In this document: piece after piece, positions 1 to 38,827 of the stretch | How positions within the stretch are numbered: the first letter of the stretch is position 1 | How the letters are laid out: each line of letters opens with the position of its first letter | Origin: Synergistaceae bacterium | Lineage (GTDB): Bacteria > Synergistota > Synergistia > Synergistales > Synergistaceae | Direction: 5' to 3' | Length of the DNA stretch: 38,827 bases | Assembly: GCA_031257775.1 (NCBI GenBank) | Contig: JAIROA010000023.1 | Location: forward strand, 1 to 38,827 | Position numbers and translations under genes: made by a program | Notes under the pieces: model-generated | Database searches by the model: none | The model's input: the letters and a program-made list of their open reading frames with translations, nothing else | What the model was told of the DNA's origin: nothing

Positions 1-1880
1 TATTCTTCGTGCGTCGGATCGAGCTTGCGGCGATCCGGCAGCGTTTCGCTCCAGGACAGAAGAGAACTGTATCTGTCCTGGGAAATATTCGGAATCGTCT
101 CGAATACGTATTTCAGGTATTCGAACGGTATAAGTTTATTTACCTTGGCTGTCTCGATTACCGAGTAAATGATCGAACTGGCCTCAGCGCCTTTGGGCGT
201 CGCTGAAAAAAACCAATTTTTTCTGCCGATCACGAACGGCTTTATGCTGCGTTCGGCCCTGTTATTTGACAACTCGAGCCTGCCGTCCAGATAAAAGTTC
301 TCCAGGTACGGCCGCTGCTCGAACAGATAATGTAACGCTTTGCCCAATAAAGATTTTGGCAGCGCGTTCACTGTACCGGCCCACGCGTACATAGCGTCGA
401 AAACAGGCCTGCTTCGTTCCAGACGCGCTTTGTACCGCTCCTTGGGCTTGAGTTCTTCGTATTCGCGCTCGAGAGAAAACAGTTTATTGCAGAAATCAAG
501 ACCTTTTTGCGAGTTCGTGTTCGGCGGAGCGTCCGGGGGTTGGCTCTTCACACTTTCGTCAAATTTCCTCCTGACATGCGCAAGACAGCCGACTACTTTT
601 ATCTCCGGCGGCAGATTGTGATATACCGCGTATCCGTCGGTGTGCAGATATCCCCTGAAACCTTCCAGGAACCTTTTCGGATGTGAACCGGAGCGCGTAG
701 GCCGATATTCATACAGTACGACGGACAGCACCGAGAAAACACCGGTCAGGTAAATCCACATATACGATTCCGTCCGGGACGCCCTGCCTGGTTCTTTCAG
801 CACCTGCAATACCGTCTCGTCCGCGTGGAGCGTCTCTTCCATCAACAAACGAGACTTCATGAGTTCATACAATGGTTTCAGCCAATGTTCGGCGCAGTAT
901 ATCATCCAGTTCGCCACTGTCTGACGGCTCAAAACCAATCCCATCGTCACGAACTCCGCGCATTGGCGGTACAACGGCATCGCGTTGACGTATTTCTGAA
1001 CCATGATGTGCGCCACCGACGACGGAGACGCGACACTGCCCTTTATCACTGGTTCCGGTACTTCGGCCTTTCTCACCGGCACGTTAGTGCCATTCTGTTC
1101 GCAGTGACGGCAGGCATATATCTCGCGCACATGTTCGATAACGTTCACCTGGGCGGGGATTATCTCCAGTTCGCGCCTCGGTGCACTGTGTCCCATCACG
1201 TGCATCGCTTCGCCGCATTCGGGGCATATGCGTTCTTCCTCCGGCAGCGAATGTACTATTCTCTTAACGGGGAGTTTCGACAGGTCTTCTTCTCTTTTGC
1301 CTGCTCGCTTGCGCCTTGTGTACGTTATCTGTTCGATTGTGGGTTCGGCTTCGCGAGGATTTGCCTCGTTCTCGGCTTCGTCAAACAGCAGCAGTTGCCT
1401 TGGGTCTGTCTTTTCGCTTGAACTGCCGAATTTCTTTTGCTTCAGCAACTTCAGTGCTTCCTCGTAATACTTGATGAGCGCGGCTTGTTCTTCCACTTTG
1501 CGTTCAAGGAAATGACATCTTTCAACAATCACCGCTCTTCTCTCCACCACCTCCCGGCGAAGCAGTTTGCGAGTCAATTTCGTGCCTTCAAGCAAGTGCT
1601 CCAGTTCCTCGCCTGACAGGCTCATTGTGTCGCCCCTGTCCCTGCGCGGCCACTTGAAACGTCCTTTCTCCAAACGTTTCAGATGAAGCCAAAAACCGTC
1701 GTCGTCCCACTCCAGTATCTTAAGCAGATCCAGACTCCGGTTACAGAATACAAACGCCGCACTTCCGAACGGGTCCAGCTTGAAACTCAGCTCCACAATA
1801 GCGGCAAGACCGTTTATACCCTTGCGCATGTCCGTGGAACCGCACGCGAGGTATATCTTTTTCCCCCTGAATTTCAGCAT
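1..1880 (-). CDS. tnpBC: IS66-family transposase, TnpB and TnpC joined in one frame (3' end at window edge)
   Basis: Reading from the ATG at 1880 toward position 1, the frame stays open for 626 codons and reaches a codon beginning TA at the window edge, probably the stop. Residues 1 to about 110 are IS66 Orf2/TnpB: YLACGSTDMRKGINGL near the start, then LKRLEKGRFKWPRR and LSGEELEHLLEGT. The rest is TnpC: a coiled-coil leader, KKFGSSSEKTDP, a zinc-binding region with CPECG and CRHCEQ, and a DDE-type catalytic domain with HADET (D at about residue 354), LHTDGYAVYH and LSNNRAERSIKP. It ends LPDRRKLDPTHEE, typical of the family. TnpB and TnpC are normally separate genes; here no stop lies between them. 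The start overlaps the tnpA stop by 7 nt (ATGCTGA), which suggests translational coupling. Family assignment is sure; whether the fusion is functional is not known. Confidence 0.9.
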   Translation of the reverse strand, partial: MLKFRGKKIYLACGSTDMRKGINGLAAIVELSFKLDPFGSAAFVFCNRSLDLLKILEWDDDGFWLHLKRLEKGRFKWPRRDRGDTMSLSGEELEHLLEGTKLTRKLLRREVVERRAVIVERCHFLERKVEEQAALIKYYEEALKLLKQKKFGSSSEKTDPRQLLLFDEAENEANPREAEPTIEQITYTRRKRAGKREEDLSKLPVKRIVHSLPEEERICPECGEAMHVMGHSAPRRELEIIPAQVNVIEHVREIYACRHCEQNGTNVPVRKAEVPEPVIKGSVASPSSVAHIMVQKYVNAMPLYRQCAEFVTMGLVLSRQTVANWMIYCAEHWLKPLYELMKSRLLMEETLHADETVLQVLKEPGRASRTESYMWIYLTGVFSVLSVVLYEYRPTRSGSHPKRFLEGFRGYLHTDGYAVYHNLPPEIKVVGCLAHVRRKFDESVKSQPPDAPPNTNSQKGLDFCNKLFSLEREYEELKPKERYKARLERSRPVFDAMYAWAGTVNALPKSLLGKALHYLFEQRPYLENFYLDGRLELSNNRAERSIKPFVIGRKNWFFSATPKGAEASSIIYSVIETAKVNKLIPFEYLKYVFETIPNISQDRYSSLLSWSETLPDRRKLDPTHEE

Positions 1881-2209
1881 AGCCCGGCAAGCGTCCTGCA
1901 TATATCCGACAGCGTCACACCATCAAAGCCGGGCTTCACGCATATGGTATACGCGCCAACCAGTATTTCAATAGCCTCGTTCGATACAGAGCCAAACCCT
2001 GGCGACGGATTGCAATCGTTCAGTTCCACCCAGTCCGCTGCTCGGCTGCTCTCGGTCTCCTCTCCTTCTACGCCGAGCGTCCATCTTCTGAGCGTCTTTG
2101 TACTGATCCCATGTTCTTCACACCAGGCTGTTTGCGTCTTGCCGCTTGAATGCTGTTCGGATACCAATCTGGCCCGCTCTATGGCTGTTCGGTTGTAACC
2201 TCGCCCCAT
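1874..2209 (-). CDS. tnpA: IS66-family accessory protein TnpA
   Basis: A 111-residue protein with an N-terminal helix-turn-helix of the IS66 Orf1 type: ARLVSEQHSSGKTQTAWCEE, then HGISTKTLRRW. It is expected to help TnpB and TnpC recognise the element ends. The ATG at 2209 has a GGGAGG ribosome site 11 nt upstream. The C-terminal part (AIEILVGAYTICVKPGFDGVTL) resembles the C-terminal strand region of other TnpA proteins. The stop overlaps the start of the joined tnpBC frame, as in intact IS66 operons, so this copy looks complete. Confidence 0.85.
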   Translation of the reverse strand: MGRGYNRTAIERARLVSEQHSSGKTQTAWCEEHGISTKTLRRWTLGVEGEETESSRAADWVELNDCNPSPGFGSVSNEAIEILVGAYTICVKPGFDGVTLSDICRTLAGLC

Positions 2210-2331
2210 TATGAAAATGCCTCCCTCTCTCTATTGTCCTTGGAGGCAGTCTATCCCTTGCGGTGATCTTTATGAAGGTGACTGATTATTTACCGCTTAC
2301 GTTTTTTCTACTATATCTCAGAGGGAGATTT

Positions 2332-2430
2332 TTAGAGGTTCCCCTCTATATATAAACCGTCCGAATCGCATTCCTGATATCTCTTTTCCCTTGGCTTCAG
2401 CGATTTTATCCTCATGTCCGACAACGGCAT
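2332..2430 (-). pseudogene. Remnant of P4-type tyrosine integrase (N-terminal arm-binding domain only)
   Basis: The ATG at 2430 has a strong GGGGGTG ribosome site 9 nt upstream. The product starts MPLSDMRIKSLKPREKRY and reaches SDGLYIE before a stop at 2332. This closely follows the opening of DUF4102/P4-family integrases (MPLTD.KI..LKP..KPY...DG.GLYL). Only about 29 codons of similarity remain; the arm-type binding domain is cut short and the catalytic domain is absent. The IS66 end lies 30 nt further on. The gene lies directly behind the 3' end of tRNA-Leu and runs in the same direction, the standard place for an integrase next to its attachment site. The fragment cannot be active. Confidence 0.65.
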
Positions 2431-2520
2431 TTTGTAGTGCACCCCCTTTTTTATGTGGTGCGGTTTGTAGTGCGTTACGTGTGAGATTATACAGGATTAT
2501 ATTGGATTATGCGAGACTGT

Positions 2521-2566
2521 AAAACAGACCTGAATGCTTGATTTTCAGCGGCTTCGGGTCTGTTTT
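2521..2566 (-). terminator. Rho-independent terminator downstream of tRNA-Leu
   Basis: A perfect 10-bp stem (2525-2534 with 2553-2562) encloses an 18-nt loop. On the minus strand it is followed by TTTT then AC, 34 nt after the tRNA-Leu 3' end. The plus strand also has TTTT after the stem, so it could work in both directions. Confidence 0.6.
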
Positions 2567-2599
2567 CGGATTGTCTGGGATTGTGTCGGATTTGGATAA

Positions 2600-2684
2600 T
2601 GGTGCCGAGGACGAGACTTGAACTCGTACGGATTACTCCACACGCCCCTCAAACGTGCGTGTCTACCATTTCCACCACCTCGGC
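2600..2684 (-). tRNA. tRNA-Leu (anticodon GAG)
   Basis: The minus strand folds as a class II tRNA: acceptor stem GCCGAGG with CCTCGGC, D-arm with TGGTAGACAC, anticodon stem CACGT/GCGTG with loop TTGAGGG (anticodon GAG, reads CUC/CUU), a long variable arm, T-loop GTTCAAGTC, discriminator A and an encoded CCA. Its 3' end is the likely attachment site of the integrase remnant found just downstream. Confidence 0.95.
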
Positions 2685-2943
2685 ACAACGTGAGATTATA
2701 CGCGAGGGCTGTGGCTTCGTCAACCTTAAAACGCAATAATGTCGTAATCGTAATCTCACCGGGGCGTGAGTTAACTTTTTTAGGAGAGGTTTCATATGTT
2801 ATGCTTTTGCATGCGAGGCATGCGCCGTATTCGTTTTATTCAGTCATTTTTTGCGGTTTGTTTCGTCATAAATATGGTATTTTATTCTTGGCTTTATTGA
2901 GGGGCGGATTCGCGAATTCATTTGCCATTGGAGGCGTTGTCTG

Positions 2944-3780
2944 GTGACGGCAAGGATAATCGATGGAAAGAAAATAGCGGCTGAAATCAGGGAAGGGCTG
3001 AAAGCGAAGGTTTCCGGTCTCAGCGAGAAGGACCGTCCGGGGCTTGCGGTTGTGCTGGTGGGAGACGATCCGGCTTCAGCGGTTTACGTCAGGCAGAAGG
3101 AAAAGGCATGTCAGGAGATAGGAGTGAAATCCTTCATGCACCGCTTGCCGCAGGATGCCCCGCAGGGCGAGATCCTGGCGCTTATCGACAGGCTGAACCG
3201 AAGCGATGAGGTGCATGGCATTCTGGTGCAGCTGCCGTTGCCGGGAGGGATCGAGACGAGGGATGTAATAACCGCGATCAGCCCTGAAAAAGACGTCGAC
3301 GGCTTTCACCCAGTCAACATCGGCAGCCTTTGGTCTGGGGAGGACGCGGTCGAGCCATGCACGCCAAAGGGCATCATGACGCTGATAGACTCCACGGAAG
3401 CCGAAATCAAAGGGCTGGAGGCCGTCGTGATAGGCAGGAGCAACATCGTCGGCAAGCCCGTCGCCGCTATGCTCTTGAGGCGGCATTGCACCGTCACGAT
3501 ATGCCACAGCCGCACGAAGGACCTGGCAAAGGTTGCCTGCAGGGGCGATATCCTCATAGCGGCTATCGGCAGGCCGAATTTCGTTACGGGGGACATGATA
3601 AAGCCGGGCGCCATAGTGATCGACGTGGGGATAAACCGAGCCGGCGGAAAACTCACGGGCGACGTGGATTTTGAAGCCGCGGCGCGGAAAGCATCGTTCA
3701 TAACGCCTGTCCCTGGCGGCGTCGGGCCGATGACGATAGCGACGCTCATGCAAAACACGCTGAAGCTGGCCGGCATATAA
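2944..3780 (+). CDS. folD: Bifunctional methylene-tetrahydrofolate dehydrogenase / methenyl-tetrahydrofolate cyclohydrolase
   Basis: A 278-residue protein, the usual FolD length. It interconverts 5,10-methylene-, 5,10-methenyl- and 10-formyl-tetrahydrofolate using NAD(P). Visible signatures are the substrate-site segment YVRQKEKACQEIG with the catalytic Lys, VQLPLP, the PEKDVDGFHP motif, the nucleotide-binding GRSNIVGKP segment and the C-terminal PVPGGVGPMTIATLMQNT. The GTG at 2944 is chosen because GGAGG lies 9 nt upstream. The next gene on this strand is fhs, the preceding step of the same one-carbon branch. In anaerobes the pair links formate to the folate pool. Confidence 0.97.
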   Translation: MTARIIDGKKIAAEIREGLKAKVSGLSEKDRPGLAVVLVGDDPASAVYVRQKEKACQEIGVKSFMHRLPQDAPQGEILALIDRLNRSDEVHGILVQLPLPGGIETRDVITAISPEKDVDGFHPVNIGSLWSGEDAVEPCTPKGIMTLIDSTEAEIKGLEAVVIGRSNIVGKPVAAMLLRRHCTVTICHSRTKDLAKVACRGDILIAAIGRPNFVTGDMIKPGAIVIDVGINRAGGKLTGDVDFEAAARKASFITPVPGGVGPMTIATLMQNTLKLAGI

Positions 3781-3981
3781 GCGGTTTTACGCGGCGGGGA
3801 TCAGTGCCCTTGCCATTTTCGGATATGGCGCGTGCTATTTTCCGTTCAAAGGAATGTTAATAGCGGAGATAGCGTCGCTTAAAAACGGGCTTTTATGCTT
3901 CACACTTTAGGCCTTTAACTTTAAATTGATATTAATGCTTACGCAGCGCAATTCAGAGCTTTTTAGGAGGGGGAACGTCAC

Positions 3982-5655
3982 TTGTCATATCTAAGCGATA
4001 TCGAGATAGCCCAGGCTACGGAAATGGCGCCTATCGTCAGCATTGCGGCCAAACTGGGCATAGAGGAAGACGAGCTTGATCTCTACGGGAAGTACAAGGC
4101 TAAGGTCTCATTCGGCTTATGGGAGAGGGTCAAGGACAGGCCGGACGGCAAGCTCATCCTGGTAACGGCCATTACCCCGACCCCGGCAGGGGAGGGCAAA
4201 ACCACCACTTCAGTCGGTCTTGCGCAGGCGTTGGCGGCTCAGGGCAAAAAGGCCTGCGTCGCCCTGCGCGAGCCATCTTTAGGGCCAGTGTTCGGAATAA
4301 AGGGAGGCGCCGCTGGCGGCGGCTATAGCCAGGTCGTCCCGATGGAGGACATAAACGTCCATTTCACAGGGGACTTTCACGCGATCACCTCAGCCCATAA
4401 CCTCCTGGCGGCAATGCTTGACAACTCAATCCAGCAGGGAAACCCGCTTGGCGTGGACTCGCGCCAGATAGTTTTCAGGCGGGTGCTGGACATGAACGAC
4501 AGGGCCCTCCGCCACACCGTGATCGGCCTTGGCGGCAAGGCGGACGGAGTGCCGAGGGAGGATGGCTTCGACATCACCGTCGCTTCGGAAATAATGGCGA
4601 TTCTCTGCCTGTCTGACGGCATCGATGACATGAAAAGAAGGCTGTCCGAGATAATAGTCGCATACTCTTTCGATGGCTCGCCCGTGCGCGCGGGCGACCT
4701 CGAGGCGCATGGCGCGATGGCGATGCTCCTGAAGGACGCAATCAAGCCGAATCTCGTGCAGACGCTAGAGCATGTTCCCGCCTTTGTCCACGGGGGGCCG
4801 TTCGCGAACATAGCGCACGGCTGCAACAGCGTCATGGCGACAAAATACGGTCTCAAGCTCTCCGATTACCTAATCACGGAGGCGGGTTTCGCCGCAGACC
4901 TCGGCGCGGAGAAATTCCTCGACATCAAATGCCGCATGGCCGGGCTCAGGCCAGACGCCGTCGTCATCGTGGCCACGCTCCGCGCGCTCAAGATGCACGG
5001 CGGGCTTCCGAAGGAACATCTAGGAAGCGTCGACATGGACGCGCTTGGCAAGGGGTTGCCGAACCTCGAAAAGCATGTAGAGAACATGCTTTCTTTCGGC
5101 CTTCCCGCAGTAGTAGCGATCAACGTGTTCCCCGATGACGCCGAAGAGGAGATAGATTTTATCCGAGACAGGTGCGCCCCTCTTGGTGTTTCGGTCGTGA
5201 AGTCCGACATTTGGGCTAAGGGCGGGCGCGGCGGGTTCGAGATGGCGGACGCGGTGCTGGAGGCGTGCACCCGCCGGAACAGCTTCCATCATCTATATGA
5301 GCCGGACATGCCTCCGCGGGAAAAGATCAGTGCAATAGCCACGAAAATATATGGCGCGTCGGACGTGGCATATACTGATAAGGCAAAGAAGGATCTCAGG
5401 AAAATATCGGATCTAGGGAAAGACGATCTCCTAATATGCATGGCAAAGACTCAGTCATCGCTATCGGACGACCCTGAGAAGAAGGGCCGGCCGGAAGGCT
5501 TCACGCTTACGGTCCGGGAGGTCAGGCTGTCGGCTGGTGCCGGGTTCATCGTGCCAATAACAGGGGCGATAATGACCATGCCCGGCCTTCCTAAACGTCC
5601 CGCAGCCTGTTCGATCGATGTCGACGCGTCCGGAAAGGTGACGGGGCTGTTTTAA
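3982..5655 (+). CDS. fhs: Formate-tetrahydrofolate ligase
   Basis: A 557-residue protein of normal length. It makes 10-formyl-tetrahydrofolate from formate, ATP and tetrahydrofolate in the cytoplasm. Both family signatures are present: [11 protein letters not shown] and [12 protein letters not shown]. The ATP-binding loop [12 protein letters not shown] is near residue 70. The TTG at 3982 follows a very strong AGGAGGGGG ribosome site, and no better ATG lies nearby. A 200-nt gap separates it from folD, so it may have its own promoter; a strong terminator follows. Together with FolD it can feed formyl groups to purine synthesis or run in reverse during amino-acid fermentation. Confidence 0.97.
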
Positions 5656-5665
5656 GGCCCATGCC

Positions 5666-5712
5666 GTTAAGGGCGGCATCCCGCGCTGAATGCCGCCCTT
5701 AACGCCCTTTTT
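5666..5712 (+). terminator. Rho-independent terminator of fhs
   Basis: A perfect 14-bp stem (5666-5679 with 5690-5703) and a 10-nt loop are followed by GCCCTTTTT, starting 11 nt after the fhs stop. It lies between convergent fhs and the GNAT gene. Confidence 0.9.
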
Positions 5713-5725
5713 GGCGCAAAACTGG

Positions 5726-6268
5726 CTACTGCGATTTCCAGTCGCGTTTGAGGAGCGACAGGCATCTTTGATCGATAAGCCCCTTTGACGTTGGCGCGTA
5801 ATCCCTGAGTATGCCCTCATCGACGAAGCCGAGTTTTTTAAGGAGGCCCGCCGACCTGTCGTTGTCGACATTGATGAAGGCCTCGATCCGCTCGAACCTC
5901 ATTATGTTGAAGCCGTAATCGAAAACCGGGCGGAGCGCTTTGCGCATGAACCCTCTTCCCCAGTACTCATATCCCAGCTCGTAGCCAAGCTCCCCGCGCT
6001 TAGCGCTGCTTTTGATGTTGCTGAAGCCGCAGGTGCCTATGAGCTTGCCGTCAAGCTCGACGCCCCAGCGGATGCCGGCGTCGTTTTCCCATAAGGAGCG
6101 CAGGACATAGAGCATCTGCGTGGATTCGTCATGAGACAGCGGCCCGCAGCTCAATTTTTCCGCCACATTCGGGCTGCCCCAGATGGAGCTTATAGCGTCC
6201 AGATCATCTTCCGTCAGTTCTCGGAGGATAAAATCGTCAGTCTTGAGTGTCGGAAAGGCCCCGCTCAT
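5726..6268 (-). CDS. GNAT-family N-acetyltransferase (RimJ/RimL type)
   Basis: A 180-residue protein of the Acetyltransf_3 type: N-terminal LKTDDFILRELTEDDLDAI, central strand IRWGVELDGKLIGTCGFSNI, acetyl-CoA-binding turn YEYWGRGFMRKALRPVFDYG and C-terminal RIEAFINVDNDRSAGLLKKL, then GFVDEGILRDY. The family transfers acetyl groups to N-terminal or small-molecule amines; the substrate here cannot be read from sequence. The ATG at 6268 has AGGAGC upstream. It is a single gene, convergent with fhs, with no partner suggesting a target. Confidence 0.85.
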   Translation of the reverse strand: MSGAFPTLKTDDFILRELTEDDLDAISSIWGSPNVAEKLSCGPLSHDESTQMLYVLRSLWENDAGIRWGVELDGKLIGTCGFSNIKSSAKRGELGYELGYEYWGRGFMRKALRPVFDYGFNIMRFERIEAFINVDNDRSAGLLKKLGFVDEGILRDYAPTSKGLIDQRCLSLLKRDWKSQ

Positions 6269-6390
6269 AATAAATCAGCTCCTGTCAGTTCTTGAATGAT
6301 CCCGCCCGCGGATCTATGCCTTTAGGCGCGCGTCGCAAGCATCGCTGTTTTTGGCGTTTCACTTTAATCTTAAATTATATGGCACTGCAT

Positions 6391-6415
6391 AAAAATAGGC
6401 GGCAGGAATGCCGCC
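6391..6415 (-). terminator. Terminator downstream of the TOBE-domain gene
   Basis: A 7-bp GC stem (6398-6404 with 6409-6415) with a GGAA/TTCC loop is followed on the minus strand by TATTTTTATG. It lies about 50 nt after the stop of the gene at 6468-6899. The rest of 6269-6467 holds no gene I can support. Confidence 0.7.
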
Positions 6416-6467
6416 CGCGTCGCGTGCCTGAAACGCTATCGCTGGCTGGGCGGCATGACGAGGAAAT

Positions 6468-6899
6468 TTATTCCCGGATCCCCAGGATTATGCTGGACGC
6501 CTTTATAAGCGCCGTGACCCTGGCGCCTGCCTCCAGGCCGAGCTTCTTCAGGGAATCTATGGCCGTCATCGCCGTGAGGGTTTCCCCGCAGTCGAGCCGC
6601 ACCTGCACCTGGGCATTGACGGCCCCGTCTTTGACGGACGTCACTGTCCCCTCGAGCTGATTTCTCGCGGAAAAGCGGGTACCCTCAGCGTCTTTGAGCA
6701 GCACGACGTTCGATGGCGTGAAAATAGCCAATACCTTCTTGCCAGGCGCTAAACCGAGCGTTTTCACGCTCTTGTTAGTGATTACGGAAGTGATTCTAGC
6801 CGCGCTTCCATCGAGAACGATCTCGACCTCGTCATTTACCGCGCCGTGGGTCACCGTAAGCACCGCGCCGCTATATACATTATCCTCGCTGATTTTCAA
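6468..6899 (-). CDS. Molbindin-like protein with two TOBE domains
   Basis: A 143-residue protein made of two tandem Mop/TOBE domains, roughly residues 1-70 and 75-143. Each has the GAVN(D/A) turn: LTVTHGAVNDEVEIVLDG and VTSVKDGAVNAQVQVRLDCG, each followed by a KSVKTLGLAPGKKV or DSLKKLGLEAGARV segment. NQLEGTV at the second domain start matches the Mop consensus. Di-Mop proteins of the ModG type bind molybdate or tungstate in the cytoplasm as buffers or stores. The likely start is the TTG at 6899, after a G-rich ribosome site. No mod transporter or molybdopterin gene is nearby, so the oxyanion role rests on the family alone. Confidence 0.8.
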   Translation of the reverse strand: MKISEDNVYSGAVLTVTHGAVNDEVEIVLDGSAARITSVITNKSVKTLGLAPGKKVLAIFTPSNVVLLKDAEGTRFSARNQLEGTVTSVKDGAVNAQVQVRLDCGETLTAMTAIDSLKKLGLEAGARVTALIKASSIILGIRE

Positions 6900-7082
6900 A
6901 ACAACCCCCCCATTCCTTATTTGTATTGTATCATGCTTTGTTAAACTTGCTTTTTTAGATTATAGAAGCCCTGTCCGTCTTACGCATATCGCAAAACGGC
7001 TGATCCGTAAAAATCTCGCGTGGGCAGCATAAAGAACGGGTTCTTTGTGGCCGATGTTTGTAGCGTAAAGGATTATAAATTT

Positions 7083-7098
7083 CGATAATGGATTATCG
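7083..7098. promoter_or_regulatory. Perfect palindrome upstream of the 7122 gene
   Basis: CGATAATGGATTATCG is a 7-bp inverted repeat with a 2-nt centre, 23 nt before the next start codon. It could be a repressor site or the base of a leader hairpin. Otherwise 6900-7121 shows only AT-rich promoter-like sequence. Confidence 0.35.
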
Positions 7099-7121
7099 TA
7101 CCCTAAAACGGGGTGTGAAAT

Positions 7122-7973
7122 TTGATATCCATGCCGGCTTTGAAGCCTGAACTGGAAATACCGCGAGGCGTGTGGGAGCTTCTGGCGGAAAATGATTTCG
7201 TGAATTTCTCAGTCCCGCTGCTGAATCCCCCAGAGGAGATAGACGGGGAGCTTTTCTGGAGCGGGCAGGGGCTTATGATGCTCTCTGACAGCCTGGCCGC
7301 TTTCGAGTCAGACCTGGACGCTGCCAGGCATATGCCATACGGCGAGATGTTCCAGCTGATCGCGAACGGCGACGAGACGCTGTCCGCGCAGATATACTCG
7401 ATTTTCTTCGAAAAGGCGTCCGGCAAGTGGCATATGATGTACCGCATGATGAACTGCGGCCGGGTGCTTGAAGCGCGCGGGTCAGAGCGCGACGACTCAT
7501 GCGGCGGGCTTCAGTCCAACTGGATGCTCTCGCTCTCCGGCATCGAAAACTGGCTTACGCTCGATACCTACCTCAACTACTACTGCAAGTTTGAGAAATA
7601 CGACAGGAGCTACGTCGCCGCCAACATCCGCGAAAACCTCGAAAACATGAGTATTGGCTACAAGCAGGAGGATGTCCGCGTCATGGCACAGCCCGGCGGG
7701 CGCGTCGTGCTCGTGCCGAAGCTCACGAAATGCCCTGCCTTCGTGGTGGACATAGTCCAGAACGTCTGCCTCGCGCGATTCATTATGGATGACCCCCCTC
7801 ATCTTGTTGAGATATTCTGGAAACTCCACTCCAAAATGTTTCTGAGCGGGCGCGACAGGCTTGAAATGGATGGGATGATATCGGATGCGCGCCATTTCCT
7901 CTGCGCGATCAAGTCCGCAAGGGTTCAGAGATCAGTGGAGGAAGACCTTACCGCGGCGGCTTTTTATCTCTGA
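7122..7973 (+). CDS. Hypothetical protein, 283 residues, no recognised domain
   Basis: I do not recognise this protein. It has no signal peptide and no membrane segment, so it is probably cytoplasmic. It is acidic, with Trp/Phe-rich patches (ELFWSGQGLMMLSDSLAAFE, NWMLSLSGIENWLTLDTYL) and several Cys. The TTG at 7122 has GGGGTG 6 nt upstream; the ATG at 7131 is an alternative. It is a single gene with its own terminator at 8037-8061, and a perfect palindrome lies just upstream. The adjacent sensor kinase does not overlap it, so no functional link can be claimed. Codon and GC use match the neighbours. Confidence 0.75.
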   Translation: MISMPALKPELEIPRGVWELLAENDFVNFSVPLLNPPEEIDGELFWSGQGLMMLSDSLAAFESDLDAARHMPYGEMFQLIANGDETLSAQIYSIFFEKASGKWHMMYRMMNCGRVLEARGSERDDSCGGLQSNWMLSLSGIENWLTLDTYLNYYCKFEKYDRSYVAANIRENLENMSIGYKQEDVRVMAQPGGRVVLVPKLTKCPAFVVDIVQNVCLARFIMDDPPHLVEIFWKLHSKMFLSGRDRLEMDGMISDARHFLCAIKSARVQRSVEEDLTAAAFYL

Positions 7974-8036
7974 AGTCCCAGGCAGTTTTTTCCGTATGCT
8001 TTTTGCCCTTTACCAAAAATCTGAAAAATAGTTATA

Positions 8037-8061
8037 ATGACGCTATGCGGCGTCATTTTTT
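8037..8061 (+). terminator. Rho-independent terminator after the 7122-7973 gene
   Basis: The stem ATGACGC/GCGTCAT (8037-8043 with 8050-8056) has a 6-nt loop and runs into TTTTTTG. It separates the hypothetical gene from the hybrid kinase. Confidence 0.85.
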
Positions 8062-8127
8062 GTTTTTTAGAAATCATCATTTCCGGCGTCAGTTTTTTTT
8101 CGCTGGAAGCCGAAAGAAGGCCCGGCT

Positions 8128-11100
8128 GTGGGAAAAACCTTTAGTTACCTCCGTGAATTCGTTGAAAATCTTATGAGCAGGCTGGGCATGGGAATGCGGG
8201 CCAAGCTAATCGTTATTTTCCTCCTTATAAAGGTAATCCCTCTCGTATTGCTGACTTACATAGCGTGGAGGCAGTTCGCCGCGCTTGGCACTGGGCTTAG
8301 TTCGCGGATGGCCGAGCTTTCCACGATCGTGAACGGCGCCCTGTCGAGGACCGGCGAGATTGCCGTAAGTAACTCCGTGGAGGCTTTGAACAACAGGGCA
8401 ACGGAGGACATCGAGCGGATGACGACGGACGTCGCCAGGCAGGTTGCTAACTTCCTGTATGAAAGGGACAACGATATCCGCTTTCTCGCTTCGCTGCGAC
8501 CCACGGATGAAAATTACAGCCAATTCGTAGAAAGCAGGCGGAGGCGGCTTGTGAAAATGGGGAAATGGCAGCTCGCGCCCGATGGCAAATCGTGGGTTCC
8601 TATTGAAAGGAACGCTCCAGGCAGGACGGTCGAGTCATCTAACAGGGAGAACGACAGAAGCTTCCGTTACCGCCAGCCTGACATATTCGATTACGAATAC
8701 GAGCCGCTCTACCTCGAAGCCACTTTCATTGATCTTGACGGGAACGAGATCATCAAGTCCGTGACGTCCTCCAGGATGAATAAAGAGCGCGTGAACGTAT
8801 CCGACCGGCTGAATACCTTCGTAAAGGCAGAGACGTATTTCGAGGAGCTTGAAGGGCTTCCCTCATGGGGGATATACGTCTCGGAGGTGATAGGCGCTTA
8901 TGTCCCGTCGCGCCTTATCGGCATGTACACTCCGGAAAACCTTGCTGAGCGGGGCCTTGACTTCAAACCTGAGGAAGAAGCCTACGCCGGGATGGAGAAC
9001 CCGGTCGGCAGGAGATTCGAGGGGCTGGTCCGCTGGGCAGCCCCGGTGTTCGAGAACGGAGAGAAAATCGGCTACGCCACGCTCGCGCTGAACCACGATC
9101 ACATCATGGAGTTCACGGATCACATGGTGCCGACGCAGGAACGCTACGCGGAACTGCCGAGCGCCTACGAGGGGAACTACGCGTTTATCTGGGATTACAA
9201 ATGCCGCAGCATCTGCCACCCGAGGCACCACTCCATAGTAGGCTTTGACCCCGAGACAGGCGAGCCGCAGATACCCTGGCTGGAAGATAGCATTTACAGG
9301 GCATGGCAGGAAAGCGGCAAGGGCTACGCCGACTTCATAAAGGATCAGCCGGTCTTCGTGGAACAGTCCGTGACGAAAAAGCCAGCGCCTGAACTTACCT
9401 CAGCAGGGCTCGTCGGGCTGGACGGGCGATATCTGAATTTCGCCCCGCAATGCACGGGGTGGTTCGATCTCACGGCTGATGGCGGCTCCGGCTCGTTTCT
9501 GATTCTATGGAGCGGCCTCACGAAGCTCACGACCGCAGCCGCCATCCCCTATTATACCGGGCGCTATGGCGAGTCGAGGAGAGGGTTTGGAATCGTGACG
9601 ATCGGGGCAGGGCTCGACTACTTCCAGCGCCCCGCCATGGAAACGAAAGAAGAGCTTGACGTTCTTATGGCGGACACGAACAGCCAGCTTCGCGACGCCG
9701 AGAAGGAGAACCAGGACGAGATCGTGAAAAATCTGGCCGACACGGCAACCCAGCTCATCATTTCGGCAGGCGTCATGATCGTATTGGTCGTGCTGATCGC
9801 CATATGGATGGCCTCTACGTTTACAAACAGCATAATGAAGCTCATTAAAGGGATATCGCGCTTTCACGCCGGAGAGCGGCAGTTCCGCTTCAACGCTTCC
9901 GTAAAAGATGAGCTTGGGATGCTGGCGGACGCGTTTGACGAGATGGCGGACAGCATAGATGAAAGCGTGAACGGGCCGCTCTGCATAACGGACATGAGCC
10001 TAAGGATCATATACATGAACGATATGGCCTTGGATGCGCGCGGAACGACGCTTGAGGATTGCGTGGGCACGCAGTATGGGGAAAACAGCGTATACCCGCC
10101 CGGAACACAGTACTGCCCGATCGAAGCGCTTCAGGAGGGGCGCGAGGCTTCCGTCTACTACCAGGAAAAGACAAAGCAGTACCTCAAGGGGACGGCCAGG
10201 CATCTCACGGACAAAAAAGGCGAAAAGATCGGGTATGTCATCACGACTACGGACGTGACGGCCATGGCTAATCAGCAAAAGAAGACGGAGGAGCAGAAGG
10301 CGCTGCTCGACATCATCTTCCTGTCATCCCCGGATCTTATCTGGTACGAGGATCCGGATGGCAGGTTCCTGGCGGTCAACCCGCGTTTTTCTTCCGTCGC
10401 CGGCCTTACTTCCGACGAGGTCGTCGGGCGGAAGGCGGAGGACATCATGCCGGAGGGCGCCGGAGCGGTTTTCAGGAAAAACGACGAAGAAGGGATGAGG
10501 TCGGAAGGAGCGCTCTATACGGAAGAGAGGATATTATTCGCGGACGGGCATGAGGAGACGCTTGATTCGCTGAGGACCCCTATACGCGATGCGGACGGCA
10601 GGATCATAGGGCTTCTCGGCTTCGCGCGCGACGTCTCGGTCCGCGTCGAGATAGAGAGCGAGCTGCGCAAGACCCAGATGGAACTGGAAAAAGCCGTCAT
10701 AGACGCTAACAGGGCAAACGAGCATAAGGGCGACTTCCTGGCCAGGATGAGCCACGAAATACGTACGCCCATGAACGCCATCATCGGCATGACGAACATC
10801 GTGAAAAGAAAGCTCGGCGAGAATCAAGGCGCGGAAGAGATACAGCCTCACGTCCGTCAGATCGAGGCTTCATCCATGCACCTTCTTGGCTTGCTGAACG
10901 ACATACTTGACATATCGAAGATCGAGGCCGGCAAAATAGAGCTGTTAGAGGAGCCAGTGGATCTGCGGCGGCTTGCGGTCACGGTTGGCAGTATCATCAG
11001 GCCTAGGTGCGACGAGAAAAACATCACGTTCGCCACCTTCTTCGAATCCATCCCGCAGACGGTTTTCATCAGCGACTCCCTGCGGCTTCGCCAGGTTCTT

Positions 11101-11865
11101 ATCAACCTTCTCGGCAACGCTGTGAAGTTCACACCGGAGCATGGAAGGATTGAGTTCCGCATGGATTGCCTGGAAAGGCGTGATGGCAGGGCCCTCATAT
11201 CGTTTGTTTCCCGCGACACCGGCATAGGCATATCGGAGGCCGCAATGTCCAGGCTATTTGAGGAGTTCGAGCAGGGCGGAGGCAATATATCCAGGCAGTA
11301 CGGCGGGACTGGCCTCGGGCTTGCCATAAGCAAGAGGATCGTGCATCTTTTGGGAGGCGGCATCTCCGTCAAGAGCAAGGAGGGGGAAGGGAGCGAATTC
11401 AGCTTCGAGATATGGCTGCGCGAATCGGAGGAGAGCCTGCCTGACGATGAAACGGCGGAGAATCCGTCCGGGAAGCTTGAAGGCATGAAAGCGCTTCTCG
11501 TGGACGATGTTGAGATAAACCGCGTGATCGCCATTGATATCCTGGAGTCGGCCGGCATGTCCGTCGACGAGGCCGAAGACGGGCTGGCGGCGCTAAAGGC
11601 GTTCGAGAGTTCACCCGAAAACAATTATGACATCATATTTATGGACGTACAGATGCCGGGCATGGACGGCTATGAGGCGGCTTCCGCCATCCGGGCGCTC
11701 AAAAGGGCTGACGCGCGGAGCGTGCCTATCGTGGCGATAACGGCTAACGCGTTTAAGGAAGACATAGACAAAGCCCTTGCTAACGGCATGAACGCTCATC
11801 TGGCGAAACCGCTTGAAGTCGAAAAACTCATGGAGGTTTCCCTGCGCCTTTTAGCCCAGAAATAG
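8128..11865 (+). CDS. Membrane hybrid sensor histidine kinase (sensor - HAMP - PAS - PAS - HisKA - HATPase - REC)
   Basis: A 1245-residue protein. A membrane segment at about 25-47 is followed by a large extracytoplasmic sensor of about 490 residues, probably of the double-Cache kind, and a second membrane segment at about 541-564. Then come a HAMP linker, PAS domains at about 612-715 and 724-845, a HisKA domain with the phosphorylatable His at 876 (MSHEIRTPMNAIIGM), and an ATPase domain with LRQVLINLLGNAVKF, DTGIGIS and GGTGLGLAISKRI. The C-terminal receiver has acidic residues D1126/D1127, phospho-acceptor D1173 (IIFMDVQMPGMDG) and a KPLE lysine. The GTG at 8128 follows GAAGG; an ATG lies at 8173. 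No response regulator or phosphotransfer gene is adjacent, so its output is unknown. The flagellar chaperone genes follow after 190 nt. Confidence 0.93.
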   Translation: MGKTFSYLREFVENLMSRLGMGMRAKLIVIFLLIKVIPLVLLTYIAWRQFAALGTGLSSRMAELSTIVNGALSRTGEIAVSNSVEALNNRATEDIERMTTDVARQVANFLYERDNDIRFLASLRPTDENYSQFVESRRRRLVKMGKWQLAPDGKSWVPIERNAPGRTVESSNRENDRSFRYRQPDIFDYEYEPLYLEATFIDLDGNEIIKSVTSSRMNKERVNVSDRLNTFVKAETYFEELEGLPSWGIYVSEVIGAYVPSRLIGMYTPENLAERGLDFKPEEEAYAGMENPVGRRFEGLVRWAAPVFENGEKIGYATLALNHDHIMEFTDHMVPTQERYAELPSAYEGNYAFIWDYKCRSICHPRHHSIVGFDPETGEPQIPWLEDSIYRAWQESGKGYADFIKDQPVFVEQSVTKKPAPELTSAGLVGLDGRYLNFAPQCTGWFDLTADGGSGSFLILWSGLTKLTTAAAIPYYTGRYGESRRGFGIVTIGAGLDYFQRPAMETKEELDVLMADTNSQLRDAEKENQDEIVKNLADTATQLIISAGVMIVLVVLIAIWMASTFTNSIMKLIKGISRFHAGERQFRFNASVKDELGMLADAFDEMADSIDESVNGPLCITDMSLRIIYMNDMALDARGTTLEDCVGTQYGENSVYPPGTQYCPIEALQEGREASVYYQEKTKQYLKGTARHLTDKKGEKIGYVITTTDVTAMANQQKKTEEQKALLDIIFLSSPDLIWYEDPDGRFLAVNPRFSSVAGLTSDEVVGRKAEDIMPEGAGAVFRKNDEEGMRSEGALYTEERILFADGHEETLDSLRTPIRDADGRIIGLLGFARDVSVRVEIESELRKTQMELEKAVIDANRANEHKGDFLARMSHEIRTPMNAIIGMTNIVKRKLGENQGAEEIQPHVRQIEASSMHLLGLLNDILDISKIEAGKIELLEEPVDLRRLAVTVGSIIRPRCDEKNITFATFFESIPQTVFISDSLRLRQVLINLLGNAVKFTPEHGRIEFRMDCLERRDGRALISFVSRDTGIGISEAAMSRLFEEFEQGGGNISRQYGGTGLGLAISKRIVHLLGGGISVKSKEGEGSEFSFEIWLRESEESLPDDETAENPSGKLEGMKALLVDDVEINRVIAIDILESAGMSVDEAEDGLAALKAFESSPENNYDIIFMDVQMPGMDGYEAASAIRALKRADARSVPIVAITANAFKEDIDKALANGMNAHLAKPLEVEKLMEVSLRLLAQK

Positions 11866-12002
11866 CTTACAGGTTCGTTAAATAAAATAAGGTCATGTGC
11901 GGCAATATTACTCGCGCGAATGGCGTCTAACCGTCCGGTGCTGCCGGAGCGGGGGGTTGGCTCCTTACGCTTCAGGCATCTGACAATAAATCAGCCCTTC
12001 TC

Positions 12003-12030
12003 TAAACAAATGCGGAACGCCGTCCGACAA
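12003..12030 (+). promoter_or_regulatory. Candidate sigma-28 (FliA) promoter for fliS-flgN
   Basis: TAAA at 12003 and TCCGACAA at 12023-12030 are separated by 16 nt. The FliA consensus is TAAA-N15-GCCGATAA; the second element matches at 6 of 8 positions. It lies 25 nt before the fliS start. The rest of 11866-12055 shows no gene. Confidence 0.55.
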
Positions 12031-12055
12031 TAAAGTTACGGGGGGGCGAGGCTGA

Positions 12056-12508
12056 ATGGATGAACGCTTTGCTCAGCAGGCTCAGGACACATACAGGGTC
12101 AACCAGATTCAGATGGCGTCCAAGGAGCAGTTGCTGATCATAACTTACGACATAGGAATCAGGTCGTGCGCGGCTGCCGAAAGGGCGGTGGACGTGAACG
12201 ATGTCGAGCAGATCAACAACCACCTTAAAAGGGCTCAGGCTGTCATCCGCGAATTGATGATAACGCTTAATCTCGAACAGGGAGGTGAAGTGGCTGCTTC
12301 TTTGCTTCGCCTTTATGACTATATGTACTATCAGCTTGTCGACGCGAACGTCAAGAAGGATGGCATTCCCATAAGGATGGTGCGCCAGATGCTTGAGGAG
12401 CTTAAGGCAACCTGGATGGAGGCGATCTCGAAGTTAAAAATGGAGACATCGGTGGAAAAAGTCGCGGCGGCATCGCCGCCGGCGGGAGGGACAAATTTTG
12501 CCTACTGA
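12056..12508 (+). CDS. fliS: Flagellar export chaperone FliS
   Basis: A 150-residue, mostly helical protein. Family features are the N-terminal YRVNQIQMASKEQLLIITYD segment, a central KRAQAVIRELMITLNLEQGG stretch, LLRLYDYMYYQLVDANVKKD and a closing ELKATWMEA helix. FliS binds the flagellin C-terminus in the cytoplasm and delivers it to the flagellar export gate. The ATG at 12056 follows a GGGGGGCGAGG ribosome site. The next gene starts 11 nt before this stop, so the two are translated together. A FliA-type promoter lies just upstream, consistent with a late flagellar gene. The last 20 residues are a low-complexity Ala/Pro tail. Confidence 0.9.
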   Translation: MDERFAQQAQDTYRVNQIQMASKEQLLIITYDIGIRSCAAAERAVDVNDVEQINNHLKRAQAVIRELMITLNLEQGGEVAASLLRLYDYMYYQLVDANVKKDGIPIRMVRQMLEELKATWMEAISKLKMETSVEKVAAASPPAGGTNFAY

Positions 12509-12962
12509 ACTTTTCGATAAGGTAAATAGCCTTGTGGAAGAAGAGCTGGATCTTTACAGATCTTTGAGGGATCTCGTCGATATCGAGGAGGAGAAAGTGA
12601 AGCAGTCCGACATGGAGGGCCTCTTGAACGTCCTCCAGCGGAAGCAGTCCGTGATATCGCGCCAGGAAGACCTTCTTGAGCGCTGGAATCATATCTCTTC
12701 TGATCTCGGCCTGGCTGAGGGGCGGGAAGGGCCTGTTTTCTGGAACGCGATATCGGACAGGATCGGGGAGAACGGATACAACCATATCGTCAAAAGGATC
12801 GACGAAATCCGCGAGCTGGGCCAGTCATTGCTTAACCGTGAGGGGCGTATCCGCAAGAATCTAGAGGAAAATCTCGCGGAAATGAGGAAAACGCTTCTTT
12901 CCATGGGACGCAACAGGGCCGCGATGAAGGGCTATTCCCAAGGAGTGGCTTCGAGTATTTGA
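12498..12962 (+). CDS. flgN: Flagellar export chaperone FlgN-like protein
   Basis: A 154-residue all-helical protein that fits the FlgN family: an N-terminal ELDLYRSLRDLVDIEEEKVK helix, a VLQRKQSVISRQEDLLERW segment and a C-terminal coiled coil ending in RAAMKGYSQG. FlgN carries the hook-filament junction proteins FlgK and FlgL to the export apparatus. The TTG at 12498 overlaps the fliS end by 11 nt and has GGGAGGG 7 nt upstream. Its place next to fliS supports the call, since FlgN sequences diverge strongly. No flagellin or junction protein gene lies in the window. Confidence 0.8.
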   Translation: MPTELFDKVNSLVEEELDLYRSLRDLVDIEEEKVKQSDMEGLLNVLQRKQSVISRQEDLLERWNHISSDLGLAEGREGPVFWNAISDRIGENGYNHIVKRIDEIRELGQSLLNREGRIRKNLEENLAEMRKTLLSMGRNRAAMKGYSQGVASSI

Positions 12963-13026
12963 TATTCATCCGGCATTAGGCGGAGGATCAGCCTCGGGAG
13001 GGCTTTGCCTGAAAAAATTTCATTGC

Positions 13027-14148
13027 TTGGGGAAATGCCTTGGTTCTTCACTTGAAATACTGGTTTTGCTCGCGTTTATGGCGGGAGCGGTGTTTGCCGC
13101 TCCCGTATCCGTTTCTCCGGACGAAGCCGTGTCAGTTTCGTCTGACGTCACCCCCCAGGAGGAAAGGCTTGCCCAAAGAGGTTCCGAGGAAATAGAGGCA
13201 GCGATGAACGTCATCGCGGATCCGGCCCTTACGGCAAGGGCCGACGCGATAGTAAGGCGCCTTGAGCCGTTCATGGAGCGCCGCCTCCCTTATAAGGCTA
13301 AGATCATAGATCACAAGATGGTAAACGCGTTTGCCTTGGCGGGAGGCCCCATATACGTGACCACCGGAATGCTGGATTTCGTCAGGACGGATCTTGAGCT
13401 GGCCGGAGTCCTGGCGCACGAGATGGCGCACGCCGACAGGAAACACATCCTGATACAGATGGCACGCAATGATAAAATGACTCTGATAGCCATTGCCGCC
13501 ATAATAGCCAGCAGGGGGCAGGCCGCGGGGATAATAGCGGCAAACGCGCTGCAGGTGGCCGTCATGGGCGCTTATAGCATAGACATCGAGAACGAGGCCG
13601 ACGCGTATGGGATAGATGCGCTGATGAAGGCGGGATATAACCCTGTCGGAGTCCTGACGCTGCAGGAGCGCTTGCAGGAAGAGAGCCTGAAGAAAGCCTA
13701 CGTCGATCCGGGCATTTATCGGACTCACCCGGACGCGAGGCAGAGAATCGCCGCCGCCGCGAAATACATGGAGGACAGCGGCATACGGATAGAGAGGAAA
13801 TATGCCCTTGGCGCGTTAAGAGCGCGCGTTGAATCCATTTCGGGGGATCTTTGCCTCATGATCGGGGACGAGCCTGCCTGGAGGGGCCGGGACGACAGCG
13901 CGACCCGGGAACTGTTCGGCAAGGCCGCATCTTTGGTCTGGGATTCGCTCCAGATGGAGACCGCGCCCTACGACATAAGGGTGGAAAAGGGCCCGCCTGA
14001 GGCGCTTTTCATCGAGAGCAAAAAAATAGCGGAGAAGCCAGCGCTTCCGGACGGGACAGAGCCGCTGGAATCGTTCCGCGAGGGCGTTCTGCGTGCCTTG
14101 AATGCCGCCCGCTCCCTTCACCCGATGGCGGATTACTATCTTCGCTGA
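13027..14148 (+). CDS. Exported M48-family zinc metalloprotease
   Basis: A 373-residue protein with an N-terminal signal sequence (EILVLLAFMAGAVFA) and an M48 peptidase core. The zinc site is LAHEMAHADRKH, with H131, E132 and H135 from the TTG start; the third ligand is in the IENEADAYG motif (E188). It also has the family's VNAFALAGGPIYVTTGML segment. The protein resembles the BepA/YfgC or LoiP type that degrades misfolded envelope proteins, but without the TPR region of BepA; the C-terminal 100 residues are unassigned. The start is uncertain: the TTG at 13027 has no ribosome site, whereas a CTG at 13009 has GGGAGG 7 nt upstream and would add MKKFHC, giving a better signal peptide. It follows flgN by 64 nt. 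Confidence 0.88.
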   Translation: MGKCLGSSLEILVLLAFMAGAVFAAPVSVSPDEAVSVSSDVTPQEERLAQRGSEEIEAAMNVIADPALTARADAIVRRLEPFMERRLPYKAKIIDHKMVNAFALAGGPIYVTTGMLDFVRTDLELAGVLAHEMAHADRKHILIQMARNDKMTLIAIAAIIASRGQAAGIIAANALQVAVMGAYSIDIENEADAYGIDALMKAGYNPVGVLTLQERLQEESLKKAYVDPGIYRTHPDARQRIAAAAKYMEDSGIRIERKYALGALRARVESISGDLCLMIGDEPAWRGRDDSATRELFGKAASLVWDSLQMETAPYDIRVEKGPPEALFIESKKIAEKPALPDGTEPLESFREGVLRALNAARSLHPMADYYLR

Positions 14149-14214
14149 ATCTGCCAGAAAAATAACAGAAAAATAACTGTGGCTTTCCTCGTTTCCGCAA
14201 ACTTCAGCCTGATA

Positions 14215-14256
14215 TATAATTCCAAATCAACTCATGACAGACGAGTTGATTTGGAA
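14215..14256 (+). promoter_or_regulatory. -10 element and long perfect inverted repeat upstream of the serpin gene
   Basis: TATAAT at 14215-14220 is followed at once by a perfect 14-bp inverted repeat (14220-14233 with 14243-14256) around a 9-nt centre. The repeat would cover the transcription start. It is not a terminator, because A residues rather than T follow it on the plus strand. An operator or a 5' leader hairpin is more likely. No good -35 element is visible. Confidence 0.5.
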
Positions 14257-14300
14257 AAAAGCGGCTGAGTTTCTATATTTCGAAATGGAGCGTGAGAGAG

Positions 14301-15536
14301 ATGAAAATTTCACACGGCGCGAAGAGCGTTTTCAATATTACCGCACTGTTTTTGCTTATGGCCGCGATGACTGCCCTGCCGCCGGCACGGCCCGCTCGCG
14401 CGGACGCGCCTGGGAGTGATGCCGTTTTGGCAGCAAACTTGCTTGCAGTCAAACTGTACGGCAGGCTTTCCGTGTCAAGCGGCGCCACGCAGAGCTTCTG
14501 CTTTTCGCCGTACAGCGTTTCGTCCGCGCTTGCTATGACATATGCCGGAGCGTCAGGCAGCACCGCGGAAGAGATGGAAAAAAACCTGGGCTTCTCCGAA
14601 GGGATGCACGCTTCCGGCGCGGCACTCAGGGAAGGTCTTGCAAGCAGGCCTGGCGGGGCTGAAATTTCAATCGCCAATTCCATCTGGCCTCAGAAGGGTT
14701 ACAGGTTCCTGAAATCCTTTACGGGGCTGCTGGAGAAGTCGTATGGTGCCCTCCTGACTCCGGTCGACTTCATGAAACAGCCGGAGAGCGCGCGGCGTCA
14801 GATTAACGGCTGGGTTTCGGAACGCACGGACGGCAGGATAACGGACATTCTGCCGCCGGACAGCGTCGACTCAAGTTCCAGGCTCGTCCTGGTGAATGCG
14901 GTATATTTCAAGGCAGCATGGCAGGCCGAATTTCAGGAGGGGGCGACGAGGGAGCAGGAGTTTTTCCTGGCTGAAGGAGGGAGCGTCATGACTCCGATGA
15001 TGCATTCCGTCCGCGGCGCCGGATATTTCGATACGGAATCTTTTCAGGCTGTGAAGCTGCCATACAAGGGGGGCGGGTTTTCCATGATCATCGTCCTTCC
15101 GAGAGAAAAAGACGGGCTTGCCGCCCTTGAGGCTAATCTCGGCACAGGTCTGCTTGAGGATTTCCGCTTAAAACCCGAGGCGCGCCGCGTGGATCTCTCC
15201 ATCCCTAAATTCAGGGCGGAAAGCGCGTTCAGCCTCGCGGACGCGCTGAAGGAGCTTGGCGTGAAGAGCGCTTTCGATGACGAGGCGGCCGATTTCTCCC
15301 TCATGAACGGCAAGGGCGGGCTTTACATCAGCGCCGTCGCGCATAAGGCATTCGTGGCGGCTGACGAGGACGGCACTGAGGCGGCGGCGGCCACGGCGGT
15401 AGGAATGGCCCGGATGTCCGCGGCGTACCCGGAAGAACCCGAAGCCGTTTTCAGGGCCGATCACCCCTTCCTGTTCCTGATAGAGGATGTCGGGACGGGA
15501 ACAATCCTTTTTATGGGAAGGGTTTCGCGCCCGTAA
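14301..15536 (+). CDS. Exported serpin (serine protease inhibitor)
   Basis: A 411-residue protein. The signal peptide (LFLLMAAMTALP, likely cleavage after ARADA near residue 36) directs it out of the cytoplasm. The serpin fold is clear: FCFSPYSVSSALAMTYAGA, LVLVNAVYFKAAWQ, the PKF strand, and HPFLFLIEDVGTGTILFMGR at the end. The reactive loop begins with hinge DEDGTEAAAAT (355-365); the small residues predict a true inhibitor that inserts its loop. By alignment to alpha-1-antitrypsin the scissile bond would be M372-S373, with Arg at P2, though loop length makes this approximate. The ATG at 14301 is chosen because GGAG lies 10 nt upstream; the GTG at 14292 has no suitable site. It is a lone gene between a metalloprotease and transketolase with its own terminator. 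Confidence 0.93.
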   Translation: MKISHGAKSVFNITALFLLMAAMTALPPARPARADAPGSDAVLAANLLAVKLYGRLSVSSGATQSFCFSPYSVSSALAMTYAGASGSTAEEMEKNLGFSEGMHASGAALREGLASRPGGAEISIANSIWPQKGYRFLKSFTGLLEKSYGALLTPVDFMKQPESARRQINGWVSERTDGRITDILPPDSVDSSSRLVLVNAVYFKAAWQAEFQEGATREQEFFLAEGGSVMTPMMHSVRGAGYFDTESFQAVKLPYKGGGFSMIIVLPREKDGLAALEANLGTGLLEDFRLKPEARRVDLSIPKFRAESAFSLADALKELGVKSAFDDEAADFSLMNGKGGLYISAVAHKAFVAADEDGTEAAAATAVGMARMSAAYPEEPEAVFRADHPFLFLIEDVGTGTILFMGRVSRP

Positions 15537-15547
15537 AGATTTTCATT

Positions 15548-15597
15548 AAAAAAGGCCTCGCAGGGGGTATGTCATTCCTTGCGAGGCCTTTTTTTTG
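15548..15597 (+). terminator. Rho-independent terminator of the serpin gene
   Basis: A stem of at least 11 bp built on GGCCTCGCA/TGCGAGGCC is flanked by an A-run (15548-15553) and at least eight T residues. It begins 12 nt after the serpin stop and could work in both directions. Confidence 0.92.
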
Positions 15598-15692
15598 ATG
15601 CGCTGCATGTCCGAAAGGGCGCGAAAAGATTCCAAAGATGCTAAAATATGCTCCGATATGAAGTCATGAAGCGATGGGAAGGATGAGACGGA

Positions 15693-17645
15693 ATGAGCAG
15701 CTTTTTTGATGAGCTTGCCGGCATAAGGAACTTCAACGAGGACCGTCTGACTGACGGGCAGGCCGCGGCCTTGGCTCGCATCGCGAAGTCCTGCAGGCGC
15801 GACGCGGTGATGATGACCTCTATTGCCGGCAGCGGGCACCCGGGAGGGGCGCTGTCCAGCCTCGACATATACAACATCCTCCTTGCCTCGGCGAATCTGA
15901 CTCCGGCTAACCGCACGGATCCTGGCAGGGATAGGATCGTCGCAAGCCACGGGCACACGTCGGCTGGGTTTTACAGCGTCCTGTCGGCATGGGGCTTCTT
16001 TGACAGGGATGAGGCGGTCCCGAATTTCCGCAGGGCGGGAAGCCCCTACCAGGGGCATGTCGAGCGGGGCGTTCCAGGCGTCGAATGGGGGACGGGCAAC
16101 CTCGGCCAGGGGCTTTCGGCGGGAGTCGGCTTTGCCTTGGCAGACAGGGCGCTTGGTCGGGGCGGCAGGGTTTTCGTCACGCTTGGCGACGGCGAACAGC
16201 CCAAAGGTCAGATAGCTGAGGCGCGCAGGATAGCGTCGAAGGAAAAGCTCTCTTCCATCACGGCTCTGATAGATTACAACCATATACAGATATCAGGGAG
16301 GATAGAGGATGTCATGCCGGTCAATATTCCGGCTCTCTGGTCGGCGGACGGCTGGGAGGTTCTTGAATGCGACGGACACAGCTACTCTTCCCTCTACGGC
16401 GCTCTCAAGCGTGCCCTGGCTTTGCCATTGCCCTGCGTGATAATCTGCGGCACGGTGATGGGCAAGGGAGTCTCATTTATGGAGGGGATAGAGGACTACC
16501 ATGGGAAGCCGGTTTCCGGAGAACTGCTGACACAGGCGCTTCTTGAGCTTGGCGGCGATATGACTGAGTTCGAGAGAATGAGGGCGCTGAGATTCGGGCC
16601 TCTGCCGAAAGAGAGCCTGACAGATAATCCGGCGCCGTCGCTTGACCTTGGGGCTGCTGTCATTTATACCGCTCATGACAAAAAAGACAACAGGGGGGCT
16701 TTTGGCGCTGCCCTTGCCAATGTGGCGGAGAGAAATTTCGGCGTCCCAGGGCGCACTCCTATAATTGCCTTCGACTGCGACCTGGCGGCGTCAGTCAAGC
16801 TTGATGGTTTCGCGAAGTTCGCCCAAAAATGCCCAGAGCTGTTTATTCAGGCCGGAATACAGGAACACGCGGCGGCTACCGCGGCGGGCGCGGCTTCGGT
16901 CTCAGGCGTAGTGGCGGTCTGGGCGGACTTCGGCGTATTCGGGATCGACGAGGCGTATAACCAGCAGAGGCTTAACGCGATAAACAGGGCGCCGCTCAAG
17001 ACGGTGCTGACGCATGTAGGGCTCGACGTTGGGGAGGACGGCATGACTCACCAGTGCATAGATTACGTCGCGCTTGCCCGCGCGCTCTTCGGGTGCAAGA
17101 TCGTCGTGCCGGCTGACCCGAACCAGACCGACAGGGCGGCCAGATGGATGCTTGGCGAGCCCGGAAGCGTCTTCCTTGCCGTCGGGAGAAACGTCCTTCC
17201 CGTGTTGCTGAAGGAGGACGGCACCCCGTTTTTCGGCGCAGGCTATTCGTTCAGGTACGGAGAGATAGACAGGCTCAGGAGCGGGGACGACGCCACGATC
17301 CTGGCGATGGGGCATATGGCGGGCGCCGCGCTCAAGGCGCGAAAGGCGCTCGGGGTGAAGGGGATATCCGTTCAGGTGCTGCACGCGTCCTCTCCGCTGG
17401 GAATGGACGCTTCCGAGCTTGCGGCGCTGGTAGGGGACGCGCCTCTCGTGACATGCGAGGATCACGAGGCGGACACGGGCTTAGGCGCGATAGCGGCGCT
17501 GCATCTGGCGCGGGCCGGGCATTTCGTCCGGATGAAAACTCTCGGGGTGACGCGCTTCGGCGACTCCGGAAATTCGAATGACGTCATGGCGCGCATGGGC
17601 CTTTCGGCAGATGACATAACTTCCGCCGTGGAGGCGCTTCTTTAA
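15693..17645 (+). CDS. tkt: Transketolase
   Basis: A 650-residue single-chain transketolase. It transfers two-carbon ketol units between sugar phosphates with thiamine diphosphate in the non-oxidative pentose phosphate pathway. The N-terminal domain has SGHPGG (H49) and the cofactor motif GDGE (D166) with N in IDYNHIQISG. The pyrimidine domain has the QEH segment (IQAGIQEHAAATAAG) and GEDGMTHQ. The motif reads GDGEQPKGQIAEA rather than the common GDGELQEGQ, so this belongs to a divergent branch; a related substrate is possible. The ATG at 15693 has GGAAGGATGAGACGG upstream. Its stop directly abuts the trmI start. Confidence 0.9.
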   Translation: MSSFFDELAGIRNFNEDRLTDGQAAALARIAKSCRRDAVMMTSIAGSGHPGGALSSLDIYNILLASANLTPANRTDPGRDRIVASHGHTSAGFYSVLSAWGFFDRDEAVPNFRRAGSPYQGHVERGVPGVEWGTGNLGQGLSAGVGFALADRALGRGGRVFVTLGDGEQPKGQIAEARRIASKEKLSSITALIDYNHIQISGRIEDVMPVNIPALWSADGWEVLECDGHSYSSLYGALKRALALPLPCVIICGTVMGKGVSFMEGIEDYHGKPVSGELLTQALLELGGDMTEFERMRALRFGPLPKESLTDNPAPSLDLGAAVIYTAHDKKDNRGAFGAALANVAERNFGVPGRTPIIAFDCDLAASVKLDGFAKFAQKCPELFIQAGIQEHAAATAAGAASVSGVVAVWADFGVFGIDEAYNQQRLNAINRAPLKTVLTHVGLDVGEDGMTHQCIDYVALARALFGCKIVVPADPNQTDRAARWMLGEPGSVFLAVGRNVLPVLLKEDGTPFFGAGYSFRYGEIDRLRSGDDATILAMGHMAGAALKARKALGVKGISVQVLHASSPLGMDASELAALVGDAPLVTCEDHEADTGLGAIAALHLARAGHFVRMKTLGVTRFGDSGNSNDVMARMGLSADDITSAVEALL

Positions 17646-18494
17646 ATGCCTTCAGCCGGCGACCTGGTGTTTCTCTGGTCCCCAGCCAAAGGAGACAGCT
17701 TCCTCGTCCGTCTCAGCCCGGGATCGGTTCAGGGCAGCCACCTCGGGCAGATGAAGCACGACGACATAGCGTCGATGGAGTATGGCGACGTTATACTGAC
17801 GAACAGGGGCGAGCCGTTTTTCATACTGCGCCCTTCCATAGGGGAGTATTCCAGGAGGGTAAAACGCCTGACTCAGGTGATATTCCCGAAGGACAGCGGA
17901 TTTATCATCCAGCACCTGAACTTCGGGCCCGGGGCGACCGTCGTGGAGTGCGGCACGGGTTCCGGAGGCATGACGTCCGTATTCGCGCACTTCGTGGGCG
18001 ATGAGGGCCGTGTCGTATCTTACGAAAAGCGCGAGGAGTTCTCCAAACTCGCGGAGAGCAACGCGGAACGGTGGGGCGTCCGCCACAGGGTGGAGTTCAA
18101 GATCCGCGACATAAAGGATGGTTTTGACGAGCGCGAGGCGGACGCGGTGTTTCTCGACGTGAAGAACCCGTGGGACTTCATCGGCGCGGCGCGCGACGCG
18201 CTTGCGTGGGGGAATCGCATAGGGGTGCTCGTCCCCACGTTCAATCAGATAGAAAAAACGCTTGAGGCCCTAAGGGATAACGGCTTTGTCGACGTTCAGG
18301 TGCTTGAGCTTTTGATGCGCTACTTCAAGACTGATCCGAAGAGGCTCAGGCCGGACGACATGATGACGGCGCATACCGGGTTTCTGATATTCGCGGCGAA
18401 GGCAAAGGCAATCCCGGATATCGATATCTCCGGTCAGGAAGAGGCGCTGCCCGACGCGCCTGAGATTGAAGCTGGCGATGCCTTGGTGCCGTAA
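17646..18494 (+). CDS. trmI: tRNA (adenine-N1)-methyltransferase, m1A58 type
   Basis: A 282-residue protein of the TrmI/Gcd14 family, which methylates A58 in the tRNA T-loop with S-adenosylmethionine. The N-terminal beta domain has GSVQGSHLGQMKHDDI and a YSRRVKRLTQVIFPKDSGFI segment. The methyltransferase core has VVECGTGSGGMTSVFA, YEKREEF and VFLDVKNPWDF; the C-terminal RPDDMMTAHTGFLIFA is typical. The ATG at 17646 follows the transketolase stop without a gap, with GGAGG inside the tkt end. It probably belongs to the same transcript as tkt and the next gene, which is also a tRNA-modifying enzyme. Confidence 0.92.
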   Translation: MPSAGDLVFLWSPAKGDSFLVRLSPGSVQGSHLGQMKHDDIASMEYGDVILTNRGEPFFILRPSIGEYSRRVKRLTQVIFPKDSGFIIQHLNFGPGATVVECGTGSGGMTSVFAHFVGDEGRVVSYEKREEFSKLAESNAERWGVRHRVEFKIRDIKDGFDEREADAVFLDVKNPWDFIGAARDALAWGNRIGVLVPTFNQIEKTLEALRDNGFVDVQVLELLMRYFKTDPKRLRPDDMMTAHTGFLIFAAKAKAIPDIDISGQEEALPDAPEIEAGDALVP

Positions 18495-18543
18495 GGTGGA
18501 GAGGGCCGGGCAAAAGGGGCAAAAGATCCAAAACGGGCGAAAA

Positions 18544-19089
18544 ATGCTCCTGCATGTCTGCTGCGCGCCGGACGCCACGGTTCCATGGCCGGCCCTTGCC
18601 GAGGAAGGATATGACGTCTGTGGTTTTTTTTACGGCCGCAACATACATCCCGAGGCGGAGTGGCGGCGCAGGGCGGAGGCGGTTGAGACGCTTGCTTCGG
18701 TCATGGGGGCGCGAGCCCTGCTGGGTGATTATGAGCCTTCTCGCTGGCTTGGCGAAACGTCCGCGTTTAAGGACGAGCCGGAGAGGGGCAGGCGATGCGC
18801 CCTCTGTTTCAGGCTTCAGCTCCGGGAAGCTGCTGAAATCGCGGCCCGGGGCGGTTTTGAGTGCCTTTGCACGACCCTCACGATAAGCCCGCACAAGGAT
18901 CCTGCGCTCATTAACGGGGTAGGGGCAAAAGAGTGCCGCGGCTTAGGGATCGAATGGATCTCCAGGGTATGGCGGAAGGGCGGCGGCTTCAGGCTTTCGG
19001 TTCAAAGGAGCCGCGAGCTGGGACTGTACAGGCAAAATTACTGCGGCTGCGCTTACAGCTTTCGAGGCAGCGGGGAGAAATGCCAATAA
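18544..19089 (+). CDS. queH: Epoxyqueuosine reductase QueH
   Basis: A 181-residue protein of the DUF208/COG1636 family. QueH carries out the last step of queuosine synthesis in tRNA, reducing epoxyqueuosine with an iron-sulfur cluster and without cobalamin. The key cysteines are visible: LLHVCCAPD at the start, RRCALCFRLQL in the middle and NYCGCAYS near the end. Cluster ligands are expected at the CC and CxxC pairs. TLTISPHKDP and the closing LYRQNYCGC are family features. The ATG at 18544 puts the CC pair at residues 6-7 as in homologues; the frame is also open from a GTG at 18496 just after the trmI stop. No other queuosine genes lie in the window. Confidence 0.88.
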   Translation: MLLHVCCAPDATVPWPALAEEGYDVCGFFYGRNIHPEAEWRRRAEAVETLASVMGARALLGDYEPSRWLGETSAFKDEPERGRRCALCFRLQLREAAEIAARGGFECLCTTLTISPHKDPALINGVGAKECRGLGIEWISRVWRKGGGFRLSVQRSRELGLYRQNYCGCAYSFRGSGEKCQ

Positions 19090-20099
19090 TGGATGGGGAA
19101 AATTTTTTAATATCGGACGAGCCGCCATCTGGCAAGCTCCCGCCTGACGCGCTGGCGCGCGCGGTTCTTTCGAATATAGGCGCCGCAAGGGATGAGGTCT
19201 TAATAGGCCCTGCGGTCGGCGAGGATGCGGCTGTGATAAAGTGGCCGGAGGGCAAACTGATGGTTTTCGCGTCGGATCCTATTGTAGGCGCCGCTTTCGG
19301 TGCCGGCAGGCTTCTCGTGCGGGTGAACGTGAACGATATCGCGTCTAAGGGCGCGGATCCCTGCTTCATGACGGTGACGCTCATACTGCCGCCCTCCATG
19401 GGTGAGGGCGCCGTGGCCTCAATAATGAACGAGATACACCGCGAGTGCGCGGCAAACGGGATAGCCATCGTAGGAGGGCATACGGAGCTTAACGATCTCT
19501 ACGCGCATCCGGTTTTGAGCGCGGCGCTTATCGGCGCCGCCGACAAGGCCTTCCGCGCGTCCGACGTCGCGGAGGGCGACATAATATTCGCGTCAAAGCA
19601 TATGGGGATCGAGGGGATGGCGATACTCGCGTCGGACAGGCCGGATTTGCTGGAGGGCGTTTTGACGGAAAGCGAGATCGCCGATGTGAAGGGATGGATG
19701 GACTTGACGTCTGTGCTGGAGGAGTCGCGCTTGCTGCGCCGATACGCCTCATTCATGCACGATCCGACGGAGGGAGGTTTTTGGGGCGGTCTTGACGAGA
19801 TATGCCGGCTTGCGGGCCTCGACGCGGACGTATGCTCTGACTCCGTTCCCCTGCATCCCTATACGAAGCGGGCAGCGGACGCGCTTGGCTTCGACCCTAT
19901 GCGCCTCGTGGCATCCGGAAGCATGATAGCCACGGTGCCGCCCTGCTCGGCCTCACTGGCCGAAAGCGCGTTTAAAGGCATGGCGATAGGGATAACCAGG
20001 GTAGGCGTGATGACTGACAGGCGGGACGGTTGGCTTCATCGCCCTGCGCCGAAGGAAGAGCTCTGGCCGTTGCTCAAGCGCGGCAGGCATCCGGCGTGA
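19089..20099 (+). CDS. AIR synthase / HypE-like protein
   Basis: A 336-residue member of the PurM/HypE/ThiL ATP-binding superfamily. The N-terminal domain has the nucleotide loop VGEDAAVIKW, a VNVNDIASKGADPCFMTVTL segment and GIAIVGGHTEL; the C-terminal domain has MHDPTEGGFWGGLDEI. It is closest to HypE-like proteins rather than PurM or SelD. True HypE ends in a Pro-Arg-Ile-Cys type tail that carries the cyano group; this protein ends GRHPA, so it cannot do that reaction. Its role is therefore unknown. The ATG at 19089 overlaps the queH stop (TAATG) with GGGGAGA upstream; the ATG at 19080 is an alternative. The next gene starts inside its stop codon. Confidence 0.82.
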   Translation: MDGENFLISDEPPSGKLPPDALARAVLSNIGAARDEVLIGPAVGEDAAVIKWPEGKLMVFASDPIVGAAFGAGRLLVRVNVNDIASKGADPCFMTVTLILPPSMGEGAVASIMNEIHRECAANGIAIVGGHTELNDLYAHPVLSAALIGAADKAFRASDVAEGDIIFASKHMGIEGMAILASDRPDLLEGVLTESEIADVKGWMDLTSVLEESRLLRRYASFMHDPTEGGFWGGLDEICRLAGLDADVCSDSVPLHPYTKRAADALGFDPMRLVASGSMIATVPPCSASLAESAFKGMAIGITRVGVMTDRRDGWLHRPAPKEELWPLLKRGRHPA

Positions 20100-21244
20100 A
20101 GGGAAACTATGCGGCCAGGCTGAATCACGTCTGCTCGTTTCTGGGCGCGGACGGGAAGCTGGCCAGGCACGGAAAGGGCCAGACCGACGCGTTCGTCTTG
20201 ATCTGCCAGGACGGCGCAGGCTGGGAGGAAATATACTACCTCACAGGCTTTGGAGGCACTTCCGGCGTTCTTCTGCTCTCAAAGGAGGGAGGCATTCTTT
20301 TTGTCGATCCGAGATATATTGACGCCGCCAGGGAGTCGAGTTGCTGCGAAGTGATCTCGTGCAAGGACGCGCGGTATCTGAGCCCGCTCCAGGCCGCTGT
20401 GAATGTGCTTTGCGCCATGCATCCGCGGAGGGTGGCTTTCGGCGGCAGGCACATCCGGCATGTCGCTTACAGGTCGCTCCGGGCGTTTCTCGGCGCTTCA
20501 GGCTGCGACGCGGAGCTTATCGACCTCTCCGGCCTTGTCTCGAACCTGCGGAGGCAGAAGAGCGCAATTGAGGCCGAAGAGATATCGAAAGCCGCGGGAA
20601 TTGCCGCGGGTGCCTACATGAGCGCCATCTCGGAGGCATGCGCCGGCATGAGGGAGATTGACTTCGCGGCGCTGCTCGAATATAAAATGAAGACAGGCGG
20701 CGCCGATTTCATGGATCCGATCCAGCTGATGGTCTCAAGCGGAGAGATGACAGCCCGCCCGCACGCGCTTCCCGCCAAGAGGCGGTTTGCCGCGGGGGAC
20801 CTCGTGATGGTAGACTTTTGCGCGAGAAGCTCAGGCTACGTCTGCGATATCACAAGGATGTTCTCCGTAGGCGAGCCGTCATGCGAGGTAAGGTCGCTTT
20901 ACTCCATACTCCGATGGGCGCAGGCAGAGGGGGCGTCGCTTCTTGCGCCGGGTGTCCGGGCCAGGGACGTAGACGCGGCGGTGATGGGCGTGATGAATGG
21001 CGCCGGGCTCGGCGGATTCTGCGCGCATGGCGCGGGGCACGGGATCGGCCTTTGCGTACACGAGCCTCCGTCGCTCAACGCGACGTCTCTGGATGTGCTT
21101 GCCGAAGGGGACGTGATTGCCCTGGAGCCAGCTTTTTATAAAACGAACTGGCTGGGCATGAGGCTCGAGGACGACTATCTGATCACGCCCGGCGGCTCTC
21201 GTAAGCTTACGGGCATTTTGAGCGACGATCTGTTCGTGGTATAG
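20096..21244 (+). CDS. M24B-family aminopeptidase (Xaa-Pro peptidase type)
   Basis: A 382-residue protein with a creatinase-like N-terminal domain and a pita-bread catalytic domain from about residue 160. All five metal ligands are present: D240 and D251 in MVDFCARSSGYVCDITRMF, H315 in GHGIGLCVHE, E344 in ALEPAFY and E358 in LEDDYLI. Such enzymes remove N-terminal residues before proline or act as dipeptidases, fitting a peptide-fermenting lifestyle. The GTG at 20096 overlaps the upstream TGA (GTGA), a standard coupling. The frame is open further upstream to 20030, but that lies wholly inside the previous gene. There is no signal peptide, so it acts in the cytoplasm. Confidence 0.9.
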   Translation: MKGNYAARLNHVCSFLGADGKLARHGKGQTDAFVLICQDGAGWEEIYYLTGFGGTSGVLLLSKEGGILFVDPRYIDAARESSCCEVISCKDARYLSPLQAAVNVLCAMHPRRVAFGGRHIRHVAYRSLRAFLGASGCDAELIDLSGLVSNLRRQKSAIEAEEISKAAGIAAGAYMSAISEACAGMREIDFAALLEYKMKTGGADFMDPIQLMVSSGEMTARPHALPAKRRFAAGDLVMVDFCARSSGYVCDITRMFSVGEPSCEVRSLYSILRWAQAEGASLLAPGVRARDVDAAVMGVMNGAGLGGFCAHGAGHGIGLCVHEPPSLNATSLDVLAEGDVIALEPAFYKTNWLGMRLEDDYLITPGGSRKLTGILSDDLFVV

Positions 21245-21375
21245 TGATGCGGAAATAAAAGGCTTGAATAGGCTTATTTGTCACGGAGCGTTCTTTTGTC
21301 AGCGCGCTCTGTAATAGCGCAAAAAACGGCGGCCGCGAGGTTCGCGTTACGTAAACGCCATAAGGAGAGATTTTT

Positions 21376-22410
21376 TTGAAGGCCCTTAAATTTTCCCAAG
21401 CCTGTGCGCGGCTTGTCCCGACATTGCTTCTGCTGTCCGCGTTCGCGCTGTGCGGCTGGGCTTTTTACGTGGCAAACGGTCTTGACGGGATTCCGGAAAA
21501 CGCGGGGATCGAGATAGAGGCGCTTGTGCTGCCTGGGCAAAGCGCGGCGGACGTGGCGTCTGAATTCGAGAGACTGGGCATCGTCAAAGAATCCAGGGAT
21601 TTCGCGCGTCAGATGGCGAAGCTCGGCATAGACCGCAGGATTAAGCCTGGGGTTTACAGGGTGCGCGCCGGGAGAGCTAAGGATGTGGCCCTTGAGTTTT
21701 CCTCCGCGTCCCCCGAAGTGCTGAATGTCCGGATTCTCCCAGGCGCCCTGTTCGATGAGGTAGCATTGTCCCTGGGCAATGAAGGCGCAGCCGTTTTGCT
21801 TGCCGCGCTTTCCTCCGACGACAATTTCCCCGAGAGCCTGCGAGGCATCCTGCCGGGCGAGACGAGCGAGAGGCTGTCGCTATTGGCCCCGGAAACTTAC
21901 GAGATCCCGCCGGGCGACGGACTTGCCGCGCGCCTTGTGAGGAAAGCGTCTGATACATGGTGGCGCGCGCACAGCGCGGACATGTCTCCTGGCCTGACGA
22001 GCCGTGACATGAAAGATCTTGGCATACTGGCGTCCGTCGTGCAGAAAGAGGCGCTGGTGGACTCGGACAGGCCGGTCATTGCCGGCGTCTTTAAAAACAG
22101 GTTGAATAACGGCATGCCCCTGCAGTCCTGCGCGACGGTTGTTTACGCGTGGAAGCTGCGCGGGGTCAAAAAGACGGGCGTCAGTTACGAGGACGTGAAG
22201 ATTGACTCGCCCTTCAACACATACATGCATAAGGGCTTGCCGCCGGAAAACATCGGGATACCTTCCGGAAACTCCTGGGAAGCGGTGCTGAAACCGGCCA
22301 GCACGGACATGCTCTTCTTCGTGGCAAAGGGCGACGGAAGCCACGTATTCACCCGCACTTACGAGGAGCATCTGGCGGCGCAGAGAAAAATCCGCAATGC
22401 CGTGCCATGA
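21376..22410 (+). CDS. mltG: Endolytic murein transglycosylase MltG
   Basis: A 344-residue protein with one N-terminal membrane anchor (about 12-32, LVPTLLLLSAFALCGWAFYV) and a YceG/MltG catalytic domain outside. MltG cuts nascent glycan strands at the inner membrane and sets their length. The catalytic Glu is E225 in ASVVQKEA, followed by AGVFKNRLNNGMPLQSCATV, the SPFNTYMHKGLPP motif and IPSGNSWEAVLKPA. The LysM-like domain precedes it (LPGQSAADVASEFERLGIV). The TTG at 21376 has AAGGAGA 8 nt upstream. It begins 131 nt after the peptidase gene, and the following small gene overlaps its end. Confidence 0.92.
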   Translation: MKALKFSQACARLVPTLLLLSAFALCGWAFYVANGLDGIPENAGIEIEALVLPGQSAADVASEFERLGIVKESRDFARQMAKLGIDRRIKPGVYRVRAGRAKDVALEFSSASPEVLNVRILPGALFDEVALSLGNEGAAVLLAALSSDDNFPESLRGILPGETSERLSLLAPETYEIPPGDGLAARLVRKASDTWWRAHSADMSPGLTSRDMKDLGILASVVQKEALVDSDRPVIAGVFKNRLNNGMPLQSCATVVYAWKLRGVKKTGVSYEDVKIDSPFNTYMHKGLPPENIGIPSGNSWEAVLKPASTDMLFFVAKGDGSHVFTRTYEEHLAAQRKIRNAVP

Positions 22411-22669
22411 CGGCATGAATGAGGGAGCGACGCTCCTGAGGTACGGCATCGTCGTGCCAAAGGAGCATATCTGTTATGTGAGCTGGACGATAGACGCTTA
22501 CGACGGGCTGGGCTTTCTCAGGACAGACGACCCGGGGGAGGGGCGCGTTTCCATCTTCATCCCGTCGTGCCGCCGGGATGAGCTTGAATGCCTGCTCGAC
22601 GCTTTCGAGGCTGAGGGGATAAAACTCCGCCGACTTGGTATTTTTGACGAAAAAGACGAAGAAATTTAA
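22397..22669 (+). CDS. DUF4911-type small protein
   Basis: A 90-residue protein that resembles the DUF4911 family: KEHICYVSWTIDAYDGLGFL, then RTDDPGEGRVSIFIPSCRRD and a final ELECLLDAFEAEGI helix. The layout suggests an ACT-like or ferredoxin-like alpha/beta fold. Its function is unknown. It overlaps mltG by 14 nt if the ATG at 22397 is used; the ATG at 22415 would start 5 nt after the mltG stop and avoid the overlap. It is followed 16 nt later by tldD. Confidence 0.7.
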   Translation: MPCHDGMNEGATLLRYGIVVPKEHICYVSWTIDAYDGLGFLRTDDPGEGRVSIFIPSCRRDELECLLDAFEAEGIKLRRLGIFDEKDEEI

Positions 22670-22685
22670 TTTGGGGGATTGACGC

Positions 22686-24065
22686 ATGGGATCTGTCGCT
22701 ATGGATGATATAAGGGAAATAGTCACGCGTGCCTCTCGCGAAGCCGGCTACGCCGATCTGTACCTGCAGACGGGCGCAAGCCATTCGACGCTCTTTGAGG
22801 ACGGGCGGATGGACACCGTCTCGTCGTCGGAGAGCGACGGCTTGGGCGCGAGGGTCATAAAGGGCCTGAACACGGTCTATTCGCACAGGGCGGGGACATC
22901 GGCCCGGTCCGCGGCGCTTGCGCTGCGGGAAGCCGTGAGCAATGCCGGACTCGGCTTGGCTGTGCCGGATGCGGATGACGCCGCGCCTCTTCTCGAGGCG
23001 GACGCGATAGCACCGTCGCCGGACGTCAGCTTTTTCAAGGATTTAGACCGTGAGCTGCGATCTGATTGCCGTTATGTCAGCCAGGTCACGTTTCGCTTCA
23101 GGGTTTCCTCCAAATCCGTCCTCATAGTGAGGGGCGACGGCACGCTTGCCGCCGACAGGCGGGACTACACGACATTCGCGGCTCATGTCGTGCTTGAAAA
23201 GGACGGCGCTCTCGAGACGGGCTACGAAGCCCGCTCCCTCATGACCGGCCCGGGCTCTTTCTGGAATGACGCGGATGCCGGGGATATAGCGCGGAATGCC
23301 CTCCGGCGGGGACTCCTGATGCTCGACGCCGTGCCTTGCCCCGCCGGGAACATGACGATCCTGATGGACGGCTCGGCCGGCGGCACCATGATACATGAAG
23401 CCTGCGGCCACGGGCTGGAGGCCGATATCGTGCAGAAGGACTTTTCCGCGTTTAGGGACAGGATTGGCGAACAGGTAGCGAGCCCTTTGGTAACGATCAT
23501 AGACGACGCCACTCAGGCGGGAATGTACGGCGCCTTTAAGTTCGACGACGAGGGGACGCCGGCGGAGAGCACTATCCTTATCAAAGACGGAATCCTAATG
23601 CGTTATATGACTGACATCCTTTCCGCTAGGATCGGCGGTCTTCCGCTCTCCGGCAACGGAAGAAGGGAGTCGTACCAGCACCAGCCCATGCCTAGGATGA
23701 GCAACACGTTCGTGGCCGCCGGCACGAGCTGCTTTGAAGAAATGATAGGAGGCGTCGGCAGAGGGCTTCTCGTCAAAAAAATGGGCGGCGGCGAAGTAAA
23801 TCCGACGTCAGGCGATTTCGTCTTTTACGTCTCGGAAGGATACATGATCGAGAACGGGAAGGCCGGACGCGCGGTGAAGGGCGCGACGCTCATAGGCAAC
23901 GGGCCTGAAGCTCTCAAAAACATCGTGGCCGTCGGCACAAATCTCGTCATGGATCCCGGGACGTGCGGCAAATCCGGCCAGAGCGTCCCGGTGACCGACG
24001 GGCAGCCGACGATACTGATAAGCAATCTTACCGTAGGGGGAAGCGATACAGGCGATGACAGCTAA
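22686..24065 (+). CDS. tldD: Metalloprotease TldD
   Basis: A 459-residue protein of the TldD/PmbA family. The HEXXXH zinc motif typical of TldD is at 237-242 (IHEACGHGLEADIVQKDFSA). GGEVNPTSGDFVF and the C-terminal GKSGQSVPVTDGQP are family signatures. TldD normally pairs with TldE/PmbA to degrade unfolded peptides or cut modified-peptide precursors; no tldE lies in this window. The ATG at 22686 follows GGGGGATT. The ftsK start overlaps its last codons by 11 nt, so the two are probably co-translated. Confidence 0.93.
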   Translation: MGSVAMDDIREIVTRASREAGYADLYLQTGASHSTLFEDGRMDTVSSSESDGLGARVIKGLNTVYSHRAGTSARSAALALREAVSNAGLGLAVPDADDAAPLLEADAIAPSPDVSFFKDLDRELRSDCRYVSQVTFRFRVSSKSVLIVRGDGTLAADRRDYTTFAAHVVLEKDGALETGYEARSLMTGPGSFWNDADAGDIARNALRRGLLMLDAVPCPAGNMTILMDGSAGGTMIHEACGHGLEADIVQKDFSAFRDRIGEQVASPLVTIIDDATQAGMYGAFKFDDEGTPAESTILIKDGILMRYMTDILSARIGGLPLSGNGRRESYQHQPMPRMSNTFVAAGTSCFEEMIGGVGRGLLVKKMGGGEVNPTSGDFVFYVSEGYMIENGKAGRAVKGATLIGNGPEALKNIVAVGTNLVMDPGTCGKSGQSVPVTDGQPTILISNLTVGGSDTGDDS

Positions 24066-26415
24066 ACGCGTCTCTCACCCGAAATCCAGCAAAAAAGGCG
24101 GGCGCGACGCAAAGCAGGGCAAGTTCAAGGCAAGCTCCGTAAGCGAGCTGACCGCTCCCAAAACAGTCAAAGCCAGGCCTAAGATGGATATGGCCCAGAT
24201 TCGCGAAAGGGCCGAGTTCGGGCTGTTTATATTTTCATGCGTCGCCTTAGCGGTCGACTTCTTTCTCATCGCAAGCGTACTGACAGGCTGGACCGGCGTT
24301 TTGGGGCGCTCTTCCGGCGAGTGGCTTGTGCGGAAGTTCGGAATGCCTGTTCTCGTTATTTTGCTTTTCGGCGCGTACCTCTGCCTGACACGGATATGCC
24401 AGAAAACGCTCCCTCAGCCATTGCGCCAGACGGCTGGGACGTTCCTCCTCTACATATCGGCCTCGTTGTGCCTGGGGCTTTTGGATTTTGCCTCAGCCGG
24501 CAGCGCGTACTTCCTGACGCCGGGGGAGATAGGGCGCGGATTCTCTCGGTGGTCTTACGAAAATCTGGGGCCTCTCGGGACGACGCTCGTCGGTTTTCTG
24601 ATAATCGGTCTGGACATGTACTTCTTTGGCTTCACGATGCCGTTCGAAGCGCTAAGAGATGCCTTCGCCAGGCTCAAAAAAAGGGCCCGGGCTTCCCGCT
24701 CCAGGCACGAATACATGAGCGAAGCCGAAGAAGATGAGGAAGGCGGGGAAGAGCTCGAGGACGAAAATGACGAGCCCGCCGATTACGGGGAATATGACGG
24801 GTATTCGGACCGCGGCGGGCATGGCGGGCCGGGGGATCCGTATGAGGCGGAAAGGGGCGGCGGGCAGCATTCCGCTGAAAGCGGCCTTGGAATCGATCCT
24901 TTCGGGGACTACGGCAAGAGCGACATGGATAACCTGCCTGACCCCGAGGACATAGAGTACAGGAGCCCATCCGCCCCGCCGGGGCAGTTCCCGCCTCCTT
25001 TTGAGATATTCGGCATTGAGGATGACGACGAAGGCTGGATAACGGAGGAGATGGCGCGTCCCTGGGGAGACCGGATCATCGACTCGCTGGGCGAGTTCGG
25101 CATAGAGGCCGAGCTTGCGGAAATACTCATAGGCCCGACAGTCATACAGTTCCGCATCCAGCCGTCGCCCGGCGTCAAGGTCAGCAGGATCGCGGGCCTG
25201 GCAAACGACCTCACGATGGCCCTGGCCGTCGCGAGCCTTCGCGTCGAGGCCCCGATACCGGGCAAGCCCTATGTAGGGATAGAGATACCGAACCCGATGC
25301 GGAGAGGCATCACGCTCCGTTCGATGATAGAGGAGGACGAGTATCAAAATACGGAGAAGAGCCTTCCCCTGCCAATGGGAGTGACGATAAACGGAGACCC
25401 GCTCGTCGTGGGCCTTGAGGAGCTTCCGCATCTTCTCGTCGCCGGGACGACCGGCTCCGGCAAGAGCGTCTTCGTCAACAGCTGCATAATAGGGCTCTGC
25501 TCGACGCGCCGCCCCGACGAACTGAAGATGGTGCTTGTGGATCCCAAGAGGGTCGAGATGGCGTCATACGAAAAGCTGCCGCACATACTGACCCCGCCCG
25601 TGACGGATCCCAAAAAGGCCGTTCACGTCTTAGGCTGGGCAGTGCGCGAGATGGGGCAGAGGTACAGCCGTTTCGCGGAGGGCAGGGTGAGGAATCTAGC
25701 GTCGTACAACGAAGCGGTGCTGCCCAAGGACAGGCTCCCGCACATCGTCATCGTCGTCGACGAGCTTGCTGATCTCATGATGACCGCCGCAAAGGAGGTC
25801 GAGGAATATATATGCCGTCTGGCCCAGATGGCGCGCGCCGTGGGAATTCACCTCATACTGGCGACTCAGCGCCCGTCGGTGAACGTCATAACGGGCCTCA
25901 TCAAGGCAAATGTCCCGGCCAGGGTCGCGTTCACGCTTCCCTCCATGATGGATTCCAGGACGATAATCGACTCAGGAGGCGCCGAGAAGCTGCTTGGGCG
26001 CGGGGACATGCTGTTTCTGTCCACGCAGAGCCCGAAGCCGGTCCGCGTCCAGTCGCCCTGGATAGACGAACGCTCCATAGCCCGCTGGATCAATTATCTC
26101 ATTAACATGTTCGGCGAGCCTGTCTACACGGACATAGACGATCAGGGAGACTCTCCCGCCGGGTTTGAGGATCAGGGCAGTTTCGACGACGCGCTTCTCG
26201 ACGAGGCGGTGAGGGTCGTCACCTCAACGGGAATGGCCTCGGCAAGCGGGCTTCAGAGAAGGCTTCGCATCGGCTTCACGAGGGCCGGGCGCCTCGTCGA
26301 TATGATGGAGAAGGCCGGGATAATAGGACCGGCGGACGGCGCGCGTCCCAGGGAGATACTGATGGACGAGGAAGAGGCCGAGGATATGCTTGGCAGGCTG
26401 AGAGGCATGAATTGA
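24055..26415 (+). CDS. ftsK: DNA translocase FtsK/SpoIIIE
   Basis: A 786-residue DNA pump that moves chromosome ends through the closing division septum. A basic N-terminus is followed by four membrane segments (about 55-79, 96-113, 128-149, 173-195), then a strongly acidic Glu/Asp/Gly-rich linker (about 222-330). The motor has Walker A GTTGSGKSVF (K470), Walker B VIVVDELADLM (D569/E570) and LATQRPSVNVITGLIKANVP. A C-terminal winged-helix gamma domain (LQRRLRIGFTRAGRLVDMME) should read KOPS-like sites. The linker is much shorter than in E. coli FtsK. It overlaps tldD upstream and the thiN gene downstream by 4 nt. Confidence 0.95.
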   Translation: MTAKRVSHPKSSKKGGRDAKQGKFKASSVSELTAPKTVKARPKMDMAQIRERAEFGLFIFSCVALAVDFFLIASVLTGWTGVLGRSSGEWLVRKFGMPVLVILLFGAYLCLTRICQKTLPQPLRQTAGTFLLYISASLCLGLLDFASAGSAYFLTPGEIGRGFSRWSYENLGPLGTTLVGFLIIGLDMYFFGFTMPFEALRDAFARLKKRARASRSRHEYMSEAEEDEEGGEELEDENDEPADYGEYDGYSDRGGHGGPGDPYEAERGGGQHSAESGLGIDPFGDYGKSDMDNLPDPEDIEYRSPSAPPGQFPPPFEIFGIEDDDEGWITEEMARPWGDRIIDSLGEFGIEAELAEILIGPTVIQFRIQPSPGVKVSRIAGLANDLTMALAVASLRVEAPIPGKPYVGIEIPNPMRRGITLRSMIEEDEYQNTEKSLPLPMGVTINGDPLVVGLEELPHLLVAGTTGSGKSVFVNSCIIGLCSTRRPDELKMVLVDPKRVEMASYEKLPHILTPPVTDPKKAVHVLGWAVREMGQRYSRFAEGRVRNLASYNEAVLPKDRLPHIVIVVDELADLMMTAAKEVEEYICRLAQMARAVGIHLILATQRPSVNVITGLIKANVPARVAFTLPSMMDSRTIIDSGGAEKLLGRGDMLFLSTQSPKPVRVQSPWIDERSIARWINYLINMFGEPVYTDIDDQGDSPAGFEDQGSFDDALLDEAVRVVTSTGMASASGLQRRLRIGFTRAGRLVDMMEKAGIIGPADGARPREILMDEEEAEDMLGRLRGMN

Positions 26416-27131
26416 GGCCTGAGCTTCTGTCGGAAAGCGTTGATTTTTTCGCTGAGGATCCGGGCCAGATGCCTAAGACGCTCTTCGTGCTGGGCGGAAG
26501 AAAGCCGGACGGCGCCTGGCTTGCCGATTTCGTTGGACGCAACGGGTTCTCCGTCTGGGCCGTTGACAGCGGCGTGGCCGCCTGCCGGAACGCCGGAGTC
26601 TCGCCTGCCGTTCTAATAGGCGACAGAGACAGCGCCTCTTCGGAGGACTGGGAGTGGGGGCTTGGCTCAGGCGCTGATGAATATCTGCACCCCGCGGCTA
26701 AGGATCTGACGGATTTTCAGCTCGCCGCCGGACTCATGAGGGAGAGGGGACGCGCCGGCTTAGTGCTGACCGGATGCTTCGGCGGAAGGTTCGATCATCT
26801 CTTTAGCATCGTCGGCACATTCGCCAGGGAGCGCTCGCTATGCATGATCGACGAGACGGAGGGGCTCTTCCTGATACGGCCTTCGGAAGAACATGACATA
26901 GCCTTCAGGAAACGCCCGATGGCGATATCCCTGCTTCCGTTGTCCGAGGAGTGTTCCGGGGTTCGCCTCAGCGGTGTGCGATGGCCGCTTGAAGGCGTGA
27001 GCCTCATGCGGGACTACCCCTGGGCCGTGAGCAACGAGGCTCTGCCTGATGGGGACGGCACCGTCTGCCAGGAAGTCAGGGCCTGCTGCGGGAGCGGGCT
27101 CATGGGTTTTTACTGGAGTTTTAGGAAATAA
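26412..27131 (+). CDS. thiN: Thiamine pyrophosphokinase
   Basis: A 239-residue protein that makes thiamine diphosphate from thiamine and ATP. Family motifs are FVLGGRKPD, VWAVDSGVAACRNAGVSPAV, LIGDRDS, the KDLTDFQLA motif and GCFGGRFDHLFSI. The C-terminal substrate domain has RKRPMAISLLPLS and a final GDGTVCQEV segment. The TTG at 26412 overlaps the ftsK stop (TTGA), with GAGAGG upstream. The product is the cofactor of the transketolase encoded about 9 kb upstream on the same strand. Convergent with the HD-GYP gene. Confidence 0.9.
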   Translation: MRPELLSESVDFFAEDPGQMPKTLFVLGGRKPDGAWLADFVGRNGFSVWAVDSGVAACRNAGVSPAVLIGDRDSASSEDWEWGLGSGADEYLHPAAKDLTDFQLAAGLMRERGRAGLVLTGCFGGRFDHLFSIVGTFARERSLCMIDETEGLFLIRPSEEHDIAFRKRPMAISLLPLSEECSGVRLSGVRWPLEGVSLMRDYPWAVSNEALPDGDGTVCQEVRACCGSGLMGFYWSFRK

Positions 27132-27132
27132 C

Positions 27133-27152
27133 GCCGGCTTAAAAGAAGCGGC
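27133..27152. terminator. Weak hairpin between convergent genes
   Basis: GCCG-CTT pairs with AAG-CGGC through a single-base bulge around AAAAG. It lies between the thiN stop and the stop of the HD-GYP gene. No good T-run follows on either strand, so termination is uncertain. Confidence 0.3.
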
Positions 27153-28334
27153 TTATCTGTCAGCGCTGCCTATCAGCACCTGAGCCTTCACTTCCGCGTC
27201 TATGGCTTCCTCATTGATAAAGCCGTCCGTGGCGCTTGGCGTCAGTTCATGCGCGATGTACTGGAATGTGCCTCCAAGCTCGCGGAATGCCTCCGCAACG
27301 TCAGGATCGAAGTGGCGCCCGCTTTCGCCCATTATGAACGCCAGCGCCTCGTTATGCGGCATCGGCGGCTTATAGACCCGCTGGCTTACCATCGCGTCAT
27401 ATACGTCCGCTATTGCCATCAGCCGTCCGGGGATGGGGATTTCGTCTCCTTTGAGCCTCCTCGGGTAGCCGTTTCCGTCCCATTTCTCATGATGCGTCCA
27501 TGAGATCTCGTCAGCGAGTTTCAGAAACACGTTGCCCGGCAGACGTGTGACGAGCTTGCTTAAAATCTCGTGCCCGTATGTCGTGTGCTTTTTGATCTCC
27601 TCGTACTCTTCCGGCGTCAGCCGTGCCGGCTTGAGCAGGATGTGGTCAGGAACGCCGACTTTCCCGATGTCATGAAGCGTGGCGGCGGTGCCTAAGTCGG
27701 TGGAGTGTATGGACGCCAAGAACGCCTTGAACTTCGGGTGTTCCTTCAGCTTGACGGAAAGAGCCTCCACGTAGTACCTCGTCCGCATGACGTGATCGGC
27801 GGTCTCAGAGTCCCTTGTCTCAGCCAGGCTCGCCATCGCCTCTATTATGACGCCCTGCGTCACGGCAAGCTCCTGCGTGCGTTCCCGGACCTTTATCTCG
27901 AGCATCTCGTTTTGCTCCTTGAGCGCTTTTTTGGCGTTCAGGAGCGAAAGATGCACGTCAAGCCTCGCCTGGACTTCCAGGATCGCGAACGGCTTCACCA
28001 TGTAGTCGACGGCGCCAAGCTCGAACCCCCGGGCCTTGTCGTGTATGTCCGTCATCGCCGTAAGGAATATGACGGGGATATCGGCGGTCTTCGGGTTCTC
28101 CTTGAGTTTTATGCAAACGTCGTATCCGCTTATCCCAGGCATTACGACATCCAGAAGGATGATGTCCGGCGGGGTCCTGTCGACAATGTCGAGCGCCGTC
28201 TTTCCGTCCGTAGCCGTGATTATGTCGTATCTGCCGCTTAAGGCGGCCTCAATGATATCGATATTGAGCGCCGTGTCGTCGACGACTAGAACCGTGCTTC
28301 TGTTTTCCGTGATTTTTGAGCTTCCGCTGTCCAT
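27153..28334 (-). CDS. Response regulator with HD-GYP domain (probable cyclic di-GMP phosphodiesterase)
   Basis: A 393-residue protein. The N-terminal receiver has D19/D20, phospho-acceptor D62 (IILLDVVMPGISGYD), LTAMTD and K114 (VKPF). A coiled-coil linker (about 132-160) leads to an HD-GYP domain with H181, H221/D222 (LHDIGKVGVPDHILLK), HHEKWDGNGYP (281-291) and IADVYDAMVSQRVY. The intact GYP and HD residues predict hydrolysis of cyclic di-GMP, controlled by phosphorylation. No kinase is adjacent. It lies 24 nt after the rlmB stop on the same strand, so it could be read from the uvr transcript past a hairpin at 28358-28380. Confidence 0.93.
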   Translation of the reverse strand: MDSGSSKITENRSTVLVVDDTALNIDIIEAALSGRYDIITATDGKTALDIVDRTPPDIILLDVVMPGISGYDVCIKLKENPKTADIPVIFLTAMTDIHDKARGFELGAVDYMVKPFAILEVQARLDVHLSLLNAKKALKEQNEMLEIKVRERTQELAVTQGVIIEAMASLAETRDSETADHVMRTRYYVEALSVKLKEHPKFKAFLASIHSTDLGTAATLHDIGKVGVPDHILLKPARLTPEEYEEIKKHTTYGHEILSKLVTRLPGNVFLKLADEISWTHHEKWDGNGYPRRLKGDEIPIPGRLMAIADVYDAMVSQRVYKPPMPHNEALAFIMGESGRHFDPDVAEAFRELGGTFQYIAHELTPSATDGFINEEAIDAEVKAQVLIGSADR

Positions 28335-28357
28335 GTTCCTACCTTCTTAAATGAGAT

Positions 28358-28380
28358 GCTAAACTGTTGCACAGTTTAGC
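28358..28380 (-). terminator. Hairpin at the rlmB stop codon
   Basis: A perfect 10-bp inverted repeat (28358-28367 with 28371-28380) with a 3-nt loop. The rlmB stop codon is inside the stem. On the minus strand only CATCTCATTTAAG follows, so it is a weak terminator or an RNA-stabilising hairpin between rlmB and the HD-GYP gene. Confidence 0.45.
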
Positions 28381-29141
28381 CTAAACCACTCGAACATTGC
28401 AACCGCCAAAGCGACAGATGCGTTAAGGCTGCCTGTCTTGCCGGCGATGGGAATGCCCAGTGTCTCGTCGCACGCGGACGCGGTGGCATTGCCGATTCCC
28501 TTGCTCTCAGAGCCGACCACGAGCAACGTCCGGGCTGGCAGCTTGTCTTCATATATTGTTCTCTTCCCGGCTGAATCGAGGGCAATGGCCCATAATCCCG
28601 CCGCCTGAAACTCCTTTACCGCGTTCGCCACATTCCCGACCGCCGCTAAGGGAAGCCTCAGCGAAGCGCCTGCGCTGGTCTTCACGACCGTTCCCGTGGG
28701 GAGCGAATTTCTCCTGAGCGGCATGGCGAGGAAGCTTGCCGACGCGGCCTCCGCCGAGCGTATCATGGCGCCGAGATTGTGGGGATCCAGAACGTGATCC
28801 GCAAGCACGACGAGCGCCTTTGCCGGGGGCTTGGGAAGCAGGCTGAGCGCGTCTGTGATGTTCAGCATAGGCCTGGGCGCGATTATTGCTATGACGCCCT
28901 GATGATTCGTTCCGTCCGCGAGGGAGTTCATTGCCCCGGGCTCGACCTTCTGAAGCGGAACGCCGGACTCGCGGCACAATCCTGCTATCTGGTCGAGCGC
29001 TGCCCGCTGCATCGACTTTGACGCGATGACCTTGAGGCACCTCGAAGGCTCATCCAGAAGGAGCTGCGTCACCGGGTTCCTCCCCCAGCAGATATCTTCC
29101 TTTGCCCTGGCGTTTCCGCCCGGCGCGCCCGTTCCCCTCAT
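28359..29141 (-). CDS. rlmB: 23S rRNA 2'-O-methyltransferase of the RlmB/TrmH SPOUT family
   Basis: A 260-residue protein. An N-terminal L30e-like substrate domain (ICWGRNPVTQLLLDEPSRC ... QGVIAIIAP) is followed by a SPOUT methyltransferase domain. Knot motifs are LDPHNLGAMIRSAEA, LVVGSESKGIG and IPIAGKTGSLNASVALAVAM. RlmB methylates the 2'-OH of G2251 (E. coli numbering) in 23S rRNA; a TrmH-like tRNA target cannot be excluded. The start overlaps the uvrA stop by 4 nt (ATGA), showing translational coupling in a uvrB-uvrA-rlmB operon. Confidence 0.9.
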   Translation of the reverse strand: MRGTGAPGGNARAKEDICWGRNPVTQLLLDEPSRCLKVIASKSMQRAALDQIAGLCRESGVPLQKVEPGAMNSLADGTNHQGVIAIIAPRPMLNITDALSLLPKPPAKALVVLADHVLDPHNLGAMIRSAEAASASFLAMPLRRNSLPTGTVVKTSAGASLRLPLAAVGNVANAVKEFQAAGLWAIALDSAGKRTIYEDKLPARTLLVVGSESKGIGNATASACDETLGIPIAGKTGSLNASVALAVAMFEWFRLNCATV

Positions 29142-31954
29142 CGTTTCAGCTCCTTAAGGTAATCGCGCAGATAGGCGGACGTGTACCCCGACTTAACGCG
29201 CGAAACCTGCTCAGGCGTTCCCTTCGCGACCAGCTGGCCTCCTCTGGCGCCGCCCTCGGGGCCCAGGTCTATAAGATAGTCCGAGGAGACCAGGACATCC
29301 AGGTTATGCTCTATGAGCAGCACGGAATTGCCCTGATCGACCAGCTTATGGAGCAGCAGCAAAAGCTTCCTGACATCCGTGTAGTGCAGCCCGGTCGTCG
29401 GCTCGTCCAGGAGATAGAGCGAGTTTCCACGGAAACGCTTTCCAAGCTCCGTGGCGAGCTTCACGCGCTGCGCCTCTCCCCCGGATAGCGTCGTCGCGGA
29501 CTGGCCGAGCTTTATGTACCCTAATCCCGCCTCCAGGATGACGTTCAGGCGGGACGCGATTCTCGGTATATCCTTGAAATGCTCCGCGGCCTCGTCAACA
29601 GTGAGATCCAGAACATCCGCTATGGAGAGGCCCTTGTGCAGAACCTCGAGCGTTTCCCTATTATATCTCTTTCCACGGCAGATATCACAATTTACGTAAA
29701 CATCCGGCAAAAACAGCATGGAAACTTTAAGCACGCCGTCCCCGCAGCAGGCTTCGCAGCGGCCGCCCTTCACGTTGAAGCTGAAGCGTCCAGGCATGTA
29801 GCCTCTTAGTTTCGACTCAGGCAGCTGCGCGTAAAACTCCCTGATCGGAGTGAAGACGCCCGTGTAGGTGGCAGGATTCGATCTGGGTGTCCGGCCAATA
29901 GGGCTTTGGTCGACAAGCACGACGTTGCGCAGCCCTTCGGCGCCCGTTATTCTGCCGAATTTCCCAGCCTTGTCCTTGTACTCGCTGTCAAGCTCCATCC
30001 GCAGCCCTTTATAAAGTATCTCGTACATAAACGTGCTCTTGCCAGAGCCGGAAAGGCCGCACATGGAGGCCAGGACGCCTTTGGGGACGGAGATGTTTAT
30101 CCCCTTTAAATTGTTCTCCCGGCAATCCGTGACGCTTATCCACCCCTGCGGGGTTCTCCTGCCTCCGTTTGCCTTTATTATGCCTGTAATCTCCCCGCGC
30201 AGGAACGCCCCGGAGAGGGAGTCCGACGCCGCTATGGCGTCCGGCTCTCCCTGAATCACGATGTTCCCGCCATGCTCGCCGGCGCCTGGGCCAAGCTCCA
30301 GGACGTAATCCGCCGCTTTCAGCGCGTCCCTGTCGTGTTCGACGACGATGACGGTGTTCCCGAGCCCGCGGATGGCATCTAGCGTTTCAAGAAGCCTGTT
30401 CGTGTCCTTGGGGTGCAGGCCGATGGTAGGCTCGTCCAGCACGTAGAGGACGCCGGAGAGCTTCGACCCTATCTGGGTGGCTAGGCGTATCCTCTGGCTC
30501 TCCCCGCCGGAGAGCGTGTCAGCCCTGCGGTCGAGAGACAGGTATCCTGCCCCGACGTCGGCCAGGAAGGACAGGCGTTTCTGCACCTCCGAAAAGGCCT
30601 GGCCCACTATTTTTTTCTGGTTCTCGGAGAGCGAAAGCGACTCCAGCGCCGGCATCAATTCCTCGACCGGCATCGCGGAGAGTTCCGCTATATTGTACCC
30701 GCCCAGCCTCACGGCAAGCGCCTCCGGTTTCAGCCTCCTGCCGCCGCAGCTCTTGCATATGTCGTCGACCCTGTAGCGCGACATGTCTTCCCGCCAGTTT
30801 TCCGACTCGGTCTCGTCGAAGCGCCTCGTGAGCCAAGGTATCAGGCCCTCGTAATGCCCCATGTACTCGCTTTCGCCGTTTTTGTCGACGAACGTCAGGA
30901 GAAGTTTTTCGGGGGATCCGTAAAGCAGCACGTTTTGGGCTTCCCGCGGAAGCTCGTCGAACGGATGCCGCAGATCCCAGCCGTGCCGGGACGCTATCAT
31001 CTCCGCTCTCTGAAGCATGTACTTGTAGCTTTTCCACGGCAAAAAGCCGCCCTCAGCGATCGGGAGGCTGCCTATGACCGCCAGCTCCGGCGAAAAGTGC
31101 TGATGGATGCCTATGCCTGAGCACTCAGGGCAAGCGCCGAACGGGTTGTTGAACGAGAATAGCCGCGGCTCTATTTCCGGAAGGCTGATCTGGCAGTCAG
31201 GGCAGATGTATTTTTCCGTTAGCTCCAGATCCGGCGAATCTTCGCAGTGGAGGAGGACGAAGCCATCCGAGAGGCGAAGCGCTATCTCAACGGCCTCTGA
31301 TATCCTCGACTTGTTTTCGTCCCTTACTCTCAGCCTGTCGATCACGACCTCGATCGAGTGACGTTTTTTCTTGTCGAGAGGCACCTGTTCCTCAAGCCAG
31401 TACGTCTCGCCGTCTATGCGGGCGCGCATGTAGCCCTGCGCGCGGAGCTGATGGAGCAGGTTGCGGTACTCGCCCTTCTTGCCGCGCACGAGAGGCGACA
31501 TTATTTCAAGGGCTTTGCCGCCGTATTCGCCGAAAATCCTGTCCGTTATCTCGTCGAGACTGTATCTGAGGACAGGCTTGCCGCACGACGGGCAGTGCGG
31601 AGTCCCCGCCCTGCCGAAGAGCAGGCGGAGATAGTCGTATATCTCCGTCACGGTGCCCACCGTCGAGCGGGGGTTGTGGCTCGTCCCCTTCTGCTCTATC
31701 GAGATGGCCGGCGACAGCCCTGATATGTCGTCGACGTCCGGCTTGTCCTGCATTCCGAGAAACTGTCTCGCGTATGATGACAGTGACTCCACGTAGCGTC
31801 TCTGCCCCTCAGCGTAGATGGTGTCAAACGCGAGCGACGACTTGCCGGATCCCGATGGGCCTGTTAGAAGGACCAGTTTATTTTTGGGGAGATCGACGCT
31901 TATGTTTTTTAAATTGTGCTGACGGGCGCCGATGACCCTTATCCATTCTGACAC
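29138..31954 (-). CDS. uvrA: Excinuclease ABC subunit A
   Basis: A 938-residue damage-sensing ATPase of nucleotide excision repair, normal length. Domain I has Walker [15 protein letters not shown] (K38), [14 protein letters not shown], a zinc module with CPDC and CPEC, and [16 protein letters not shown]. Domain II has [13 protein letters not shown], the second zinc module ([11 protein letters not shown] ... [10 protein letters not shown]) and [16 protein letters not shown] with [10 protein letters not shown]. The GTG at 31954 has GGGAGGATT upstream and gives the usual N-terminus. This start lies 77 nt inside the 3' end of uvrB. Its stop overlaps the rlmB start. Confidence 0.97.
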
Positions 31955-34001
31955 GTATTAATCCTCCCTCATTGCCATGCTTCGCTGCCGAGATGGCGTC
32001 GCGGAGTTCCGCCGCTAGCTCGAAGTCGAGGCGCTCGACCGCCTCCCACATGCGGCGCTCCATGTCGCGGATCATAAATTTCGCGCTTGCCGCGTCCATT
32101 GCCGCCTCGCTGTCGGAAGCCGCCGTTATCGGGCCGCTTCCGGCGCTTTCAAGAAGCTCTTCCGGCAGCAGGTGTTTTACCGCTTTAATTATCGTTTTCG
32201 GGGTTATCCCGTGTTCGGCGTTGTACTTGATCTGTGCCGCGCGCCGTCTTTCCGTCTCGCGGATTGCCATGTCCAGGCTGTCCGTCATCTTGTCCGCGTA
32301 GAGGATGACCCGCCCCGCCTCATTTCTCGCCGCCCTGCCTATCATTTGAATGAGGGAGCGGAACGACCTCAGGTAGCCCTCCCTGTCCGCCTCGGTTATC
32401 GCCACCAGAGAGACTTCCGGCAGGTCTATGCCTTCCCTCAGGAGGTTGACGCCTATAAGCACTGAGTAGACGCCGAGGCGCAGGTCGCGAAGGATCTCAG
32501 CCCGCTCGAAAGTATCCATCTCGGAGTGAATGTACTGCACTTTCAGGCCTAGCCCGGCGTAGTACCTCGACAAGTCTTCGGCCGAGCGCTTTGTGAGCGT
32601 CGTGACGATCGCCCTCTGGCCGGAGGCTATGATTTCCCGCAGCTCGGCTAAAAGATGGTCGACCTGCCCGGTGGCCGGATATATCTCGACTTCCGGATCG
32701 GGGACGCCGGTAGGGCGTATGAGCTGCTCCGCGACCAGCGACGAATTTTCGAGTTCGTAGTCGCCGGGCGTGGCGGAGACGAAAAGGACGTTTTTCATGA
32801 AATGGCTGAACTCCTCGAAGCGGAGCGGCCTGTTGTCCAGGCATGAAGGAAGCCTGAAGCCATGCTCGACCAGCACTTCCTTCCTTGCCTTGTCTCCGTT
32901 GTACATCCCCCGTATTTGCGGGATGGACATGTGCGACTCGTCCACAAAGAGCAGGAAGTCGTCAGGGAAGAAGTCCATGAGCGTGCCTGGCGACTCTCCC
33001 GGTGCCCTGCCGTCCAGAAAACGCGAGTAGTTTTCTATGCCGGAGCAGTAGCCGACCTCAGTCAGCATCTCTAGGTCGTATCTCGTCCTGCTCGCGAGGC
33101 GCTGCGCCTCAAGCAGCCTTCCGCTTTCGCTGAAGCTCCTCACGCATTCCGCAAGCTCCTCCTCTATCATTGCCTTTGCCTTTATAATCGCGTCGTCCGT
33201 CGTCACGTAGTGCTTGGCGGGGAATATGGAGGCGCTTCGCTTGACGAGCAGGCTTTTACCTGAGACAGGGTCGATCTCTTCTATCCGCTCGATCTCGTCA
33301 TCGAAAAACGCTATCCGGAGGGCTGTGTCGCTGTAGGACGGGTATAGCTCCAGCACGTCGCCGCGTGCCCGGAAGACGCCCGGCGCAAACGCGGTGTCGT
33401 TGCGCTCGTAGTAGTTGTCCAAAAGGCGCATCATAAAATCCCGCCTCGGCCATATGTCGCCCTCGGCAAAGCGGAACACAGCGTCTTCGTAATTTTTTTT
33501 CTTGCCCAGCCCATATATGCAGGAGACGCTTGCCACGACCACGACGTCTCTCCGCTCGATAAGTGCTTTCGTGGTGGCAAGGCGCAGCTTCTCGATCCTC
33601 TCGTTTATGGAGGCATCCTTCTCTATGTAAATATCCTGTGCCGGGACGTAAGCCTCAGGCTGATAGTAGTCGTAATAGCTCACGAAATAATGCACGGCGT
33701 TGTTTGGGAAAAAATCCTTGAATTCGCTGTAAAGCTGCGCCGCGAGCGTCTTGTTGTGCGCCATGACGAGCGCGGGGCGCTGAAGGCGCGCTATTATATT
33801 GGCCATGGTGAACGTCTTGCCGCTTCCGGTGACGCCAAGAAGCGTCTGCATCGCGCTGCCCTGGCTCTCTTTGGCGCGCTCTATAAAACCGCCGCACAGC
33901 TTTTCTATGGCTTCCTGCTGATCCCCGGAGGCGGGCCAAGGCGAGACAAGCTCAAAATCCCTGTCTTCATCGCCGTAATCCCTCTGATTTCCCTCTTTCA
34001 A
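31878..34001 (-). CDS. uvrB: Excinuclease ABC subunit B
   Basis: A 707-residue helicase-like repair subunit that takes damaged DNA from UvrA and recruits UvrC. Walker A is LLGVTGSGKTFTMA (K62); the beta-hairpin region reads SYYDYYQPEAYVPAQDIYIE; motif II is LLFVDESHMSIPQI; motif VI is RSLIQMIGRAARN. The UvrC-binding UVR motif (MWEAVERLDFELAAELRDAI) lies near the end. After it comes a basic 25-residue tail ([18 protein letters not shown]) encoded inside the uvrA start region in another frame. The TTG at 34001 has GGAG upstream. A divergent promoter region at 34002-34146 precedes it. No uvrC is in the window. Confidence 0.97.
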   Translation of the reverse strand: MKEGNQRDYGDEDRDFELVSPWPASGDQQEAIEKLCGGFIERAKESQGSAMQTLLGVTGSGKTFTMANIIARLQRPALVMAHNKTLAAQLYSEFKDFFPNNAVHYFVSYYDYYQPEAYVPAQDIYIEKDASINERIEKLRLATTKALIERRDVVVVASVSCIYGLGKKKNYEDAVFRFAEGDIWPRRDFMMRLLDNYYERNDTAFAPGVFRARGDVLELYPSYSDTALRIAFFDDEIERIEEIDPVSGKSLLVKRSASIFPAKHYVTTDDAIIKAKAMIEEELAECVRSFSESGRLLEAQRLASRTRYDLEMLTEVGYCSGIENYSRFLDGRAPGESPGTLMDFFPDDFLLFVDESHMSIPQIRGMYNGDKARKEVLVEHGFRLPSCLDNRPLRFEEFSHFMKNVLFVSATPGDYELENSSLVAEQLIRPTGVPDPEVEIYPATGQVDHLLAELREIIASGQRAIVTTLTKRSAEDLSRYYAGLGLKVQYIHSEMDTFERAEILRDLRLGVYSVLIGVNLLREGIDLPEVSLVAITEADREGYLRSFRSLIQMIGRAARNEAGRVILYADKMTDSLDMAIRETERRRAAQIKYNAEHGITPKTIIKAVKHLLPEELLESAGSGPITAASDSEAAMDAASAKFMIRDMERRMWEAVERLDFELAAELRDAISAAKHGNEGGLIRVRMDKGHRRPSAQFKKHKRRSPQK

Positions 34002-34038
34002 TACGTATCTCCTCTCCCGGAAGTTTTTATCCAGGAGA

Positions 34039-34101
34039 ATTATACTACAGGCCGGCGCGATTTAATTTTCTCTGGCCTAATTCGATTCTCTGTAGTATCA
34101 T
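34039..34101. promoter_or_regulatory. Divergent promoter region with matched inverted repeat
   Basis: On the minus strand TATAAT occupies 34044-34039 toward uvrB. On the plus strand TATCAT occupies 34096-34101 toward the 34147 gene. The two -10 elements overlap the halves of a perfect inverted repeat TACTACAG/CTGTAGTA (34043-34050, 34090-34097). No strong -35 elements are visible. Shared control is possible; the repeat does not match the E. coli LexA spacing. Confidence 0.4.
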
Positions 34102-34146
34102 CCTTAAACAGCGAGTCTTAAAGGCACGCGAAAATGAGGTGACCGC

Positions 34147-34755
34147 ATGAGGATAAGGCTTGATGATGTCGATCTGGCGCTTGGCAGCGATATACTGGAC
34201 GGCGGCAAGGAAGCGATATATGGCGCGGCAAAGCGCCTGGCTCTCGATAACAACTGCGTCATTACGGATATTTTGGTGGACGGCGAATCCGTCGCTGAGG
34301 AAAGCGTCTTTTTCGCGCTGTCCGGAGGCCTTGACATCAGGTTTGTCTCCAAGCCCGTGAAGGATCTGATACCGGAGTCCATCGCGGAGGGGCATAGGTA
34401 CATCCCTCTGCTGGAAGCTGGGCTGGATAGCGTGGCGACGCTGTTCGAGCAGGGCAGCGATCAGGACGCGCTTTCGCGTTTCGCTCAGTGCGTCGAAGGC
34501 ATAGACTGGCTCATGGCTGTTTTCGGAAAGTGCGAAACCCTGCTTAACATCCAGCCTGAGAGCTTTCAGTGCGGGAATTACAGCGAATATATCGAGGATT
34601 TCAACAGAACCCAGAGGGAGATTCTGTCGAGCATGGAGGGCGGGAAAAATATGAGAGTGGCCTTTCTAATCCGTGACGAGCTGATCCCGCTGATAAACCG
34701 GTTTTCCAGGTTCTGGGACGAGGCAAAAACACAAGCTGAGACCCAGCCGCAGTAG
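34147..34755 (+). CDS. Hypothetical protein, 202 residues
   Basis: I do not recognise this protein. It has no signal peptide or membrane segment. The N-terminal part (about 1-75) alternates short strands and helices (MRIRLDDVDLALGSDILDGG, VITDILVDGESVAEES); the remainder is helical, with CVEGIDWLMAVFGKCETLL and ending in a Gln/Glu-rich tail. Predicted cytoplasmic. The ATG at 34147 has GAGGTG upstream. It is divergent from uvrB across a shared promoter region and lies 34 nt before the flippase-like gene, so it may start that transcript. The conserved-looking Trp/Cys core suggests a lineage-specific family. Confidence 0.75.
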   Translation: MRIRLDDVDLALGSDILDGGKEAIYGAAKRLALDNNCVITDILVDGESVAEESVFFALSGGLDIRFVSKPVKDLIPESIAEGHRYIPLLEAGLDSVATLFEQGSDQDALSRFAQCVEGIDWLMAVFGKCETLLNIQPESFQCGNYSEYIEDFNRTQREILSSMEGGKNMRVAFLIRDELIPLINRFSRFWDEAKTQAETQPQ

Positions 34756-34789
34756 CGCGGGCCCCTTTGGAGCGCTATGAGGCAGTGTT

Positions 34790-35854
34790 TTGACTGCTAA
34801 AAAGGGCCTTTCGTTCTTTGTAATCCTGAGCCTCTTTGTGAGCGGAGCGGTGTTATACGTCAGCGTCGACCGTTCCTCTTTTGAGATATTCAAGAGAGCA
34901 GACGCGTCAAAGCTTGGCGTCGCTATTCTGATGGTAGCGCTCGTGTGGCTCTTAGACGCGTTGAAGCTGAAATCGCTCACGAGAGCCGCGGGGGAAAGGA
35001 CGTCTTTTGCCTTTTCGATGAAGCTGACTCTCATAAACTATTTCGGTGCCGCCGTAACCCCGATGCAAAGCGGCGGCGGGCCTTTTCAGATCTACATGAT
35101 GTACAGGCGCGGCATCGGCGTGGGAAAATCCATCGCGATAACGCTTGTCCGGACCATCCTGACCATGCTGATTTTAGGCCTCACTATACCATTCACGCTC
35201 ATGTTCGACGTTGAAATCCCCAAGGCCGGATGGTGGCTGCGCGGCTTCGTTTTCTACGTCGTGACGTTCATAATGCTCGCGTGGCTCTCCATCATCCTGA
35301 GCCTTGCAAAACCGCGCCTTATCAAAAGGATATCCGGCGTTGCCGTGATGTTCCTTACGAGGGCCGGCTTTCTCAAGTCAAAGCTCGTCTCCGCCATCCT
35401 GAGATGGATAAACAGGGAAGTGGACGCGTACAATAAAAACGTCAAGGACTTAATAAAGGGCGGAAGGAATCATTTGCTGCTCGGGGTGCTGTTCGGCGTG
35501 TTTCAGATGTGGGTCTACCTATCCGTGATGCCATGCATGATATGGGCGATGGGCATGCCCGTGATGTACGTCGAGTGCGTCCTGATACAGGCGCTTTTTC
35601 TCTTCATGCTCTACTTCATCCCGACCCCCGGCGGCAGCGGGGCCGCGGAGGGAGGCGCCGCGATGATATTCAGCGTGTTTGTCCCCTGGAGCGTGGCTGG
35701 CATGTTGGGCCTTGGCTGGCGCTTCCTGACGGAGTATACCGGAATAGCCCTTGGCTTCGCGATAGCGATGAAGGAGTTTGGCTGGAATTTCGCGAGCAGC
35801 GCTTTCGAGAAGGAAAAGGATGATTCCGGGGATGACGGCGGGCCAGCTTCATGA
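34790..35854 (+). CDS. Flippase-like membrane protein (LPG synthase TM / UPF0104 family)
   Basis: A 354-residue integral membrane protein with about seven or eight membrane segments, starting at about 8-25. Family marks are VWLLDALKLKSLTRAAG, the LINYFGAAVTPMQSGGGPFQ motif and the C-terminal FIPTPGGSGAAEGG. Relatives are the membrane half of lysyl-phosphatidylglycerol synthase and AglD-like lipid flippases; the aminoacyltransferase half is absent here, so transport of a lipid-linked molecule is more likely than lysine transfer. The TTG at 34790 has GAGG 7 nt upstream. It overlaps the next gene by 4 nt (ATGA). Confidence 0.85.
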   Translation: MTAKKGLSFFVILSLFVSGAVLYVSVDRSSFEIFKRADASKLGVAILMVALVWLLDALKLKSLTRAAGERTSFAFSMKLTLINYFGAAVTPMQSGGGPFQIYMMYRRGIGVGKSIAITLVRTILTMLILGLTIPFTLMFDVEIPKAGWWLRGFVFYVVTFIMLAWLSIILSLAKPRLIKRISGVAVMFLTRAGFLKSKLVSAILRWINREVDAYNKNVKDLIKGGRNHLLLGVLFGVFQMWVYLSVMPCMIWAMGMPVMYVECVLIQALFLFMLYFIPTPGGSGAAEGGAAMIFSVFVPWSVAGMLGLGWRFLTEYTGIALGFAIAMKEFGWNFASSAFEKEKDDSGDDGGPAS

Positions 35855-36438
35855 TCGGGGATGCCGGGGCAAGCGGCATTGTTTTCAAATACAGGGGCCT
35901 CTTGTGGGGCCTGTTCGGCCTGGCGGTCCTGACGCTTCCGGCGGGCTTCTCGCCTGTCAGGACGGCCGTTGCGGTGCCGCTGCTTCTGGGCGGGCAGATC
36001 CTTCGTTTCTGGGCAGCCGGCGTCATACCGAAATACCGCACCTTAGTAGTGGGCGCGCCCCGGTTGGTGACATGGGGCCCATATGCCTTCATACGCAACC
36101 CGCTTTATGCCGGCAACGCGCTTTTAGGCTTCGGGTGGGCGCTTATGGCGGGGCTGCTGTGGGCCGCGGCTTTTGCTGCCGTTTTTTTCATTTTATATCC
36201 GGTCATAATAATACCTTACGAGGAGAATTTTTTAATAGGCAGGTTCCGCGAGGAGTACGCCGCGTACAGGAGCGCCACCCCGTCACTGCTTCCGAGCCTG
36301 ATTGACGCGCGCGGCAAGGCGGCGGACATTTTGGCGGGCTTCGACATGGCAAGCTCGTGGTTCATGGAGCGCCACTCGCTTTTCATGAACCTGATAGTGA
36401 CCGTGCTCCTCTGCGTCAGGCTTTTCGCGCTGGACTAG
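35851..36438 (+). CDS. Membrane methyltransferase of the isoprenylcysteine carboxyl methyltransferase family
   Basis: A 195-residue protein with about four membrane segments. The S-adenosylmethionine-binding signature of ICMT/PEMT-like enzymes is present: VTWGPYAFIRNPLYAGNALL, then EENFLIGRFREEYAAYRS near the C-terminal side. Bacterial members methylate lipids or unknown small molecules; the substrate is not known. The start is coupled to the flippase-like gene by an ATGA overlap, suggesting both act on the same membrane lipid or lipid-linked compound (inference). An extra C-terminal helix (SLFMNLIVTVLLCVRLFAL) follows the catalytic core. Confidence 0.82.
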   Translation: MIGDAGASGIVFKYRGLLWGLFGLAVLTLPAGFSPVRTAVAVPLLLGGQILRFWAAGVIPKYRTLVVGAPRLVTWGPYAFIRNPLYAGNALLGFGWALMAGLLWAAAFAAVFFILYPVIIIPYEENFLIGRFREEYAAYRSATPSLLPSLIDARGKAADILAGFDMASSWFMERHSLFMNLIVTVLLCVRLFALD

Positions 36439-36463
36439 CCGCGCGGGATGGCATTCCCGCGGC
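36438..36463. terminator. Imperfect GC hairpin between convergent genes
   Basis: GCGGGA pairs with TCCCGC, extended by GCC/GGC across a 2-nt bulge. It lies between the ICMT-like gene and the gene ending at 36474. There is no T-run, so its activity is uncertain. Confidence 0.3.
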
Positions 36464-36473
36464 GAAATAAGCT

Positions 36474-37034
36474 CTATCTTGAAGCGCCTATTATGCTCTG
36501 AAGCCTGTAAGATGAAAAAAGCCCTATTTCGGCATAGGGGATGTATATGGCAAACCCCCACGAGTCGCCTGGGGCCATGCTGTCGTAAGTGACGTCAGTG
36601 ATGCCGCTGTAGGCTCTTCCTGAAGCGTCGCAAAGGTCGAAAGTCACCCTCACCGCGTCATAGCCGTGGTTTGAGCTGTTTAATATCGTTCCTGAGATGA
36701 AAAGCCCGTTCTCGTCCTCGCCAAGCTCGTGCGCCTCAAGCGTCAGCCCGGCGTCAAACAGCGAATTTTCGCCGCTCTCGCCCCCTTCTCCGTCCCGATC
36801 TTCCTGGCTGTCAGGCGTTTCCGGCGCCCAGGGGCTGATATCCGGCGATGCCGATGCCGGCCCGTCCGGCGCAAGCCAGCTAGGGCTTTCCGCGACGGCC
36901 GTGCCGCTTCTCGCCATTACCGCGGGTCTGTATCCGTAGCCTGTGAAAAATCCGGTCATGAAGCCGATGCCAAAGAAAATCCCCAGAAGCGCGGCTATTT
37001 TCCCGCCAAATTGCCCCGCCTTATTCCCAGCCAT
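36474..37034 (-). CDS. Membrane-anchored protein with FxLYD-like domain
   Basis: A 186-residue protein. One membrane segment lies near the N-terminus (about 12-34, IAALLGIFFGIGFMTGFFTG). A Pro/Ser/Glu-rich spacer (about 45-90) follows, then a C-terminal beta domain with GLFISGTILNSSNHGYDAVR and VTFDLCDASGRAYSG, then DSMAPGDSWGFAIYI, the pattern of FxLYD domains. These are extracytoplasmic modules of unknown function. The start overlaps the upstream gene by 14 nt. It is the last of three same-strand genes for small exported proteins. Confidence 0.75.
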   Translation of the reverse strand: MAGNKAGQFGGKIAALLGIFFGIGFMTGFFTGYGYRPAVMARSGTAVAESPSWLAPDGPASASPDISPWAPETPDSQEDRDGEGGESGENSLFDAGLTLEAHELGEDENGLFISGTILNSSNHGYDAVRVTFDLCDASGRAYSGITDVTYDSMAPGDSWGFAIYIPYAEIGLFSSYRLQSIIGASR

Positions 37035-37455
37035 CGCCGCTTGAGCGTCCTGATCTTCCCAGAACCGTCATATACGAGACGTTTTTTAATTTCTGATGGT
37101 CTGGGAGTTTCAGCGAGTAGCTTGCCGTGGCGCTTGCCGTGGCCGTGCCCTCGACCATAAAGCCGGTCAGGAAGTCATTTTTCGCGGAAAAAAAGCTGAA
37201 CGTGGCACGGAAGCGGACGCCGCTCTTTTCCGGATTGCGTATGTTTACGCTGACTGTGCCGTCTTCGGTGATGAATAGCCTGTCGTACAAGAGCGACGTG
37301 CCTGGTATGGGCCCTGATGCCCTATAGGGCGGGATGGCCTGCGGCTCTTTTTTCTTGCTTGCGGCAAATAGCGCGTACGGAGACAACGCGATGATGAGCG
37401 CCGCGAGCGCCAGCGCGATCGTTCTGTTTATGTTTTCGCGAGTCAGGATTTCCAT
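37021..37455 (-). CDS. Hypothetical exported protein, 144 residues
   Basis: I do not recognise a named family. From the ATG at 37455 (GGGAGG 9 nt upstream) the product has a signal sequence or anchor (RTIALALAALIIALSPYALF, then AASKKK) and a beta-rich domain with LFITEDGTVSVNIRNPEKSG and TATASYSLKLPDH. This fold looks like the FxLYD-type domain of the next gene, so the two may be paralogues or partners. The frame is open further upstream to 37530 but without a ribosome site. It lies 46 nt after the gene at 37502 and overlaps the next by 14 nt. Confidence 0.7.
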   Translation of the reverse strand: MEILTRENINRTIALALAALIIALSPYALFAASKKKEPQAIPPYRASGPIPGTSLLYDRLFITEDGTVSVNIRNPEKSGVRFRATFSFFSAKNDFLTGFMVEGTATASATASYSLKLPDHQKLKNVSYMTVLGRSGRSSGDGWE

Positions 37456-37501
37456 GATACATTGCCTCCCGCGATGATCAATTCGCCCGCTTGAGCGCAT
37501 A

Positions 37502-38023
37502 TCAAAACGAAAGCGCCAGCGCGAGTTCATGGTTCATCAGGCTCAGTTCAGGGACGCTTTGCGGGCGTATCCGGAGTATGACGCCGAAGACGTCGTCGTT
37601 CCACACGTATGACGTGACGCCGTCTCTTTTGTTCTCCAGCGATGGCTTATCGTATTTCTTCATCGCGTATTCCTTTATGCTGTCCGGCTTTGCCGATTCG
37701 GCGAATGACAGACGTACCATCACGAGCTGGTTTTTTTTGAAAGAGAATTTCATTTCGTCTATCTCGAACCCCTCCCACGTCCGGCCATCGCCCGGCACGA
37801 CGTACTGCTCGGAGCTGCCCTCGCCGAACAGGAGCCCCTGATCGGCAAGCTTATCGGCACTGTCTCCCCACTTAAGTCCCGCAAAGCCATCAGGCTGATC
37901 CTTGAGAGGGGGCAGCTTCAGGTCTGTCTCCCCCGCGTAAAGCGTCCCGCGGATGAGAAGGGACAGGAGCGCCGTAGCGGCTAAAAGCGCTATCGGTCTT
38001 AGGTTTAAGCGGCTGAAATTCAT
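37502..38023 (-). CDS. Hypothetical exported protein, 173 residues
   Basis: Function unknown. The ATG at 38023 has AGGAGG 11 nt upstream. A signal peptide (LRPIALLAATALLSLLIRGT, cleavage near LYAG) precedes a domain of about 140 residues. It contains DGFAGLKWGDSADKLADQG, then KFSFKKNQLVMVRLSFAE and a closing SYVWNDDVFGVILRI. The FxGLKWGDSxxxL start is common in small periplasmic proteins of unknown role. It is first in a three-gene group with the two downstream genes; all three products leave the cytoplasm or face outward, suggesting a shared envelope job (inference). Confidence 0.75.
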   Translation of the reverse strand: MNFSRLNLRPIALLAATALLSLLIRGTLYAGETDLKLPPLKDQPDGFAGLKWGDSADKLADQGLLFGEGSSEQYVVPGDGRTWEGFEIDEMKFSFKKNQLVMVRLSFAESAKPDSIKEYAMKKYDKPSLENKRDGVTSYVWNDDVFGVILRIRPQSVPELSLMNHELALALSF

Positions 38024-38095
38024 AGTGAAATAACCTCCTGATCTATGGCCTGACTCCCCATACAACTAAAATGTGGTAGTCGCGTGTCCGCTTAA

Positions 38096-38213
38096 TTTAA
38101 GGAAAGGCTGATTTATCGTTAGGGGCCTAAAGGGTGAAGATTTCAACCCTTGCAACAACTGGGCTCTTAAACGTTGAATGTCGTTTAGGCGAATTAATCA
38201 GCGTTTCCTTAAA
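38096..38213. repeat. 118-bp palindromic element with 20-bp terminal inverted repeats
   Basis: The ends 38096-38115 and 38194-38213 are inverted copies with 2 mismatches in 20, beginning TTTAAGGAAA. Inside are a second inverted pair (GCCTAAA near 38125 with TTTAGGC near 38184) and a smaller hairpin (AAGGGTGAA...TTCAACCCTT). The structure resembles a small non-autonomous mobile element or an extended RNA hairpin. Its right end supplies the stop codon of the antitoxin gene. Confidence 0.6.
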
Positions 38214-38502
38214 CAGAATGTACGCTATCGTCGAACGGAACTATAGTAAGTTTGTAGCCTATCGGCGTAAGCATTTTAAAAAGCGTGTCAATCTGTGGAG
38301 TGGCTTTCAGGCTTTCCAGTCGCGCCACTGCTGATTGCTTGACACCTGCCACTTCTGCCAATTGTTCCTGTGTCATGCCTTTTGCTTCCCTCGCTTCAAT
38401 CAGTTTCCCGATAAGCTCAACTTCAAACTCAATTTTGGCGCGTTCTGCCGGTGACACGTTTTGATCGTCATTATAAAAATCACGGAAACTCTTGCTTGCC
38501 AT
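38209..38502 (-). CDS. HigA-type antitoxin / XRE-family regulator (solitary)
   Basis: A 97-residue protein from the ATG at 38502 (AGGA 9 nt upstream; the ATG at 38511 has no suitable site). An N-terminal leader (SFRDFYNDDQNVSPAERAKI) is followed by an XRE helix-turn-helix: EAREAKGMTQEQLAEVAG, then VKQSAVARLESLKATPQIDT. This is the layout of HigA antitoxins paired with Gp49-like HigB toxins, which bind both toxin and their own promoter. The toxin gene that should precede it is missing except for a nine-codon stump. The stop codon lies inside the adjacent palindromic repeat, so the C-terminus may have been altered. Base composition is more AT-rich than the neighbouring operons. Confidence 0.85.
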   Translation of the reverse strand: MASKSFRDFYNDDQNVSPAERAKIEFEVELIGKLIEAREAKGMTQEQLAEVAGVKQSAVARLESLKATPQIDTLFKMLTPIGYKLTIVPFDDSVHSV

Positions 38503-38507
38503 GTCAA

Positions 38508-38537
38508 TCATTCCTCGTAAAAATCTACCTCAAACAT
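38508..38537 (-). pseudogene. Nine-codon stump of a HigB (Gp49-like) toxin gene
   Basis: The ATG at 38537 has AAAGGG 8-9 nt upstream and encodes MFEVDFYEE, then TGA. Gp49-like HigB toxins typically begin M(F/Y)EV.FYED. The TGA overlaps an ATG of the antitoxin frame. The size and position suggest that an internal deletion removed nearly all of the toxin and left its translation start. Confidence 0.5.
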
Positions 38538-38568
38538 TAGAAACGCCCTTTCTTTACATCACACACTC

Positions 38569-38597
38569 ATTATAACAAATTCGTTATAAAAAGTCCA
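38569..38597 (-). promoter_or_regulatory. Promoter and palindromic operator of the antitoxin gene
   Basis: On the minus strand TATAAT (38574-38569) lies 17 nt after TGGACT (38597-38592). The near-perfect palindrome TTATAACGAATTTGTTATAA covers 38589-38570, overlapping the -10 element. This is where a HigA-type antitoxin would be expected to bind for autoregulation. Confidence 0.65.
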
Positions 38598-38631
38598 TAG
38601 AGAGGCTTGATATAAAATTTGGATGCGCTTA

Positions 38632-38660
38632 TTGACCAATGCGGGGAAGGGCGGTACAAT
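38632..38660 (+). promoter_or_regulatory. Promoter of the tRNA-Pro gene
   Basis: TTGACC (5 of 6 to consensus) and TACAAT (5 of 6) are separated by exactly 17 nt. The tRNA 5' end follows 11 nt after the -10 element. It looks fully functional although the tRNA it serves is broken. Confidence 0.75.
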
Positions 38661-38671
38661 ACCACTGCTTT

Positions 38672-38716
38672 CGGGATGTAGCGCAGCCTGGCTAGCGCAC
38701 CTGCATGGGGTGCAGG
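38672..38716 (+). tRNA. tRNA-Pro (anticodon GGG), 5' part only
   Basis: The sequence begins CGGGATG and continues through a normal D-arm (GCGC AGCCTGGCTA GCGC) and a complete anticodon arm: stem CCTGC/GCAGG with loop ATGGGGT, anticodon GGG. After 38716 there is no variable loop, T-arm or 3' acceptor strand (CATCCCG is absent). The following sequence instead encodes part of HisD. The gene as read here cannot make a working tRNA. Confidence 0.8.
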
Positions 38717-38827
38717 CTATCGGTGCGATGGCCTACGGTACGGAAAGCGTTCCCAAAGTTTACAAAATATTCGGCCCTGGCAATCAATATGTAACAGCCG
38801 CCAAGCAAACGGTTGGTTTGAAAGAAG
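38707..38827 (+). pseudogene. hisD: Histidinol dehydrogenase fragment joined to tRNA-Pro (continues past window)
   Basis: In the frame starting at 38707 the sequence reads [18 protein letters not shown], then [19 protein letters not shown]. This matches the middle of HisD (about residues 200-240), including the family signature around GPGN.YV..AK. HisD oxidises histidinol to histidine in two NAD-dependent steps. The N-terminal half is absent: upstream is the tRNA-Pro gene. The [15 protein letters not shown] wording recalls Bacteroidota enzymes. Codons are more AT-rich (AAA, GTA, ACA, TAT) than in the rest of the window. It may be open to the right; a start codon and ribosome site are lacking. 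Confidence 0.75.

Follow-up and report, generated by a model that had tools for sequence, protein, structure and literature searches.

A higBA-type operon probably stripped of its toxin by a single deletion, with promoter, operator and antitoxin left in place

The window analysed here (the whole 38,827-nt contig G000:C20, from a 2.12-Mb, 144-contig, 80%-complete genome) carries a higBA-type type II toxin-antitoxin operon from which a single deletion appears to have taken the body of the toxin, sparing promoter, operator and antitoxin; from the alignment with intact operons, we put the probability of this reading at roughly 0.85. A first-pass annotation of this DNA had named a promoter, a palindromic operator, a toxin ribosome site and start, a stop and a complete antitoxin, and all of these were found in place on the minus strand (Table 1); its proposal that the toxin body had been deleted from a higBA operon was borne out by the alignment. 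Since the event, its boundaries and the spared parts are all readable from one clean scar, the locus offers a natural toxin-free higBA operon which, together with its intact relatives, makes two things testable: the control of the promoter by HigA alone, and the ability of a solitary HigA to blunt addiction by incoming higBA elements.

Table 1. Features of the locus, in coordinates of the window.
Feature	Position	Strand	Remarks
Dispersed repeat, inverted ends, MITE-like	38096..38213	.	Abuts the antitoxin stop codon; a neighbour, outside the operon
Complete HigA-like antitoxin	38209..38511	minus	100 aa; HTH_3 E 7.9e-14, HTH_37 28.8 bits; likely start ATG 38502
higB-like toxin remnant (MFEVDFYEE, stop)	38508..38537	minus	Start, about 8 toxin codons, junction codon, stop; likeness to relatives' toxin starts
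Deletion junction GAGGA	38512..38516	minus	Doubles as antitoxin Shine-Dalgarno, 9 nt before ATG 38502
Promoter TGGACT-17-TATAAT	38569..38597	minus	Sequence match; similar arrangement in aligned intact operons
Palindromic operator TTATAAC-N6-GTTATAA	38570..38589	minus	Core at same place in 7/7 close intact relatives

The nine codons of the remnant (38537-38511, followed by TGA at 38510-38508) are preceded by an AAAGGG toxin ribosome site and resemble the toxin starts of the relatives, such as MFDVDFYEDK in L030 and MFEVEFYEDR in L033. In the alignment, toxin codon 7 of the relatives is followed by GAAGAY or GAGGAY, and their antitoxin is preceded by GARAGGA; the window passes directly from toxin codon 8 to the antitoxin Shine-Dalgarno and lacks 326 nt, not a multiple of three, relative to both L030 and L032, so that the distance from toxin start to antitoxin start is 35 nt as against 361 nt in L030 (5649 to 6010). 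Aligned with L029, L030 and L032-L037, the window shows a single long gap in the toxin gene. The GAGGA at the junction would represent 1 to 5 shared bases, according to whether codon 7 of the parent was followed by GAAGA or GAGGA and whether its far side read GAAAGGA or GAGAGGA; each of these is seen among the relatives. In the scheme that we propose, a horizontally acquired operon would have undergone one deletion of about 326 nt that fused toxin codon 8 to the Shine-Dalgarno ahead of the antitoxin and left a stop after nine codons.

That the assembler, rather than evolution, dropped the toxin has to be weighed because the window is a contig of a metagenome-assembled genome (MAG) whose last 111 bases (38717-38827) are misjoined: there tRNA-Pro(GGG) breaks off after its 5' half and gives way to what reads by eye as hisD. 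In the same genome, contig C49 holds that tRNA start together with the rest of the gene, as do loci of G031 and G033. The misjoin, however, lies outside the operon, some 120 bases beyond the promoter, and both sides of the deletion junction match intact operons. By our reasoning, the 1 to 5 bases shared at the junction, far below the word of an assembler, also argue against repeat collapse by a k-mer assembler, and the chance that the missing toxin is an assembly artefact seems to us very slim.

An antitoxin scan of genome contigs returned 15 loci, 12 of them at 74-90% identity (L029-L040) and three weak. The intact pair that was to be sought in related genomes is present in seven of the 12 (L030 and L032-L037, with antitoxins 74-84% identical), and these align with the window across operator, toxin start and antitoxin. 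Each has directly upstream of the antitoxin a complete toxin ORF, encoding a full 119-residue HigB-like protein, which lies between the same operator and the antitoxin, begins like the leader of the window and ends at the antitoxin Shine-Dalgarno; the alignment thus points to descent of the window from a pair with a complete toxin. Among the others, the toxin of L029 is disrupted by frameshifts and a recognisable operator is lacking; no toxin match was obtained for L031 and L038, which by eye resemble the family from the antitoxin Shine-Dalgarno onwards, the antitoxin of L038 being cut by the contig end; and L039 and L040, with antitoxins that lack the 5' part, likewise gave no toxin match. 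In L038, upstream of 3756, the antitoxin stands close behind the end of a PDDEXK_9 nuclease-type gene. No same-species genome with an intact pair was found, and the ancestral state is therefore taken from other lineages.

The nine-codon ORF has its own ribosome site and a stop close to the antitoxin start, as might be expected if it were a leader peptide designed to control the antitoxin through attenuation or translational coupling. Yet the matching codons open a full toxin in seven of the seven close intact relatives, for which reason we reject this explanation as scarcely credible. A toxin-less copy of this leader in distant lineages would have spoken against a deletion; no such case turned up in the 12 close relatives. 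With the leader in none of those 12 and a full toxin in seven of them, the nine codons are, on the alignment, a deletion scar.

The nature of the missing protein can be judged from L030, where the toxin belongs to PF05973 (E 1.5e-22) and matches HigB of Streptococcus pneumoniae (6AF3 chain A) with an E of 8e-36 over residues 1-117 of 119, while NCBIfam gave no match for it. In the pneumococcal protein R68, R73, F90 and K92 are key for catalysis, with K92 having the smallest effect, according to the portion of the published work available to us (PMC7984235). Mapped from the alignment, these residues correspond to R70, R75, F92 and K94 here, which are the same in all eight intact relatives aligned (L030, L032-L037 and L109), and all four fall inside the part deleted from the window, so that the deletion would have removed the reported catalytic residues. 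Where a HigBA operon has a complete HigB-like ribonuclease toxin upstream, the window has nine codons, and tblastn found no toxin match in it at E 1e-4.

The promoter agrees with the consensus at 10 of 12 positions and has in addition a TG ahead of the -10 box; as the 828-base region holds four promoter-like sites, where shuffled sequence averages 1.1, the match is by itself weak evidence. The operator overlaps the promoter spacer and the -10 box, both in the window and in the close intact relatives. Its core, ATAACN6GTTAT, occurs once in the whole window, and 23-37 nt upstream of the toxin start in seven of the seven close relatives with an intact toxin; allowing up to two mismatches, ATAACRAATTTGTTAT has one site in the 2.12-Mb genome (80% complete), at this locus, and a reversed control pattern has 0 matches in the same genome. 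Taken together, the single site, the absence of control matches and the constant position in these relatives indicate that the palindrome is more than chance. Further afield the core was found in seven of 16 more loci chosen for the survey, which amount to 15 places since L109 and L144 coincide; these two are not judgeable, having only about 35 nt upstream of the toxin. The exact pattern is absent from two complete pairs, L004 of the same genus and L002, the second pair of the same genome, and since more distant complete pairs such as L004 do without it, the operator belongs, by this comparison, to only part of the family. No terminator-like site was seen in 38000-38827, and Rfam gave no match in 37900-38827 at E up to 1.

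Antitoxins with a helix-turn-helix domain can act in trans, and the domain is intact here, which raises the thought that the solitary antitoxin now regulates other genes through copies of the operator elsewhere. The lack of a second operator at two mismatches or fewer in this 80%-complete genome leaves the antitoxin no other obvious target of that kind, however, and we consider such a role highly unlikely.

The first-pass annotation held that autoregulation had been kept, and the operator is indeed in place; full strength, however, was probably not preserved. The HigBA complex of S. pneumoniae binds its palindromes more tightly than does HigA alone, in the portion of the study available to us (PMC7984235), from which we infer that HigA, deprived of its co-repressor HigB, would repress more loosely and independently of the toxin level, so that by analogy autoregulation is probably kept only in a weakened form. 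The antitoxin of the window and the L030 toxin match HigA and HigB of the pneumococcal system (PDB 6AF3, 6AF4; SP_1143/SP_1144), and palindromes lie in the promoter of both operons, although the window has no toxin and one conserved palindrome as against the four tested in the pneumococcus (PMC7984235). As to translation, a ribosome loaded at the former toxin start would terminate 5 nt short of the antitoxin ATG; with its own GAGGA site also retained, the antitoxin is probably still expressed.

The antitoxin ORF is free of frameshifts and stops. Its HTH_3 and HTH_37 matches exceed the Pfam cut-offs and it matches HigA of S. pneumoniae (6AF3 chain B) with an E of 2.2e-14, identifying it as a helix-turn-helix antitoxin homologous to HigA; as this alignment covers only residues 23-94 of the window protein, the transfer of individual residues is partial. 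NCBIfam returned seven antitoxin matches, all below its cut-offs, and PADLOC 19 weak ones, the best at 2e-07 and most of them across the HTH region. The likely start is the second ATG, at 38502, because in L033, L034 and L035 this is the sole ATG available. Of 95 positions compared, 13 are changed in the antitoxin relative to L030 and 13 relative to L032, residues 23-38 being free of differences in both comparisons. In pairwise comparisons with L029-L032, dN comes to 0.09-0.11; dS is 1.16 for L031 and 1.87 for L032 and is saturated for L029 and L030. These values indicate that the antitoxin is under purifying selection across the whole span. Dating the toxin loss by dN/dS was ruled out, as dS is large or saturated and the constraint cannot be assigned to the time before or after the deletion.

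This bears on the idea that the antitoxin is a neutral relic, a remnant heading for loss that has no present function and is intact because the deletion, with which the idea is compatible, was recent. The integrity of the promoter, the operator, the Shine-Dalgarno and all 100 codons speaks against it, as do dN values to L030 and L032 (0.093 and 0.108) as small as that between L030 and L032 (0.118); on the other side, saturation of dS leaves the age of the deletion open, the toxin is gone save for its first codons, a repeat is inserted right at the antitoxin stop codon, and in the census described below 12 of 91 complete antitoxins are preceded by broken or partial toxins. We would give a neutral relic somewhat less than even odds. 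The last and least certain step of our own scheme has the deletion leave behind a solitary antitoxin able to neutralise related incoming HigB toxins, and such a protective role strikes us as possible, if doubtful.

Decay of a chromosomal toxin-antitoxin system, ccdO157 of E. coli, was reportedly described by Mine et al. in 2009, in toxin and antitoxin families that differ from those of the window. In the Klebsiella pneumoniae complex, the available part of one survey counts 2253 orphan antitoxins, of which 49% had another CDS that was perhaps a toxin and 8% had none, and offers both decay and anti-addiction as explanations (PMC7192599). To count as an orphan there, an antitoxin must lack an adjacent toxin and share 75% identity or more across 50 aa with the antitoxin of a valid pair; that of the window qualifies at 84% to L030 and 83% to L032. 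Like the Klebsiella orphans, the window has an antitoxin near to that of a valid pair and a missing toxin; it differs from them, as far as that part of the survey goes, in keeping operator, toxin start and junction, so that the event itself can be read. The genes reported as strongly represented in the leading regions of plasmids also include orphan antitoxins (PMC11541004, in the part available). With orphan antitoxins already documented, the present locus is a well-preserved, well-bracketed case of a known route of decay; a limited literature search found no paper on this locus or on a solitary HigA of this branch.

For protection against incoming elements the closest parallel at hand is ccdEch of Erwinia chrysanthemi, a chromosomal toxin-antitoxin system whose anti-addiction effect was tested (PMC2654758, in the part available); by analogy, the chromosomal antitoxin of the window might neutralise a related incoming toxin. 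HigB toxins elsewhere in the genome, the other matter raised by the first-pass annotation, came down to one in this 80%-complete assembly. This belongs to a second complete HigBA-like pair (L002 733-1394, on G000:C106); the toxin is 49-50% identical to that of L030, but it already has next to it a complete antitoxin of its own, 39% identical to that of the window. Viral contigs yielded one partial antitoxin match only (57% over 30 residues), and in plasmids there were 26 records, every one below 60% identity.

The operon was probably acquired by horizontal transfer, to judge from its base composition (42% GC in leader and antitoxin vs 57% in the window) and from its nearest relatives, which lie in other groups: the antitoxins at 74-90% identity come from records titled Clostridiales, Desulfovibrio, Chitinispirillales, Coriobacteriales and others, many of which we take, from their appearance, to be termite-gut MAGs, whereas the closest other antitoxin from the family of the window itself reaches 62%. 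The nearest same-genus antitoxin, L004 of G032, is likewise 62% identical and has a complete toxin. No syntenic intact pair was seen in the same genus, in a DNA search that matched the repeat and the tRNA-Pro region and scored 40 of 119 candidates in G032 and 40 of 109 in G033. The gene at 37502-38065 has relatives in all three other genus genomes, and upstream of tRNA-Pro in G031 and G033 lie other genes. The neighbouring repeat is 117 bp long with 21-nt inverted ends (TTAAGGAAA...TTTCCTTAA). A search of 38000-38827 against its own genome, with 40 of 58 candidates scored, listed 44 matches, namely the window itself, two tRNA-Pro and 41 of the repeat, about 25 of these 41 being near full length; the repeat also has matches in all three other genus genomes.

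Toxin loss recurs. We took a census of 439 genomes (52 from the window's own family, 349 from the family of G053 and 38 from that of G054) plus loci from further searches. It covers the retrieved loci, that is, 25 of 48 matches in the own-family search, 20 of 22 in another and all the listed rows in five others, and the underlying searches differ in E limit from 1e-3 to 1e-20. Profiles were built from the matches; antitoxins with E above 1e-6 and toxins with E above 1e-15 were dropped, an antitoxin was called complete at 90% of the profile or more, and 13 antitoxins and seven toxin pieces below 90% were set aside. Among the loci retrieved there were 91 distinct complete antitoxins, 66 with a complete toxin upstream and 25 without; the 25 comprise 11 with toxin pieces or partial toxins, the window with its short remnant, and 13 with no recognised toxin, some of which may be paired with another toxin family. 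The breaks include frameshifts, which are possibly MAG sequence errors, and the partial toxins L132, L168 and L005 still span 75-86% of the profile.

Conversely, 66 of 70 complete toxins have a complete antitoxin and four do not (L007, L143, L146 and L150); the antitoxin of L007 is incomplete since the contig ends there. L163, counted as complete in the census, has a shortened first antitoxin and a second one downstream. In this small and partly retrieved sample breakage was commoner on the toxin side (12 vs 3), and strictly one-way decay is contradicted by the complete toxins with an incomplete antitoxin in L143, L146 and L150, and by L163. Read by eye, the translations of all four (L143, L146, L150 and L163) keep the N-terminal half of the antitoxin, and their HTH part is largely missing or has lost its core. 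The HigA contacts listed for the pneumococcal complex fall between residues 10 and 34, in the part of PMC7984235 available, and the shortened antitoxins retain the half that holds these listed toxin contacts. It is conceivable, if improbable, that decay in this HigBA branch is directional and follows protein architecture: toxins would be deleted and whole antitoxins would stay as shared immunity against the HigB elements of the gut community, and beside an intact toxin the antitoxin may shed its DNA-binding half, but not the N-terminal half that binds the toxin. In two further loci (L102 1341-1472, by eye, and L093 1808-2036), the toxin is cut to its two ends by internal loss and the antitoxin is complete.
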